Source of the DNA: Hyphomicrobiales bacterium
Lineage (GTDB): Bacteria; Pseudomonadota; Alphaproteobacteria; Rhizobiales; Beijerinckiaceae
Length of the DNA stretch: 64,000 nucleotides
Reading direction: 5' to 3'
Assembly (NCBI GenBank): GCA_019075905.1
Contig: JAGXAM010000002.1
Location: 1 to 64,000 of the forward strand
Positions 1 to 64,000 of the stretch are shown one piece after another (positions within the stretch are counted from its first letter, which is position 1; the number at the start of each line of letters is the position of its first letter). The position numbers and the translations under genes are program-made. The notes under the pieces are model-generated. The model was not told the origin of the DNA, ran no database searches, and was given only the letters and a program-made list of their open reading frames with translations.

Positions 1-174
1 CGCCGCGACCATCTCCGTGCGCTCGCCCAGCGCGTCGAAGTCGCAGATGGCGAGGTCCGCATCATGGGATCGAAGTCTCGGCTGCTTCAGGCGCTTACGG
101 CGAACGGTAGCGTAAACTCAGTGCCCACTCAGGGACTGATGTGGCGGAGACGGAGGGATTCGAACCCTCGATAG
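1..174 (+). CDS. Serine recombinase (resolvase/invertase family), C-terminal fragment
   Basis: An open frame enters from the left edge and ends at the TAG at 172-174. Its last 57 residues match the C-terminus I recognise from large alphaproteobacterial serine recombinases: VRIMGSKS near residues 20-27, then a variable stretch, then WRRRRDSNPR at the end. The catalytic serine domain would lie to the left, outside the window. The last 11 codons (142-174) are antisense to the acceptor and T arm of tRNA-Ser(GCT), so the tRNA 3' end supplies the recombinase C-terminus and its stop codon. This fits a recombinase sitting at its own attachment site. Identification rests on the tail only, so the family call is an inference. 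Confidence 0.6.
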   Translation, partial: RRDHLRALAQRVEVADGEVRIMGSKSRLLQALTANGSVNSVPTQGLMWRRRRDSNPR

Positions 175-235
175 GGCTTTACAACCCTATAACGGTTTAG
201 CAAACCGCCGCCTTCAGCCTCTCGGCCACATCTCC
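142..235 (-). tRNA. tRNA-Ser (anticodon GCT)
   Basis: On the minus strand the 94-nt sequence begins GGAGATG and ends with CGTCTCC, a discriminator G and an encoded CCA. The seven acceptor pairs all form, with one G-T. The anticodon loop TTTGCTAAA places anticodon GCT at 199-201. The long variable arm and the TTCGAATC T loop are typical of class II tRNA-Ser. It reads AGC/AGU codons. The 3' end overlaps the end of the recombinase frame on the opposite strand. Confidence 0.96.
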
Positions 236-331
236 GTGGCCCTGCTATGCCAAAGCCGCGCCCCGATTGCAAGCTTGACGAGGCCGCTGCCGACGCATCT
301 TGCAAAGCGCCAGCCGTATGGCGGCCCTGCC

Positions 332-1233
332 TCACGGCGCTATAAATCCCTCGATCAGGGCGGCCACACGGGCCGGCGCCTCATGCGCACAAAAATGCCC
401 GGCCCCGGCCAGCCTCTCGATGCGCAGGTCGCCCACCAGCTCATCGAGGCCCTCCAGCAGCACCGGCAGCAGCGCTGGTCTTTCATGCCCCAGATCACCA
501 GCACCGGCACCTGCACTTTGAACTGTGCCGGATCAAGCTGCAGCGCCGCCGCCCCGGCATGTTCGGGCGTTGGCGGCAGCAGCGGCGTCACGCGGTAATA
601 ATTTAGCATGGCCTCCAGCGCGCCCGGCTCCAGCCAGTTGCGCCGATAGGTGGCTAGCAGCTCCGGCGGCAGAACATTATGGCCATCGACCGGATGGTTG
701 AACATCGCCGCCAGCGCCGCCGCATCCTGCTCCCGCAGCCGGTCTTCCATGCCGGGCAGGCGCAGCTTCAGCATATAGTGGCTGGCCCTTTGCTGGCCAG
801 CATCATGCGCCAGCGCCCGGGCAAATGGCACCGCATGCGGGGCATTGAGAATGATCAGCTTTTCGACCATGGCGGCGTGGCGGGCGGCAAAGCCCCAGGC
901 TATCGCCCCGCCCCAGTCATGGGCGATGATGATTGCCTTGTCGCGGCCAAAGTGCCGGATGACGGCGGCAATATCGCTCATGAGCGCGCCCGGCCCATAG
1001 GCGGAAACCTCCGCCGGCCGGTCGCTCCCGCCAAAGCCGCGCAAATCGGGTGCCACACAAAAATATTGCGGCGCAAAATGCGCCAGCATCACATCCCAGG
1101 CGCAGGAAAATTCCGGAAACCCGTGCAAAAACAGCAGCATCGGGCCGGTCGCATCCGGGCGGCCGGCGCTACGCCACTGCAGCCTGATCGCGCCATTGCG
1201 TACAAATCCGCTGTCCATGCCCGCCTCCCCCAA
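332..1233 (-). pseudogene. Alpha/beta hydrolase (epoxide hydrolase/haloalkane dehalogenase type), frameshifted
   Basis: The first 253 codons encode a normal alpha/beta hydrolase: oxyanion-hole HGFPEF near residue 37, a nucleophile elbow HDWGG near 105-109 with Asp as nucleophile (as in epoxide hydrolases and dehalogenases), and VPVLVIWGMKD before the acid residue. After Gln253 (475-477) the frame is lost. One base appears to be missing at 474/475. Restoring it gives LLPVLLEGLDELVGDL, then AGAGHF carrying the expected catalytic His, and a stop at 332-334. As it stands the product has a nonsense tail of 39 residues ending at 355 and no catalytic His. It could be a real mutation or a sequencing error. 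It is divergent from the acyl-CoA operon, with about 200 bp between them. Confidence 0.8.
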
Positions 1234-1435
1234 CTCCGCACTTTACAAGCCTGCCGCACCGCTTTAGCCTACAGTTTATATGCAGACTATCGATCTGCAA
1301 CGCCAAGAATCGTAATATTGCGGGAAGAACCACAGCGCGCGCCACGCTTATCAGCCCTATTCATAACCGCCCGGCGCCTCGCCCTTGCTCCATGGGCGGC
1401 GCGCTCATCCAGCTTCATCCGAAGGGTCGCTCCCC

Positions 1436-3532
1436 ATGTCTCCAGTGCATTCCACCATCGACAACGGCGTCGCCGTCATCCGCCTCGATAACCCGCCGGT
1501 CAACGGCCTTGGTCAGGCGCTGCGCATCGGCTTTATGCAGGCGCTGGGCGCCGCAGCCGCCGATGCGGCGGTCAAGGCCATTGTCATCACCGGCACGGAC
1601 CGCAATTTTTCCGGCGGCGCTGACATTAAGGAATTCGGCACGCCGCGCTCCTATGCCTCGCCCAACCTGCTGGATATGATTGCCGCCGTGGAATCAAGCG
1701 CCAAGCCGGTTGTCGCCGCCATCAACGGCACCGCCATGGGCGGCGGGCTGGAGCTGGCGCTCGGCGCCCATGGCCGGGTCGCGCTCGACAAGGCCTTTAT
1801 CGCGCTGCCGGAAGTCAAGCTCGGCCTCATCCCCGGCGCCGGCGGCACCCAGCGCCTGCCGCGCGCCCTCGGCCTCGCCATGGCCTGCAACATCATCATT
1901 TCCGGCGAGCCCTTCCCCGCCAGAATGTTCGCCGGCACCGGCCTGTTCAACGCAGTGGTGAAGGACGACGTCGTGGGTGCAGCCGTGAAACTGGCGCTCG
2001 AACTGGCGGCCAGCGGCCAGCGCCCGAAAGTGCGTGACCGTGCGCTCGACCTGCCCGTCTCGGAAGCGCAAGGCTTCCTGCAATATGCCAAGGGCGCGGC
2101 CCAGGCGCAGTTCCCGCGTGAACCGGCGCGGGCGCTGGCGGTCGATGCCATCGGCGGCGTGCTGAAACCCTTTGATGAGGGCATGGCCGAAGAGCGCAAG
2201 ACCTTCATCAACCTCATGTCGACGCCGGTTTCCATGGCCATGCGCCATGTCTTTGCGGCCGAGCGCGCCGCTTCGCGCATTGCCGATATTCCAGCCGACA
2301 CCCCCACCAGCACCATTGCCCGCGTCGGCGTGATCGGTGCCGGCACCATGGGCGGCGGCATTGCCATGAATTTCCTCAATGCCGGCATTCCGGTGACGAT
2401 TATCGAGACCAAACAGGACGCGCTCGACCGCGGCCTCAAGACCATCCGCGGCAATTACGAGAATTCCGCCAGGAAAGGCCGCATCACTGCCGCCGATGTC
2501 GAAACCCGTATGGGCCTGCTGACCCCGGCGCTCGACATGGCGGCGCTGAAAGACGCCGATCTCATCATCGAGGCGGTGTTCGAGAACATGGATGTGAAGC
2601 AGGACGTGTTCAGCAAGCTCGACACCATTGCCAAGCCGGGGGCGATCCTCGCCTCCAACACCTCGACGCTCGATGTCAACAAGATCGCCAGCTTCACCAG
2701 GCGCCCGCAGGATGTGCTCGGCATGCACTTCTTCAGCCCGGCCAATGTCATGAAACTGCTGGAAGTGGTGCGCGGTGCCAAAACCGGCAAGGATGTGCTC
2801 GCCACGGTGATGCAGCTTGCCAAAAAGATCAAGAAAATCGCGGTTGTGTCAGGCGTTTGCGATGGCTTCATCGGCAACCGCATGCTGGAATATTACCGCC
2901 GCATGTCGGGCTATCTGCTGGAAAAGGGCGCCGCGCCCGAGCAGATCGACAAGGCGCTGGAGAAATTCGGCCTCGCCATGGGCCCCTTCCGCATGGGTGA
3001 TCTTGCTGGCAATGACATTGGCTGGGCGGTGCGCAAGCATCGTTATGCCCAGGGTGCCACCATCCCGTTCTCGGAATTGTCGGACCGGCTTTGCGAAATG
3101 GGCCGCTATGGCCAGAAGACCGGTGCCGGCTGGTATCGCTATGAGCCGGGCAACCGCAATCCTCTGACCGATCCGGTCGTCGCCAAGCTGATTTCGGATT
3201 ACCGGCACGAAAAGGGCATCAATGCCCGCAAGTTCAGCGAAACCGAAATCGTCGAGCGCTGCATGTATGCGCTCGTCAATGAGGGCGCGAAAATCCTTGA
3301 GGAAGGCATTGCCCAGCGCGCCTCCGATGTCGATATGACCTATATCGCCGGCTATGGCTTCCCGGCCTGGCGTGGCGGGCCGATGTTCTGGGCCGATCAG
3401 CAGGGTCTTTTCAATGTCGTCGCCCGCATGAAGGAATTTGCGGCACAATCGGCTGAAGACGCAGACTTCTGGCAACCCGCGCCGCTGCTGGCCCGCCTCG
3501 CGGCGGAAGGCAAGAGTTTCAACGCCGCTTGA
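1436..3532 (+). CDS. Bifunctional enoyl-CoA hydratase/3-hydroxyacyl-CoA dehydrogenase (FadJ/FadB type)
   Basis: A 698-residue beta-oxidation enzyme that hydrates enoyl-CoA and oxidises the 3-hydroxyacyl-CoA with NAD. The N-terminal crotonase domain (about 1-190) has [11 protein letters not shown] and the oxyanion-hole segment [12 protein letters not shown], with [19 protein letters not shown] after it. The Rossmann domain starts near 298 with [13 protein letters not shown], followed by ASNTSTLD and [17 protein letters not shown] carrying the catalytic His. The C-terminal 3HCDH domains are complete. An in-frame start 17 codons upstream is possible, but the ATG at 1436 has GAAGGG upstream and fits the family N-terminus. 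First gene of a four-gene operon with thiolase, SDR and acyl-CoA ligase. The chain-length preference cannot be read from sequence. Confidence 0.93.
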
Positions 3533-3558
3533 AGCGCCCCCAATTCCGGAGACACCCC

Positions 3559-4743
3559 ATGAATGAAGCCGTCATCGTTTCCACCGCCCGCACCGGCCTC
3601 GCCAAATCCTGGCGCGGCGCGTTCAATATGACGCATGGCGCGACCCTCGGTGGCCATGTCGTCGCCGAAGCCGTCAAACGCGCCGGCATTGATCCCGGTG
3701 AGGTCGAGGACATTCTGTTTGGCTGCGCCACGCCCGAAGGGGCGACCGGCATCAACATTGCCCGGCAGATCGGCCTGCGCGCCGGCCTGCCGGTGACCGC
3801 CTCCGGTGCCACAATCAACCGCTTTTGCTCTTCGGGCCTGCAGGCCATCGCCATGGCCGCACACAGCGTCATGGTAGACCACGCGCCGGTGATGGTGGCG
3901 GGCGGCGTCGAATCGATCTCCTGCACCCAGAACGAGCACACCAACCGCTTCATGGCGCAGGAATCCTGGCTTCTCGAGCACAAGCCGGAAATCTACTGGA
4001 ACATGCTGCAAACCGCCGAAAATGTCGCCAAGCGCTACAATATTCCGCGCGAAAAGCAGGATGAATATGGTGTGCGCAGCCAGCAGCGCGCCGCCGCAGC
4101 CCAGGCCGCCGGGCGCTTTGATGCGGAAATCACCCCGATCAAGGTGAAAATGGCCACCAATGACAAGGCCACCGGCGCGCTGATGACCCGCGATGTCACG
4201 GTCAGCGCCGATGAGGGCATCCGCGCCGACACAACCTATGAAGGCGTCGCCAAAATTCGCCCCGCCATGCCGGGCGGCGTGATTTCGGCGGGCAATGCCA
4301 GCCAGTTTTCCGACGGCGCCTCGGCCTGCGTCATCATGAATGGCAAACTCGCCGCCGAACGCGGTATCAAGCCGCTCGGCATTTTCCGGGGCTTCGCCGT
4401 CGCCGGTTGCGAGCCTGATGAAATGGGCATCGGCCCGGTCTTCGCCATTCCACGCCTGCTCGCCCGCCACAAGCTCAAGATCGAGGATATCGACCTCTGG
4501 GAACTGAACGAGGCTTTTGCCGTGCAGGTCATCTATTGCCGCGACAAGCTCGGCATTCCCGATGACCGGCTCAATGTCAACGGCGGGGCGATCGCCGTCG
4601 GTCATCCTTACGGCGTCACCGGCGCGCGGCTGACCGGCCATGCCCTGATCGAGGGACGCCGGCGTGGTGCCAAACTGGCAGTCGTTACCATGTGCATCGG
4701 CGGTGGCCAGGGCGCTGCCGGCCTCTTTGAAATTCTCCCCTGA
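3559..4743 (+). CDS. Acetyl-CoA C-acyltransferase (thiolase)
   Basis: A 394-residue thiolase that cleaves 3-ketoacyl-CoA with CoA, the last beta-oxidation step. The acyl-binding Cys lies in [15 protein letters not shown] near residue 90. The C-terminal catalytic motifs are present: [28 protein letters not shown] with the catalytic His, and [13 protein letters not shown] with the second Cys. The chosen ATG has GGAGA seven bases upstream; a start ten codons earlier overlaps the preceding gene and lacks a better site. It follows the bifunctional enzyme by 26 bp, so the two likely work as an FadB/FadA-style pair. Confidence 0.94.
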
Positions 4744-4753
4744 GGATGCAACC

Positions 4754-5527
4754 ATGAGTGTGATGTCCCTTTTCAGCCTGCAAGACAAGGTCGCCCTCGT
4801 GACCGGGGGCTCGCGCGGGCTCGGCCTGCAAATGGCCCATGCCCTCGGCGAGGCCGGCGCCAGACTGGCGCTGGTCGCCCGCAAGGCGGACGAACTGGCG
4901 AGCGCAAAAGCAGAGCTGGAAGCCAGAGGCTTTACCGCCAAAATCTATCCCGCCGATCTCTCGAAACGCCCGGTGATCGCGCCGCTGGTCGATGCGGTGA
5001 TGAAGGATTATGGCCGCGTCGACGTGCTGCTGAACAACGCCGGGGCCTCCTGGGGCGCGCCGGCCGAGGATTATCCAGACGAGGCCTGGGACAAGGTGAT
5101 GGATATCAACATCACCGCCATGTTCATGCTGACGCGCGCTGTAGCCCGGGCGTCGATGATCCCGCAAAAATCCGGGGCCATCATCAACATTGCCTCGATT
5201 GCCGGCCTGCGCGGCAATCCTGAAGCCATGAAGACCATCGCCTACAACACTTCAAAAGGCGCGGTCGTCAATTTCACCCGCGCCCTTGCCGCCGAATGGG
5301 GCCATTACGGCATCAGGGTCAATGCCATTCTGCCCGGCTTCTTCCCTTCGAAAATGACCGCCGGTCTGCTGTCGACCATGCAGGACATGGTGATTGCCCG
5401 CACCCCGCTGCACCGCATCGGCGGCGATGAGGATCTGATGGGCGCCGCGCTGCTGTTTGCCAGCGAGGCCAGCCGCCACATCACCGGCCAGTGCCTCGCG
5501 ATCGACGGCGGCTCGACGGCAATTTGA
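4754..5527 (+). CDS. SDR family oxidoreductase
   Basis: A classical short-chain dehydrogenase of 257 residues. It has the nucleotide-binding TGGSRGLGLQ near residues 18-27, NNAGA near 95, the catalytic Ser in INIASIAG and the YNTSK pair (YxxxK) near 163, and the C-terminal GQCLAIDGGSTAI. The glycine motif does not settle NAD versus NADP. The ATG at 4754 sits 10 bp after the thiolase stop, with GAGGA at 4742-4746 as ribosome site. Its place in a beta-oxidation operon suggests an acyl-CoA or hydroxy/keto intermediate as substrate, but that is inference. Confidence 0.9.
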   Translation: MSVMSLFSLQDKVALVTGGSRGLGLQMAHALGEAGARLALVARKADELASAKAELEARGFTAKIYPADLSKRPVIAPLVDAVMKDYGRVDVLLNNAGASWGAPAEDYPDEAWDKVMDINITAMFMLTRAVARASMIPQKSGAIINIASIAGLRGNPEAMKTIAYNTSKGAVVNFTRALAAEWGHYGIRVNAILPGFFPSKMTAGLLSTMQDMVIARTPLHRIGGDEDLMGAALLFASEASRHITGQCLAIDGGSTAI

Positions 5528-5629
5528 CAGCGCAGCACGGCTGATTAAGCCTCACCGCGTCTAAGACAAGAACCACTGCATACAAGGCTTCCGAATTTTA
5601 TAACGAGCACAAGATCGAGGAAACCGCGC

Positions 5630-7300
5630 ATGAACACAAGGCATTATGCGTTTTGGCCCAAGGGCGTTGATTATCACATGCCCATTCCGGCCACCAATCT
5701 CTATTATAATGCCGAAGTTTCTGCCAAGCGCTATCCTGATAAATCTTTCATCATATATTATGATTACCACGTCACCTTTGCGCAGTTTCTGCGCGAGGCC
5801 GAGGCTGTAGCCGGGTTTCTCACGCAATCATGCGGCGTCAAGCAGGGCGACCGCGTCATCATCGACATGCAGAACTCGCCGCAATTCGTCATCGCCTATT
5901 ATGGCATCCTGCGCGCTGGCGCGGTTGTCGTGCCGCTCAACCCGATGAACCGCACCGCCGAACTCCGGCATTATGTCGAAGACAGCGGCGCCCGCGTCGC
6001 CTTTGTCGCCCAGGAAGTATTCGCCCAGATGCGCCCGCTGCTGGGCGCGGGCCTCGATCATATCATCGCCGTCACCTATGCCGATTATGTGGGCGCCAAA
6101 CCCACTGTGCGGGTGCCGGACTTTGTGTCGGCACCGCGGGCAGTGAAACCCGAGCCCGGCGTCTCACTGTGGCACACGGCGATCGAGGCCGGCCTCAGCG
6201 CGCCGCCGCTGCGCACCGGCCCTGATGATCTGGCCGTCATGCCCTATACCTCCGGCACCACCGGCCTGCCCAAGGGCTGTGCCCATACCAATCGCAATGT
6301 CATGGCGACGGTGACAGGCCAGCGGCAATGGACCCGCCCCTCGCTTGAGACCCGCATTCTGGTGATCCTGCCGTTTTTTCACGTCACCGCCATGCAGGGC
6401 GCGATGAATGTGCCGCTGATGAACGCCAGCACCATCGTCATCCTGCCGCGCTGGGAGGCGAGGATGGCCGCCCATTACATCGCGCATTATCGCATAAATG
6501 CTTTCTCGGCCGTGCCCACCGCCATTATCGATTTGCTGTTGCTGCCCGACATCGACAATTATGATTTCTCCAGCCTGCGCCAGGTGGGCGGCGGCGGCGC
6601 TGCCATGCCGGAGGCGGTGGCGCAGAAGCTGCAGGATAAATGCGGCCTCGGCTTCCTCGAAGGCTATGGCATGACCGAGACCATGGCGCCAACCCACCTC
6701 AACCCGCCAGACGCCATGAAAAAGCAATGCCTTGGCATTCCGATGTTTGACGTCGATGCCCGCATCATCGATCCGCTGACGCTTGCCGAACTGCCGCAGG
6801 GCGAGGTTGGCGAAATCATCGTCTCCGGCCCGCAAATCATGCAAGGCTACTGGCAGCGCCCCGAGGCCAATGCCAGCGCCTTCATCGAGCGCGACGGCAA
6901 GCGGTTCCTGCGCACAGGCGATCTCGGCCGCATGGATGAGGACGGCTATTATTTCATGGTGGATCGCCTGAAGCGCATGATAAATGCCTCGGGTTTCAAG
7001 GTCTGGCCGGCGGAAGTCGAATCCATTCTTTACGGCCATCCCGCCGTCGCCGAAGCCTGCATCATTTCCGCACCCGATCCGCATCGTGGCGAGACGGTCA
7101 AGGCGCTGGTGGTGCTGAAAGCCGGCTCCGCCGAAAATGTTGACGACGAAGCGATTATCGAATGGTCGCGCAACCAGATGGCCAGCTACAAGGCGCCGCG
7201 CATCGTTGAATTCGTTGAGAGCCTGCCAAAATCGGCCACCGGCAAGGTCGCCTGGCGGCTGTTGCAGGATCAGGAAAACGAAAGGTCGAAGAAGCCGTGA
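5630..7300 (+). CDS. AMP-forming acyl-CoA ligase (long-chain fatty-acid type)
   Basis: A 556-residue ANL-superfamily ligase that activates a carboxylic acid to its CoA thioester through an adenylate. The P-loop YTSGTTGLPKGC is near residue 206, the A5 motif GYGMTE near 345, RTGDLGRMDEDGYYFMVDRLKRMI spans the hinge, and the A10 lysine is in PKSATGKVAWR near the C-terminus. A GAGGA site lies 9 bp upstream of the ATG. About 100 bp separate it from the SDR gene, so it may have its own promoter (TTATAAC at about 5600 resembles a -10) while still belonging to the operon. It feeds the three preceding beta-oxidation enzymes. Confidence 0.93.
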   Translation: MNTRHYAFWPKGVDYHMPIPATNLYYNAEVSAKRYPDKSFIIYYDYHVTFAQFLREAEAVAGFLTQSCGVKQGDRVIIDMQNSPQFVIAYYGILRAGAVVVPLNPMNRTAELRHYVEDSGARVAFVAQEVFAQMRPLLGAGLDHIIAVTYADYVGAKPTVRVPDFVSAPRAVKPEPGVSLWHTAIEAGLSAPPLRTGPDDLAVMPYTSGTTGLPKGCAHTNRNVMATVTGQRQWTRPSLETRILVILPFFHVTAMQGAMNVPLMNASTIVILPRWEARMAAHYIAHYRINAFSAVPTAIIDLLLLPDIDNYDFSSLRQVGGGGAAMPEAVAQKLQDKCGLGFLEGYGMTETMAPTHLNPPDAMKKQCLGIPMFDVDARIIDPLTLAELPQGEVGEIIVSGPQIMQGYWQRPEANASAFIERDGKRFLRTGDLGRMDEDGYYFMVDRLKRMINASGFKVWPAEVESILYGHPAVAEACIISAPDPHRGETVKALVVLKAGSAENVDDEAIIEWSRNQMASYKAPRIVEFVESLPKSATGKVAWRLLQDQENERSKKP

Positions 7301-7352
7301 GGCGGCAGCGAGCAAAGCATCGCCACCGTGACGATGCCGCAATTGTCTGGCG

Positions 7353-8306
7353 CTAGGCCTTTGCGAGGCCCGCGAGATATTTTTCCGCTTCGAGCGCCGC
7401 CATGCAGCCAAGCCCGGCCGCAGTAACCGCCTGGCGATAAACATCATCGGCCACATCGCCCGCAGCGAACACGCCAGGCACATTGGTGAGCGTGCTGCCG
7501 GCCTTGGTCTCGATATATTTGTTCGGCTTCAGCTTGACCTGTCCTTCGAACAGGCTTGAAGCCGGTTCATGGCCGATCGCCACGAACAGGCCATCGAGCG
7601 CATGGCGGGTGGTGGCCCCGCTTTGCACATCGCGCAGCACCAGTTCCTTGACGCCGGGCGGGTTCTGCTCGCCGCAAATCTCCGCCACCTCGTGGTTCCA
7701 GATGACCTTGACATTGCCGGCCGCCATCAGGCGCTCCTGCAGGATCCGCTCGGCGCGAAAATGGTCACGCCGGTGCACCACGGTCACCTCTGCGGCAATA
7801 TGGCTCAGGTAAAGCGCTTCCTCGACCGCCGAATTGCCGCCGCCGATCACGAACACGCGCTTGCCGCGAAAGAAGAACCCGTCGCAGGTGGCGCAGGCCG
7901 ACACGCCATAGCCCTTGAAAGTTTCTTCCGAGGGCAGGCCCAGCCAGCGCGCCTTGGCGCCCGTAGCAATGATCAGCGCGTCGCACGTGTAAAGATCGCC
8001 ATTGTCGCCGATGAGCCGGAACGGCCGTTGGCCAAGATCAACCTGACCGATATGATCGCTGATAATGCTAGCGCCGACGTGCTCGGCCTGCAGCCGGAAC
8101 TGCTCCATCAGCCACGGCCCCTGCACCGGCGCCGCAAAGCCCGGATAGTTTTCGACATCTGTGGTGATCATCAGCTGGCCGCCGGGCTCGGCCCCGGCGA
8201 TCAATACCGGCTTGAGCATGGCGCGGGCAGAATAGATCGCCGCCGTGTAACCGGCCGGGCCCGCGCCAAGGATAATCAGGCGGGCATGATGGGTGCTGGG
8301 TGCCAT
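7353..8306 (-). CDS. trxB: Thioredoxin-disulfide reductase
   Basis: A 317-residue low-molecular-weight thioredoxin reductase that passes electrons from NADPH through FAD to thioredoxin. It has the FAD dinucleotide motif [12 protein letters not shown] near residue 12, [18 protein letters not shown], the redox CATCDG near 138-143 in the NADPH domain, the [18 protein letters not shown] motif, and C-terminal [21 protein letters not shown]. Length and motif order match the bacterial family. It starts 11 bp after the stop of the upstream lipoprotein gene, so the two are probably co-transcribed. It is convergent with the acyl-CoA ligase; the 52-bp gap holds a small hairpin (GCATCG/CGATGC) without a T tract. 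Confidence 0.97.
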
Positions 8307-8317
8307 AATGGATCGTC

Positions 8318-8980
8318 TCAGTGCTTCTTGCGGCGCAGCGGCCGGCGATGCCGGGCCATGACCTTTTTCGCGGGCTGCCCCTGGTCAAAGCCGACCAGAA
8401 CCGTGAAATCCTGATCTTCCATGTCGCCATCATCGGGGATCAGCATCGGTTGCGAAATCGCCGTGAAAGCGCCTTGGGTATGATCGGCAGGAATATTCAC
8501 CGCGACTTTGACAAAATCAGTGGCCGCGGCCTTCTGGTCGCTCTCGCGGCGGATGGCAAAGCGCACCGGCACCTGGAAAGTCCCCGGCTTGCCATCGGGC
8601 CCGAGCAGAACCCGTCCCTCGGCACCAACCTTGATGGCGATCTGGCCATTTTCGAGGTCGCATTGCCGCGCCACATTATCGAGCGAGAACTGGTAATTGA
8701 CGGTGCTGTTGCCAGCGCCGCCGACCCGCACATCCGACGCGCCCTGCAAAATTTCGATATGCGGACAAATGAAATCCTTGTCTTTCTTCGGCGCGGTGGC
8801 GAGCGGCGGCGGCGAGGTAGTGTGGAAGGCCAGCAGGGAGGCGAGCGGGCTCGAAGTGCTGGCCGGAGCGCCCGAAGACTGCGGTCCGCCCATGGCGCCG
8901 CAACCAGCCAGCGCCATGGTCAGCCCAGCCGCCAGCGCCATGCCGCATTTGCTCTGAAACCGCATCGAACGATCACGCAT
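8318..8980 (-). CDS. Hypothetical lipoprotein
   Basis: A 220-residue protein with a lipoprotein signal: basic start, hydrophobic [13 protein letters not shown] and a lipobox LAGC giving an acylated Cys near residue 27. A Ser/Pro/Ala-rich linker follows (about 32-65). The folded part then starts at [13 protein letters not shown] and contains two Cys (FICPHI and ARQCDL) that could form a disulfide. The basic tail [11 protein letters not shown] is unusual for an exported protein. GGGAG lies 8 bp upstream of this ATG, which favours it over an internal Met at 8965. I do not recognise a characterised family. Its only clear partner is the downstream trxB. Confidence 0.8.
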
Positions 8981-9022
8981 GACTTGGGCTCCCGCCTGAA
9001 CTCTGTTGTTTGGTTTAGCCGA

Positions 9023-9556
9023 TCAGGGCAAGCTCTCAAAGCCCTGCTTGAAGCCCTTCAACTGCAAGGGAATGCCGACACCCTGCTCCGGAGTCTGGAA
9101 GATGATGAAGGTCGCGACCTTGCCGGTTTCCAGCTGTTTCAGGAGCTTGTTGTCAAGCACGGTTTCTGCGACGCAGCCATGGACATCGCCCTCGACGATA
9201 CAGCGCACGAAATTGACACGCCCGATATCGGTGTTGTCGATCTTCAGGCCAAGCCCCGAGGGCAGCAGCACACCCAGCGGCACGACGACGCGCAGCAAAT
9301 GGCTTTTGCCATCCGCCGTCTTCAGCGCCACCGCCATCAGCGTGAGATTGGGCTGGTTTTCGGCGCTGACCTTCTGCACCAGCGCGCATTGCTGCTTGGT
9401 GGCGCCAACCGGCGTGCGGCAGCGCATGTCCCAGTCGCCATATTTGGCCTTGATCACGCCCTGGGCCTGCGCCCCCGCCACGGGCACCAGCATCGCCGCC
9501 AGGTTTAAAGCGCCGACGAGGCAGGCGGTCGCAACGATAAAGCCAAATTGCCGCAT
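9023..9556 (-). CDS. Invasion-associated locus B (IalB) family protein
   Basis: A 177-residue secreted protein with a signal peptide (hydrophobic stretch up to VAGAQAQG near residue 34). The IalB core follows: YGDWDMRCRTP, QQCALVQ, the repeated hydrophobic beta segments LRVVVPLGVLLPSGLGLKID, and FVRCIVEGDVHGCVA. The four core Cys are spaced as in the family and probably form two disulfides. An ATG two codons upstream (9562) is the alternative start. IalB was named from Bartonella, but homologues are common in free-living alphaproteobacteria and their role is unsettled, so the name does not imply virulence. It is divergent from the cytochrome oxidase operon. Confidence 0.85.
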   Translation of the reverse strand: MRQFGFIVATACLVGALNLAAMLVPVAGAQAQGVIKAKYGDWDMRCRTPVGATKQQCALVQKVSAENQPNLTLMAVALKTADGKSHLLRVVVPLGVLLPSGLGLKIDNTDIGRVNFVRCIVEGDVHGCVAETVLDNKLLKQLETGKVATFIIFQTPEQGVGIPLQLKGFKQGFESLP

Positions 9557-9773
9557 AAACATCCCGGTTTGTCAGGTTCGGCCCGCCGAAAGGGAAATTT
9601 CCTGCCCCCAAGCGGCGTCCCTCGAAATAAAGACGCAGTGCTTCCTAGCGCACCGTGCCCTGCCTTGCAAATGACGCCGGCTGCCAGGCAGCACGCCTGC
9701 TTCACCAATGTCCTGTGCCGGCATGCATTCTTTGCCGCGCGCTATTGACGCAAGTCGCAATCCGGCCGCAATG

Positions 9774-9802
9774 TTGCACCTCGCCGCACATTGTGGTTTA
9801 GA
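9774..9802 (+). promoter_or_regulatory. Candidate sigma-70-like promoter of the cytochrome oxidase operon
   Basis: TTGCAC (9774-9779) and TTTAGA (9797-9802) are spaced by 17 bp, about 60 bp before the coxB ATG. They lie in the 306-bp intergenic stretch between the divergent ialB-like gene and coxB, in which I see no other gene. Consensus match is moderate and no start site can be proven from sequence. Confidence 0.4.
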
Positions 9803-9862
9803 ATCGTTTGAAGGTGATGGTTCAAATTTGCATCACCAGTGGAGCACGCGGAGAGACGCGAC

Positions 9863-10717
9863 ATGTCTGGAAAAAATAGAATGGTGAAGTTCGCGGCGCT
9901 GGCCGTTCTCATGGGGTTGCCATCACTGGCGATGGCCGCCGGACCGATCGGCCATGCCGTACCGGGACAGATCGGCTTTATTCCTGCCGACACCTCGCTG
10001 GCCCATGACATCCACCTCTTCCACAATGACTTGCTACTGCCAATTATCACAGTGATCTGTCTGTTTGTGCTGGCGCTTCTGGTCTATGTCAGTGTCCGGT
10101 TCAACGAAAAGAGCAACCCTGTTCCCTCGCGCACCACGCACAACACCATGCTGGAAATGGCCTGGACGGTGATCCCGATCCTGATTCTTGTGGTCATTGC
10201 TGTGCCGTCCTTCAAGCTCCTGACCAACCAGTTGACCCTGCCCAAGCCCGACGTCACCATCAAGGTCACCGGGCACCAATGGTATTGGTCCTATGCCTAT
10301 CCCAAGGGCCAGGGCGACTTCTCGTTTGATTCGATGCTTATTCCCTCCAACAAGATCGACAAGGCCAAGGGGCAATTGCGGCTTTTGTCGGTTGATAACC
10401 CTGCAGTCGTGCCGGTCGGCAAGAACATTGTCGTCCAGGTCACCGGCGCCGACGTGATCCATTCCTTCACCGTGCCGTCCTTTGGCGTGCGTATCGACGC
10501 CATCCCGGGCCGCCTGAACGAAGCCTGGTTCAAAGCCGATCATACTGGCACTTTCTACGGTGAATGCTCGAATATCTGCGGCCAGAACCACGCCTATATG
10601 CCGATTGAATTTAAGGTCGTGAGCCAGGCCGATTACGCGGCATGGCTGCTCACTGCCAAGAAGCAGTTTGCCATGGCTGGCTCCAGCCCCGTGCAGGTGG
10701 CGACAGCCGCGCACTGA
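9863..10717 (+). CDS. coxB: Cytochrome c oxidase subunit II
   Basis: A 284-residue membrane-anchored subunit that takes electrons from cytochrome c at the CuA centre. A signal peptide runs to about residue 25 (PSLAMAAG), then two transmembrane helices (near 55-80 and 97-120) separated by FNEKSNP. The periplasmic cupredoxin domain has GHQWYWSY near 137, DVIHSFTVPSFGVRIDAIPG with the first CuA His, and GECSNICGQNHAYMP carrying both CuA Cys, the Glu, the second His and the Met. GGAGAG seven bases upstream supports the ATG at 9863. First gene of the oxidase operon. Confidence 0.97.
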   Translation: MSGKNRMVKFAALAVLMGLPSLAMAAGPIGHAVPGQIGFIPADTSLAHDIHLFHNDLLLPIITVICLFVLALLVYVSVRFNEKSNPVPSRTTHNTMLEMAWTVIPILILVVIAVPSFKLLTNQLTLPKPDVTIKVTGHQWYWSYAYPKGQGDFSFDSMLIPSNKIDKAKGQLRLLSVDNPAVVPVGKNIVVQVTGADVIHSFTVPSFGVRIDAIPGRLNEAWFKADHTGTFYGECSNICGQNHAYMPIEFKVVSQADYAAWLLTAKKQFAMAGSSPVQVATAAH

Positions 10718-10759
10718 GACCAAGCTCCTGACCAACATTACGCTGATAATGAGGATTGA

Positions 10760-12430
<1,671 letters not shown>

Positions 12431-12436
12431 CAATGC

Positions 12437-12461
12437 GGTGCCGGGCGTCAAACCCGGCACC
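12437..12461 (+). promoter_or_regulatory. Hairpin between ctaD and ctaB
   Basis: A perfect 9-bp GC-rich stem, GGTGCCGGG (12437-12445) with CCCGGCACC (12453-12461), closes a 7-nt loop. It begins seven bases after the ctaD stop and has no T tract. It is unlikely to be a full intrinsic terminator; mRNA 3'-end protection or partial attenuation that lowers assembly-gene expression relative to coxB-ctaD is a plausible role (inference). Confidence 0.5.
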
Positions 12462-12493
12462 CGCTCCCTTGCGTTAATTCGAGGTCAGATCAC

Positions 12494-13423
12494 GTGAGTT
12501 ATGTTACCGGTGCTCATATCGAATGGACGGGTTCGGAAGCGACCCCAGGCGATTATCTTGCGCTGCTGAAGCCGCGCGTCATGTCGCTGGTGGTGTTCAC
12601 GGCCCTGGCCGGCCTGTTGATGGCACCGGGCCCGGTTAACCCGCTGGTCGGTTTCATGTCGCTGGTGCTCATCGCTGTGGGCGCCGGCGCCTCCGGCGCG
12701 CTCAACATGTGGGTCGACAGCGACATTGACGCTGTCATGACCCGCACCATGAACCGGCCGATTCCGGCTGGCAAGATCTCGCGCGCTCAGGCGCTGGCCT
12801 TCGGCCTGACGCTTTCGGTCTTCTCGGTGGCGCTGCTCGGCATCGTCGCCAATCTGGCCGCAGCGGCGCTGCTGGCCTTCACGATTTTCTTCTATGTCGT
12901 GATCTATTCGATGTGGCTGAAGCGCCTGACGCCGCAGAATATCGTCATTGGCGGTGCTGCCGGCGCCTTCCCGCCCATGGTCGGCTATGTCGCCGCCTCG
13001 GGCCATGTCAGCCTTGCCTCCTTTGTGCTTTTCGCCATTATTTTCCTGTGGACGCCGCCGCATTTCTGGGCGCTTGCGCTGCTGAAATCGGAAGATTACG
13101 CCAAGGCCGGCATTCCCATGATGCCGAATGCCAAGGGCGCGGATCGCACCCGGCTGGAAATTCTGCTCTATACGCTGCTGCTGGTACCGGTCGCCATCGT
13201 GCCCTGGCTGATCGGTGCGGCATCGGTGACCTATGGCGTCATCGCCATACTGGCCGGCGCCCTCATGCTGATCGCGGCGCTGCGGGTCTACAAGCTGCGC
13301 CAGGGCGCCGAGGCCGACCTTGCCGCCAAGCAATTGTTTGCCTTCTCCATTCTTTACCTGTCCCTGCTGTTTGCCGAATTCATCGCCGAACATGGCCTGG
13401 GGCTGGCATCGGGCCTGTTGTAA
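12494..13423 (+). CDS. ctaB: Protoheme IX farnesyltransferase (haem O synthase)
   Basis: A 309-residue UbiA-family prenyltransferase that farnesylates haem B to haem O, the precursor of haem A for the aa3 oxidase. The metal-diphosphate motif is in [19 protein letters not shown] near residue 73. The second conserved block is [19 protein letters not shown] and the third is [14 protein letters not shown]. Eight to nine hydrophobic helices are visible. Translation starts at GTG (12494) with GAGGT eight bases upstream. It sits inside the cox operon, as in many alphaproteobacteria. Confidence 0.96.
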
Positions 13424-13448
13424 CAGGCTGTTTCGAAAGGTTGCGTCC

Positions 13449-13628
13449 ATGGATCAGAATGACAGCGGAACTTCAGCCCAGGGCGGCATCGTGCTGACGC
13501 CGGCGCAATTGCGCAGCCGCAAGGCCCGCAGCATTGCCATCGGCTGCGCCGTCGGCGCTCTGGTCATCTTCTTTTACGCCCTGACCATCATCAAGCTCGG
13601 ACCGCACGCCTTGGATGGAGGCTGGTAA
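13449..13628 (+). CDS. CoxF-like small membrane protein of the oxidase operon
   Basis: A 59-residue protein with a charged N-terminus (LRSRKARSIAIGC) and one transmembrane helix (about 31-50), ending KLGPHALDGGW. AAAGG lies eight bases upstream of the ATG. Small single-helix proteins of this kind, often annotated CoxF or cytochrome c oxidase assembly factor, are commonly found between ctaB and ctaG. Its stop overlaps the ctaG start (TAATG), implying translational coupling. Function is inferred from position only. Confidence 0.8.
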   Translation: MDQNDSGTSAQGGIVLTPAQLRSRKARSIAIGCAVGALVIFFYALTIIKLGPHALDGGW

Positions 13629-14176
13629 TGAACCAGCGAGCGCTCACCAACAAGTCTCTCGGCATTATCATTGCAACCGTGTTTGTCGGCATGATCGGCA
13701 TGGCCTATGCAGCCGTCCCGCTGTACCGGATGTTTTGCGGAGCGACCGGCTACAATGGCACGGTGACGCAAGCCGATGGCTCGCCCCACCCGCTCGGCCA
13801 GCGCATGATGCACGTGACCTTCGACGCCAACGTCGGGCCGGGCCTCGACTGGAGCTTTGCGCCGGAGACCGCATCGGTTGAAGTGCGCACCGGTCAGGTC
13901 AAGACCGTTTATTACAAGTTCACCAACAATTCCGACCGCACCGAAACCGCCCGGGCTGTTGACAATGTTGCGCCCCTGCGTGCCGGGCAATATGCCGTCA
14001 AGATTCAATGCTTCTGCGATACGTTTCACACATTGAAGCCGCACCAGACCGTCGAACTGCCGGTCGTGTTCTATTTGAGCCGCAGGCTGGAGGCTTCGCG
14101 AGAAATGCAGGGTGTCAAGGCCGTGACATTCTCCTATACCTTGTATGAAAACAAGGGGCGGGCGCTGAACGGTTGA
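13628..14176 (+). CDS. ctaG: Cytochrome c oxidase assembly protein CtaG (Cox11 family)
   Basis: A 182-residue copper chaperone that delivers CuB to subunit I. One N-terminal transmembrane helix leads into AAVPLYRMFCGATGYNGT, the signature linker with its conserved Cys. A periplasmic beta domain follows, with the copper-binding pair in QCFCDTF near residue 128. The family motif is CFCF; here the second Phe is replaced by Asp while both Cys remain. The start overlaps the stop of the preceding small gene by one base. Confidence 0.95.
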   Translation: MNQRALTNKSLGIIIATVFVGMIGMAYAAVPLYRMFCGATGYNGTVTQADGSPHPLGQRMMHVTFDANVGPGLDWSFAPETASVEVRTGQVKTVYYKFTNNSDRTETARAVDNVAPLRAGQYAVKIQCFCDTFHTLKPHQTVELPVVFYLSRRLEASREMQGVKAVTFSYTLYENKGRALNG

Positions 14177-14244
14177 TGCAATGGGATGAGTTTGTCCGGC
14201 GACAAAGCCACGGCGGGGCAGACTGGAATTTTGGAGAGAGTTGA

Positions 14245-15114
14245 ATGTCAGACGCGCATGCCAAACCAAATCACGATTATCACCTGGTCAACCCCAGCCC
14301 ATGGCCGCTCGTGGGTTCGCTGGCGGCCTTTGTCACGGCTGTCGGCCTCATCACCACTATGCACGGGATGCATATCGCCGGTGTGAAGCTCGGGCCGTTC
14401 CTGTTTGGCGCCGGCTTTCTTGGCATTCTCTACACCATGGCCTCATGGTGGCGCGATGTGATCCATGAAGCCAATGATCTTGGTGATCACACCCGCGTGG
14501 TGCAGATCAGCCATCGCTATGGCATGATCCTGTTCATCATCTCGGAAGTCATGTTCTTTGTCGCCTGGTTCTGGGCCTTCTTCCATTCAAGCCTGTTTCC
14601 CGGCGCCACCATCCAATATGCCCGTGATGCCTTCACCCATGGCGTCTGGCCGCCCAAGGGCACGGTTGCGATTGATCCGTGGGATCTGCCGCTTCTCAAC
14701 ACGCTGCTGCTGCTGACCTCCGGCACCACGGTCACCTGGGCGCACCACGCGCTGCTGCACAATGATCGCAAGGGCCTGAAGCAGGGTCTGGCGCTGACCA
14801 TCATTCTTGGCATGTTGTTCACCACCTGCCAGGCCTATGAATATATTCACGCGCCCTTCTCCTTCGCCCATTCGATCTATGGTGCGACATTCTTCATGGC
14901 GACCGGCTTCCATGGCTTCCATGTCATCGTCGGCACCATTTTCCTGCTGGTGTGCCTATTCCGTGCCAATGCTGGGCAATTTACCCCCAAGCAGCATCTC
15001 GGCTTCGAGTTCGCGGCGTGGTACTGGCACTTCGTTGACGTTGTCTGGCTGTTCCTGTTTTCCTGCATTTACGTGTGGGGTTCGTGGGGCGCGGTCATCG
15101 AGCACGCGCACTGA
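14245..15114 (+). CDS. ctaE: Cytochrome c oxidase subunit III
   Basis: A 289-residue polytopic membrane subunit with seven predicted helices. Recognisable blocks are HDYHLVNPSPWPLVGSLAAF at the N-terminus, WWRDVIHE near 73, SEVMFFVAWFWAFFHSSL near 101-118, GTTVTWAHHALLH, ATGFHGFHVIVGTIFL and the C-terminal WYWHFVDVVWLFLF. A GGAGAGAG site precedes the ATG. Last structural gene of the operon; a clear terminator follows within 25 bp. Confidence 0.97.
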   Translation: MSDAHAKPNHDYHLVNPSPWPLVGSLAAFVTAVGLITTMHGMHIAGVKLGPFLFGAGFLGILYTMASWWRDVIHEANDLGDHTRVVQISHRYGMILFIISEVMFFVAWFWAFFHSSLFPGATIQYARDAFTHGVWPPKGTVAIDPWDLPLLNTLLLLTSGTTVTWAHHALLHNDRKGLKQGLALTIILGMLFTTCQAYEYIHAPFSFAHSIYGATFFMATGFHGFHVIVGTIFLLVCLFRANAGQFTPKQHLGFEFAAWYWHFVDVVWLFLFSCIYVWGSWGAVIEHAH

Positions 15115-15135
15115 TCCTTGAGCAAGAAAATGCTG

Positions 15136-15166
15136 AAAAAGGGCGGCTGCGGTCGCCCTTTTTTTT
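15136..15166 (+). terminator. Intrinsic terminator of the cox operon
   Basis: A stem GGGCG (15141-15145)/CGCCC (15154-15158), extended by A-T pairs to A5GGGCG against CGCCCT5, with an 8-nt loop and a run of eight T. It lies about 22 bp after the ctaE stop. It would end cox transcription just before purD. Confidence 0.88.
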
Positions 15167-15186
15167 GATGTGCGGGGAGAAATGGC

Positions 15187-16449
15187 ATGCAGGTTTTGTT
15201 GATCGGATCAGGCGGGCGCGAACATGCCCTGGCCATGGCCCTGAGCAAAAGCCCGCACCTTGCCCGGCTTTTTGCCGCGCCCGGCAATCCCGGCATGGCC
15301 GCGCTGGCTGAATGCGTCGCGCTCGATGTCGCCGATCACGCCGCCGTCTCGGCTTTCTGCCGCAAGCAGGGCATTGATCTCGTCGTCATCGGCCCGGAAG
15401 TGCCATTGGTCGCCGGGCTCGTAGATGTTCTGGTAGTACAGGGCATTGCCTGCTTTGGCCCGAGCAAGGCAGCCGCCCGGCTCGAAGGCTCGAAAGGCTT
15501 CACCAAGCGCATCTGCAACGCCGCAGGCATTCCCACGGCGCAATATGACGCCTGCGACCAGCTTGCCCCGGCGCTGGACGCTCTGGCACGGCGCGGCGCG
15601 CCGCTAGTGGTCAAGGCTGACGGCCTCGCCGCCGGCAAGGGCGTGGTCGTGGCGGAAACCGCAGCCGAAGCCGAAGCCGCGCTGCGCGCCATCTTTACCG
15701 GCCCCGGCGCCAGCGTCGTCCTCGAAGAAAAGCTCGAAGGCGAGGAAGTGTCGTTCTTCGCCCTGTGCGATGGCCATAACGCGCTGTATTTCGGCTCGGC
15801 GCAGGATCACAAGCGCATCGGTGAGGGCGATACCGGCCCCAACACTGGCGGCATGGGCGCCTATGCGCCTGCGCCGCGCATGACGCCGGAGCTGGTTGAA
15901 GAGGTCATGGCGCGCATCATCCGCCCGACCCTCGCCGAAATGAACCGGCGCGGCACCCCCTTTGCCGGCATGCTGTTTGCCGGCCTGATGCTCACCGCCG
16001 ATGGCCCGAAGCTGATCGAATTCAACACCCGTTTTGGCGATCCGGAAACACAGGTGCTGCTGCCGCTGCTGGAGGATGATCTCCTCGGCCTGCTCGATGC
16101 CAGCGCTCATGGCCGCCTGCCGGCGCAAAGCCCGGCCTTGAGCGGCGGCGTGGCGCTGACCGTGGTCCTGGCCGCCCGGGGCTATCCCGCGGCACCGCAG
16201 ACCGGCGGCGTCCTCACAGGCATCGAAGCAGCAGCAGCCCTGCCCGGCGTCATCATCACCCAGGCCGGCACCGCCATGAAGCAGGGTCATATTGTCGCAA
16301 CCGGCGGGCGCGTCCTCAACGTCACCGCGCTCGGCGCGACCTATGATGAAGCCGCCAGCCGGGCCTATGGCGCCCTCGCCACCCTCACCTATGCCGATGG
16401 CATCTGGCGGCGCGATATCGGCTGGCGCGTGCGCACCGCCGCGTCCTGA
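15187..16449 (+). CDS. purD: Phosphoribosylamine-glycine ligase
   Basis: A 420-residue ATP-grasp enzyme that joins glycine to 5-phosphoribosylamine in the second step of purine synthesis. The N-domain starts with VLLIGSGGREHALA. The ATP-grasp part has PLVVKADGLAAGKGVVVA near residue 141, LEEKLEGEEVSFFAL, the signature DHKRIGEGDTGPNTGGMGAY near 214 and EFNTRFGDPETQVLLP with metal ligands. Length matches the stand-alone bacterial enzyme. GGGGAGA is the ribosome site. It lies directly after the cox terminator and probably has its own promoter. Confidence 0.97.
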   Translation: MQVLLIGSGGREHALAMALSKSPHLARLFAAPGNPGMAALAECVALDVADHAAVSAFCRKQGIDLVVIGPEVPLVAGLVDVLVVQGIACFGPSKAAARLEGSKGFTKRICNAAGIPTAQYDACDQLAPALDALARRGAPLVVKADGLAAGKGVVVAETAAEAEAALRAIFTGPGASVVLEEKLEGEEVSFFALCDGHNALYFGSAQDHKRIGEGDTGPNTGGMGAYAPAPRMTPELVEEVMARIIRPTLAEMNRRGTPFAGMLFAGLMLTADGPKLIEFNTRFGDPETQVLLPLLEDDLLGLLDASAHGRLPAQSPALSGGVALTVVLAARGYPAAPQTGGVLTGIEAAAALPGVIITQAGTAMKQGHIVATGGRVLNVTALGATYDEAASRAYGALATLTYADGIWRRDIGWRVRTAAS

Positions 16450-16572
16450 CAAAATCGCTGGCAAATCCGGCAAACCGGCCTATTTATCCTATTGAGGTGT
16501 CGCCTGCGGCCAGTCATGACACTGCAGGCTCCAGCACAGGGCGCGACAGCCAGGAATGTCGCGAAGCAAGGC

Positions 16573-17949
16573 ATGAGTGATCAGGAAGCGAACCGCCTGT
16601 CGGCGCGGGCGACGCGCTATTTTCGTGTGGGCGCCAATCTTGGCGGGGTTGCGGCGCGCATGGCCGGGGCCCGCATCATCGGCAGCACCGACGCCCGTGC
16701 GGGCAATGCGGCCGCCCTCACGCAGGCGCTGGGGGGCCTCAAGGGGCCGCTGATGAAGGTCGCGCAATTGCTCTCGACCATTCCCGATGCCCTGCCGCCG
16801 GAATATGCCGAGGAACTCGCCAAATTGCAGTCGGAAGCGCCGCCGATGGGCGCCGCCTTCGTCAAGCGCCGGATGATAGCCGAATTGGGTGCCAGCTGGC
16901 AGACGCGCTTTGCCGCCTTTGACCTTAAACCGGTCGCCGCCGCCTCGCTTGGCCAGGTGCATCGCGCCACCACCCTTGAAGGCGCGCCCGTGGCGGTCAA
17001 GCTGCAATATCCGGACATGGCTTCGGCAGTCGAGGCTGATCTCGCGCAGCTGGAAATCCTGTTTGCGCTGCAACGCCAGATGGATGGCTCGATCGACACC
17101 CGCCAGATCCTCAAGGAGATCGCCGAGCGGGTCCGCGAGGAGCTGGATTACCGCCGCGAGGCCCAACACGCCCGGCTCTACAGCCTCATTCTGGCGGGCA
17201 ATCGCCATGTCCGCGTTCCCGCTTTGCACGAGGACCTTTCGACCCGGCGCCTGCTGACGCTGGGCTGGCTGCAGGGCAACCGGCTGCTGACCTACAAGCA
17301 AGCCCCGCAGGAGCATCGCAACACGATCGCCCGCGCCATGTTCGAGGCCTGGTGGTCACCAATGCTGCGGGCCGGTATCATCCATGGCGATCCGCACCTT
17401 GGCAATTACACGGTGTTTGAAGAAGATGGCGCCCCGCAGGGCATCAACCTGCTGGATTATGGCTGCGTGCGGATTTTCCCACCCTCCTTTGTCGGCGGCG
17501 TCATCGATCTTTATGGCGGGCTGCGCGACAATGACGAGGCCCGCATCGTCCATGCCTATGAGACCTGGGGCTTCAAGGGCCTGAAACGAGACCTGATCGA
17601 GGTGCTCAACATCTGGGCCCGCTTCATTTACGGCCCGGTATTCGATGATCGCGAGCGCACCATCGCCGATGGCGTCAAGCCGGGCGAATATGGCCGCAAG
17701 GAAGCCTATCAGGTGCATCAGGAACTCAAGCGCAAGGGGCCGGTGACGATCCCGCGCGAATTCGTATTCATGGACCGCGCTGCCATCGGCGTTGGCGGCG
17801 TCCTGCTGCATCTCGATGCAAGGCTGAATTTCAGCGCCCTGTTTCGCCAGTTCATCGAAGGCTTTGGCGTGGACGCGCTCGCAGCGCGCCAGACCGGCCT
17901 GCTCGGCGCGGTCGGGCTGGAGCCATCCGCGCCCGGTGACGCCCGCTAG
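16573..17949 (+). CDS. ABC1/UbiB-family atypical kinase (AarF domain protein)
   Basis: A 458-residue soluble member of the ABC1/ADCK/UbiB family. The ABC1 signature helix carries LKGPLMKVAQLLSTIPDALPPEYAEELAKLQSEAPP near residues 57-90 (KxGQ-like segment altered to KVAQ). Kinase-like motifs are PVAVKLQYPD (VAVK lysine), HGDPHLGNY (catalytic-loop equivalent) and LLDYGCVRIF (DFG equivalent as DYG). No C-terminal membrane helices are evident, unlike UbiB itself. I chose the ATG at 16573 because MSDQEANRLSARATRYFRVG matches the family N-terminus; 16516 is an alternative. Relatives act in ubiquinone biology, but the substrate here is unknown. It shares a CTAG stop with the convergent valS. Confidence 0.87.
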   Translation: MSDQEANRLSARATRYFRVGANLGGVAARMAGARIIGSTDARAGNAAALTQALGGLKGPLMKVAQLLSTIPDALPPEYAEELAKLQSEAPPMGAAFVKRRMIAELGASWQTRFAAFDLKPVAAASLGQVHRATTLEGAPVAVKLQYPDMASAVEADLAQLEILFALQRQMDGSIDTRQILKEIAERVREELDYRREAQHARLYSLILAGNRHVRVPALHEDLSTRRLLTLGWLQGNRLLTYKQAPQEHRNTIARAMFEAWWSPMLRAGIIHGDPHLGNYTVFEEDGAPQGINLLDYGCVRIFPPSFVGGVIDLYGGLRDNDEARIVHAYETWGFKGLKRDLIEVLNIWARFIYGPVFDDRERTIADGVKPGEYGRKEAYQVHQELKRKGPVTIPREFVFMDRAAIGVGGVLLHLDARLNFSALFRQFIEGFGVDALAARQTGLLGAVGLEPSAPGDAR

Positions 17950-20900
17950 AGCGCCGTCTCCACCCGCGCCAGCGCGGCCTTGAGCTTTTCCACCGCCCCC
18001 GACCAGGCGACCACCCGCTCGCGGTTTTCCTCGACGATCTCCTCGGGGGCGCGGGCGACAAAATCCTTGTTGCCGAGCTTGGCTTCGGTTTTGGCAATCT
18101 CGCCGTCGAGCCTGACAATTTCCTTTTTCAGCCGCGCCGCCTCATGGGCGAGGTCAATAATGCCGGCCAGCGGCAGCGCCACCACCGTGCCGCGCACCAG
18201 AAACTGCGCCGCCCCGGCTGGCGGGCTGGCGGCCGACTCCAGCCCGACGGTGCGCGCCATGCGTGCAAGGGTCTCCTGCCACTTGTGCGCCCGCGCCTGC
18301 AGGCCCGCATCGGCGCCCACCAGCACCACCGACATCTGGGCCGAGCCCGGCACATTCATTTCGCTGCGCAGCGAGCGGATTTCCGAAACGAGATCGACCA
18401 CCCAGCCGATTTCATCCTCGGCTGCGCCATTGTCGAGGCCATCGAGCCCCGGCCATGCCGCGAGCGCCAGCACCCCCTCGCCCGCAGGCTTGATGGACGC
18501 CCAGATTTCCTCGGTCAGGAAGGGCATGAACGGATGCAGCAGCTTGACGATCTCGCGCAGCAAGAACGCCGTTGTCGCACGCGTTTCCTCCCGGGCCACG
18601 CCATCGCCGCCCTGCAACACCGGCTTGGCGAGTTCGAGATACCAGTCGCAATAAACCCCCCAGACAAACTGATAGGCGGCATTGGCGGCATCGTTGAAGC
18701 GATAGGCCTCGATGGCGGCGGTAATCGCCTGCCGCGCCTTGCCGAGTTCGCCCAGCGCCCATTGATTGAGGCTTTCGCGCAGATGGCGCGGGTCAAAACC
18801 TTCGGGAACCAGCAAGGCCCCGTTCATTTCAGCAAAGCGTGCGGCATTCCAGAGCTTGGTCGCAAAATTGCGATAGCCCTCAACCCGCGACGTCGAAAGC
18901 TTGATGTCGCGCCCCTGTGCCGCCATGGCGCACAGGGTGAAGCGCAGGGCATCTGCCCCGAACCGGTCAACCAGCGCCAGCGGATCGATGACATTGCCCT
19001 TCGACTTCGACATTTTCGCGCCCTTCTCGTCGCGCACGAGGGCATGGATGTAAATGTCCTTGAAGGGCACTTCCTTCATGAAATGCAGGCCCATCATCAT
19101 CATCCGGGCGACCCAGAAGAAGATGATGTCAAAGCCGGTCACCAGCGTCGAGGTCGGGTAATAGCGCCTGACCTCCGGCGTATCATCCGGCCAGCCGAGG
19201 GTGGAGAACGGCCACAGGGCCGATGAGAACCAGGTATCGAGCACGTCGGGGTCGCGGTAAATCTTGCAACGCTGGTCACGCGGGTCACGCTTGCCCATGA
19301 ACTTCCCTTGATCGCCCACATGCGCATGTGCGCTGCCAAGTGCGCGAGCAGCGAACCACTGCTGATAAGTTACGACATCTACGCCCTCTCCATATTTCGC
19401 CTCAGCGTCAGCAATGGCCTGCTTCTCACTCGTCGCGGCGAAGACCTCGCCGTCCAAGCCATACCACACCGGGATCTGATGCCCCCACCAGAGCTGCCGT
19501 GAGACGCACCACGGCTGGATATTCTCCAGCCATTCAAAATACGTCTTTTCCCAATTCTTCGGAATAAAGCCGGTCTTGCCCTTGCGCACCGCATCAAGCG
19601 CCGGCTTCGCCAGGGTCTTGGCATCGACATACCATTGGACGGTGAGGTAGGGCTCTATAACCACGCCCGAGCGGTCGCCATGCGGCACCATATGAGAATG
19701 TGGCTCGACTTTGGCGAGCAAATTCAATTTATTAAACTGACTGACAATTTTTGTACGAGCCTCGAAGCGATCTAGTCCATCGAAGTTCCGAACCTCATCT
19801 AATTCGAGATCATCAATATTATTTTTGACATAAATTGGTTCGTTATCTTCGTCGGATCTATAGGATCCAAGCTTTGATATGACGCCATACGACCCACCAT
19901 ATATTTTAGAATATTCAGTATTCTCAAAGAAATCACTGTTCCCAGCTATATTAATTGCCGCCTTGCCATCCAGCACATTGATCTGCGCCAGACCATGCCG
20001 CTTGCCGACCTCGAAATCGTTGAAATCATGGGCCGGCGTGATCTTCACCGCGCCCGTGCCCTTTTCCGGATCGGCGTAATCATCGCCGATGATGGGAATG
20101 AGCCTTCCAACCAGCGGCAACTTCGCGCGCTTGCCGATGAGATGCTTCAGCTTTTCATTGTCGGGATGCACCGCGACGCCGGTATCGCCCAGCATCGTCT
20201 CGGGGCGCGTGGTCGCGACGGTAACGACTTCGCCGGTCGCGACACCCGCCTCGTCCACGATCGGATAATCGAAATAATACAAATGTCCGTTCGGATTTTT
20301 GGCCAGCACCCTCCCCAAAGCCGCCGCATCAAAGGCAATTTCAGCGCCCTCCTTGTCCTTTTTGCCGCGCTCCCACGCAAACGAGCCCTTGCATTCGACC
20401 TGCACGACCTCGAGATCGGAAATCGCCGTCTGAAAATGTGGGTCCCAGTTGACGAGGCGCTTGTCGCGGTAAATCAGCCCCTCATTGTAAAGCTGGACGA
20501 ACACCTTCATCACGGCGCGCTGCATCTGGCCCTGCTCGCCCTCCTGGCGATTGCCCATAGTGAAGCGCTCGCGCGACCAGTCGCAAGAGGCACCGAGCCG
20601 CTTGAGCTGGCCGATGATCGCGCCGCCGCTCTCCTCTTTCCAGCGCCAGACCTTTTCGAGAAAGGCCTCGCGCCCGAGCGCGCGCCGGTCAGGCTCTCCA
20701 CGCTCGGCCAATTGCCGCTCCACCACCATTTGCGTGGCAATGCCGGCATGGTCGGTGCCCGGCTGCCAGAGAACATCCTTGCCCCGCATGCGCTCGAAGC
20801 GGCACAAGATATCCTGCAAGGTATTGTTGAGCGCATGGCCCATATGCAGGTTGCCGGTGACATTGGGCGGCGGGATGACGATGGTGAAAGTCTTCGCGTC

Positions 20901-20999
20901 CTTGCGATCCGCGCGCCCGGCCTTGAAGGCTTCCGCTTCGTCCCAAGCTGCAGCAACACGCGCCTCGACGGCGGCGGGATCGAATGTCTTTTCCATCAT
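17946..20999 (-). CDS. valS: Valyl-tRNA synthetase
   Basis: A 1017-residue class I synthetase that charges tRNA-Val. The HIGH motif is HMGH at 52-55 in [15 protein letters not shown], and KMSKS is in [15 protein letters not shown]. The CP1 editing domain has the [17 protein letters not shown] block near 255 and [33 protein letters not shown] and [14 protein letters not shown] are typical. A C-terminal coiled coil ([24 protein letters not shown]) closes the protein. Codons about 346-428 are unusually AT-rich and hold roughly 30 extra residues after INIAGNSDF (see findings). The start may be 20999 or the next codon. It is convergent with the ABC1 gene and shares its CTAG. Confidence 0.97.
   Translation of the reverse strand: [1017 protein letters not shown]
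19720..19970 (-). other. AT-rich mosaic segment inside the valS editing domain
   Basis: By hand count, 94 of 240 bases (about 39%) are G or C at 19741-19980, while flanking valS sequence is well above 60%. It encodes an in-frame stretch rich in Asn, Asp, Ser, Tyr, Ile and Lys ([19 protein letters not shown], then [20 protein letters not shown]). Relatives as I remember them have a shorter link here. The reading frame is uninterrupted. Confidence 0.7.
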
Positions 21000-21095
21000 G
21001 AAATGTCACACCAATGCTGGCACGCCGGGCCGGCGCAAGTTGGCGTCAGAAAGCGCAGCGAGGCAGCGCTGTCAATGCCGAAGCTGCAAGTTTTC

Positions 21096-21812
21096 TCAGC
21101 GCCCGCCGCGCGCCACCCGCTCGATTTCGGCGCGCACCAGCTTTTCGACCATGACCGGCAGATTGTCATCGAGCCAGCTCTTCAGCATCGGCCGCAGCAT
21201 GTCGCGGGTCAGTTGCTCGATCAGCGGCTTGTTGTCGAGCATCACCGATTTCGCCAAAGCGTCGAAGGACGAGGCCACGGCAGCATCGGTGAAGGGCGAC
21301 GCCAGCGGCTCGGCAGGTGCCGTTTCGGCGCCGTCGATCATCGGAAACGGTGGCGGCGGTGGCGATGCCGCCCGAAAATCAGTGACGAGCCGGGTCGCGA
21401 CGACTTCGGGATGATCAGCCAGATCAATCACATCGGCCAAGTCATCGACCGGCGGGACGCTGGCCGCGCTCGCCATAGGCTCGGGTTCGGGCGCAGGCGC
21501 GGGCGCGGGCTCGGGTTCCGGGGCCGCCACATGGACAACTTCATGCAGCATCGGTTCGGCCGCGACATCGCGCAGCTCGAAGCTTGCCTCCGGTTCCGCA
21601 GGGATCGCTGTCTCGGCGACAGGCTCGACCATGGGCTCGGCCGGTGCCGGTGTCTTGGCGACCTCGCTTCCAATCTTGTCATCTGCGATGATGCGGCGGA
21701 TCGAGGCGAGAATTTCCTCCATCGAACTATCCGCGCCCGGCCGCGAGCGCTTGCTGCTGACAACGGCGGGGCCGGCTTCTGTTGTGGCCTGGGTAGCTTG
21801 AGTTGCTGCCAT
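21096..21812 (-). CDS. popZ: PopZ-like polar organising protein (DUF2497)
   Basis: A 238-residue protein with the PopZ layout: an N-terminal short helix SSMEEILASIRRIIADDK near residues 28-45, a long acidic proline/alanine/glutamate-rich disordered centre (about 50-170, repeated PAPAPEPEPM-type segments), and a conserved helical C-terminus (LIEQLTRDMLRPMLKSWLDDNLPVMVEKLVRAEIERVAR) that mediates assembly. In Caulobacter PopZ forms polar scaffolds that anchor the chromosome origin. A GTG two codons upstream (21818) is an alternative start. It sits between tolC and valS. Confidence 0.88.
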   Translation of the reverse strand: MAATQATQATTEAGPAVVSSKRSRPGADSSMEEILASIRRIIADDKIGSEVAKTPAPAEPMVEPVAETAIPAEPEASFELRDVAAEPMLHEVVHVAAPEPEPAPAPAPEPEPMASAASVPPVDDLADVIDLADHPEVVATRLVTDFRAASPPPPPFPMIDGAETAPAEPLASPFTDAAVASSFDALAKSVMLDNKPLIEQLTRDMLRPMLKSWLDDNLPVMVEKLVRAEIERVARGGR

Positions 21813-21984
21813 CTTCACTGTTCAACCCGCATGTTATCCCAGAATTTCCACAGGGACCGGACTTCCTGGCAACGGCAAGCCCTAGCTGCATTTGCCACAG
21901 GGCCGCCCTGATTAACCATAGGGTGCCCAACGCAGAATGATCAAGGGGCGAGACGCTACGCTTTTGTGGACAAACCCTGATATA

Positions 21985-23358
21985 TCAACGCCCATCCGGC
22001 GTCCGCAGTCCCGTCCATTTGTCCTTGACCTGGCGGTAATGCACTTTGGCATCATAAATCGGCGCATGCAGGTGCAGATTGGCCGCCGACAGGCGACCGG
22101 TGGCTGCCACCAGCGAATAGGTCGCAACGACGTAGTCATGCTGCGCCGAAACCAGCGCCACCCGCGCATTGAGCAGCACCTGCTGGGCATTGAGCACATC
22201 GAGCGTCGTGCGCTGGCCGACCTTGGCCTCCTCGCGCACACCGCGCAGCGCCGTCTCGGCAGCCTTCACCGCCGCAATCGAGGAGACAATCGCCTCGCGC
22301 GCGCTGGTGACCTGCCCCCAGGCCGTGATCACCGCCGCCCGGACATTGACGCGCTGCAAGTCAACCTGCAGGCGTTGCTGCGCCAATGTCTCCTTGGCAC
22401 CGCGTGTCGAAGCCTCGGCGCTGCCGCCATCATAGATCGGCACGGTGATTTGCCCGACAATCGAGGCCGTATTGGCCTGCGAGCCGGGAAATGTCTGAAA
22501 ATCCCAGCTATGCGACAGTGACCCGGCGACGCTCACTGTCGGATACAGCGCGCCCTCGGCAATTTTCACCTGCAGGGCCGCCGCATCGACCCCGTGCAAC
22601 AGCGCCTGGATCAGCGGGTTTTCCGCCTGCGACTGGGCGATGGCCTGCCCGAGAGTATGCGGCACCAGTTGCAGCAACGGCTTGGCCGGCGCCAGCTTGC
22701 GCGGTTGCGTGCCAATCACCGCGCGGTAATTGGCAATATCGGCTTCCAGATTGCTCTGGGCGACAAAAAACGTCGTTCGCGCCTGCGCCAGACTCGATTG
22801 CGCCTGCGCCACATCGGTCTGCGTCAGCTGGCCCACCTTGAACTGGTCGGTAGTCTGGCGCAGCTGTTGCTGGAGCACTTTGATATTGTTGGTATCGAGA
22901 TTGAGAATGGCACTGTCGCGCAACACGTTCATATATTGCGTGGCACCATTGAGCAGCACCACCTGCTCGTCATTGCGCATGGTTTCGCGCGCCGCCAGCA
23001 TCTTCGATTCGGCTTGGGAAATGCCATTGCCGATCCGGTTGCCATTCCACAGGGTCTGGTTGACGGTCACACCGATGGTGCGCGGAAACGTGTTGGTTTT
23101 GGTAAAGGGCAGGACGGAATTCGTCTTGGTGAGATTGTTCTGGGCACCGGCGCTCAAGGCACCGCTCACGGTCGGCCGGCCCGCAGCCTTGGCCAGCGGA
23201 ATGCCCTCATCGGCAGCCCGCACGGCGGCGCGCTGCGAGTTGAGATCGGGATTGTTGAGATAGGCCCGAGCCAAGGCCGACGAGATGGTTTCAGCCCGCG
23301 CAAGCGAGGCAGGTACGAGTATGACACTCAGGCCCAGCACAAGACGCCAATGAGACAT
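21985..23358 (-). CDS. TolC-family outer-membrane efflux protein
   Basis: A 457-residue type I secretion/efflux channel. The signal peptide MSHWRLVLGLSVILVPASLARA is followed by TISSALARAYLNNPDLNSQRAAVRAADEGI, the typical start of the first OEP repeat; the second repeat starts near PHTLGQAIAQSQAENPLIQALL. GQVTSAREAIVSSIAAVKAAETALRGVREEAKVGQRTTLDVLNAQQ is the characteristic TolC helix block. The ATG at 23358 has GGATGG upstream and begins a proper signal peptide, whereas upstream codons would add a basic 34-residue tail. No inner-membrane or adaptor partner is adjacent, so it may serve several pumps. Confidence 0.93.
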   Translation of the reverse strand: MSHWRLVLGLSVILVPASLARAETISSALARAYLNNPDLNSQRAAVRAADEGIPLAKAAGRPTVSGALSAGAQNNLTKTNSVLPFTKTNTFPRTIGVTVNQTLWNGNRIGNGISQAESKMLAARETMRNDEQVVLLNGATQYMNVLRDSAILNLDTNNIKVLQQQLRQTTDQFKVGQLTQTDVAQAQSSLAQARTTFFVAQSNLEADIANYRAVIGTQPRKLAPAKPLLQLVPHTLGQAIAQSQAENPLIQALLHGVDAAALQVKIAEGALYPTVSVAGSLSHSWDFQTFPGSQANTASIVGQITVPIYDGGSAEASTRGAKETLAQQRLQVDLQRVNVRAAVITAWGQVTSAREAIVSSIAAVKAAETALRGVREEAKVGQRTTLDVLNAQQVLLNARVALVSAQHDYVVATYSLVAATGRLSAANLHLHAPIYDAKVHYRQVKDKWTGLRTPDGR

Positions 23359-23530
23359 TAACCATCCAACCTTATCAAGCTTTGCAAGCCGCAATTTGTC
23401 CCGACTCACGCGCGAGGGCGACATTAGCAGAATCTTAAGTGCTTTCGCCGCCCGTTTCAACCGCTAGCCGGGGCCGCGACAATAATATCGCCGGGGCGAC
23501 ACATATATGTGACACTTTTGGCCCGTCAGA

Positions 23531-24223
23531 TCAGAAGGAAAAGCTCGCTGGCCTGGCAAAACCTTCAATTATATCAGCGTGGCAGCTGAACAGGGGACGC
23601 TCGCCGACCGTGCCTGCGGCGACATCCAGCCGCACCGCCTCGCCCACCACCTCGTTCTGCGAACGCACGCCCACCAGGCGACCGCCCGGCGCGATTTGCG
23701 CCAGCAGCGCTGCCGGCAGAAGCTCGAAGGCGCCATTGACAATGACCAGAGTGAAAGGCGCTTCGGCGGCAGCGCCCTTGGCAATGTCGCCGGAAACGGC
23801 CCGCGCATTGCCAAGCCCGATCTGGGCAAAGGCCGCATTGGCCGCGCTGACGCGGGCGGCATCGGCTTCGACCATCACCACCTCGCGGGCGAGACCGGCA
23901 ACCAGAGCCGCGCCATAACCGAGCCCGCCGGCGAGATCCAGCACCCGGTCTTGCGGGTTGATCGCCGCCGCCTGCAGCAACCGCGCCAGCACCATCGGTG
24001 CCAGCAAGCGTCGCGGCGGGCTTCCCGGCAAGGCCAGTGCAGCGTCGCTATAAGCGCGCGCTGCCAGTTCAGCTGGCAAAAACGCCTCGCGCGGCACGCT
24101 CAGCAGCCGGTCAATGAGATCGAGATTGGTCACATCATAGGTGCGAACCTGCCCGTCAACCATAGTCCGGCGCGCGAGCGCTGCGGGGTTCGAAAGCGGT
24201 TGCGCCAGAATTTGAACATTCAT
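23531..24223 (-). CDS. Divergent protein-L-isoaspartate O-methyltransferase homologue
   Basis: A 230-residue SAM-dependent methyltransferase-like protein. The N-terminal MVDGQVRTYDVTNLDLIDRLLSVPREAFLP corresponds to the PIMT start. The SAM motif reads VLDLAGGLGYGAALVAGLA, where true PIMTs have VLEIGTGSGYQ, and the PIMT ISQP substrate loop is replaced by LLAPMVLARLLQAA. The C-terminal half has LVIVNGAFELLPAALLAQIAPGGRLVGV. This subgroup recurs beside tolC in alphaproteobacteria and may not repair isoaspartate. GGGAA lies about nine bases upstream of the ATG. Confidence 0.8.
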   Translation of the reverse strand: MNVQILAQPLSNPAALARRTMVDGQVRTYDVTNLDLIDRLLSVPREAFLPAELAARAYSDAALALPGSPPRRLLAPMVLARLLQAAAINPQDRVLDLAGGLGYGAALVAGLAREVVMVEADAARVSAANAAFAQIGLGNARAVSGDIAKGAAAEAPFTLVIVNGAFELLPAALLAQIAPGGRLVGVRSQNEVVGEAVRLDVAAGTVGERPLFSCHADIIEGFARPASFSF

Positions 24224-24349
24224 TGCGGCAGGTTCCCGAAAACAGCCAGAGCGGCGATGTCACAAGCAAGGTTGGCGTGCTTATAAGGGAGGCGCGGCCT
24301 TCATGTCCACTGGCGCCTGCGGTCAAGACACAGGCAAAATGCGCCGCCA

Positions 24350-25336
24350 TCAGGCCTGCGGCGCGCGCACCACGTTGATCAGGGGCTGGCCCGCGTCGAG
24401 GCGGTTGATATTCTCTGCCATGGCCTGCTGGCGGCGGCGCACCGTTCCGGCGGTCCAGCCGCTCATATGCGGCGTCATCACCACATTATCGAGGTCGCGA
24501 AAGGCAAAATGCGAAGGCTCGGCTTCGGCCTCGCCGGCTGCGGGATAGCGATACCATGTGTCGATGATCGCCCCGCCGATCCGGCGTTCGCGCAGCGCCT
24601 CATAAAGCGCGGCCTCGTCAATGACGGCACCGCGCCCGACATTGACGATCACCGCGCCTGGCCGCATGGCCCTGAGCTCGCGCGCGCCGACCAGACCGCG
24701 CGTTGAGTCGAGCAGGGGCAGCGTCACGACAATATAATCCGCGCTGGCCATGAAGGCCTCGCGATCCTGCATCGGAAAATAGCGCTCGACCGCCAGCGCC
24801 GGATCGGGCTGCGAGCGGTTCATGACACGCACCTTCATCCCGAAAGCGCGGCCGCGTTCGGCCAGCATGCGGCCGATATGGCCAAAGCCGATCAGCCCGA
24901 GCGTGGTCGCCCCCAGTTCGCTGCGCAAGGCACCGGGCCGTCCTGCCCAGAAATCCCACTGCCCGCGCCGCAATTGCCTGTCGGCCTCGATCAGCGGCAC
25001 ATGGCGCGCCAACAGCGCGGCAAAGACATATTCGGCGATCGCCGCCTCATGGCCAAAGCAATTGCACAGCGCTGCCCGGGACGGCAGGCAGGCGGCATCA
25101 ATCGCATCGGTGCCAGCCGCCGGCGCCTGATAGAGCCGCAATGCCGCCGGCTGCGGATCACCGCCGCGCAATCTGATGCCGATAATCACATCGGCACTGG
25201 CAAAGCTCTGGAGCTCACCCGGCTTGTCGAGATCATCCGTCACGCATTGAATGCTATGCGCATGCGGTGCCGCGAGACCTGCCTCAAAACCATCGCGAAA
25301 CTGGATGGCATTGGTGCCGTGAAACAGGATCTTCAT
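24350..25336 (-). CDS. D-isomer-specific 2-hydroxyacid dehydrogenase
   Basis: A 328-residue NAD(P)-dependent oxidoreductase. The Rossmann motif is TLGLIGFGHIGRMLAERG near 145-162, and VTLPLLDSTRGLVGARELRAM follows. The catalytic Arg lies in VIVNVGRGAVIDEAALYEAL near 232. The terminal DLDNVVMTPHMSGWT block carries the catalytic His. Substrate (glyoxylate, hydroxypyruvate, phosphonate or another 2-oxoacid) cannot be assigned. A ribosome site AAGGGC precedes the ATG. It follows the OmpA-like gene by 26 bp and may be in the same transcript. Confidence 0.9.
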   Translation of the reverse strand: MKILFHGTNAIQFRDGFEAGLAAPHAHSIQCVTDDLDKPGELQSFASADVIIGIRLRGGDPQPAALRLYQAPAAGTDAIDAACLPSRAALCNCFGHEAAIAEYVFAALLARHVPLIEADRQLRRGQWDFWAGRPGALRSELGATTLGLIGFGHIGRMLAERGRAFGMKVRVMNRSQPDPALAVERYFPMQDREAFMASADYIVVTLPLLDSTRGLVGARELRAMRPGAVIVNVGRGAVIDEAALYEALRERRIGGAIIDTWYRYPAAGEAEAEPSHFAFRDLDNVVMTPHMSGWTAGTVRRRQQAMAENINRLDAGQPLINVVRAPQA

Positions 25337-25362
25337 CGCCTGTGCCCTTGTGATACCACGTC

Positions 25363-26388
25363 TTATCGCGCCGTCAGTTTCAATTCAATGCGGCGGTCCT
25401 GCCGCAGCGAGGCGGCATCCTGGCCCGGCGTCACCGGCTGATATTGCCCAAAACCGGCAGCGGCGAGTCGGCGCGGCGATACGCCCTTGCTGATGAGATA
25501 TTGCACGACGGCAATGGCACGCGCCGCCGACAGATCCCAGTTGGACTTGAACTGCGCTGATTTGATCGGGCGGTCATCGGTATGGCCATCAACCTGCAAT
25601 ATCCACGGAATTTCCGGCGGGATTTCCTGATCAAGCTCCTTGATGGCAACCGCGACCTGATCAATCTGCGCCTTGCCGGCCGCGCTGAGGCCGGCCGCAC
25701 CCGAGGCAAACAGCACATCGGACTGGAACACGAAACGATCGCCCACCCTGCGAATGCCAGGCCGGTGCCCGAGAATTTCACGCAGGCGGCCGAAGAAATC
25801 CGAGCGGTAGCGCGCCAGCTCCTGCACCTTTTGCGCCAGGGCCAGATTGAGCCGCGATCCCAGATCGGCAATCTGCGCGTCTTCGGCCTTGCCCTTGGCC
25901 TCGGAAGCATCGAGCGCCTGCTGGATGGCGGCCAGCTGGCTGCGCAGGGCGGCAATCTGCTGGTTGAGAATATCGACTTCCGCCAGCGCCTGCGCCGATA
26001 TCTGCTTTTGCGCATCGAGCGCCGCCGTGGCCTTGTCGGCAACCCCGCCGGTGGCCTTGGCACTGGCGGCATTGGCATCCAGCAAGGCCTGCAGCCGCGC
26101 CTTGCTCGCTTCATCCGATTTCAGCGTCGCATTGAGCGCCAGCAGGCTGGTTTCGGCATGGGCGCGGTTGGCCCGCTCCAGCGCCAGCAGCGAACGCAAT
26201 TGCTCCACCTGCTGGTTAAGTTGATTGAGCGCCGAATTTTTCCCGGAAACATCCTGCGACAGGAAGAACTGCGACAGCATGAACACTGACAGCAGGAAAA
26301 TGATCACCAGCAGCATGGTCGAAAGCGCATCGACGAAGCCCGGCCAATAATCAATATGCCGCAGCGGCCTGCGGGCACGCCCGGCCAT
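25363..26388 (-). CDS. OmpA/MotB-like peptidoglycan-binding membrane protein
   Basis: A 341-residue protein with one N-terminal transmembrane helix (about residues 15-40, FVDALSTMLLVIIFLLSVFML), a long coiled-coil stalk (about 45-195, rich in Leu/Gln/Ala heptads) and a C-terminal OmpA domain (about 230-340) with DGHTDDRPI and NWDLSAARAIAVVQYLISKG, the peptidoglycan-binding core. It overlaps the ExbB-like gene by one base (TGATG). The pair resembles MotA/MotB and TolQ/TolR systems that convert proton flow into force on the cell wall, but no flagellar gene is nearby. Confidence 0.88.
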   Translation of the reverse strand: MAGRARRPLRHIDYWPGFVDALSTMLLVIIFLLSVFMLSQFFLSQDVSGKNSALNQLNQQVEQLRSLLALERANRAHAETSLLALNATLKSDEASKARLQALLDANAASAKATGGVADKATAALDAQKQISAQALAEVDILNQQIAALRSQLAAIQQALDASEAKGKAEDAQIADLGSRLNLALAQKVQELARYRSDFFGRLREILGHRPGIRRVGDRFVFQSDVLFASGAAGLSAAGKAQIDQVAVAIKELDQEIPPEIPWILQVDGHTDDRPIKSAQFKSNWDLSAARAIAVVQYLISKGVSPRRLAAAGFGQYQPVTPGQDAASLRQDRRIELKLTAR

Positions 26389-27344
26389 CAGCTTCGCTCG
26401 CTCTCGCGCGCCAGCCGCTCCAGCAATTTGCGAATTTCCGCCTGTTGCGCCGCCTGCGCCTCAACCCAGTCGCGGATCATCTGCTGCTCACCGCGCATGT
26501 GCTGCACCAGCCCCTGGATGCCCTCGGCCAGATTCGCCATGGCCGCCGCCGCGACCCGGCTTTGTGATTGATCGACGCCGGCGTTGATTTTCGCCAGCGC
26601 CCCCTCAAGCTGCGTCGGCACCACGCCGTCCCTGAGCGCCGGTTCGAACGTGCGCGCCGACAGCGCGTCTTCCAGCTCGGTATAAAACCGGTTCTGCGCC
26701 TGGCCGGCCTGCAGGTCGAGAAAGCCGAGGATCAACGAGCCGGAAAGGCCAAACAGCGATGAGGTAAAGGATACGCTCATCCCGGCAATGGGCAGGCGCA
26801 GCCCCTCCTTGAGATTGTCGAACATCGCCGAAGGGTCGCCCTTGCCCTGCATGGCACCAATGACATCGCTGATCGAATGCACGGTTTGCAGCAGGCCCCA
26901 GAAGGTGCCGAGCAAGCCAAGGAAGATCAACAGGCCTGTGAGATAGCGGGCCGTCTCGCGCGCCTCGTCCAGCCGCGCGCCGACGGAATCGAGGATCACC
27001 CGCAGCGTCGAGGTCGTTATCGCCTCCTTTCCGCCCTTGTCAGCCAGCAGCGATGCCGCCGCCGCCAGCAGCACCGGCGGGCGCCCCGGCGAGCCTATGC
27101 CATTGAGGGCATTGACCCAGCGAATTTCCGGAAACAGCCGCACCACCTGACGTATGCCAAGCAGGATGCCGATGAACAAAACGAATAAAATCAGCCCGTT
27201 AAGTCCGGGATTGGCGAAAAACGCCACTTTGATCTGCTGATTGAGAATGAGCACCAGAAACCCGGCGAGCGCCAGGAACACCAGAATCCGCAGCAGGAAA
27301 TTGCGCGGCGACGAGATTTTGTAAACAGGATGCGTTGAGTCCAT
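26388..27344 (-). CDS. MotA/TolQ/ExbB-family proton channel protein
   Basis: A 318-residue inner-membrane protein. Two hydrophobic helices lie at about 17-38 and 46-63. A cytoplasmic domain follows, then the MotA/TolQ/ExbB core (about 140-225) with YLTGLLIFLGLLGTFWGLLQTVHSI and GMSVSFTSSLFGLSGSLILGFLDLQ, the two pore helices with conserved Gly/Thr/Ser. The C-terminal region is helical and charged. GGCGAGA lies eight bases upstream of the ATG. It forms an operon with the OmpA-like partner. Such pairs are common in Hyphomicrobiales, but their task is poorly defined. Confidence 0.88.
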   Translation of the reverse strand: MDSTHPVYKISSPRNFLLRILVFLALAGFLVLILNQQIKVAFFANPGLNGLILFVLFIGILLGIRQVVRLFPEIRWVNALNGIGSPGRPPVLLAAAASLLADKGGKEAITTSTLRVILDSVGARLDEARETARYLTGLLIFLGLLGTFWGLLQTVHSISDVIGAMQGKGDPSAMFDNLKEGLRLPIAGMSVSFTSSLFGLSGSLILGFLDLQAGQAQNRFYTELEDALSARTFEPALRDGVVPTQLEGALAKINAGVDQSQSRVAAAAMANLAEGIQGLVQHMRGEQQMIRDWVEAQAAQQAEIRKLLERLARESERS

Positions 27345-27456
27345 CGTGTCAGTCTCGCCGTGCCGTCAAGCGTGGAAGGATCATGATCAGGGCTCAAGCT
27401 GCTCTTCGCCCTCAACTATAATATGCTTTGATCCGTAAAGCGAGACGCCGCAGCAC

Positions 27457-29988
27457 TCAGCCGGGCCCGGGCCGTCGCCGTCCGGAACGGCGCGGCCGCC
27501 CCTCGCCACCGCCGAAATTATGCGGCCCCATATCGGCATCGGTCGGCTTGCGGGCACGGCTCGGCAGGTTGGCAGCCGCGCCATACTTGCGCGTGCCACG
27601 AAAGGCCCCGGCCGCATCCTCGACATCCTGCTGGCGTGCCAGCGGATCACCCGCCAGCACCAGTTCTGTGGCCTGCAGCCGCTTGATTTCGTCGCGCAGC
27701 CGCGCCGCATCCTCGAAATCGAGGTTGGCCGCCGCCTCGCGCATGCGCTTTTCAAGGCCGGCCAGCGTCGTCTTCATATTATGCCCGACCAGCGCCCCCT
27801 GTGGTGCGAGGCCGGTATCGACGGTGACATGATCGGCCTCGTAGACCGAGCCGAGAATATCGGCGATGCCGCGCCGGATGGTTGCCGGCGTGATGCCATT
27901 TTCGGCATTATAGGCTTGCTGGCGGGCACGGCGCCGGTTGGTTTCGGTGATCGCCCGCTCCATGGAGCCGGTGATCTGGTCGGCATAGAGAATGACCTTG
28001 CCATCGACATTGCGGGCGGCACGGCCGATGGTCTGGATCAGCGATGTCTCCGAGCGCAGGAACCCTTCCTTGTCGGCATCGAGAATGGCCACGAGCGCGC
28101 ATTCGGGAATATCAAGGCCCTCGCGCAGCAGGTTGATGCCAACAAGCACATCAAACGCCCCAAGGCGCAAATCGCGCAGGATTTCAATGCGTTCGATCGT
28201 ATCAATATCCGAGTGCATATAGCGCACGCGCACCCCGTGCTCATGCAGATATTCGGTCAGGTCTTCGGCCATGCGCTTGGTGAGCACCGTCACCAGCGTG
28301 CGGAAGCCCTGCTGCGCCACCAGCCGCACCTCACCCAGCAGGTCATCGACCTGGGCGCGGGCCGGGCGGATTTCCACCGGCGGATCAATCAGCCCGGTCG
28401 GGCGGATCACCTGCTCGACGAAGACGCCGCCGGTCTGGTCCATCTCCCAGCCCCCCGGTGTCGCCGAGACATGCACCGTCTGCGGGCGCATCGCCTCCCA
28501 TTCCTCGAAGCGCAGCGGCCGGTTGTCGAGGCAGCTCGGCAGCCGGAAGCCATATTCGGCCAGCGTCGCCTTGCGCCGGAAATCGCCCTTGTACATGGCG
28601 CCGATCTGCGGCACCGTGACATGGCTTTCGTCGGTAAACACCAGCGCATTGTCGGGCAGATATTCAAACAGCGTCGGCGGCGGCTCGCCCGGCAGACGGC
28701 CGGTGAGATAGCGGCTGTAATTCTCGATTCCGGCGCATGAACCCGTCGATTCCAGCATTTCGAGATCAAAGGTCGTGCGCTGTTCCAGCCTTTGCGCCTC
28801 CAGCAGCCTGCCACCGCAATAAAGCTCCTCAAGCCTCGTCTTGAGCTCGGCCTTGATGGCCTTGATGCTTTGGATCAGCGTCGGGCGCGGCGTGACATAA
28901 TGGCTGTTGGCATAGACCTTGATAAATTCCAGCTCCTGCTGCCTGGTGCCCGTCAGCGGATCGAATTCATCAATCGATTCAACTTCGTCGCCAAAGAACG
29001 AAATGCGCCAGGCGCGGTCTTCGTAATGCGCCGGGAACAATTCGACAGTATCACCGCGCACCCGGAAATTGCCGCGGGCAAATTCGGGCGTGCGCTTGTA
29101 TTGCAAGGCCACCAGATCGGCGATGAGCTGGCGCTGGTCGATGCGCTCGCCGACTTTCAGGCCGAAAGTCATGGCCGTATAGGTCTCGACCGAGCCGATG
29201 CCGTAAATGCACGACACCGAGGCGACGATGATCACATCGTCACGCTCCAGCAAAGCCCGGGTGGCGGCATGGCGCATCCGGTCGATCTGCTCATTGATCG
29301 AGGATTCCTTCTCGATATAAGTATCGGTGCGCGGCACATAGGCTTCCGGCTGGTAATAATCATAGTAAGATACGAAATATTCCACCGCATTGTTCGGAAA
29401 GAAGCTCTTGAACTCGCCATAAAGCTGGGCCGCCAGCGTCTTGTTGGGCGCAAGGATCAGCGCCGGGCGCTGAGTCTTTTCAATCACCTGCGCCATGGTG
29501 AAGGTCTTGCCGGAACCAGTGACGCCGAGCAGCACCTGGTCGCGGTCATGCGCGGCAATGCCCTTCACCAGTTCGGCAATGGCCGTTGGCTGGTCACCCT
29601 TGGGCTCATAATCGCTGACGATCTCGAAGGCCTTGCCGCCTTCCCATTTCTCCGGCCGCGCCGGACGATGCGGCGTCCAAGGCTTTTTCGCCCGCAGGTT
29701 GGGGTCGCCCTCTTCCAGCAGCGCCTTCAGCGATTCGATGGTCGCGAGCGCGGGCGACACTTCCGGCGGGCGCGGGCGCACCCGCTTGGGATCATCGCCG
29801 GGCATGGTGACATTGCGGGCGAGGCTCTCGGCCAGAAACGCCGCCTGCGGGCTTTCGCCAAAGCCGCCAGCGGGCGGTTCGTTCAGCGCCGGGTTGAGCA
29901 GCGCCGCCAGATGCTCGTCAAGCGGCTGCACATCCGGGCGTCCGGATTTGGCGCGCGTGAGGCGTGAGGGAGCGGGAGCTTTAGCCAT
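27457..29988 (-). CDS. uvrB: UvrABC system protein B
   Basis: An 843-residue excision-repair helicase that loads at DNA damage with UvrA and recruits UvrC. The conserved protein begins at [17 protein letters not shown] (residue 121). Walker A is [15 protein letters not shown], the beta-hairpin region contains [12 protein letters not shown], and [23 protein letters not shown] and the C-terminal UVR motif ([28 protein letters not shown], near 750-780) are intact. The roughly 118-residue N-terminal extension is low complexity and probably disordered; similar extensions occur in related UvrB proteins. A basic Arg/Gly/Pro tail follows the UVR motif. Downstream by 112 bp is the ExbB-like gene. Confidence 0.97.
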
Positions 29989-30005
29989 AGGGGCAATATG
30001 GGGTG

Positions 30006-30165
30006 ATTCTGGTCTTGTGGGAAGGGTATGGCCTGAACATCCCTGCAGCCATGCCCCCGCATGAATCCCGCCATGCCCGCCCGGTCACACCGCGATTCCC
30101 GACAGATCATAGGCATCGCTGCCCTCGATTTTGACGCTGACTATGTCCCCGGCGCGCAGCGGACG
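30006..30165. repeat. Direct repeat alpha, copy A (rimO 3' end plus downstream DNA)
   Basis: A 160-bp segment matches 31283-31442 in the same orientation with 10 mismatches and no gaps by hand alignment. It runs from the intergenic base after uvrB through the equivalent of the last 27 rimO codons, then stops abruptly and joins repeat beta. Confidence 0.93.
30085..30165 (-). pseudogene. rimO 3'-terminal fragment
   Basis: Minus-strand codons here read [11 protein letters not shown] and continue to [10 protein letters not shown] with a TGA at 30085-30087, the C-terminus of the TRAM domain of RimO. The intact gene at 31362 has [11 protein letters not shown] at the same place. Of seven base differences in the shared coding part, six are silent and one gives Ala for Thr. 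The fragment has no start and is cut at its 5' side by repeat beta. Confidence 0.9.
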
Positions 30166-30251
30166 ATGCGGGCCATGTCGCTGGGTCGGTTGAAGGGATA
30201 GGTGCGCTTCGATAGCGACGATGGGGAATTGAAGCAAGTGTCACCGTAATT
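30164..30251. repeat. Direct repeat beta, copy A, ending in a REP-like palindrome arm
   Basis: An 88-bp segment matches 31199-31285 with four mismatches and one missing base. It ends with a 31-bp arm (30221-30251) that contains GAAGCAAGTGTCACCGTAAT. The same arm recurs inverted at 31114-31144 with one mismatch. The tail supplies the stop codon of the orphan gene on the minus strand. Confidence 0.9.
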
Positions 30252-30987
30252 TCCCGCGCAGCTTCGCGTCGAGCTCAGTGATCGCGTGATTGATTTCCTC
30301 AAAAGAAGGCATGCCCGTTTGTTGGATCCCACGAAATACAATCATCCAAAACAATGATGGCACCAATGCGTAAATTAAAGGATGTGTTTCTCTCACGAAT
30401 TCACGCGTCGGTAATGCAAATCCCTCAATAATATTGCTTAAACGAACGTCAGATTTGAATTTCAGCGCGTTATTGTAGTGCAGCCATTTTTGCGAAATCT
30501 GAGCTACGCATTGTTCGCACTCGGTATGGATGGTTTTTGCAAAATCTTGTTCCGAAGCTTGCTGGCTTTGGCCGACAACGCCGGCCCAATATGCTCCACC
30601 AATGACAAATACCAATATTCCGGGAGGGATGGACAGCCACCCTAGGAAATTCTGCCAGGCAGCGCGAGACACATAATAGCCGTAAGGTTGCATCATGTAG
30701 TAAACGCCAAAACACCCTAACATCCACGCGGCGATTAACACCGAGGTCAGTCGAACTGCCTTGTTTTGTGCGAACCGATTGTTCCGAGCGAACTCTTGAA
30801 TTAGCTCCGTTGACGCGGCGGCGGCCAGACCAGCAGCTACTGGCATGAAAATCCATCCCAGCCCCACCGGGATCACGCGCCTGCCGGAGGCGCTATCAAT
30901 GAGATAAACAAGCAACATCTCAAATGTCAGCATAAGGGCGAAGCCGAAACAGAAGGCTACCACCATAAGAATTCGGTGCATTGGCAT
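30241..30987 (-). CDS. Orphan multi-spanning membrane protein
   Basis: A 248-residue protein of no family I recognise. Hydrophobic segments lie at about 3-25 (ILMVVAFCFGFALMLTFEML), 42-57, 82-104 (VLIAAWMLGCFGVYYMM), 118-138 (FLGWLSIPPGILVFVIGGAYW) and 213-230 near the C-terminus. A soluble loop (about 140-205) has Cys-x-x-Cys in HTECEQCVAQ. Base composition is clearly lower in GC than the neighbours, roughly 45% by eye. Its TGA stop is formed by the flanking inverted repeat. The frame is open to 31098, but MPMHRILMVV at 30987 gives a sensible first helix. It is the only cargo of the cassette. Confidence 0.65.
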   Translation of the reverse strand: MPMHRILMVVAFCFGFALMLTFEMLLVYLIDSASGRRVIPVGLGWIFMPVAAGLAAAASTELIQEFARNNRFAQNKAVRLTSVLIAAWMLGCFGVYYMMQPYGYYVSRAAWQNFLGWLSIPPGILVFVIGGAYWAGVVGQSQQASEQDFAKTIHTECEQCVAQISQKWLHYNNALKFKSDVRLSNIIEGFALPTREFVRETHPLIYALVPSLFWMIVFRGIQQTGMPSFEEINHAITELDAKLRGKLR

Positions 30988-31113
30988 ACTTTCTGTTCGC
31001 GGCTTCGGCGGTGGCGTCAATTCTACGCAGCAACTCCACATCTCGATCATCGTGAGACGCGACGCCAGTTCGCAATTTTGGAAGCACGCATCGCGCATAT
31101 TTGCACGCCTCCA

Positions 31114-31144
31114 AATTACGGTGACACTTGCTTCATTTCCCCAT
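31114..31144. repeat. REP-like palindrome arm, inverted copy
   Basis: This 31-bp segment is the reverse complement of 30221-30251 with one mismatch, and contains ATTACGGTGACACTTGCTTC. With the first copy it brackets the orphan gene. The sequence type resembles REP palindromes mobilised by RAYT-family (Y1) transposases, from memory. The region 30988-31361 upstream of the orphan gene otherwise holds only repeats beta and alpha and a short unique stretch. Confidence 0.85.
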
Positions 31145-31198
31145 TATTTCCGCTTTCGCATGGCCCGCTTCGCTGGCCGCAACCGCAGACCCGGCAAG

Positions 31199-31285
31199 CG
31201 ATGCGGGCCGTGGCGCTGGGTCGGTTGAAGGGATAGGCGCGCTTCGATAGCGATGATGGGGATTGAAGCAAGTGTCACCGTAATT
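31199..31285. repeat. Direct repeat beta, copy B
   Basis: The second copy of repeat beta, in the same orientation as 30164-30251, lacking one A in the GGGGAATT stretch. It runs straight into alpha copy B, the two overlapping by the ATT at 31283-31285. The order is therefore beta-alpha here but alpha-beta in copy A. Confidence 0.9.
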
Positions 31286-31442
31286 CTGGTCTTGTGGGAA
31301 GGGTATGGCCTGAACATCCCCGCAGCCATGCCCTCGCATGAATCCTGCCATGCCCGCCCGGTCAGACCGCGATTCCCGACAGATCATAGGCATCGCTGCC
31401 CTCGATCTTGACGCTGACTATATCCCCGGTGCGCAATGGCCG
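31283..31442. repeat. Direct repeat alpha, copy B (3' end of intact rimO)
   Basis: This copy covers the last 27 codons and the stop of the functional rimO plus about 79 bp downstream. It is the partner of 30006-30165. Confidence 0.93.
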
Positions 31443-32681
31443 ACGGCTGCTGACATGGACAGCGCCGTCGATTTCTGGCGCGTCGGCCTTGCTCCGGCCC
31501 TTGGCCTTGAGCCCTTGCGTGCTGTCGATGATCACCGGCATGTGCCTGCCGACCTTGCCCTTCAGCTTTTTTGCGCTGATCGCCTGCTGATGCGCCATGA
31601 AACGGGCGTAACGCTCGGCCTTGACCTCATCGGGCACCACCGCCAGCCCAAGGTCATTGGCTTTGGCGCCGGTCACCGGTTCGTAGGGAAAGGCACCGAC
31701 CCGGTCGAGCCGGGCCTCGCTCAGCCAGTCCAGCAAAATCCTGAAATCATCTTCGGTTTCTCCCGGAAACCCGACGATGAAGGTCGAGCGAATGGCAAGA
31801 TCGGGGCATTGCCCGCGCCATGCCTTGATGCGCTCCAGCGTCTTTTTCTGGTCACCCGGCCGCTTCATCGCCTTCAGCACGGCGGGGCTGGCATGCTGGA
31901 ACGGAATGTCGAGATAGGGCAGCACCTTGCCCTCGGCCATCAGTTCGATCACATCATCGACATGCGGATAGGGATAGACGTAATGCAGCCTGATCCAGGC
32001 CCCGAGGCTGCCAAGCTCGCGGGCCAGATCGAGGAATCTGGTGCGCACCTCGCGCCCCTGCCATGCGCTCATCGGGTAGCCGCCATCGAGCCCATAGGCG
32101 CTGGTATCTTGCGAGATTACCAGCAGTTCCTTGACCCCGGCCTTCACCAGCTTCTCAGCTTCGCGCAGCACCTCGCCGGCCGGGCGCGACATGAGATCGC
32201 CGCGCAGTTTCGGAATGATGCAGAACGAGCAGCGGTTGTTGCAGCCTTCCGAGATTTTCAGATAGGCATAGTGGCGCGGCGTCAGCTTGATACCCTGCTC
32301 GGGCACCAGATCAAGAAACGGGTGATGCGGCGGCGGCGATGCCTCATGCACCGCCGTCATGACGCTTTCATAGGCCTGTGGCCCGGTAATGGCGCTGACC
32401 TGCGGATAGGTGGCGAGGATCGGCCCCGGCTCGGCACCCATGCAGCCGGTGACGATCACCTTGCCGTTTTCCCGCATGGCGGCACCGATAGCGGCCAGGG
32501 ATTCCGCCTTGGCGCTGTCGAGAAAGCCACAGGTATTGACGATCACCGCATCAGCGCCTTCGTGATGCCGCGATATTTCATAGCCCTCGGCGCGCAATTG
32601 CGTGATAATGCGCTCGGAATCGACGAGCGCCTTGGGGCAGCCCAGGGAGACGAAGGAAATTTTCGGTTGTGCACTTGTCAT
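31362..32681 (-). CDS. rimO: Ribosomal protein uS12 methylthiotransferase
   Basis: A 439-residue radical-SAM enzyme that adds a methylthio group to the conserved Asp of ribosomal protein S12. The N-terminal MTTase domain has [14 protein letters not shown] and [14 protein letters not shown] (Fe-S Cys). The radical-SAM cluster motif is [12 protein letters not shown] near 150. The C-terminal TRAM domain is present (VIIDSTQGL to the end at IAV). The last 27 codons are duplicated 1,277 bp away. The SLGCPK and [11 protein letters not shown] wording separates RimO from MiaB. Confidence 0.97.
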
Positions 32682-32807
32682 GGCCCCTCGCTTGCCACGC
32701 TCTTAACGCCAAGGCAACCATGCTTGTTGGCGTCCCGGTAAGGCGATCACGCTACGAGATAAGTGCTGCGCACGCATGTCCCCACGATTTCGATGGAAAC
32801 CAGCCTC

Positions 32808-33569
32808 ATGGATGCCTCCCTGTCCCAAGTCGACGCCCTGGCGATCAGCGGCCTGAGGAAGGCCTTCGACAAGCCTGTCGTCAAGGACCTGACGCTTCAG
32901 GTGCGCCCCGGCGAGCTCTATGCCCTGCTCGGCTCCAATGGCGCCGGCAAGACCACCACCCTGCGCATGGTCGCCGGGCTGATAGCACCCGATGCCGGCT
33001 CGGTGCATATTTTCGGCATCGACTGCGCCCAGGACCCGCTGGCGGCGCGGGCGGTCACCGCCTGGGTGCCCGACGAGCCGATGATCTACGACAAGCTGAC
33101 GCCGCTGGAATATATGGCACTGATTGCCGGCCTCTGGTCGGTCAAGCCCGCCCTTGCGGCGCAGCGCACCGATGAGCTTTTCACGACGCTCGGCCTGAAT
33201 GAGGTCGCCAACCAGCGCTGCGAGGCCTTCTCGCGCGGCATGAAGCAAAAGGTGGCGCTGGCCGGGGCGCTGGTGCATGAACCGCGCCTGCTGCTGCTTG
33301 ATGAGCCGCTTACCGGGCTCGATGCCGCCATGGCCCGCATCGTCAAGGATTTGCTGGATGCGCGCGTGCGCGGCGGCGCCACCATCATTCTCACCACCCA
33401 CATTCTCGAAGTGGCGGAACGCATGGCCAGCCGCATCGGCATCCTGCATCATGGCGAACTCGTCGCCGAGGGCACGTTCAGCCAGTTGCAGGCCCGTTTT
33501 GGCGGCGGCAAGGGCAGCCTCGAAGATGTGTTCGTTGACCTGGTGACCGACACGAGGAGTGCCGCTTGA
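32808..33569 (+). CDS. ABC transporter ATP-binding protein
   Basis: A 253-residue ABC-2-type exporter ATPase. Walker A is LGSNGAGKTTTLRMVAG near residue 41, the signature is AFSRGMKQKVALAGAL (SRGM in place of SGGQ, common in this type), and Walker B is LLLLDEPLTGLDAAMA followed by the H-loop TTHILE. The start is uncertain: 32793 is also possible, but GGAAA sits eight bases before 32808. It overlaps the permease gene at 33566. Substrate unknown. Confidence 0.9.
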   Translation: MDASLSQVDALAISGLRKAFDKPVVKDLTLQVRPGELYALLGSNGAGKTTTLRMVAGLIAPDAGSVHIFGIDCAQDPLAARAVTAWVPDEPMIYDKLTPLEYMALIAGLWSVKPALAAQRTDELFTTLGLNEVANQRCEAFSRGMKQKVALAGALVHEPRLLLLDEPLTGLDAAMARIVKDLLDARVRGGATIILTTHILEVAERMASRIGILHHGELVAEGTFSQLQARFGGGKGSLEDVFVDLVTDTRSAA

Positions 33570-35116
33570 ACCTGCCGCGTCCGCGCCTCTTCCTGCTGCT
33601 CGATCACGAGTTTCGCCTGTGGCGGCGGCGCTTTTCCAGCGTCGCCGACGGCAACCGGCCGTGGTACCAGTCGCGCTTCCTGATGTTCCTGGGCGTGGTC
33701 TATGTCGCCGCGCAGGCCGGCGATTTCCTGCTCATGTGGTCGACCCACGCCACCGGCCCGGAACCCACCTTCCCGCAGCTCGTCGGCGTTGACCTGCTGA
33801 TCGCGGCGTTTCTGGTATTCGTGACCATCACCGAATTGTCCTTCGTCATCGCCCGCGCCTATACTCGCGGCGAGGCGGATCTGCTCTATGCCGCGCCGAT
33901 TCCGCCGCATCTGATCTTCGCTTCACGGCTGATCCGCGGCGCCCTCGGTGCCGCCCCGACTTGGCTGCTGCTGCTGTCGCCCGTCGTCAACGGCTATATC
34001 GTGTTCGACGGCATCAGATATGTGTCGATCTATGTGACAATCTTTCTGGTGTCTGGGCTCGCACATATCATCGCCAATCTGCTGCTTTTGGGCATGTACC
34101 GGGTGCTTGGTCCGCGCCATACCAAATCCATCGGCAATTTCATGGCCGGTGTGGCGCTTCTCAGCTTCATTTTCGCCTCGCAATTCGCCCGCTTTCCCTG
34201 GGGCCTGCGGTTCGTCGAGCGGCTTGATAACGCGCTCACGGCCTTTGCCGGCAATGTCCAGGGCTGGCCGCTCGCCCCGGCGCGGGCGCTGCTGGGGTCA
34301 TTTCCCGACATGATCATTCTGGCCACGCTGGGCATGGCGCTCGTCGGCATCGCCGTGCTGCTGTTCAGCAACGCCTATGAGCGCATGATGCTGGATTGCG
34401 GTCAGGCCCACGGCGAGCATGTGCAGCCCGGCCGCACCAGCAGGCAATTGCCGGTTCTCGGCCTGCGGCTGACGCTGCTGCGCAAGGAATTTGCCGCCAT
34501 GCGCCGCAACCCGACCCTGTGGGTGCAATTGCTGTCGTCAACCGCCTATGTCATCCCCGCCGGCATGAGCCTTGGCCGCAGCATGTTCAGCGGTGACTAT
34601 CTCGATCCCGCTATCATGGCGGGCATGCTGGCTTTCATGTCGGTGACGACCTCAAGCCCGGTCATGCAGCTGGTGTTTCTCAACGAAAACGCCCCGGAGC
34701 TGATGGCCACCGCCCCGATACCGCGCAGCTTCGATCTTGGCTGCAAATGGCAGATTTCCGCGCTGTTCACGCTGGGGTTCCTTTGCGCGCCGCTCGCGCT
34801 GGTGGCGTGGCTGTCGCCGCTGGCCGGGCTTGCCGGCCTGCTGTTCTGTATTGTCGGCATCGCCTGCCATGCCATTGTCTATATCAGCTTTGTCGATCAG
34901 GCCGTGCCTTACCGCAATTCGAAAAAGATGCACCTGCCGCTCGGCGCTGGCCTGCTCACCATCCTGCTCGCCGTCACCCTGGGCGGGCTGGCCTTCACCA
35001 CGCTGCGCCATTCCTGGTTCGCGCTGGTGCCCTTGCTGGTGCTGCTCGTGATGTTCGGCGCGCTGGTGCCGACACCCGCGCGCCGCCGGCTGGTCATGGG
35101 TGTGCTCAGTGCCTGA
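33566..35116 (+). CDS. ABC-2-type exporter permease
   Basis: A 516-residue polytopic protein with about twelve hydrophobic segments, starting near residue 45 (FLMFLGVVYVAAQAGDFLLMW). Translation begins at TTG (33566), supported by GAGGAG about six bases upstream and by overlap with the ATPase stop. An internal hydrophilic part (about 275-300) separates two membrane halves, as in large single-chain ABC-2 permeases. It forms an exporter with the preceding ATPase. No periplasmic partner is encoded nearby and the cargo is unknown. Confidence 0.85.
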   Translation: MNLPRPRLFLLLDHEFRLWRRRFSSVADGNRPWYQSRFLMFLGVVYVAAQAGDFLLMWSTHATGPEPTFPQLVGVDLLIAAFLVFVTITELSFVIARAYTRGEADLLYAAPIPPHLIFASRLIRGALGAAPTWLLLLSPVVNGYIVFDGIRYVSIYVTIFLVSGLAHIIANLLLLGMYRVLGPRHTKSIGNFMAGVALLSFIFASQFARFPWGLRFVERLDNALTAFAGNVQGWPLAPARALLGSFPDMIILATLGMALVGIAVLLFSNAYERMMLDCGQAHGEHVQPGRTSRQLPVLGLRLTLLRKEFAAMRRNPTLWVQLLSSTAYVIPAGMSLGRSMFSGDYLDPAIMAGMLAFMSVTTSSPVMQLVFLNENAPELMATAPIPRSFDLGCKWQISALFTLGFLCAPLALVAWLSPLAGLAGLLFCIVGIACHAIVYISFVDQAVPYRNSKKMHLPLGAGLLTILLAVTLGGLAFTTLRHSWFALVPLLVLLVMFGALVPTPARRRLVMGVLSA

Positions 35117-35118
35117 TC

Positions 35119-36297
35119 TCAGCGCCGCGGCTTCACCCAGCCGGCATTGTTCTTCGAGGAGGTCAAGGCGGCATCGATGAAGGCCATCCCCTTGACAGCA
35201 TCATCAATCCCGGGAACCAGCAGGTCGGCAGGGCGGGCCTGCCCCATACGTCGCGCCCGGATGGCGACGGCTGCTTCCGAATAAAGATTGCCAAAAGCTT
35301 CAAGATAGCCTTCCGGATGGCCCGGCGGCAGCCGCGAGCCCAGCGCCGCACCGGCCCCCAGTCCCGCACCGCCGCGCGCGTAAATCTGGATCGGCGCGCC
35401 AAGCCTTGCCACCTGCAGGCTGTTGGGCTGGGCCTGCATCCATTCCAGTGAACCCTTTTCGCCATAGACCCGGATTTTCAGGCCATTGTCATGGCCCGGT
35501 GCCACCTGGCTCGCCCATAACATGCCACGCGCCCCATTCTGGTAGCGCAGCATGATCTGCACATTGTCATCGACCCTTCGACCGGGGCTGAAGCTCGAAA
35601 GATCGGCGGCCAGTTCCTCAAGGGGAAGGTTGGTGATGAAATCGGCGAGTTGGAAGGCATGGGTGCCGATATCGCCGATACAGCCGCCGGCGCCGCTGCG
35701 CGCCGGATCGGTTCGCCATTCGGCCTGCTTGTTTCCCGAGGTCTCCTGCGGCGTGCACAGCCAGTCCTGCGGATATTCGACATGCACCAGCCTGACGGCA
35801 CCAAGATCACCGGCCTGCACCATAGCCCGCGCCTGCCGCACCAGCGGATAGGCCGAATAATTATGGGTCAGTGCGAAAACCAGCTTCGAGGCCTTGACCG
35901 CATCCTCGATTTCAAGCGCGTCATCGAGGCTGATGGTCAGCGGCTTGTCGCAGATCACATCGATGCCGGCCTTCAGAAAGGTCAGGATCGGCGCCTTGTG
36001 CATGTGGTTGGGCGTGACGATGCTCACCGCCTCGATGCCATCCGGGCGCGCCGCCTCGGCCTTGGCCATGCTGGCAAAGTCATCATAAACCCGGGCCTCG
36101 TCGAGATTCAGCGCCGCGCCCGAGCGCCGCGATTTTTCCGGCGTCGATGACAGCGCCCCCGCGACAAATTCATAATGATCATCCATACGCGCCGCCAGCC
36201 GGTGCACGGCACCGATGAACGCGCCTTCCCCGCCCCCCACCATGCCAAGGCGTATGCGGCGCTTGTTGATGGCGGGAGGCTTTTGCTGTGCAGACAT
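35119..36297 (-). CDS. Gfo/Idh/MocA-family oxidoreductase
   Basis: A 392-residue NAD(P)-dependent sugar/inositol-type dehydrogenase. The Rossmann motif is IRLGMVGGGEGAFIGAVHR near 16-34, CDKPLTISLDDALEIEDA is the EKP-like catalytic block near 118, and GGCIGDIGTHAFQLADFI near 205-222 carries the usual Gly-Asp-x-x-x-His pair. The C-terminal beta-sheet domain is complete. GAAAGG precedes the ATG by six bases. Substrate is unknown. It is convergent with the exporter permease, the stops only two bases apart. Confidence 0.9.
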   Translation of the reverse strand: MSAQQKPPAINKRRIRLGMVGGGEGAFIGAVHRLAARMDDHYEFVAGALSSTPEKSRRSGAALNLDEARVYDDFASMAKAEAARPDGIEAVSIVTPNHMHKAPILTFLKAGIDVICDKPLTISLDDALEIEDAVKASKLVFALTHNYSAYPLVRQARAMVQAGDLGAVRLVHVEYPQDWLCTPQETSGNKQAEWRTDPARSGAGGCIGDIGTHAFQLADFITNLPLEELAADLSSFSPGRRVDDNVQIMLRYQNGARGMLWASQVAPGHDNGLKIRVYGEKGSLEWMQAQPNSLQVARLGAPIQIYARGGAGLGAGAALGSRLPPGHPEGYLEAFGNLYSEAAVAIRARRMGQARPADLLVPGIDDAVKGMAFIDAALTSSKNNAGWVKPRR

Positions 36298-36333
36298 GAC
36301 AGACCTTTCAAACGGGTTGGGAGTCAGGAAAAC

Positions 36334-38583
36334 TTACAGAGGGACGCCAAGGCCGGTGGCAAATTCGCGCAGGCCCTGACGCAGCGACCGGCCATCGCCT
36401 TGCTGGTCCATGGCCTGCTCCAGAAACGCGCGGGTCTTGCCGACATCCATCGCCAGGATCATCGCCTTGACCGGTCCGATGGCCGCGGGCGACATCGACA
36501 GGCCGCGCAGGCCGCAGGCCACCAGCGCCATGGCATCGAGCGTGCGCCCGCCCATTTCGCCGCACAGGGTCAGCGGCGTCCCATGCCGGTCGGCAATGGC
36601 GGCGATCTGGGTGATCAGCCGCAGGAACGGCGCCGACAGCGGATCATAGCGCCCGGAAACCCGCTTGTTGTCGCGGTCCGCCGCAAAAACATATTGCGCC
36701 AGGTCATTGGAGCCGATCGAGATGAAATCGACCAGCGGGCACAGTTCCTCAAGCTGCCAGACCAGCGAGGGCACCTCCAGCATGACGCCCACCGCCAGCC
36801 CGCGCGGCAAGTCATGGCCGTGCCGCTTCAGATGCTGTTGCTCCTGGGCGAGGGCGGCGCGCGCTTCCACCAGTTCCGTGACAGTGGCCACCATCGGGAA
36901 CATGATGCGCATGTCGCGCCCGGCCCCGGCCCGCAGCAGCGCCCGCAATTGCGGCCGCAGGAATCCCGGCCGGTCAAGCCCGATCCGCAAGGCCCGCCAG
37001 CCCAGCGCTGGGTTCTCCTCCTCGATTTTCTTCATATAGGGCAGCACCTTGTCGCTGCCGATGTCCAGCGTGCGGAAGGTCACGGGCCGGTCAGGCACCG
37101 CCTCCAGCACGGCTTTGTAGAAGCTGTATTGCTCGCCGAGCCGCGGGAACTGCGGCGCCAGCATGAATTGCAGTTCGGTGCGGAACAGCCCGATGGAGGA
37201 CGCGCCGGATTCAGCCACCTGCGGCAGATCCAGCATCAGGCCGGCATTCATGCTGAGATCAACCGTCACGCCATCGAGGCTGCAGGCGGCACGCGCCCGC
37301 AGGCTGCGGTACTGCTCCTGGCGGCGCGCCCGCATCCGCACGCGCTCGACATAGGCCGCCTCGATATTGGCCGAGGGACGCACCTGCACCTCGCCGGTGC
37401 CGCCATCGATGATCATCGCATCGCCATCGGCCACCAGATCGGTGATGTTGGCAATATCACCGACACAGGCAATGCCCATGGCCCGCGCGACAATGGCGAC
37501 ATGGCTGGAGGCCCCGCCCTCCTCCAGCACCAGACCGCGCAAATGCGCCCGTTCATAGCCAAGCAGCGCCGCCGGCCCCATGGTGCGGGCCACAAGAATG
37601 GCATTTTCCGGCAATTGCTGGCGGGCATTGGTGAGCACAGTGCCGGTCAGCTTGTGCAGCAAGCGATCCGCCAGATCCTGCAAATCATGCAGCCGCTCGC
37701 GCAAATAGGGATCGGTCTGGCGTTGCAGCCGGGCGCGCGCATCATTCTGCACCCGCTCGACCGCCGCCTCGGCCGTCAGCCCCGAGCGTATCGCCTCTTT
37801 CAGCCGCCGCAGCCAACCGGCATCATGCGCCATCATCTGGAAGGTTTCGAGCACGTCGCGCTGCTCGCCGCTGGCCGAAGCCTGGTCGATCAGCCGGTCG
37901 AGTTCCTCGCGCATGCCCTCCAGCGCCACTTCGAGCCGCGTCGTTTCCGCACCCGGATCGTCGGAGATCAGCTTGGTGATCTGGATGCGTGGCTGGTGCA
38001 ACACCGCATGGCCAAGACCAACCCCCTCGGCAGCAGGCGAGCCACGAAGCTCAAGATGCCGGGTCAGCGCCGATTTGACCCCGGGCCGCGCCAAAGCCTG
38101 CAAGGCCCCGCCGGCCACCATTTCGGCCAGCAACATGGCGGTGGTCTGCAGAGCCTCGATTTCTTCTTCGGTATAGACGCGGCGGGCGCGGTTCTGCACC
38201 ACCAGCACCCCGAGCACATTGCCGCCACGCAGCACCGGCACGCCAAGGAAGGAATGATAGATTTCTTCGCCGGTTTCCGGCTTGTAGGAGAAGGCCGGGT
38301 GCGCTTGCGCATCAGCCAGGGCCAACGGCTCGGCGGTTGTCGCGATCAGGCCGACGAGGCCCTCATCCGGGCGCATCAGCGTCTCGTGCACGGCATCGGG
38401 GTTCAGACCCTCGGTGGCGTACAATTCCAGGATGCCATCGTCGCGCTGCAGATAGATCGAACAGACCTCGGCGATCATATTCGAGGCGATGAGCACGACA
38501 ATGCGGTCGAGCCGCGTTTGCGGATCGACTTGTTCGGCCATCACGGCGCGCAAGCGGCGCAGTAACAGCCTTGGCCCACCCAT
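36334..38583 (-). CDS. ptsP: Phosphoenolpyruvate-protein phosphotransferase PtsP (enzyme I-Ntr)
   Basis: A 749-residue first enzyme of the nitrogen-type PTS, which takes phosphate from PEP and passes it to NPr. An N-terminal GAF domain spans about 20-150 (VCSIYLQRDDGILELYATEGLN). The phosphohistidine is His361 in EGGASSHVAIVARAMG. The PEP-binding barrel has GLFRTELQFM, RTLDIGSDK, GIGSNDLAQY-like SIGSNDLAQYVFA with metal ligands, and LCGEMGG with the catalytic Cys. The ATG at 38583 gives MGGPRLLLRRLR, the usual family start; the frame is open a further 24 codons. NPr and EIIA-Ntr are not in the window. Confidence 0.95.
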   Translation of the reverse strand: MGGPRLLLRRLRAVMAEQVDPQTRLDRIVVLIASNMIAEVCSIYLQRDDGILELYATEGLNPDAVHETLMRPDEGLVGLIATTAEPLALADAQAHPAFSYKPETGEEIYHSFLGVPVLRGGNVLGVLVVQNRARRVYTEEEIEALQTTAMLLAEMVAGGALQALARPGVKSALTRHLELRGSPAAEGVGLGHAVLHQPRIQITKLISDDPGAETTRLEVALEGMREELDRLIDQASASGEQRDVLETFQMMAHDAGWLRRLKEAIRSGLTAEAAVERVQNDARARLQRQTDPYLRERLHDLQDLADRLLHKLTGTVLTNARQQLPENAILVARTMGPAALLGYERAHLRGLVLEEGGASSHVAIVARAMGIACVGDIANITDLVADGDAMIIDGGTGEVQVRPSANIEAAYVERVRMRARRQEQYRSLRARAACSLDGVTVDLSMNAGLMLDLPQVAESGASSIGLFRTELQFMLAPQFPRLGEQYSFYKAVLEAVPDRPVTFRTLDIGSDKVLPYMKKIEEENPALGWRALRIGLDRPGFLRPQLRALLRAGAGRDMRIMFPMVATVTELVEARAALAQEQQHLKRHGHDLPRGLAVGVMLEVPSLVWQLEELCPLVDFISIGSNDLAQYVFAADRDNKRVSGRYDPLSAPFLRLITQIAAIADRHGTPLTLCGEMGGRTLDAMALVACGLRGLSMSPAAIGPVKAMILAMDVGKTRAFLEQAMDQQGDGRSLRQGLREFATGLGVPL

Positions 38584-39025
38584 GTCAGCGCGAACCGCCA
38601 GCTTCCCGTCTCCTCGCTTCACACAAGACCATATCCGAGATGATCCGAATCGCAATCGGCGGCGCAGATCGAACCCTCAAAGCTGGTATAGACGCTGCGG
38701 CAATGTCGCGGCAAGCCGCGCAAGGTTGCAACCGGTGCCACCGCCCCTGCGGAAGGGCGCGCGCCAGATGAAGCAAGTCTGGCGATAGCTCTGGTCAACG
38801 CACTCTGCTCACATCGCCTTTTCTGCCTCAAACAACCATGAAATTAAACGTCATGTCAAAATGATTAACTATATTATTGGCACATTAACAAAATTTCTAT
38901 CAATATATTTGAAATCACATCGGAAATTTACAAAATATTAAACATATCATTAGCTGCAATGGGCGAAGTCATACCAAATTAATCTTTACAATGGAGTGTG
39001 GCCGCGGGTGCAGAGTGCAAGTGGT
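38584..39025. promoter_or_regulatory. AT-rich intergenic region upstream of the cellulose operon
   Basis: There is no gene in these 442 bases. By hand count, only 30 of 120 bases at 38821-38940 are G or C, in a genome above 60%. The tract is rich in TTAA, ATTA and TATA-like words, so many -10-like hexamers occur and none can be singled out. Such a tract suits a promoter with bound nucleoid proteins or activators. It must hold the bcs promoter, and the ptsP promoter probably lies at its left end. Confidence 0.6.
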
Positions 39026-41359
39026 ATGACCAAACGGCTGACATTGACGATATGGGCACTGAGCGGAATTTTCGCTCTGATGCTGCTGACGCAGCCGGTC
39101 AGCGTCTCGACCCAGTTTTATATGAGCGTCATCATCGTTGCCGCGATGACGATTGTCTGGAATTTCGTCAAGGGTGAATTCGGACGGCAGATTTTTCTCG
39201 GCCTCGCCACCATGGTGGTGATCCGCTATGTCTACTGGCGCATCACCAGCACCTTGCCACCTCTCTCCGATCCTGTTGATTTCACGCTGGGTTTCCTTCT
39301 GTTCCTGGCTGAAACCTATTGCGTGCTGATCCTCACCATCAGCCTCATCATCAATGTTGATCCCCTCAAGCGCCCGCCCCTGCCCCGCGACCCGGACGCC
39401 GAACTGCCGACGGTCGATGTCTTTATCCCGACCTATAACGAGGACGAGGAAATTCTCGCTGCCACCATGGCGGCGGCCTTGTCGATGGACTATCCCGCCG
39501 ACAAGCTGAAAGTCTGGCTGCTTGATGACGGCGGCACGATCCAGAAGCGCAACGACAAAAACCCCGAAAAGGCGGCGGCGGCCCTCGCCCGCCATGAGAG
39601 CCTGCAGACCCTGTGCCGGAAGCTCGGCGGTCATTATCTGACCCGCGCCAAGAACGAGCATGCCAAGGCCGGCAACATGAACAATGGCATGAAATTCTCG
39701 GATGGCGAGCTGATCGTGGTGTTTGATGCCGATCACGCGCCTTTCCGCAATTTCCTGCGCGCCACGGTCGGGCATTTCGCCCGCGACCCGAAATTGTTTC
39801 TGGTACAAACGCCGCATGTGTTCCTCAATCCCGATCCCATCGAGAAGAACCTGCGCACCTTCGAGCGCATGCCCTCCGAAAACGAAATGTTTTATTCGGT
39901 CACCCAGCGTGGTCTCGACAAATGGGACGCCTCGTTCTTTTGCGGTTCGGCGGCAGTGCTGCGCCGCAAGGCGCTGGAAACGACCGGTGGCTTTTCCGGC
40001 ATCACCATCACCGAGGATTGCGAGACCGCCTTCGAGTTGCACGGCAACGGCTGGCATTCAGCCTTTGTCGACAAGCCGCTGATTGCCGGTCTGCAACCCG
40101 AAACCTTCACCGCCTTCATCGGCCAGCGCTCACGTTGGCTTCAGGGAATGTTTCAGATCCTGATGCTGAAAAACCCCGCCCTCAAGCGCGGCCTCAGCCT
40201 CACCCAGCGCGTGTCCTATCTGTCGAGCATGACCTTCTGGTTCTTCCCGCTGCCGCGCCTTGTGTTCATGTTTGCACCGTTTTTGTATATATTCATGGAT
40301 CTGAAGATTTTTGTGTCAAACATCGACGAGACCATCGCCTATACGTCAATGTATATTGTCGTAAATGTGATGTTGCAGAATTATCTTTATGGAAAAGTTC
40401 GCTGGCCGTGGATTTCCGAGCTTTATGAATATGTGCAGGGTGTATTTTTGTTCAAGGCGATGGTGACTGTCGCGCTCAACCCACGCAAGCCGACATTCAA
40501 CGTCACCGCCAAGGGCCTGACACTGGACAAAAACCACCTTTCTGAACTTGCCATGCCGTTCTTTATCATCTGGGGTCTGTTATTTACCGCAGATCTCGTT
40601 TCGATAGGGCGATATTTTCTTGAGCCTGGCGTCAATAACCTGATCCTTGTCGTCGGATGCTGGAACACATTCAATCTGATGATTGCCGGTGCAGCGCTGG
40701 GCGCGGTCGCCGAGCGGGCGCAACCGGATCGTCATCCTCGCCTGCCGATCAACCGCCAGGGCATGTTGACGCTCGACGGCCAGAAGATCCCGGTGCAGAT
40801 CGTCGATGTTTCGGCCGGTGGCTGCCGCATGCAGGCAACCGTGGACGTGCCTGGCGCCGTGCCGGGCAATGAGGCCAAATTCGGCGAACTGGTCATCAAG
40901 CCGGTCGGCCATGTGCTGAACAAGGTGAAGGTCGCGCGCAGCGTCACAGTCAAGATTGTCCATGTCAGCAACCAGCAGGGCAAGACGGAATTCCGCTCGG
41001 AATTTCATGAAATGACCGCCGAGCAAAATTTCCTGCTGGCCGATTTGATGTATGGCGACAACAAGGCCCTTGAAGACTATCTCGGGCGCCGCCGCGTGCA
41101 CCAGAACATCATCCAGGGCACGCGCCAGTTCATCTGGTGGGGTCTGTCAGAACCTGTCCGCGCCTTCCGCTATGTCTGGATCGAATTCCAGGCGCGCCGC
41201 CTCGCCGACAAGGCTGCCAAGGATCTCGTGGAATTTGCCGCGAGGATTGCCGGCGAAACCAGCGGCCAGAAAGTCGTGCTGGCGCACAAGGGTGACGACC
41301 CGGCAGCGGCCATGCCGGAAGCCCGCGCCGCCTCCGCCCCTGTCGCGACGGTGGCCTGA
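39026..41359 (+). CDS. bcsA: Cellulose synthase catalytic subunit
   Basis: A 777-residue processive family-2 glycosyltransferase that polymerises UDP-glucose into beta-1,4-glucan and moves it across the inner membrane. Four N-terminal helices precede the GT domain, which has DDGG (167-170), DAD (234-236), the catalytic-base TED (329-331) and QRSRW (367-371). Four C-terminal helices are followed by a PilZ domain from about 562, where DVSAGG (594-599) is intact but the arginine motif reads DRHPR (568-572) instead of RxxxR. The start at 39026 is preferred; a GTG at 38996 is possible. First gene of the bcs operon. Confidence 0.95.
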   Translation: MTKRLTLTIWALSGIFALMLLTQPVSVSTQFYMSVIIVAAMTIVWNFVKGEFGRQIFLGLATMVVIRYVYWRITSTLPPLSDPVDFTLGFLLFLAETYCVLILTISLIINVDPLKRPPLPRDPDAELPTVDVFIPTYNEDEEILAATMAAALSMDYPADKLKVWLLDDGGTIQKRNDKNPEKAAAALARHESLQTLCRKLGGHYLTRAKNEHAKAGNMNNGMKFSDGELIVVFDADHAPFRNFLRATVGHFARDPKLFLVQTPHVFLNPDPIEKNLRTFERMPSENEMFYSVTQRGLDKWDASFFCGSAAVLRRKALETTGGFSGITITEDCETAFELHGNGWHSAFVDKPLIAGLQPETFTAFIGQRSRWLQGMFQILMLKNPALKRGLSLTQRVSYLSSMTFWFFPLPRLVFMFAPFLYIFMDLKIFVSNIDETIAYTSMYIVVNVMLQNYLYGKVRWPWISELYEYVQGVFLFKAMVTVALNPRKPTFNVTAKGLTLDKNHLSELAMPFFIIWGLLFTADLVSIGRYFLEPGVNNLILVVGCWNTFNLMIAGAALGAVAERAQPDRHPRLPINRQGMLTLDGQKIPVQIVDVSAGGCRMQATVDVPGAVPGNEAKFGELVIKPVGHVLNKVKVARSVTVKIVHVSNQQGKTEFRSEFHEMTAEQNFLLADLMYGDNKALEDYLGRRRVHQNIIQGTRQFIWWGLSEPVRAFRYVWIEFQARRLADKAAKDLVEFAARIAGETSGQKVVLAHKGDDPAAAMPEARAASAPVATVA

Positions 41360-41361
41360 AC

Positions 41362-43848
41362 ATGAACCGGCCCGCCGCCCTCATCTCCCGCACCTTGCTC
41401 GTCGGCGCTCTTGCCGGCTTTGGCGCCGTGGCGCGGGCAGACGACGCCGCCACCGCAGCCCAGGCGCCTGCCCCGCAAGCGGCGGCCAAGGCGCTGCCGC
41501 CCTTGCGCTATTTGCCCAATAATGCCCAGGGCCTGCGCCTAACCGGCGAAATTGCCACCTCGCAATGGCCGATCTATCTGACCAAGGCCCAGGCGGCCGA
41601 GGGCATGGTCTTCCAGCTGGGTTACCTCTCGGCGATTTCCGACCTGCCGGAAGATTCGACCGTGCAGGTGGAGATCAATGGCGTCAGCATTGGCACGGCG
41701 CCGATCAACGCGCCCTATCGCGTCAAGAAGGTCCGCTTCAAGGTACCGCCAAAGCTCGTACGGCCCGGATTCAATGCGCTCACCATCGTGGCCTCGCAGC
41801 GTCACCGGGCTGATTGTTCGTTGAAGGCGACCTTCGAATTGTGGATGCAGATCGACGCGACCACCACCGGATTCATGTTCTCTGGAAAGGATCCCGGCGT
41901 CATCCGTCTCAACGACCTGCCGGCTGTGCCCCCGGACCGGCACGGTGGCATGCCGATCCGCATGGTCCTGCCGACCAAAACTACCACTGAAGACATAAAC
42001 CAGGCGCTGAAGGCGGTGGAACTCACCGCCATTCGCGGACGCTTTGAACAGCCGATCATTGATATCGGCCCCGGCCTTGCCTCGGGTGCCGGGATCAATG
42101 TCGCCGTTGGCACCTATGATGCGCTGGGAAAAATGGCCGATATCGGCACATTGAACTACCAGCCGCACGGTCAGATCAAGCTCCTGCCCGGCAGCGACGC
42201 CTTGCGCCCGACACTGGTGGTTGCCGGCCGCAATCATGCGGAAATCGATCAGGCCCTGCAACGCCTTGCCATCATCCGCAATGTCAGGGGAACGGTTGAG
42301 GGCCTGCGCGCGGTTCATGCCTTCCCCGGCTATGCCGTAGATGGTGGCACCCGCGTCAAACTGCGCGACCTCGGCGTCATTTCTCAGCAATTCAACGGGC
42401 GGATGTTCCGCGCGACCTTCAGCGTCATCATGCCGTCGGATTTTTACCCCGCGGATACCGCACAGGTCGCCCTTGATCTCAATGGCGGTTACGCGCCGCG
42501 CCTTTCCACGCAGGCGAAAATCGTCATCAGGGTCAACAACCGCATTGCTGTCGGCTCGAACCTCGGCCGCTCCAGCGGGGCGCTGTTCAACAACCGGCGC
42601 ATCAGCTTTCCGTTGGGGATGATGCAACCCGGCCTGAATACCATCTCGCTCGAAGCGCAATTGCCGGGCCTCGTGAAGCAACCCTGCACACCCATGACCG
42701 ACGCCAAGGCGCGCCAGAGATTCCTGCTGCTCGATTCCTCGACATTGGTGATCCCGCAAATCGCCCATGTCGCCCTGTCGCCCAATCTGGCGGTAACCGC
42801 GACCGGTGCCTTTCCTTACGCGGTGCTGGTACATCCGCCGAGCCTCGTCTTGCCGCAGACCGATCCTGACACCATCGCCGCCGCTGCGACCATTGCTGCG
42901 CGCATGGCCGTATCGGCCAACCGCGCGATCGATTTCAAAGTCACCACCCATGTTCCCGCCAGGGCCAACGCGCCTGTCATGCTGGTGGGCCCGCAGGCCG
43001 CCTTCAACGATGCCACCCTGGCATTGGCCGGCATCAACCCTGCGAAATTGCGCAAGGCCTGGCCGCCCGTTGCCACGCCGGCGGCGGCGAGCCATGACAC
43101 CCGCGCGCTCTCCCGCTTTGAGCGCCAGAACGCTGCCCGCATTGCCCTTGAGCGCAATTATCCGGTGCGCTGCGCCCTCGGCGCCGCCACGTTCGAGGCC
43201 ACGTCTTTGCCGGTCCCCGCGCCCGTCGCCGCCAAAAACCCGGCCACGCCGGCAAGCCCGGAAGCCATCAATGTTGCCGCCGGCGACCAGACGCTTGAAT
43301 CTTCCTGGCAATACAAGAACCGCGTCGGGCACGGCTGGTTCTCGGCAACCTGGCTGCCACACCTGCACCTCTCGACCCTGACCGGCTTGCGTCTCGCCAT
43401 CTGGCGCAGCCTCAAAGCGGGCACCGCGCATATCCTGACCGGCCTCGCGCCACAAAAGAGCGTCAATGTCATCACGCCGACGGCCAGCCTGCTGGTAGGC
43501 CAGGGCTCCAACGGCAGCACTGGTCTCGGTATCTGGACGCTTGTGACCGCGCGCAATGCCATAAGCCTGCGCCGCGATGCCGCCTGTCTTGTTGATCCAC
43601 GCGTCTGGAACCAGCTGCACGGTGCAATTTCCGCGCTCAACCTGTCGGAAGCCAGAATAGATGCCAATGATTCCAGCAGGTTGCGATTTATCCAGACCCG
43701 GCCATTCACATTCGGCAATACACGCCTCATTACCGCAGGCTGGTTCTCGCACAATATCTGGGCCTATATCGGGCTCGTTCTTGTAACAGCCCTGTCGCTC
43801 GGCGGCATGACGCGCATGTTCGTGCGCCGCGTCGGGAGGCCGACATGA
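41362..43848 (+). CDS. bcsB: Cellulose synthase regulatory/periplasmic subunit
   Basis: An 828-residue periplasmic protein with a signal peptide (cleavage near VARADDAA, residue 27) and a single C-terminal anchor helix (IWAYIGLVLVTALSLGGM). Between them lie the carbohydrate-binding and flavodoxin-like repeats; examples are LRLTGEIATSQWPIYLTKAQ near 55 and FTVIMPSDFYPAD-like FSVIMPSDFYPADTAQ near 355. BcsB binds BcsA and guides the nascent glucan. It starts two bases after the bcsA stop, and its end overlaps bcsZ (ATGA). Confidence 0.93.
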   Translation: MNRPAALISRTLLVGALAGFGAVARADDAATAAQAPAPQAAAKALPPLRYLPNNAQGLRLTGEIATSQWPIYLTKAQAAEGMVFQLGYLSAISDLPEDSTVQVEINGVSIGTAPINAPYRVKKVRFKVPPKLVRPGFNALTIVASQRHRADCSLKATFELWMQIDATTTGFMFSGKDPGVIRLNDLPAVPPDRHGGMPIRMVLPTKTTTEDINQALKAVELTAIRGRFEQPIIDIGPGLASGAGINVAVGTYDALGKMADIGTLNYQPHGQIKLLPGSDALRPTLVVAGRNHAEIDQALQRLAIIRNVRGTVEGLRAVHAFPGYAVDGGTRVKLRDLGVISQQFNGRMFRATFSVIMPSDFYPADTAQVALDLNGGYAPRLSTQAKIVIRVNNRIAVGSNLGRSSGALFNNRRISFPLGMMQPGLNTISLEAQLPGLVKQPCTPMTDAKARQRFLLLDSSTLVIPQIAHVALSPNLAVTATGAFPYAVLVHPPSLVLPQTDPDTIAAAATIAARMAVSANRAIDFKVTTHVPARANAPVMLVGPQAAFNDATLALAGINPAKLRKAWPPVATPAAASHDTRALSRFERQNAARIALERNYPVRCALGAATFEATSLPVPAPVAAKNPATPASPEAINVAAGDQTLESSWQYKNRVGHGWFSATWLPHLHLSTLTGLRLAIWRSLKAGTAHILTGLAPQKSVNVITPTASLLVGQGSNGSTGLGIWTLVTARNAISLRRDAACLVDPRVWNQLHGAISALNLSEARIDANDSSRLRFIQTRPFTFGNTRLITAGWFSHNIWAYIGLVLVTALSLGGMTRMFVRRVGRPT

Positions 43849-45002
43849 CCGGCTCTCGTGCATGGCTGCGCAGCACAGCGCAGTTCCTGGCTTGCGCGGC
43901 GCTGGCCTTCGGCCTTGCTGCAGGCGGCGCCCGGGCGAACCCTGTGCCAGCGGCCAGCGCCGCAAAGGCACCGGCGCCGCTCGATCTCAACGCCCGGGTC
44001 ATCCCGCTCGGCGGCAAGCTCGATGAGCCTCAGGCCTGGGCCGCCTATAAATCCCGTTTCATCACCGCCGATGGTCGCGTCATCGACACCGCCAATGGCA
44101 ATATCAGCCATTCAGAAGGCCAGGGCTACGGCATGCTGCTGGCGGTCGCCGCCAATGACCGCGCGACCTTCGACCGCATTTTCGGCTGGACCCGAGCCAA
44201 TCTCATGGTGCGCCCGGATGCCTTGATGGCCTGGCGCTTTGATCCTGACAAGCGCCCCGGCATCAGTGACACCAACAATGCCACCGACGGCGATGTGCTG
44301 GTGGCCTGGGCCCTGAGCGAAGCGTCCCGGTTCTGGCGGGATCCGGCCTATAGCGTCGAGGCCAACCGCATCGCCGCCGCCATTGCCGGCGAAGTGATGG
44401 TCAAAAGTTCGCCTTTCGGCCCCTGGCTGTTGCCCGCGGTGCGTGGCTTCAACGCGCCCAAACAGGGCGGTGCATCGATCCTGAACCTGTCCTATTTTGT
44501 GTTCCCGGCCTTCGAGCGCCTGCAGAAAATGGCCCCTGAGGGCAATTGGCAACGCCTCGTGGACAGCGGCCTCGCCCTGCTGCGCTCGTCACGCTTTGGC
44601 CCGGCGCATCTGCCGGCCGAATGGGAAAGCATCAAGGGCGATAAGCTGGCACCGGCACCGGGCTTTCCCGCCGAATTTGCCTATAATGCCCTGCGCATCC
44701 CGCTCTATATGGCCTTTGCCGGCGTTGGCGAACGCGCCGATTATCAGCCCTTTGCCACGCTCTGGGACATGAATTCCGGCCCGCTCTCGGTGATATCCCT
44801 GACTTCGGGAACGGCGATACGCTCCATGGGCGAGCCTGGCTACAGCGCCATTGCCGCTCTGGTGCAATGTGTCGTCAGCGGCGCGAGCTTTCCCAATAAT
44901 GTTCGCGTCTTTTACCCCCTGCAGAATTATTACCCCGCGACATTGCAAATGCTGTCGCTCCTGGCCGCGCACCTGAGGTATCCGTCATGCCTGCGGCCTT
45001 GA
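43845..45002 (+). CDS. bcsZ: Periplasmic endo-beta-1,4-glucanase, GH8
   Basis: A 385-residue secreted cellulase of family GH8. A signal peptide ends near GGARAN (residue 32). The catalytic acid is the Glu in NISHSEGQGYGMLLA near 85-99. TDGDVLVAWALSEAS near 145 carries the conserved Asp, and YFVFPAFERL and the C-terminal FPNNVRVFYPLQNYYPAT complete the domain. BcsZ trims glucan chains during export and is normally needed for proper cellulose output. It overlaps bcsB by four bases and the next gene by 16. Confidence 0.94.
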   Translation: MTGSRAWLRSTAQFLACAALAFGLAAGGARANPVPAASAAKAPAPLDLNARVIPLGGKLDEPQAWAAYKSRFITADGRVIDTANGNISHSEGQGYGMLLAVAANDRATFDRIFGWTRANLMVRPDALMAWRFDPDKRPGISDTNNATDGDVLVAWALSEASRFWRDPAYSVEANRIAAAIAGEVMVKSSPFGPWLLPAVRGFNAPKQGGASILNLSYFVFPAFERLQKMAPEGNWQRLVDSGLALLRSSRFGPAHLPAEWESIKGDKLAPAPGFPAEFAYNALRIPLYMAFAGVGERADYQPFATLWDMNSGPLSVISLTSGTAIRSMGEPGYSAIAALVQCVVSGASFPNNVRVFYPLQNYYPATLQMLSLLAAHLRYPSCLRP

Positions 45003-47767
45003 AATCATGGGGGCTTGGACTGGTGCTGGCCGCTGGCCTGGCATCGGGAACCTGTGCGGCTCCGGCCGAACCGGCGGCAGCCGCCGCCACAAAGCCGGTC
45101 ACCAAGCCGGTCACCAAGCCGGTCACCAAGCCGGTCACCAAGCCGGTAAAGATCGATGATTCCGCGCTGCGCTATTATGCCCAGCATCACGAGATGGACC
45201 GCGTCAAGATCGAGTTGCAGCGCCTGCAAACCATCTATCCGGGCTACACGATTCCCAAGGATGCCTATGCCCCGGTCGCTGACGCCGGCGGCCCTGAAGA
45301 CCAGCCCCTGTGGGATTTGTTCGGTGCCGACAAGCTCGACGAGCTCCAGGCCCGGATTAAGCAGCATGAGCAGAGCGACCCGAACTGGCATCCGCCGCTG
45401 CTGCTGACGAGCAAGCTGCGCCTCAAGTTGATGCGCATCAAAATCCTCGCCATGTACAAGGCTGGCAAGTGGGACAATCTCTTGGCGCTGGCCAAGACCG
45501 ATCCTGCCGCTTTCAGCACCAAAGACCTCGATCTCATGTGGAAGGTCGCGGCAGCGGCGGCCAATGCCCACAAGATGCGACAGGCGCTCTCGCTTTATGA
45601 AACGATCCTGAAAACCGAGCAGGATCCGCAAAAGCGCGTCGCCACCATGCAAATGGCGCTGGCGCATCTGCCGATGGCATTGGTCGAAAATCTTTACGCC
45701 ATGGGCCATGTCGGTTCCGACGGCCGCAATGAGTTCGATGTCATTCTCACAGACATCACCCGCGCCCGCATCGTCGCCTATCTGCACGATGCACGCCCCG
45801 ACAACATCAAGCCGAAGGACTTTGCCAGCTTCAGGGCCTTTGCCAAATCCGCCAAGGACCCCGACCAGATGGGCCTGGTCGGCTGGTATTATTACAAGCG
45901 CGCCGATTATCCGAACGCGCTGAAATGGTTCAAGCTGGGGATTTCAAAAGGCGGTGACGGCACCATTGCCCACGGCCTGGCGCGCAGCTTGCTTGAGCTT
46001 GGTAATTATCCGGCAGCCGCAGCCGTGGCCTATGCCTGGCGCAACAATTATGTCCCCAATTCGATGCTCTACATCGACATTCTCGGGCGTGAGCTGACCG
46101 AGACCACACCGCCTTATGTCAGCAATGAGGATCTTGCCAATTATGCCGGGGTAACCTTGCAGACCAGCTCGGGCGAGGGCGCCCAGGCCCTGGGCTGGTA
46201 TGCCTATAATTCCTGCCAGTATCACGCCGCCCTGCAATGGTTTCACCGCGCTGCGGCCTGGTATCCCAAGCAAAGCACCATCATGGGCCTCGCCCTCACC
46301 TACCGGCGCCTTGGCGACATGCCGCAGTTGATCGACACTGTGAACCGTTATGACGGGCTTTTTCCCAAGGTCGTGGGTCTGGTATTCCCCGATAATCATT
46401 ACACCACACCCCTGCCTTGCGAGCAGGCCGTGATGGCGCCGCTGGCCGTACCGGTGGTCACACCCGCAGCCATCATCAACCAGGCAGGTCAGGTTGTGCG
46501 CTCGGACCCGCCGCCCCCGGAAGCCACCACCTATGCGCCGGGCACGGCACCCAATTATCAGGACAGTTTCCATGATCCGCTGTGGCGCTATGTCTGGGGT
46601 TATGTGCCAAGTCCGACCGGCACGCCCTACCAGCCGGTGGCGCCCAACTATCATGGACAGGCATGGCAAATTCCGGTCTTTGACCCGCGACTTTTCCCCG
46701 TTGCGGTCAACCCGCAAAATCCGTTGCGCTACCCCGCCTTGCCGAATGATACCACCGGCGCCCCGGCGCCGCAGCTGGCTTTGGCCCAGATTTCGCCTTA
46801 CGCAGCCGAACCCTTCACCGGCCCGTGGCCCGCCCTTGCCCGCAAGGTCGCCGGGGCACCTGCCATGCCCTATCAATCCAATGGCTACAAGCTGATCTCG
46901 GTGGCAGCGCCTCATGGCAAGGACGCGACCGGGGACAAGAACGAGATGCTCTATCAGTTCGTGCCACCGCCACCGCCGGTCGATCCGGGCGCGACCGGAG
47001 CGCTGGATCGCCCGCCTGGCCTGCCCTACCAGCCGTTGGTGCAGCCGGTGCCGGCCCCCGCGCCCCTGCCCTCACAGCCCATGTCCTATGTGCCGGCCCC
47101 GGCACCCCTGCCCTCGCAGCCCGTGTTATATGAGCCGGCGCCGGTAGCACCTGCACCCGGGCCGCAACGCCAGGCATTGCCGCAGCCTGCCAGCCGCAGC
47201 CGCCATACTGTCATGCAACGGCGGCTGGTTCACTCCGGCCACCCGAGGCCCGCCCGGGCCACAAATTGCGGGCGCGCTGACGGCACGCCGTCCGAAGCCG
47301 TCGCCGCCGGCTGGTGCCTGATGCACCTCAACCGCCCGGAAGAAGCCTCGCGCGCCTTCTGGCGTGGCACGGCGGGCGTCGGCAAGACGAGGGCTGATGC
47401 CTATTACGGCATGGCTCTGGCCGGCCTGAACAGCGGCCTGCGCGGGCCTGCCCGCAGCGCGCTGCAATCGGGCACGCTGACCCCGCAACGCCAGCGCCAG
47501 ATCGACGCCATGATGCTCGGTCGCGAAGCCACTGATGAATATAGCGCCGGACATTATCGCGCCACCCTTGCCGCGCTCGATCGCAAGCGTTCCATCGTCC
47601 CCGAGCAGCGCAGCGATTCGCTGATGCGGGCCTGGTCCTTGCTGAACCTTTCAAAGCCGCGCGCCGCGCTGGCGCTGTTCCAGGCGCTGGATCGCCAGGT
47701 TTCAACCCCTGACAGTCGCCGCGGCCTAGGCTTGGCCGAAGACCGTTTGACCCCCGGAAACAACTGA
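44987..47767 (+). CDS. Periplasmic TPR/proline-rich protein of the cellulose operon (BcsC/BcsK position)
   Basis: A 926-residue secreted protein. A signal peptide (to about residue 25) is followed by four KPVT repeats (36-51). A helical repeat region with TPR-like pairs (about 60-480) contains WYYYKRADYPNALKWFKLGI and WYAYNSCQYHAALQWFHRAA. A Pro/Ala-rich linker (about 500-760) has two near-identical PAPAPLPSQP segments, and a second small TPR block closes the protein (about 765-900). The usual BcsC C-terminal 16-strand barrel is not recognisable, so export through the outer membrane needs another channel. BcsK-type proteins of type III operons are the closest analogy. Confidence 0.8.
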   Translation: MPAALKSWGLGLVLAAGLASGTCAAPAEPAAAAATKPVTKPVTKPVTKPVTKPVKIDDSALRYYAQHHEMDRVKIELQRLQTIYPGYTIPKDAYAPVADAGGPEDQPLWDLFGADKLDELQARIKQHEQSDPNWHPPLLLTSKLRLKLMRIKILAMYKAGKWDNLLALAKTDPAAFSTKDLDLMWKVAAAAANAHKMRQALSLYETILKTEQDPQKRVATMQMALAHLPMALVENLYAMGHVGSDGRNEFDVILTDITRARIVAYLHDARPDNIKPKDFASFRAFAKSAKDPDQMGLVGWYYYKRADYPNALKWFKLGISKGGDGTIAHGLARSLLELGNYPAAAAVAYAWRNNYVPNSMLYIDILGRELTETTPPYVSNEDLANYAGVTLQTSSGEGAQALGWYAYNSCQYHAALQWFHRAAAWYPKQSTIMGLALTYRRLGDMPQLIDTVNRYDGLFPKVVGLVFPDNHYTTPLPCEQAVMAPLAVPVVTPAAIINQAGQVVRSDPPPPEATTYAPGTAPNYQDSFHDPLWRYVWGYVPSPTGTPYQPVAPNYHGQAWQIPVFDPRLFPVAVNPQNPLRYPALPNDTTGAPAPQLALAQISPYAAEPFTGPWPALARKVAGAPAMPYQSNGYKLISVAAPHGKDATGDKNEMLYQFVPPPPPVDPGATGALDRPPGLPYQPLVQPVPAPAPLPSQPMSYVPAPAPLPSQPVLYEPAPVAPAPGPQRQALPQPASRSRHTVMQRRLVHSGHPRPARATNCGRADGTPSEAVAAGWCLMHLNRPEEASRAFWRGTAGVGKTRADAYYGMALAGLNSGLRGPARSALQSGTLTPQRQRQIDAMMLGREATDEYSAGHYRATLAALDRKRSIVPEQRSDSLMRAWSLLNLSKPRAALALFQALDRQVSTPDSRRGLGLAEDRLTPGNN
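45092..45148 (+). repeat. 12-bp tandem repeat inside the TPR gene
   Basis: AAGCCGGTCACC is repeated four times without change, followed by a partial unit AAGCCGGTA, encoding KPVT four times. Units are a multiple of three, so copy-number change would lengthen or shorten the post-signal linker without a frameshift. Confidence 0.95.
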
Positions 47768-47768
47768 A

Positions 47769-48986
47769 ATGCGTAAAATTCTGGCCCTGACCCTCCTCAC
47801 ATGTGCCACCGCCCTCGGCGGTTGCGCGCTGAGCGGCATGAAGGGCTACCAATCGGCCGCATCGAGGGCATTTTATCAGCGCGACAACGCCCAGACCCGG
47901 CGCCGCAGCGCCGCCAGCGCCCTTGCTGCCTTGCCAGCCACTGCGGGGCGGGTGCTGACCGTGGATGAAACCCGCTATTCCAACGGCATCTCCCAGAAGA
48001 TCATTCTCGCCGGCGGCCTGCATGGCTATGGTAGCAATGAGATCGACATTCGCGTGCGGCTCAGCGCTGATCCCACCGGCACCGCCCCCGACCCGATAAC
48101 CTTGCCGGCCGGTGACGATGTCAGCATTGCCAGCGAGCTCGCTGACATGTTCCCGCACATCGCCATGCACGACGTGCCGGTGCTGCTGCAAAACCGCTAT
48201 GGCCCCTATGGCCTCGCGGCCGGCAAATCCACGCATGGCGAGACCTGCATCTATGCCTGGCAATCCTACGACAATTTCGGCCATCGCAACCACGCCGCCC
48301 CGGCCAGTCTGGTCAGCGGCTTCGTGGCGCCATTGGAGCCGGCGACCATCAGGGTGCGCCTTTGCCAGAACGGTGTCAGCGCCGATGCGCTCGGCGGCCT
48401 GATGAATGAACTCTACCTTTCGGGTTCCGGCGGCTCGGTGCAGCCGACGCTGGTCAATCCGCAGATTGATCGCTCACCCGGCATTTCGGCCGATGCCCTG
48501 GGCCCTACCGACGTCGCCGCCTCAGGTGGTTTCAGCGGCTATCGCATGCCGCAAAAGCGCGTCGTTCTCGAACGCGCCGCACCGCGCCACCGCCGGATCA
48601 TGGTGCGGCGCCAGCAGCACCGCGCGCCGCCGCATGTCGCCATCACTCATGTGCAGAATGCGCCCTTGCAAAATGCGCAGATGCCCTATCAATTGCCAGC
48701 CCGGCCAGCCTATGCGGTGCCGCCGCCGCCGGCCGTCGCGGTTCCTGCCGCTACGCCTGTGCCCGTAAACCCGACGGTCGTGGCGCCTGCACCGCCTACG
48801 CAATTGCCCGGTCTGCCCGCCGCCGCGACGCAAGGCCCGCAGGGCGCCAAGGCGATGCAAATCTCGCTGCCGCAACGCGCACTTCACCCCTTGCCGGATC
48901 CCACCGGCGCAGGCTCGCAAACCTCCGCAGCATCGGCAAATACCGACCTGCTGCGCGCCCATACGCTGAATGGCTCGGGTTCCTGA
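47769..48986 (+). CDS. bcsN: BcsN-like cellulose biosynthesis lipoprotein
   Basis: A 405-residue lipoprotein: signal MRKILALTLLTCATALGGC with lipobox LGGC, so Cys19 would be acylated. The folded part (about 50-230) contains TVDETRYSNGISQKIILAGG and GETCIYAWQSYDNF, which I associate with BcsN, a protein found in rhizobial cellulose operons. From about 240 the protein is Pro/Ala/Gln-rich and probably disordered (the AYAVPPPPAVAVPAATP type). It starts right after the TPR gene stop and is the last gene of the operon. The family call is from memory and moderately certain. Confidence 0.7.
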   Translation: MRKILALTLLTCATALGGCALSGMKGYQSAASRAFYQRDNAQTRRRSAASALAALPATAGRVLTVDETRYSNGISQKIILAGGLHGYGSNEIDIRVRLSADPTGTAPDPITLPAGDDVSIASELADMFPHIAMHDVPVLLQNRYGPYGLAAGKSTHGETCIYAWQSYDNFGHRNHAAPASLVSGFVAPLEPATIRVRLCQNGVSADALGGLMNELYLSGSGGSVQPTLVNPQIDRSPGISADALGPTDVAASGGFSGYRMPQKRVVLERAAPRHRRIMVRRQQHRAPPHVAITHVQNAPLQNAQMPYQLPARPAYAVPPPPAVAVPAATPVPVNPTVVAPAPPTQLPGLPAAATQGPQGAKAMQISLPQRALHPLPDPTGAGSQTSAASANTDLLRAHTLNGSGS

Positions 48987-49006
48987 AACATGAAGACGCG
49001 CGTTCC

Positions 49007-49027
49007 GGCGGGCTGACAAAGCCCGCC
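49007..49027 (+). terminator. Hairpin after the cellulose operon
   Basis: The stem GGCGGGC (49007-49013)/GCCCGCC (49021-49027) has a 7-nt loop TGACAAA, 20 bp past the bcsN stop. It has no T tract, so it is a weak or Rho-assisted terminator at best. Confidence 0.4.
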
Positions 49028-49074
49028 ATGTCGGACTAGGATGCACACTGGCCCTGTCGCCCGGAGTGCATCCC

Positions 49075-49662
49075 ATGACATCAGCGAACCAGAACCCGGT
49101 TGCCCTGAATTTGCCGCAGGGCGAACTCTCACCGGACATGGCCGCCTATTTTGCCAAATGCGAGGAAAAAATAGGCTTTGTTCCCAATGTCTTGCGCGCC
49201 TATGCCCATGACAATGCCAAGCTTGAGGCTTTCAGCGGCTTTTACAATAACCTGATGCTGGCCCCCTCGGGCCTCAGCAAGCTTGAACGCGAAATGATCG
49301 CGGTCGCGGTTTCTGCCCATAATCGATGCCATTATTGCATCATCGCTCATGGCGCCGCCGTGCGCATGCTGGCCGGCGATGCTGATCTCGGCGATACGCT
49401 TGGCGTCAATTACCGCGCCGCATCCCTACCGCCGCGCCAGCGCGCCATGCTGGATTTTGCCGTCAAAATGGCGCGGGCCTCGGACGAGATCGTCGAAGCG
49501 GATCGTCAAGGCCTGCGCGATGCCGGCTTCAGCGATACCGACATCTGGGACATTGCCGCAGTCGCCGGTTTCTTCGCCATGTCGAACCGCGTCGCTTCGG
49601 CGACCGGCATGCGCCCCAACGCCGCCTATAACGCCATGGGCCGTCCGGCGGGCACAAAATAA
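49075..49662 (+). CDS. AhpD-like/carboxymuconolactone decarboxylase-family protein (peroxidase-related)
   Basis: A 195-residue all-helical protein with the AhpD core: LSKLEREMIAVAVSAHNRCHYCIIAHGA near 64-92, where the CHYC pair and the following His form the peroxidase/disulfide-reductase active site. Length fits the peroxidase-related subfamily. The C-terminal part (AAVAGFFAMSNRVASATGM) is the second conserved helix. CGGAG is upstream of the ATG. It stands alone between the cellulose and dehydratase genes. Exact substrate unknown. Confidence 0.87.
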   Translation: MTSANQNPVALNLPQGELSPDMAAYFAKCEEKIGFVPNVLRAYAHDNAKLEAFSGFYNNLMLAPSGLSKLEREMIAVAVSAHNRCHYCIIAHGAAVRMLAGDADLGDTLGVNYRAASLPPRQRAMLDFAVKMARASDEIVEADRQGLRDAGFSDTDIWDIAAVAGFFAMSNRVASATGMRPNAAYNAMGRPAGTK

Positions 49663-49721
49663 CCCTGCCCAAAGGCTGTAATTGGCTTATAATAACCAAT
49701 CTTCCCGGTGAGATGAAACCC

Positions 49722-51254
49722 ATGAACATTCAAACCCCCATGCCCCGCACCTTGCAGCTGCACGCGAGCGACAATGTCGTGGTTGCTGTTGACCGGTTGG
49801 AAGTCGGCCAGCCCACCGCGGCGGGCGTCACTACCATCGAGCGCGTGCCCAAGGGCCACAAAATGGCGATTGCCGGCATTGCCGAGGGCGCACCGGTGCG
49901 CAAATTCGGCCAGATCATCGGCTTTGCCAGCCAGGCCATTGCGCCGGGCACCTGGGTGCACGAGCATAATGTGGCGATGGGCGATTTCGCCCGCGATTAC
50001 GCCTTTTGCGAAGGCCGCAACGATGCGCAGATGCTCGCTCCCGCCGAGCGCGCCACATTCGAGGGTTATCTTCGCGCCAATGGTAAGGTCGGCACCCGCA
50101 ATTATCTGGCGATTCTCACCAGCGTCAATTGCTCGGCCAGCGCCGCGCGCTTCATCGCGCGCGATGTCGAGCGATCCGGCATTCTTGCCGATTACCCCAA
50201 TATTGATGGCGTGATCGCGCTGGTGCACGGCACCGGCTGCGGCATGGAAATCAAGGGCGAGGGTTATGAAGCCCTGGCCCGCACGCAATGGGGCTATGCC
50301 GCCAACCCCAATGTCGCCGGCGTCCTGCTGGTCGGACTCGGCTGCGAGGGCTTCCAGATCGCCCGCCTCAAGCAGCACTACAACATCGTCGAGGGCGACG
50401 CCTTCCGCTCCATGACCATTCAGGAGCGCGGCGGCACCCGCCGCACCGTCGAAGCCGGCGTCGCCGCCCTCAAGGACATGATGCCTGCCGCCAACCGCGC
50501 CCGCCGCCAGACGCTGGGCGCCGATCACCTGACGCTGGCGCTGCAATGTGGTGGTTCGGACGGCTATTCCGGCATCACCGCCAATCCGGCGCTGGGCGCG
50601 GCCGCTGATGAACTGGTGCGCCAGGGTGGCACCGCCATTCTTTCCGAAACGCCGGAGATTTACGGGGCCGAGCACCTGCTGACGCGCCGTGCCGCCAGCC
50701 GTGAGGTGGGCGAAAAGCTGATCGCCCGCATCCATTGGTGGGAGGATTATACCGCCCGCAACCGTGGCGAAATGAACAACAATCCCTCGCCCGGCAACAA
50801 GGCTGGTGGCCTGACCACCATTCTGGAAAAATCGCTCGGCGCCGCCGCCAAGGGCGGCACCACCACGCTCAATGGCGTCTTCAACTATGCCGAACAGGTC
50901 ACGACCAAGGGCTTCGTCTTCATGGACACTCCAGGCTATGACCCGGTGTCGGCCACCGGCCAGGTTGCCGGCGGTGCCAATCTGATCTGCTTCACCACCG
51001 GACGCGGTTCGGCTTTCGGCTGCAAGCCGGTGCCCTCGCTGAAACTCGCCACCAATTCAGACATGTATGCACGCATGGAAGAGGACATGGACATCAATTG
51101 CGGCGATGTACTGGACGGCGTCAGCGTCGCCGACAAGGGCCGCGAGATTTTCGCGGCACTGCTCAAGGTTGCCTCGGGCCAGCAGACCAAATCCGAAGCG
51201 CTTGGCTATGGCGATGCCGAATTCGTGCCTTGGCAGATCGGCGCCACCATGTGA
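49722..51254 (+). CDS. UxaA-family (altronate/galactarate-type) dehydratase
   Basis: A 510-residue iron-dependent sugar-acid dehydratase. An N-terminal SAF-like domain (about 1-95, with VPKGHKMAIAGIAEGAPVRKFGQIIGFA) is fused to the catalytic part, which has GYLRANGKVGTRNYLAI, HGTGCGM, LVGLGCEGFQ, CGGSDGYSGITANPALG, NPSPGNKAGGLTTILEKSLG and MDTPGYDPVSATGQVAGGANL. These are altronate dehydratase signatures, but the substrate may be another aldonate. The ATG at 49722 has GGTGAG at proper distance, unlike the ATG at 49713. Next to xdhC and a molybdenum hydroxylase, it suggests a sugar-acid or hydroxyacid degradation locus. Confidence 0.9.
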   Translation: MNIQTPMPRTLQLHASDNVVVAVDRLEVGQPTAAGVTTIERVPKGHKMAIAGIAEGAPVRKFGQIIGFASQAIAPGTWVHEHNVAMGDFARDYAFCEGRNDAQMLAPAERATFEGYLRANGKVGTRNYLAILTSVNCSASAARFIARDVERSGILADYPNIDGVIALVHGTGCGMEIKGEGYEALARTQWGYAANPNVAGVLLVGLGCEGFQIARLKQHYNIVEGDAFRSMTIQERGGTRRTVEAGVAALKDMMPAANRARRQTLGADHLTLALQCGGSDGYSGITANPALGAAADELVRQGGTAILSETPEIYGAEHLLTRRAASREVGEKLIARIHWWEDYTARNRGEMNNNPSPGNKAGGLTTILEKSLGAAAKGGTTTLNGVFNYAEQVTTKGFVFMDTPGYDPVSATGQVAGGANLICFTTGRGSAFGCKPVPSLKLATNSDMYARMEEDMDINCGDVLDGVSVADKGREIFAALLKVASGQQTKSEALGYGDAEFVPWQIGATM

Positions 51255-51263
51255 CGCCAGCCG

Positions 51264-52100
51264 GTGAGCGGCGCCATCATTGACGCTGCACGCGCCCTTC
51301 TGGCGTCAGGCCAGGGCGCCTGCCTGGTGCGTGTGGCCGAAGCCCTCGGCTCCACCCCGCGCGAGGCCGGAGCTGTCATGCTGGTGCTGGCCGACACGAC
51401 GCTCGGCACCATCGGCGGCGGCAGCATGGAATTTGATGCCATCGAGCGCGCCCGCGCCCTGCTTGCCCAAGGCGAAGCGGCCGCGCAACTTGATATCCTG
51501 CTCGGGCCGGAAGCCGACCAATGCTGCGGCGGAAAGGTTCGCCTGGCCTTGCACCGGCTTGATGACACGCAACTGCAGGCGCTCGAAGCGGCGGCGGCCG
51601 CCCAGCGCCGGGCCTTGCCAACCGTATTGCTGTTCGGCGCCGGCCATGTCGGGCGGGCGCTGGCTGCGGCCCTCGGCCCGCTGCCGCTGAACATACGCTG
51701 GATCGAGGCGCGCCCCGAGGCCTTCCCGGCCCTGGTGCCGCCTTTCGTGGTGACGGTACTGGCGCCGCTGCTGCTCGATGAGGTGGCAAGGGCACCGCGC
51801 GGCGCTGCCATGCTCGTCGTCACCCATTCGCATGCGCTGGATTATTTCCTGTGCGAAGCAGCCTTGCGACGCGGCGATTTTGCCTATCTTGGCCTGATCG
51901 GCTCCAAATCCAAGAAGGCCCGCTTCCTGCATCATTTGCGCGATGCCGGGTTGGCTCAAGAGCAACTGGCCCGCCTGACATGTCCGATTGGCGGCACTCT
52001 GGTGCATGACAAGCGCCCAGAGGTCATCGCCGCTCTGGCGACCGCAGAGCTGCTGACGGCGCTGGCAACGACCGTCTCCGGGACACGGCGAAAAAGCTGA
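51264..52100 (+). CDS. xdhC: XdhC-family molybdenum cofactor insertion protein
   Basis: A 278-residue chaperone that binds molybdenum cofactor, promotes its sulfuration and loads it into xanthine-oxidase-type enzymes. The N-terminal XdhC domain has LVRVAEALGSTPREAGAVML, TIGGGSMEFDAI and PEADQCCGGKV. The C-terminal Rossmann domain has VLLFGAGHVGRALAAAL near 114 and FAYLGLIGSKSKKARFLHHL. Translation probably starts at GTG (51264), nine bases after the dehydratase stop, without a clear ribosome site, suggesting coupling. Its client is almost certainly the molybdenum hydroxylase encoded just downstream. Confidence 0.93.
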   Translation: MSGAIIDAARALLASGQGACLVRVAEALGSTPREAGAVMLVLADTTLGTIGGGSMEFDAIERARALLAQGEAAAQLDILLGPEADQCCGGKVRLALHRLDDTQLQALEAAAAAQRRALPTVLLFGAGHVGRALAAALGPLPLNIRWIEARPEAFPALVPPFVVTVLAPLLLDEVARAPRGAAMLVVTHSHALDYFLCEAALRRGDFAYLGLIGSKSKKARFLHHLRDAGLAQEQLARLTCPIGGTLVHDKRPEVIAALATAELLTALATTVSGTRRKS

Positions 52101-52222
52101 CACCGCGCGAGGCGTTGCAAAATTGCCGCCGCGCCATGAAGAAAATCCGCTTTCGCCAGCGTGCCAGTTCGGCTTATCATGAAGCCCTGCCTCGCACCAT
52201 TCCTTTCAGGGAGCCTTCGGGT

Positions 52223-53095
52223 TTGAAAGCCGCACCGTTTCATTTTCATCAGCCAGCGACCCTGGCCGAGCTGGCAGGGCTTTTGACGTCCCTCAGCAAT
52301 GCCAGAATTCTGGCGGGCGGCCAGTCGTTGGTCGCCATGCTCAATTTGCGACTGGTCACGCCCGATCATCTGGTCGATATCAACAAGATCGCCGACCTCG
52401 CGACCTTGCGTCAGACGGGCGGTACCATCGAAATCGGCGCGATGGTGCGCCAGCACACTTTGTTGCACGCGCCCCTGATCGCGCAGCATCTGCCGGTGCT
52501 TGTCGAGGCGCTTGGCCATGTCGGCCATATGCAGACCCGATCGCGCGGCACCATCGGCGGCAGTTGCTGCCACCTTGATCCCAGCGCCGAACTCCCGGCC
52601 ATGTGTGCGCTGCTCGATGCCGCTTTCACAGTCAATGGCGCGCGCGGACGCCGGATCGTGCCCGCCAGCGACTGGTTTGCCGGGCTGATGCAGGCCGCCC
52701 TCGCTGAAGACGAATTTCTGGAATCGATCAGCATCACCCCCTGGTCCGGCAAACACGGCTATGGCTTTGCCGAATATGCCCGCCGCCATGGCGATTATGC
52801 CATTGTCGGCGCCGGCGCCCTGCTCGAAGCCGATGGCGAGGGCACCATCAAGCGCGCCGCCCTGGTGCTGTTTGGCTGCGATACCGCACCGCAACGGCTG
52901 CCACAGGCCGAGGCGGCACTGGTGGGCACCAGGGCCGCCAACATTGATTTTGCCGGCCTTGCCGCTGCCGCCAGGGCGCAGGAGATGATGAGCGATGCCC
53001 AGGTGACGGCCGCCTACCGTGCGCGCCTCGCAGGCATCATGATGCATCGCGCGGTGAAAGCGGCACAAGGCCGCCTCAACAAGGAGCGCCCATGA
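52223..53095 (+). CDS. Molybdenum hydroxylase FAD-binding subunit (CoxM/CutM type)
   Basis: A 290-residue flavoprotein subunit. The PCMH FAD-binding fold has NARILAGGQSLVAMLNLRLVTPDHLVDINKI near 28-58, the second FAD segment TRSRGTIGGSCCHLDPSAELPA near 105-127, and the C-terminal CO-dehydrogenase flavoprotein domain. A TTG start at 52223 with AGGGAG eight bases upstream gives MKAAPFHFHQPATLAEL, the proper family N-terminus; no ATG fits as well. It overlaps the iron-sulfur subunit start by four bases. Confidence 0.93.
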   Translation: MKAAPFHFHQPATLAELAGLLTSLSNARILAGGQSLVAMLNLRLVTPDHLVDINKIADLATLRQTGGTIEIGAMVRQHTLLHAPLIAQHLPVLVEALGHVGHMQTRSRGTIGGSCCHLDPSAELPAMCALLDAAFTVNGARGRRIVPASDWFAGLMQAALAEDEFLESISITPWSGKHGYGFAEYARRHGDYAIVGAGALLEADGEGTIKRAALVLFGCDTAPQRLPQAEAALVGTRAANIDFAGLAAAARAQEMMSDAQVTAAYRARLAGIMMHRAVKAAQGRLNKERP

Positions 53096-53571
53096 CGGCC
53101 ATGCTGACATTGACAGTTAACGGGCGCGACATGAGCGCCGCCGCCCCCGCCAACATGCACCTCGGTGATTTTCTGCGCCATGTGCTCGGCCTCACTGGCA
53201 CGCATATGGGTTGCGAGCACGGCGTTTGCGGCAGCTGCACCGTCATTGTTGACGGCCAGCCAGTGCGTGCCTGCCTTATGCTCGCCCGGCAGGCGCAAGG
53301 CGCACGCATCGAGACCGTCGAGGGGCTGGCACAGGATGGCCGGCTCTCGCCCCTGCAAGCCGCCTTTCGCGATCATCACGCCCTGCAATGCGGCTTTTGC
53401 ACGCCGGGCATGCTGATGACCCTCACGGCCTTGCTGCGTGACGTCCCGAACCCTGGTGAAAGTGAGATACGCGCCGCCATTTCCGGCAATATCTGCCGTT
53501 GCACCGGCTATCAGGGCATCGTCGAGGCCGCCCTCGCGGTCGCGACCCGGAACGAGGCCAGCACATCATGA
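53092..53571 (+). CDS. Molybdenum hydroxylase [2Fe-2S] subunit (CoxS type)
   Basis: A 159-residue subunit with two iron-sulfur clusters. The plant-type ferredoxin motif is CEHGVCGSCTVIVDGQPVRAC (near 39-60), and the proximal cluster Cys are in CGFCTPGM and CRCTGY near 100-140. It passes electrons from the molybdenum site to FAD. Its stop and the large-subunit start overlap (ATGA at 53568-53571). Confidence 0.96.
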   Translation: MTAMLTLTVNGRDMSAAAPANMHLGDFLRHVLGLTGTHMGCEHGVCGSCTVIVDGQPVRACLMLARQAQGARIETVEGLAQDGRLSPLQAAFRDHHALQCGFCTPGMLMTLTALLRDVPNPGESEIRAAISGNICRCTGYQGIVEAALAVATRNEASTS

Positions 53572-55907
53572 GCGCACGCTATTTTGGAGCCTCGGTGGCG
53601 CGATCGGAAGATGCCCGCCTGCTTATCGGTCAGGGCCGCTATGTCGATGATATCGACATGCCGGGCATGCTGCACGTTGCCTTTGTGCGCTCGCCCATGG
53701 CCCATGCCCGCCTTAAGGCCGTTGATCTTGCCCCGGCCCGCGCCATGCCCGGCGTCGTTGCTGCTTATACCATGGAAGATTTTGCCGGCCTCGCCGAGGG
53801 GCCGATGCCGCCCATGGCGCCCCATCCGCTGATCAAGCAGCCGCTGACCTGCCACCCGCTGGCACGCCACGAATTATGTTATGTCGGCGAGGCTATCGCC
53901 ATGGTGGTGGCGCAGGACCGGGCGCTGGCCGAAACCGCCGCACTGGCGGTGATGGTCGATCTTGAGGAACTCCCCGCCGTCGCTGACGCCAGAGCCGCGC
54001 TGCAGCCGGACGCTGCCCCGGTGCACCTTGGCCGCGACAGCAACCTGCTCGCCAGCCTGCACACACAATTTGGCGACATTGACGCGGCTTTTGAAGCCGC
54101 CGACCACCGCCTGACCGAAACATTCGCCACCCATCGTGGCGGCTGCCACGCCATGGAATGTCGCGGTGTCGTGGCCAGCTACGACCAGCGCGAGGATCAC
54201 CTGTCGATCTACACCTCCTCGCAGGCACCCTTCATGGTGCGCCGGCAACTGGCGAACTATCTATCGCGTGACGAACAGACCATCCGCGTCGCCGCCCCTG
54301 ATGTCGGCGGTGGCTTTGGCCCCAAGGCCAATGTCTATCCCGAAGAATTCGCCCTGGCGCTGGGCGCGCTCAAACTCGGCCGACCGCTGAAATGGATTGA
54401 GGATCGCCAGGAGCATTTCGTCGCCACCAACCAGCAACGCGATCAATTCTGGACGCTGGAGGTCGCCTTCACCGCCAGCGGGCGGATTTTGGGCCTCAAA
54501 GGTCATGGCATTCATGACAGCGGCGCCTATGCGCCCTATGGCGTGATCCTGCCCGCCAATGCACTGGTGTGCTTTCCCGGCCCCTATGCCATGCAGGCCA
54601 TTGATATCCGCCTCGACGTCGCCCTCACCAATCTGGTGCCGACCTCGCCCGTGCGCGGGGCCTCGCGGCCCAATGTCGCCTTCATTCTGGAGCGGATCGT
54701 CGACAAGGTCGCGCGCCATCTCGGCCACAGCCGCGAAGCCGTGCGCGCCGCCAGTTTCGTGCGCGCTGCGCAAATGCCCTATTTCACCGGCGGCGTCGCG
54801 CGGGATGGCTCGCGCGTCTCCTATGACAGCGGCGATTATCAGGTCGCCCTTGACATGGTTCTCGAAAAGATCGGCGCGGCGGATTTTACCACCCGCCAGC
54901 GCGATGCCCTCAAGCGTGGCAAGCTGCTGGGGCTTGGTCTGGCCGCTTGCGTCGAGGATACCGGCATCGGCCCGTTCGAGGGCGCCAGCCTGCGGGTCAC
55001 CCCCAGGGGCAAACTGGTCATTGCCACCGGCGCCGCCGCGCAAGGCCAGGGCCATGCCACCATGCTGGCGCAAATCGCCGCCGATGTCCTGTCCATCGAC
55101 ATGGCCGATATTACCGTTGAGGCCGGCGATACCGGCCGCTTTCCGCTCGGCCTTTCCACGGTCGGCAGCCGCATTGCCGTCACCGCCGGAAATTCCGTGC
55201 ATGTTGCCGCACAAAAATTGCGCAGCAAAGCCCTGCACTTCGCCTCGCTCAAACTTGAGGTTGGCGCTGATGACCTTGAACTGAGCGAGGGCGCGGTGCA
55301 GGTGAAAGGCGTTCCCGGCCTGAAAATCCCGCTGGCCGACATTGCCCGCGCGCTGGCCGGCACCACCGGTGTGCCCTTGCCGGGCGGCATGGAGCCCGAT
55401 CTTGCCGCCACCGCCTATTTTGAATCGAGCGGTGTGACATTCGCTTATGGATCAAACGCTTGTGAGGTCGAAATCGACACTGAAACCGGCGATACCCGGG
55501 TCACCCGCTATGTCGTCGTGCATGATTGCGGGCGCATGATCAACCCGATGATCGTCGACGGACAGATTCGCGGCGGCGTCATCCATGGCATCGGCAATGC
55601 CCTGTTTGAACGCATGCTGCATGATGAGCAGGGCCAGCCCCTGACCACCACCTATGGCGAATATCTGCTGCCCATGGCCTGCGAAATGCCGAATATCGAA
55701 ATCCACCACATCGAGACGCCATCACCGCGCAATCCGCTCGGCGTCAAGGGCGCGGGCGAGGCCGGCACCATTCCGGCCGCACCCTGCGTGATCTCGGCCA
55801 TCGAAAATGCCCTCGAATTTCAGCTCGGCAAAGCCGCCCCCTTCATCACCCACCACCCGGTATCACCGCTCGATGTGGTCGAGTGGCTGGATGGCGGCCA
55901 AGGCTAG
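53568..55907 (+). CDS. Molybdenum hydroxylase large (molybdopterin-binding) subunit, substrate unknown
   Basis: A 779-residue catalytic subunit of the xanthine oxidase/CO-dehydrogenase superfamily. The N-terminal domain begins SVARSEDARLLIGQGRYVDDI. Cofactor-binding segments include VGGGFGPKANVYPEE and GAAAQGQGHATMLAQIAAD, and the catalytic Glu is in GVKGAGEAGTIPAAP near residue 730. The active-site loop reads PVRGASRPN, so the CO-oxidiser signature AYxCSFR is absent, and even the form-II AYRGAGR pattern is altered. It is therefore not a CO dehydrogenase of known type. It forms a heterotrimer with the two preceding subunits, and its stop shares CTAG with the convergent GH3 gene. Confidence 0.93.
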   Translation: MSARYFGASVARSEDARLLIGQGRYVDDIDMPGMLHVAFVRSPMAHARLKAVDLAPARAMPGVVAAYTMEDFAGLAEGPMPPMAPHPLIKQPLTCHPLARHELCYVGEAIAMVVAQDRALAETAALAVMVDLEELPAVADARAALQPDAAPVHLGRDSNLLASLHTQFGDIDAAFEAADHRLTETFATHRGGCHAMECRGVVASYDQREDHLSIYTSSQAPFMVRRQLANYLSRDEQTIRVAAPDVGGGFGPKANVYPEEFALALGALKLGRPLKWIEDRQEHFVATNQQRDQFWTLEVAFTASGRILGLKGHGIHDSGAYAPYGVILPANALVCFPGPYAMQAIDIRLDVALTNLVPTSPVRGASRPNVAFILERIVDKVARHLGHSREAVRAASFVRAAQMPYFTGGVARDGSRVSYDSGDYQVALDMVLEKIGAADFTTRQRDALKRGKLLGLGLAACVEDTGIGPFEGASLRVTPRGKLVIATGAAAQGQGHATMLAQIAADVLSIDMADITVEAGDTGRFPLGLSTVGSRIAVTAGNSVHVAAQKLRSKALHFASLKLEVGADDLELSEGAVQVKGVPGLKIPLADIARALAGTTGVPLPGGMEPDLAATAYFESSGVTFAYGSNACEVEIDTETGDTRVTRYVVVHDCGRMINPMIVDGQIRGGVIHGIGNALFERMLHDEQGQPLTTTYGEYLLPMACEMPNIEIHHIETPSPRNPLGVKGAGEAGTIPAAPCVISAIENALEFQLGKAAPFITHHPVSPLDVVEWLDGGQG

Positions 55908-58351
55908 ATCAGCGCGCCTTCATCGAGCGTGAAGGTCGCTTCTGCGGCGATGTCGGCGCTGGAGAAGCCGGCGCGCAGCGTGAAGGCGCCCGCTTCCGCC
56001 CGCCATTTGCCGACGGTGACATCATAAAAGGCGAGCGCGCGCAGATCGAGATTGACCTTGATCTCGCGCGTTTCGCCCGCCGCCAGCGCCACCTTGCGAA
56101 ACGCCTTCAATTCCTGATGCGGCCGCGCGACGCTGGCCGCCTTGTCGCTGACATAGAATTGCACGACGCTTGATCCGGCACGCTGCCCGGCGTTACGCAA
56201 GGTCAGCATCGCCTCCAGACGGCGGCCAGCCCCGGTGCTGGTCCATTGCACGCTCAATGACCCCATTTCGAAACGCGTGTAGCTGAGGCCAAAGCCGAAA
56301 GGAAACAGCGGCTTGATCGCCCTTTTTTCATAAAAGCGATAGCCGATGAAAATCCCCTCGCCATAGCGCACATGGCCAGCCTCGCCGGGATAATTCAAAA
56401 AGGCCGGATCATCTTCCAGCCGCTGCGGGAAGGTCTGCGGCAGGCGCCCGCCGGGCTCGGCATGGCCGAGCAGCACATCGGCAATGGCATGACCGGCCTC
56501 CTGGCCCGGATACCATGCCTGCACCAGCCCCTTGACGGCATCGAGCCAGGGCATGGTCACCGGGCAGCCGCTCTGGAGCACGACCACGGTGTGGGTATTG
56601 GCTGCCGCTACCGCCGCGATCAGTTCGTTCTGGCCGCCGGGAAGATCGAGGTTCGGGCGATCAATGCCCTCCGAATCCCAATCAGCGCTGAGGCCCGCAA
56701 ACACCAGCGCGACATCGGCCTCGCGCGCCGCCGCCACCGCCGCATCGCGCTCCCTGGCGCCAGTGACATAAGCCATGCCGAGGCGCAGGACCGTGAGATC
56801 GAGCTCCTGGCGCCCGTCGACCGGCACAAGCTCGGCGACGATCTCGCAGGTGCTGCCCGCGGCCAGATCAAGGCTGCCGCGCAGCTCGTTGCAGCAGGTG
56901 CCAAAAAACTCGTCGCCGCGGACGAAATCAAGCGCATCTACCAGCAGGTGGTCATTGACGAACAGGCGCGCCGGGCCGCTGGCAACGATGCTGAACTCGT
57001 GACGCCCCGATTGCGTCACCCCGGCGCTGGTGGTGATGCGCACCGAAAAGTCGGGTGCCTTCAACCCGATGTCGCCCTCGCCCATAAGCATCAGCAGGCC
57101 TTGCTCGACCGGGCGGCGATGGCGCGGCGCACCGGCAAACTTGCGTCCTTCAAAAAATTCCGCCGTGGCAATCGTGCTCACCAGCGGCAACAGCCGGTAA
57201 TTGTCACAGCCCCTGGCGTGGATGATCTCCGCTTCAGGCGCCAGCGCCTCGGTGAGGCCGGCAAGCGGGCTGATCGCATAATGCGGGTTGATCTGCGCGC
57301 TGCCGCCCCCCATGATCTGCGCCACGGCCGCATTGGGGCCGATGACGGCGATTTTCATGCCGGGCTTGATCGACAGCGGCAGAATCGCGTCGTTTTTCAG
57401 CAAAACCGCAGCTTCGGCCCCGGCACGGCGGATCAGGGCGCGGGTCGCCGGGCGGTCATCGGCAATTTCCGGGCCGGGCTCACGCTCGGCAAAGCCGCCG
57501 AGCCCCTCGATGAATTTAAGCACCTGGCGTGCCGCCCGCCGCACTGCGCCGGCACTGACCTCGCCCTTGTCGAGCGCTTCCAGCAATTTTTCGCCGCGAT
57601 AGCGTCCGGGGCCGGGCATTTCGAGATCGAGCCCGGCCATCAGCGCTGCCGCCGTCGCCTTGGTGCCGAACCAGTCCGACATGAACAAGCCGTCAAAGCC
57701 CCATTCCCCGCGCACCAACCCCTGCAGCAGGTCGGCCTGTTCGGAAACATAGGTGCCATTGAGCCGGTTATAGCCGGTCATGATCGCCTTGACCTGCGCC
57801 CGCTTTACCGCCGCCTCGAACGGCACATAATAGAGCTCGCGCAGGCTGCGCTCATCGATGTCGGAGCTGATGGTCTGGCGCTGGTATTCGGATTCATTGC
57901 CGACAAAATGCTTGATGGTCGCGCCGACACCGGCCCCCTGCAGGCCGCGAATATAGGCCACAGCCAGTTCCGCCGTGAGGTGCGGATCCTCGGAATAACA
58001 TTCAAAATTGCGCCCGTTCAGCGTCGAGCGATGCAAATTCACCGTGGGCGCCAACAAGGCCAGCGCACCCTTGCTGCGGGCTTCATGCGCCAGCGCACAA
58101 CCAACCTCGCTCACCAGTTGCGGGTTCCATGTCGCGCCAAGGGCAATGCCGACCGGGAAAGCGGCGGCTTTGATGCCGCCGACCAGCGCCCCGCCGCCGC
58201 GCGCGCCATTGGGACCGTCGCTCACTTTCAGCGACGGCACCCCGAGCCGCGCAACTGGCACGGTTGTCCAGAAATCGCGCCCTGAAAGCAGGCTCACCTG
58301 CTCGCCCAAAGTCATTGCATCCACGAGGGCATCAATGTCGATGGGCGGCAT
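55904..58351 (-). CDS. Beta-glucosidase, glycoside hydrolase family 3 with PA14 insertion
   Basis: An 815-residue GH3 enzyme. The N-terminal barrel has KVSDGPNGARGG near 40-51 and the catalytic nucleophile Asp in DGLFMSDWFGT near 222. The second domain starts near 320 (KIAVIGPNAAVAQIMGGGSAQ). A PA14-like beta insertion lies between about 390 and 530 (GRHEFSIVASGPARLFVNDHLLVDAL). The C-terminal fibronectin-III-like domain is seen in AGSSVVQFYVSDKAASVARPHQELKAF. No signal peptide is evident, so it is probably cytoplasmic and acts on imported glucosides. AGGGAA lies upstream of the ATG. Confidence 0.95.
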   Translation of the reverse strand: MPPIDIDALVDAMTLGEQVSLLSGRDFWTTVPVARLGVPSLKVSDGPNGARGGGALVGGIKAAAFPVGIALGATWNPQLVSEVGCALAHEARSKGALALLAPTVNLHRSTLNGRNFECYSEDPHLTAELAVAYIRGLQGAGVGATIKHFVGNESEYQRQTISSDIDERSLRELYYVPFEAAVKRAQVKAIMTGYNRLNGTYVSEQADLLQGLVRGEWGFDGLFMSDWFGTKATAAALMAGLDLEMPGPGRYRGEKLLEALDKGEVSAGAVRRAARQVLKFIEGLGGFAEREPGPEIADDRPATRALIRRAGAEAAVLLKNDAILPLSIKPGMKIAVIGPNAAVAQIMGGGSAQINPHYAISPLAGLTEALAPEAEIIHARGCDNYRLLPLVSTIATAEFFEGRKFAGAPRHRRPVEQGLLMLMGEGDIGLKAPDFSVRITTSAGVTQSGRHEFSIVASGPARLFVNDHLLVDALDFVRGDEFFGTCCNELRGSLDLAAGSTCEIVAELVPVDGRQELDLTVLRLGMAYVTGARERDAAVAAAREADVALVFAGLSADWDSEGIDRPNLDLPGGQNELIAAVAAANTHTVVVLQSGCPVTMPWLDAVKGLVQAWYPGQEAGHAIADVLLGHAEPGGRLPQTFPQRLEDDPAFLNYPGEAGHVRYGEGIFIGYRFYEKRAIKPLFPFGFGLSYTRFEMGSLSVQWTSTGAGRRLEAMLTLRNAGQRAGSSVVQFYVSDKAASVARPHQELKAFRKVALAAGETREIKVNLDLRALAFYDVTVGKWRAEAGAFTLRAGFSSADIAAEATFTLDEGALI

Positions 58352-58375
58352 GGGCAGGTTTCCCTCAGGCTGCGC

Positions 58376-59881
58376 CTAGTTCATCAGGGGCATACTGAAG
58401 CTGGCACCATCCTTGATACCCGACGGCCAGCGCGAAGTCACGGTCTTGGTCTTGGTGTAGAAGCGCACGGCATCCGGCCCGTGCTGGTTGAGATCACCAA
58501 AGCCCGAACGCTTCCAGCCGCCGAAGGTGTAATAGGCCAGCGGCACCGGGATCGGCACATTGACGCCGACCATGCCGACCTGCACCTTGCTGGCGAAATC
58601 GCGCGCCGCGTCGCCATCACGCGTGAAGATCGAGACGCCATTGCCATATTCGTGGTCATTGGCAAGCCGCAGCCCCTCGTCATAGGACTTGGCCCGCACC
58701 ACAGACAGCACCGGGCCGAAGATTTCTTCCTTGTAGATGCGCATGTCGGTGGTCACATGGTCAAACAGGCAGCCGCCCATGTAAAAGCCGTTCTCATAGC
58801 CCTGCATCTTGAAGCCGCGGCCATCGACCGCCAGCGTGGCGCCCTCCTTGATGCCGATCTCGACATAATTGCGCACCCGCTCCAGCGCCGCTTGCGTGAC
58901 CAGCGGGCCGAAATCGGCGGAAGGATCGGTCGAAGGCCCGATCTTGGCAGCTTCGACACGCGGGATGAGTCGGCGCATCAATTCATTGGCTGTCGCCTCG
59001 CCCACCGGCACGGCCACGGAAATCGCCATGCAGCGCTCGCCGGCCGAGCCATAGCCCGCGCCCATCAGCGCATCGACGGTCTGGTCCATATCGGCGTCCG
59101 GCATGATGATCATGTGGTTCTTGGCCCCGCCAAAACATTGCACGCGCTTGCCGTTGCTGCAGCCGCGGCCATAGATATATTCGGCGATCGGCGTTGAGCC
59201 GACAAAGCCGATAGCCTTGATGTCTGGGTGGTCGAGTAGCGCATCGACCGCATCCTTGTCACCATTGACGACATTGAGAATGCCGGCAGGCAGGCCGGCC
59301 TCGATCATCAGTTCGGCAAGACGCAGCGGCACACCCGGATCACGCTCGGAGGGCTTGAGGATGAAGGCATTGCCGCAGGCAATGGCTGGCGCAAATTTCC
59401 ACATCGGGATCATTGCCGGAAAATTGAAGGGGGTGATGCCCGCCACCACACCCAGCGGCTGGCGCATCGAATACATGTCGATACCCGGCCCGGCAGAATC
59501 GGTGAACTCGCCCTTCAGCATAAGCGGAATGCCGATGGCAAATTCCACCACTTCCAGCCCGCGCTGGATGTCGCCCTTGGCGTCCGGCACGGTCTTGCCA
59601 TGCTCGCGGGCGAGCAGGTCAGCCAGCTCATTCATGTGCTTGTTGAGCAGGCCGACAAAATTCATCATCACCCGGGCGCGGCGCTGCGGGTTGGTGGCCG
59701 CCCAGCCCGGCTGCGCGCTTTTGGCATTTTCAACGGCTGCCGCCACATCCGCCGCCGTCGCGAGAGCCACCCTGGCGCGGACCGTGCCATCCATCGGCTG
59801 AAATACATCGGCAAAGCGCTTCGATGTTCCGGCGACATGCTTGCCGCCAATGAAATGCGTATAGGTCTGTGTCATGTTCAT
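58376..59881 (-). CDS. mmsA: CoA-acylating methylmalonate-semialdehyde dehydrogenase
   Basis: A 501-residue aldehyde dehydrogenase that converts methylmalonate semialdehyde (valine, thymine or myo-inositol breakdown) to propionyl-CoA. It has THFIGGKHVAG at the N-terminus, GVVAGITPFNFPAMIPMW near 135, the NAD segment AIGFVGSTPIAEYIY, FGGAKNHMIIMPDADMDQ, and the catalytic Cys in GSAGERCMAISVAVPVG near 285. GGGAG precedes the start; the ATG two codons later (59875) is equally possible. It is transcribed away from the adjacent LysR-type regulator. Confidence 0.95.
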   Translation of the reverse strand: MNMTQTYTHFIGGKHVAGTSKRFADVFQPMDGTVRARVALATAADVAAAVENAKSAQPGWAATNPQRRARVMMNFVGLLNKHMNELADLLAREHGKTVPDAKGDIQRGLEVVEFAIGIPLMLKGEFTDSAGPGIDMYSMRQPLGVVAGITPFNFPAMIPMWKFAPAIACGNAFILKPSERDPGVPLRLAELMIEAGLPAGILNVVNGDKDAVDALLDHPDIKAIGFVGSTPIAEYIYGRGCSNGKRVQCFGGAKNHMIIMPDADMDQTVDALMGAGYGSAGERCMAISVAVPVGEATANELMRRLIPRVEAAKIGPSTDPSADFGPLVTQAALERVRNYVEIGIKEGATLAVDGRGFKMQGYENGFYMGGCLFDHVTTDMRIYKEEIFGPVLSVVRAKSYDEGLRLANDHEYGNGVSIFTRDGDAARDFASKVQVGMVGVNVPIPVPLAYYTFGGWKRSGFGDLNQHGPDAVRFYTKTKTVTSRWPSGIKDGASFSMPLMN

Positions 59882-59923
59882 TCACTCCCTTGATAATGTC
59901 TGGCAATCTTGTTGCTCTATTTA

Positions 59924-59968
59924 TTTTTGCACAGCAATATGATAGTTTGCTGATCCGTTATGCAAAAA
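59924..59968. promoter_or_regulatory. Symmetrical operator candidate between mmsA and the LysR-type gene
   Basis: Two nested inverted repeats share one centre region: TTTTTGCA (59924-59931) with TGCAAAAA (59961-59968), and CAGCAA (59932-59937) with TTGCTG (59947-59952). They lie in an AT-rich gap between the mmsA start and the TTG start of the regulator. Position and symmetry suit autoregulation and control of mmsA by a LysR-type protein. Confidence 0.55.
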
Positions 59969-59979
59969 CAGGCTCATCC

Positions 59980-60870
59980 TTGGATTGGGACCAGGCAAGG
60001 ATTTTTTTGAGCGTCGCACGCAGTGGCCAGTTGCTGGCTGCCGCGCGGCATTTGCACCTTGATCATGCCACGGTCAGCCGCCGCGTCAATGCGCTGGAAG
60101 CGGCCCTGCGGGTGAAATTATTCGAGCGCCGCACCACCGGCACGGTGCTCACCACGGCGGGCGAGCAGTTCCTGCAACATGCCGAGCGCATGGAAACCGC
60201 CATGTTGGCAGCGCAGGCTGAAATCGCCGGCACCAATGTCAGTGTCAGCGGCACCGTGCGCATCGGCGCGCCCGATGGTTTCGGCGCCTTCTTCCTCAGC
60301 CCGCGCATGGCCATCCTGTTGCAGCGCCATCCTGACCTGCTGATCCAGCTGGCGCCGCTGCCGCGCACATTCTCGCTGGCCAAACGCGAGGCCGATCTCG
60401 CCGTCACTGTCGACCGGCCCGAGCATGGCCGCCTCACCGCACGCAAGCTCAGCGACTATTCGCTCAGCCTCTATGCCAGCGCCGGATTTATCGCCCGTAA
60501 CGCCATGCCAACGAGCGTGGCCGATCTCGCCGGCCTGCGTATCGTCACCTATATCGGCGACCTGCTGTTCAGCCGTCAGCTCAACTTTTTTGACGATCTC
60601 GCCCTGCCGGCCCGCACGCGGTTTGAATGCGCTTCGGTCGCCGGCCAGCTTGAGGCCATCAAGGCCGGGGTCGGCGTCGGCTTTGTCCATGATTATGTCG
60701 GCATCCACCATTCCGACCTCGTGCGCATCCTGCCCGAATGCAAGATCATGCGCAGTTACTGGCTGACGGTGCATGACGACATCAAGGATCTCGCCCGGGT
60801 GCGGGCGGTCGCCGACTGGATTTTTGAAGCCGTCCACCAGCCCGATGCCGCCATGGTGCACAAGGATTGA
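59980..60870 (+). CDS. LysR-family transcriptional regulator
   Basis: A 296-residue regulator. The winged helix-turn-helix is at the N-terminus (DQARIFLSVARSGQLLAAARHLHLDHATVSRRVNALE, about 3-40), followed by the linker helix LKLFERR-like VKLFERRTTGTVLTTAG and the periplasmic-binding-like effector domain. The frame is open from 59869, but the TTG at 59980 gives MDWDQARIFLSVARSG, the usual start of this subgroup, with ACAGG seven bases upstream. The C-terminus is complete. Divergence from mmsA and the symmetrical operator suggest mmsA as target; effector unknown. Confidence 0.87.
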   Translation: MDWDQARIFLSVARSGQLLAAARHLHLDHATVSRRVNALEAALRVKLFERRTTGTVLTTAGEQFLQHAERMETAMLAAQAEIAGTNVSVSGTVRIGAPDGFGAFFLSPRMAILLQRHPDLLIQLAPLPRTFSLAKREADLAVTVDRPEHGRLTARKLSDYSLSLYASAGFIARNAMPTSVADLAGLRIVTYIGDLLFSRQLNFFDDLALPARTRFECASVAGQLEAIKAGVGVGFVHDYVGIHHSDLVRILPECKIMRSYWLTVHDDIKDLARVRAVADWIFEAVHQPDAAMVHKD

Positions 60871-60878
60871 CCGGCAGG

Positions 60879-61439
60879 CTATTTCACCGAAAACCTGAAA
60901 AAATGCAGGGCGGTGGCACCAAAAGGCCGGGTTTCTTGCAATTCAAGGCTTGGCGGCGCGTCGATGACGGCATCAGCCGTCTCCTCCACCACCACCAGCG
61001 CGCCCGGCTTCAGCCAACCACCGTCAGCCAGTCCGGCAAGGCATGGATCAGCCAGCCCGGCACCATAGGGCGGATCGAGCAAGGCCAGATCGAAGGTCTG
61101 GCCCGGCGGCGCCGTGCCCGGCTGCGTCGCATCGCGCCGGAATATCCGGCTTTTGCCGCCCTGTCCGAGCGCCTCGATATTGTGACGCAGCAAGGCCCTG
61201 GCATCAGCGCCCGAATCGACAAACAGCGCGAAAGCCGCCCCGCGTGACAGGGCTTCGAGGCCCAGCGCCCCGGTGCCGGCAAAAATATCGACGATAAAGG
61301 CACCCTCGAAGTCAAAATCGTAGCGGTGCTGCAGGATATTGAACAGGCTCTCGCGCAACCGGTCCGAGGTCGGCCTGATCTCGCGGCCGGAAGGCGCCTG
61401 CAACGGCCGCCCGCGCAGCGCCCCGCCGACAATCCGCAT
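60879..61439 (-). CDS. rsmD: 16S rRNA (guanine(966)-N2)-methyltransferase
   Basis: A 186-residue SAM-dependent N2-guanine methyltransferase acting on the small-subunit rRNA. MRIVGGALRGRPLQAP and RPTSDRLRESLFNIL at the N-terminus are family signatures. The SAM motif is FIVDIFAGTGALGLEALSRGA near 45-65, and the catalytic motif is ALLDPPYGAGL near 123. It starts two bases after the stop of the pseudouridine synthase gene and is probably translationally coupled to it. Confidence 0.95.
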   Translation of the reverse strand: MRIVGGALRGRPLQAPSGREIRPTSDRLRESLFNILQHRYDFDFEGAFIVDIFAGTGALGLEALSRGAAFALFVDSGADARALLRHNIEALGQGGKSRIFRRDATQPGTAPPGQTFDLALLDPPYGAGLADPCLAGLADGGWLKPGALVVVEETADAVIDAPPSLELQETRPFGATALHFFRFSVK

Positions 61440-61441
61440 GA

Positions 61442-62947
61442 TCAGCCGCGCGTCCGGGGTGGACGGCGCGGGCCTTTGGCGTCATCACGCGGGCGCGGCC
61501 CCTTGCCAGGCCTGGCGCCTCGCGGCCCGGAGGCGCGATCATGGCCGGCAGCAAAGCGCCGGGCATTGCGCTTGTCGGGAGCCTCGAAACGGGCGCTGCC
61601 ACGCGGCGTCCGCGCTGCCACCACCCGCTCGATCCGCACTTCGCGGCCCTTGCGATCCTCGGTCACGCCTCTCTCGGTGCGGGTTCGGCTGCCGTGCCGT
61701 CGCTCCTCGTCGCGCTCGGCCCGCAGGGTCGAGACATGTTTGCGCGCGCGCGGCGGCGGACGGTCACGCGAGGGCTCGGGCGCGCTCGCCTGCTGGTTTT
61801 TCAGCGACAGGCGCGGCCTTGCCCGCGCAGGGCGCTGCGGCACCGTGCCCGGCAGCGGCGCCTCTTCACCCGGTGCCAGCGGCACGCCGACGGGACTGTC
61901 GAAATCTGCGCCCGCTTCCATCGTCAGGCGCGGGCCCAGTTGCTCTTTCAGCGTGCGGGTGCGGATCTCCTCGACAGCGCCAGCGGCAAGCTCGCCAAGC
62001 TGGAACGGCCCGAAAGCGATGCGGATCAGCCGCGTCACCGCCAGGCCCAGATGCTCCAGCACCCGCTTGATCTCGCGGTTTTTGCCCTCACGCAATGCCA
62101 TGGTCATCCAGACATTGGCACCCTGCGCGCTGTCGAGCTTCGCCTCGATGCTCTGGTAATCGACGCCATCAATGGTGATGCCATGCCGCAGCGCATCCAG
62201 CGCCGGTTGCTCGATCGAACCATTGGCCCGCACCCGGTAGCGCCGGATCCAGCCGGTCGCCGGCAGTTCCAGCACCCGCGCCAGACCGCCGTCATTGGTC
62301 AGCAGCAGCAGGCCTTCGGTGTTGATATCCAGCCGCCCGACCGAAACCACCCGCGGCAAGGTCTGCTCGGCACCGATCGGCACCACATCGGCCAGATGCG
62401 CAAATACTGTCGGACGCCCCTCCGGATCACGATCGGTCGTGACGAGGCCGCGCGGCTTGTGAAACGCAAACAGCCTGGTGCGCTCGCGCGCCGGCAGCGC
62501 CACACCATCGACGGTGATCTGGTCACCGGGTGCCACATTGAAGGCCGGGCTGTCGAGGACCTTGCCATTCACGGCCACCCGCCCCTGCGCGATCCAACCC
62601 TCGGCATCGCGGCGCGAACAAAGGCCGGCGCGGGCCATGACCTTGGCGATTCGCTGGGCTTCCCCGGTCGGCTTGGGCGCCGGCTTCGGTGCCGGAGCCG
62701 GTTTCGGCCCGGTCGGCTGCGGCGGGCGGATCGGCTTCCTGCCATCCTTGCCGCCGCCCTCGCCGCCATAGGCGCGCGCCGGGGCATAGCGCTTGGCCGC
62801 GCCCTCGCCACCTTGCGGACGGCCCTTGCCCTCCTTGCCGCGCGCTGGCTTGCTGCCCTGATGATCACGGCCGCGTGCCGCTCCGCTCCCGGCACCCTTG
62901 GTGCGACGACCTTCCGGCCCGGGGCCGCGATATGATTGCTTATCCAT
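61442..62947 (-). CDS. rluB: rRNA pseudouridine synthase (RluB/RsuA family) with long basic tails
   Basis: A 501-residue protein. A basic Gly/Arg/Lys/Pro-rich N-terminal tail (about 1-100) precedes an S4 RNA-binding domain (RIAKVMARAGLCSRRDAEGWIAQGRVAVNG). The catalytic domain has VGRLDINTEGLLLLTNDGGLA with the essential Asp, and NREIKRVLEHLGLAVTRLIRIAFGPFQLG. The Arg-rich C-terminal tail is about 120 residues. RluB-type enzymes modify 23S rRNA near U2605. The core has normal length; the tails are typical of some alphaproteobacterial members. The ATG at 62947 is preferred over an upstream start at 62989. Confidence 0.92.
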   Translation of the reverse strand: MDKQSYRGPGPEGRRTKGAGSGAARGRDHQGSKPARGKEGKGRPQGGEGAAKRYAPARAYGGEGGGKDGRKPIRPPQPTGPKPAPAPKPAPKPTGEAQRIAKVMARAGLCSRRDAEGWIAQGRVAVNGKVLDSPAFNVAPGDQITVDGVALPARERTRLFAFHKPRGLVTTDRDPEGRPTVFAHLADVVPIGAEQTLPRVVSVGRLDINTEGLLLLTNDGGLARVLELPATGWIRRYRVRANGSIEQPALDALRHGITIDGVDYQSIEAKLDSAQGANVWMTMALREGKNREIKRVLEHLGLAVTRLIRIAFGPFQLGELAAGAVEEIRTRTLKEQLGPRLTMEAGADFDSPVGVPLAPGEEAPLPGTVPQRPARARPRLSLKNQQASAPEPSRDRPPPRARKHVSTLRAERDEERRHGSRTRTERGVTEDRKGREVRIERVVAARTPRGSARFEAPDKRNARRFAAGHDRASGPRGARPGKGPRPRDDAKGPRRPPRTRG

Positions 62948-62991
62948 GCCGCGATTGATAGCAGAGACTTCGGCCTTTGGGGAGAGCATTG

Positions 62992-63444
62992 ATGCAGGAC
63001 GAGACCCTTGACCCGATGTCCCGCGCGCTGGAAGCGGCCAGGGCGGCCGGGGCTTGCGGCGAGGTGCCGGTCGGCGCGGTGCTGGTCGCTGCCGGTCGCA
63101 TCATCGCCGCTGCCGGCAATGCCACGCGTAACCCGCCCGACCCCACCGGCCATGCCGAAATCCGTGTCATCAGAGATGGCGCGCTGCTGCTCGGCCAGGA
63201 GCGCCTGACCGATTGCGATCTCTATGTGACACTGGAGCCCTGCGCCATGTGCGCCGGCGCCATCTCGTTCGCGCGAATCAGGCGACTTTATTATGGCGCT
63301 GCCGATCCGAAAGGCGGTGCCGTGGACAATGGGCCGAGGTTCTTTGCTAGCCCGGTCTGCCACCACGCGCCGGAGGTCTATTCCGGCTTTCAGGAACGGG
63401 CTGCCGCAGCCCTGCTGAGCGATTTTTTTGCGGCAAGACGATGA
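62992..63444 (+). CDS. tadA: tRNA-specific adenosine deaminase
   Basis: A 150-residue zinc deaminase that converts A34 to inosine in tRNA-Arg(ACG). The zinc site is HAE in TGHAEIRVIRD near 51-60, with PCAMCAGAI near 80 providing two Cys. EVPVGAVLV and YYGAADPKGGAVDNGPRFF are TadA features. GGAGAG lies six bases upstream of the ATG. It is divergent from rluB with 44 bp between, so the two promoters must overlap. Confidence 0.94.
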   Translation: MQDETLDPMSRALEAARAAGACGEVPVGAVLVAAGRIIAAAGNATRNPPDPTGHAEIRVIRDGALLLGQERLTDCDLYVTLEPCAMCAGAISFARIRRLYYGAADPKGGAVDNGPRFFASPVCHHAPEVYSGFQERAAAALLSDFFAARR

Positions 63445-63459
63445 ACGAGGCCGATTATC

Positions 63460-63945
63460 ATGAGTGATCTCAGGTTTCTGGACGATCCCGGGCTCTATGT
63501 GCTGACGCCGGCCAGCCATCCGCACTTGCACTGGGTCTATACGGCCCTGGTGACGATTGGCCCGGTTGAGGAGGTCGGCCAGCGCCCCGAAGGCCTGCAA
63601 CGCGTCATCCCTATCACCGGCGGAAAGTTCCGCGGGCCGCGCCTGCAAGGCAGCATCATCCCCGGCGGCATGGACTGGAACCTGCACCGCTCGGATGGCA
63701 CCTCGCTTGTCGAAGCAAGCTATTTCATGCGCAGCGATGACGGCGTGGTGATCAAAATCACCAATGGCGGCGTCAATATCCGCCCGGAACCCGGCGCGCC
63801 GCGCCTGCGCCCTTCCTTCACCACACCGGTGTTCGCCGCGCCGGAAGGTCGTTACGCCTTTCTCAACCAGGGCGTCTTTGTCGGCACACTCGAACCCGTG
63901 CCGGGAGAAAACGCCGTGCGCATAGGGGTTTTTCAGCTTGTCTGA
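63460..63945 (+). CDS. DUF3237 family protein
   Basis: A 161-residue protein matching the DUF3237 pattern: HLHWVYTALVTIGPVEEVGQ near 23-42, RVIPITGGKFRGPRLQGSIIPGGMDWNLHRSDG near 47-80, then EASYFMRSDDGVVIKITNGG. It forms a small beta-barrel in the family; biochemical role is unknown. GAGG lies about ten bases upstream of the ATG, 15 bp after the tadA stop, so both may share a transcript. Confidence 0.87.
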   Translation: MSDLRFLDDPGLYVLTPASHPHLHWVYTALVTIGPVEEVGQRPEGLQRVIPITGGKFRGPRLQGSIIPGGMDWNLHRSDGTSLVEASYFMRSDDGVVIKITNGGVNIRPEPGAPRLRPSFTTPVFAAPEGRYAFLNQGVFVGTLEPVPGENAVRIGVFQLV

Positions 63946-64000
63946 TGCCATCCCCATGTCGAATTGCGCTGGCGTTCGATTTGCGGCAGACATTCGCCGG

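Follow-up and report, generated by a model that had tools for sequence, protein, structure and literature searches.

How does the 3' end of a housekeeping gene come to stand on both sides of an insert in which no recombinase can be found? The locus that raises this question lies in a window of 64,000 nucleotides, the whole stretch of DNA analysed (positions 1 to 64,000 of contig JAGXAM010000002.1 of the Hyphomicrobiales assembly GCA_019075905.1, a genome denoted G000 below). Integrase-dependent islands that settle at gene 3' ends leave a gene end on both sides of the insert, and a sequence-only reading of the window had proposed that a single integrative unit of this kind entered at rimO and regenerated it. 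Here, we studied the parts of the locus, their recurrence in the same genome and the corresponding sites in relatives.

The repeat pair at the end of rimO

The gene rimO is complete (31362..32681, minus strand; 541 bits against TIGR01125 over residues 7-436 of 439), and its native downstream neighbour is uvrB (27457..29988, minus strand), recognised from its open reading frame and UvrB domains. Two direct copies of the rimO end, 164 nt long, 93% identical and spaced 1277 apart, were recovered by BLAST within the window (E 5.7e-68). Copy B (31280..31443, no strand assigned) is the end that is contiguous with the gene, together with downstream DNA that reaches up to a MITE. Copy A (30003..30166, likewise unstranded) is a displaced 3' end of about 26 rimO codons, still in frame up to a stop at 30085, with about 80 bp of downstream DNA, and it adjoins uvrB. 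The sequence-only reading had placed this pair, at about 160 bp each, correctly to within a few bases, and it was also right that copy B completes a working rimO and that copy A sits beside uvrB as a displaced end; nor was any recombinase found in the insert, as it had stated.

The site is empty in G001, a genome of the same genus: there GGGGTGATTCTGG and then one rimO end come after uvrB, with no insert. Such an empty site is what the sequence-only reading had said would support insertion; G001 is the sole relative examined in which uvrB and rimO are adjacent. In the stretches examined, the two genes are non-adjacent in G002 and lie on separate contigs in G003, and no uvrB match was found beside rimO in G011. 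Because the left junction between copy A and uvrB is identical to that in G001, copy A stands on the native side of the insert. Across the whole window, direct repeats of at least 40 nt and no more than 10 kb apart fell into three families, two of them at the rimO locus; apart from the third, 45 nt at 73% identity, nothing else in the window is like the A/B pair. A tRNA was rejected as the target, the sole tRNA of the window being at 142-235, and the single Rfam match (E 0.41) fell under its gathering score.

The 1277-bp cassette is not a single unit. It consists of three layers: a complete MITE, the right half of a sister copy of that MITE, and AT-rich passenger DNA between the two. The 862 bp between the MITE copies, which stand in direct order, have a GC content of 0.50 compared with 0.63 for the window, and the only open reading frame of note in the insert (30241..31098, minus strand) encodes a hydrophobic membrane protein of 285 aa whose stop codon falls inside the half MITE. 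No promoter for it was found within the MITE by consensus. Searches of Pfam, PHROGs, NCBIfam and PADLOC gave nothing significant for the passenger protein and, together with inspection of the open reading frames, found no recombinase, integrase or transposase of the insert's own. Weak relatives occur in two of the 247 other family genomes: one is a 111-aa protein resembling the C-terminal part of the passenger, and the other a 155-aa protein resembling its membrane part (G123, L064 1492-1956), tightly flanked by genes that, by eye, we take to be trpB and trpA. Ten stretches in genome contigs and four in viral contigs fitted the peptide pattern and none held up, and plasmids and phages gave none; the genome from which the window comes may be missing from these collections. 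An integrase or phage-satellite origin was rejected on these grounds, with no recombinase in the insert and no confirmed passenger relative in genome contigs, plasmids, viral contigs or phages.

The MITE, its copies and its kind of enzyme

The complete MITE, M (31114..31285, no strand assigned), is 172 bp long with terminal repeats of the RAYT/TIRYT type. Its ends are inverted repeats, AATTACGGTGACACTTGCTTC, and it folds on itself at -105 kcal/mol (RNA parameters). The half copy, R (30164..30251, plus strand), is fused to copy A within a 3-bp microhomology, CGA, at 30164-30166 in the middle of the MITE, about 8 bases from the predicted hairpin loop by our own count on the printed structure. 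R is 94% identical to R' (31199-31285), the right half of M; the two form the second direct repeat at the rimO locus and are each other's closest relatives among the MITE copies seen. The sequence-only reading had recognised the gene-end pair and had missed this second direct pair and the inverted repeats, which together are the MITE.

M is thus a short element, present in several copies and lacking a transposase gene. Its repeat core occurs 12 times in G000 at no more than 2 mismatches (0 times for a backwards control), and a sequence model built from these occurrences gave 15 matches at E <=1 in the same genome. These include five complete MITE pairs, at C5 31 kb, C5 71 kb, C30 74 kb, C2 21 kb and C25 32 kb, plus half copies; a second MITE considered at C30 75371-75655 was dropped for want of a clean hairpin fold. 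Outside G000 the family is scarce: three other genomes of the genus gave one weak model match (E 0.32), an exact 18-mer was found in one of 149 family genomes, namely G000 itself, and was absent from the other 148, and exact searches of genome contigs (20-mer) and viral contigs (18-mer) found none. The sequence-only reading had suggested looking for other copies of the insert in the genome; the MITE does recur there, but no other copy of the passenger gene was found. As a separate observation, TAATTCTGG occurs at the junction of the MITE and copy B (31280-31290) and again just after a displaced nuoF end described below (L154 9800-9815), which may be chance.

Which enzyme could move such an element? 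A resident Y1 transposase, which the sequence-only reading had suggested looking for, was rejected, with no match in G000 at E 0.01. Y1 transposase genes are present in 45 of 248 family genomes and in none of G000-G003. Among 30 Y1 loci scanned, ten had a core-like match, and five of these (L068, L069, L073, L082, L089) were set aside by context; the remaining five have repeats of the M type next to a REP-type Y1 gene, flanking it in L086, L090, L091 and L092 and on one side of it in L088. Like those of M, the two ends point outward in L086, L091 and L092; in L090 each side has pairs. Three of the proteins from these five loci were tested and scored 72-80 bits against the NCBI model for REP-associated tyrosine transposases, whose cut-off is 80, and model R1 had five matches in total in two of six Y1-bearing relatives. 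Since the same type of repeat stands beside REP-type Y1 genes in family genomes, M is best classified, on repeat type and gene context, as a putative non-autonomous element of the RAYT/TIRYT (TIRtron) kind, in a genome that yielded no enzyme of this type. The idea that the insert was moved by enzymes encoded elsewhere thus survives in part: the insert holds a non-autonomous element whose kind of enzyme occurs in other genomes, but no integrase was found.

Di Nocera and co-workers gave the names TIRtrons to Y1 genes with terminal inverted repeats and TIRYT to their enzymes, in the part of their account drawn on here (PMC3733652). Compared with the RAYT/TIRYT elements covered in that part and in the corresponding part of a second paper (REPINs and TIRtrons; PMC3733652, PMC6006769), M is alike in its Y1-side repeat type, its short non-coding hairpin and its dispersed pairs and halves; it differs in its few copies and in the lack of a detected Y1 transposase in the genome. 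Composites bounded by MITEs can themselves transpose, as the portion of the TIME-COMP report used here describes (PMC4133298). The rimO insert resembles TIME-COMP and mobile insertion cassettes, as portrayed in the consulted sections of PMC4133298 and PMC10969869, in having a passenger between MITE copies and no transposase of its own, but its repeats are of Y1 type rather than Tn3 type, and its left MITE is only half. A complete MITE end is not found on both outer sides of the passenger, the left copy being a right half; because the outer left end is missing, we do not class the insert as a MITE-bounded composite. In the titles and abstract openings of papers found on MITE composites, IS200 and TIRYT, no mention of MITE cassettes of Y1 type was seen, although some may have been published.

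Alternatively, a composite of the form MITE-passenger-MITE could have been carried into the gap between rimO and uvrB, after GATT, by a Y1 transposase supplied in trans, with aberrant processing in the same event leaving the gene-end copy. The sequence (G/A)AT(T) precedes M and other copies, whose last bases are (A)AT(T); the MITE ends in the window, at C30 and at C2 fit this target, the left end at C5 71 kb does not, and no lone MITE yielded a simple empty site. The direct order of the two MITEs around the passenger, and accessory genes found between MITE ends elsewhere, also speak for such a move. However, the left MITE is half a copy, the genome has no Y1 gene at the threshold given above, and the A/R junction is not made by any known step of Y1 transposition; we regard this route as quite improbable. 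One-ended transposition by a Y1 enzyme was rejected as the origin of copy A, since it leaves the A/R junction unexplained.

A second displaced end at nuoF

Following the MITEs through the genome, and looking at C30 for a site free of the MITE, revealed a second case. The 52-bp end of nuoF at C30 73721-73772 recurs at 75755-75806 (L154 7722-7773 and 9756-9807) with 98% identity and a spacing of 2034, the copies differing at one position, which is synonymous. Between them lie a DUF3291 gene that starts right after the nuoF stop, a MITE at C30 74249-74360 and an open reading frame of 310 aa with no Pfam match. The site is again empty in G001: about 135 bp after nuoF comes the sequence found on the far side of the displaced end in G000, with 86% identity over 4.5 kb. 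The topology is common to both loci: a whole gene with its end, MITE-bearing DNA, the displaced end, and the native downstream side. The nuoF join is not inside a MITE. In G003, a motif resembling the terminal repeat, GCTTGCTGTCACCGCG, was seen shortly downstream of nuoF (L156 ~4150), where G000 has the insert.

A duplicated gene end was found at two of the five complete-MITE loci, which is suggestive, but the loci are few and the nuoF case was itself reached through the MITEs. None was found at the C2, C5 71-kb and C25 MITE loci; flank repeats at C2 and C5 71 kb are half MITEs plus one pair at 75%, none of at least 24 nt and gene-end-like. We also searched 20 other stretches (396 kb), hand-picked and one of them including the C25 MITE locus, for direct pairs of 40-600 bp at 80% identity or more and 300-9000 bp apart, and found no gene-end duplication among them. 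The sole pair in these controls, L158 (86% over 175 bp), overlaps the end of an open reading frame, and both of its copies lie on a dispersed repeat.

The recurrence at nuoF bears on two other explanations. The first is an assembly or amplification artefact, a concern for a draft genome of 33 contigs; the 3-bp overlap at the rimO junction is too short for an assembler repeat error, and the same layout at a second locus argues against it as well, leaving an artefact very unlikely. The second is a small integrative or satellite-type element that targets gene 3' ends, carries a replacement end and relies on a recombinase encoded elsewhere. In its favour, two genes of this genome show a duplicated end and have an empty site in a relative, and the locus shares with integrase-dependent islands a gene end on both sides of the insert. 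The differences from such islands are the missing integrase, the lack of a common att core, the different targets and the unequal repeats, 164 bp at rimO and 52 bp at nuoF, in which comparison by eye found no common core. Moreover, the two inserts have only the MITE in common, and no related passenger was confirmed in the phage, plasmid, viral or genome collections. The layout, the empty site and the nuoF case thus uphold part of the integrative-element reading, while the absent integrase and the differing targets and repeat lengths tell against it; a single unit carrying a replacement end is not supported, given the fusion of copy A to mid-MITE sequence through 3 bp of microhomology and differences between the copies that suggest two alleles rather than an att duplication. 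We give an element of this kind little chance.

Two alleles or one copied end

The copies differ at 11 positions: one junction base (30005), three intergenic and seven coding, six of the latter synonymous. If 70% of changes were non-synonymous, one or fewer non-synonymous among seven would have a probability of 0.004. With polarity taken from G001, copy A has three derived coding changes, each of them synonymous, and copy B has three, while one could not be assigned; other relatives carry either base at several of the sites (17 of 18 loci compared gave a rimO end; L041 did not). That all three A-derived changes should be synonymous in a neutral copy has a probability of 0.02-0.03. Divergence is higher at synonymous sites (6 of about 24) than in the intergenic part (3 of 80, excluding the junction base 30005; Fisher P 0.004). 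Because the A/B coding differences are mostly synonymous and synonymous exceeds intergenic divergence, the sequences suggest that A and B were two alleles, each functional until they were joined, with few substitutions and weak polarity.

The strongest rival is a local duplication within one chromosome, in which a MITE half and the adjoining rimO end (31199-31443) were copied, either in tandem or through a template switch at the hairpin of the MITE, with later drift between A and B; the present order would then have come about through arrival of the passenger and a complete MITE, or through an outer MITE being excised. A tandem duplication of 31199-31443 would create precisely this A/R junction, with CGA as microhomology, and R and R', mutually closest, have diverged about as much as A and B (94% and 93% identity; about 6-7% divergence for both pairs). 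Against this, extra steps are needed, namely a precise loss of the left MITE and a later arrival of passenger and MITE; the coding differences are mostly synonymous, though copy A would have been free to drift; and a local duplication alone does not explain nuoF, where the repeat borders no MITE. Identity to G001 along rimO showed no clear step that would mark an imported tract. Since the sites are few, some relatives carry either base, the half MITEs have diverged to a similar degree and no identity step was seen, local duplication stays a serious rival, if a somewhat unlikely one.

The best explanation, to which we give about an even chance, is the addition of accessory DNA with MITEs by homology-facilitated illegitimate recombination rather than by a dedicated integrating enzyme. 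The passenger gene and MITE copies would have lain downstream of rimO in a related strain, and import could have gone either way, insert DNA into this lineage or empty-site DNA into an insert-bearing strain. The gene side would have been joined by homologous exchange and the other side illegitimately, at the CGA microhomology within the MITE hairpin. The product would be a whole rimO with end B, the MITE and passenger, and end A of the other allele on the native downstream side. Only events that keep the housekeeping gene whole would survive, mimicking an element that carries a replacement end; rimO would look regenerated because the gene must stay whole. Palindromes are substrates for SbcCD cleavage, and the MITE hairpin may have supplied the break. 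The parts themselves, the family of the MITE, the empty site in one relative and the nuoF case are shown directly; that a second allele was imported, that breakage or joining took place at the hairpin, in what order things happened and which way the DNA moved are what we infer.

Both rimO and nuoF combine a whole gene, other DNA and a displaced homologous end, as homology-facilitated illegitimate recombination predicts, and microhomology of the kind expected at an illegitimate junction is present at rimO (CGA). The process has been proposed for displaced immunity-gene arrays of T6SS and for Rhs ends, in the part of the paper used here (PMC5361080). Those cases, so far as that part describes them, share with ours a continuous gene body, added non-homologous DNA and a displaced 3' end; here the genes are housekeeping ones, the inserts carry MITEs and no donor allele was seen.

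The locus illustrates how a layout commonly taken for the footprint of an integrase can come about with no integrase involved, here at two core genes of a single genome, and low-copy MITEs of a single-strand (Y1) transposon family stand beside gene gain in a genome without such an enzyme found. Should more genomes show the association, displaced gene ends that lie next to MITEs and differ at synonymous sites would offer a signature for counting additive illegitimate recombination in nature. A broader proposal, that Y1/HUH-family MITEs serve in this lineage as handles for single accessory genes such as the 285-aa membrane gene, in units that settle at core-gene 3' ends, leave a duplicated end and use a transposase from outside the genome, we consider rather unlikely. 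Accessory genes between MITE ends do not prove capture, since accessory genes and mobile repeats often co-occur. At C5 71-74 kb a P-type ATPase gene with a C-terminal hemerythrin domain lies between a complete and a half MITE (L050 1582-1718 and 4104-4154) with ends facing inward; the half MITE and the far half of the complete MITE are 92% identical. G001 has no long match to the ATPase, and related sequence is present in G002 and G003 at 64-69% identity. At C2 (L052 1937-3865), the order is MITE, ClpX-zinc-finger gene, half MITE, phosphatase-like gene and half MITE, with the ClpX-zinc-finger gene between inward-facing ends; G001 lacks this segment and has about 10 kb of other DNA at the matching place. 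Close to the C5 pair, at L050 1442-1560, lies a dispersed repeat of about 110 bp that is not the MITE and has many copies, often clustered, in G000, G001 and G002.
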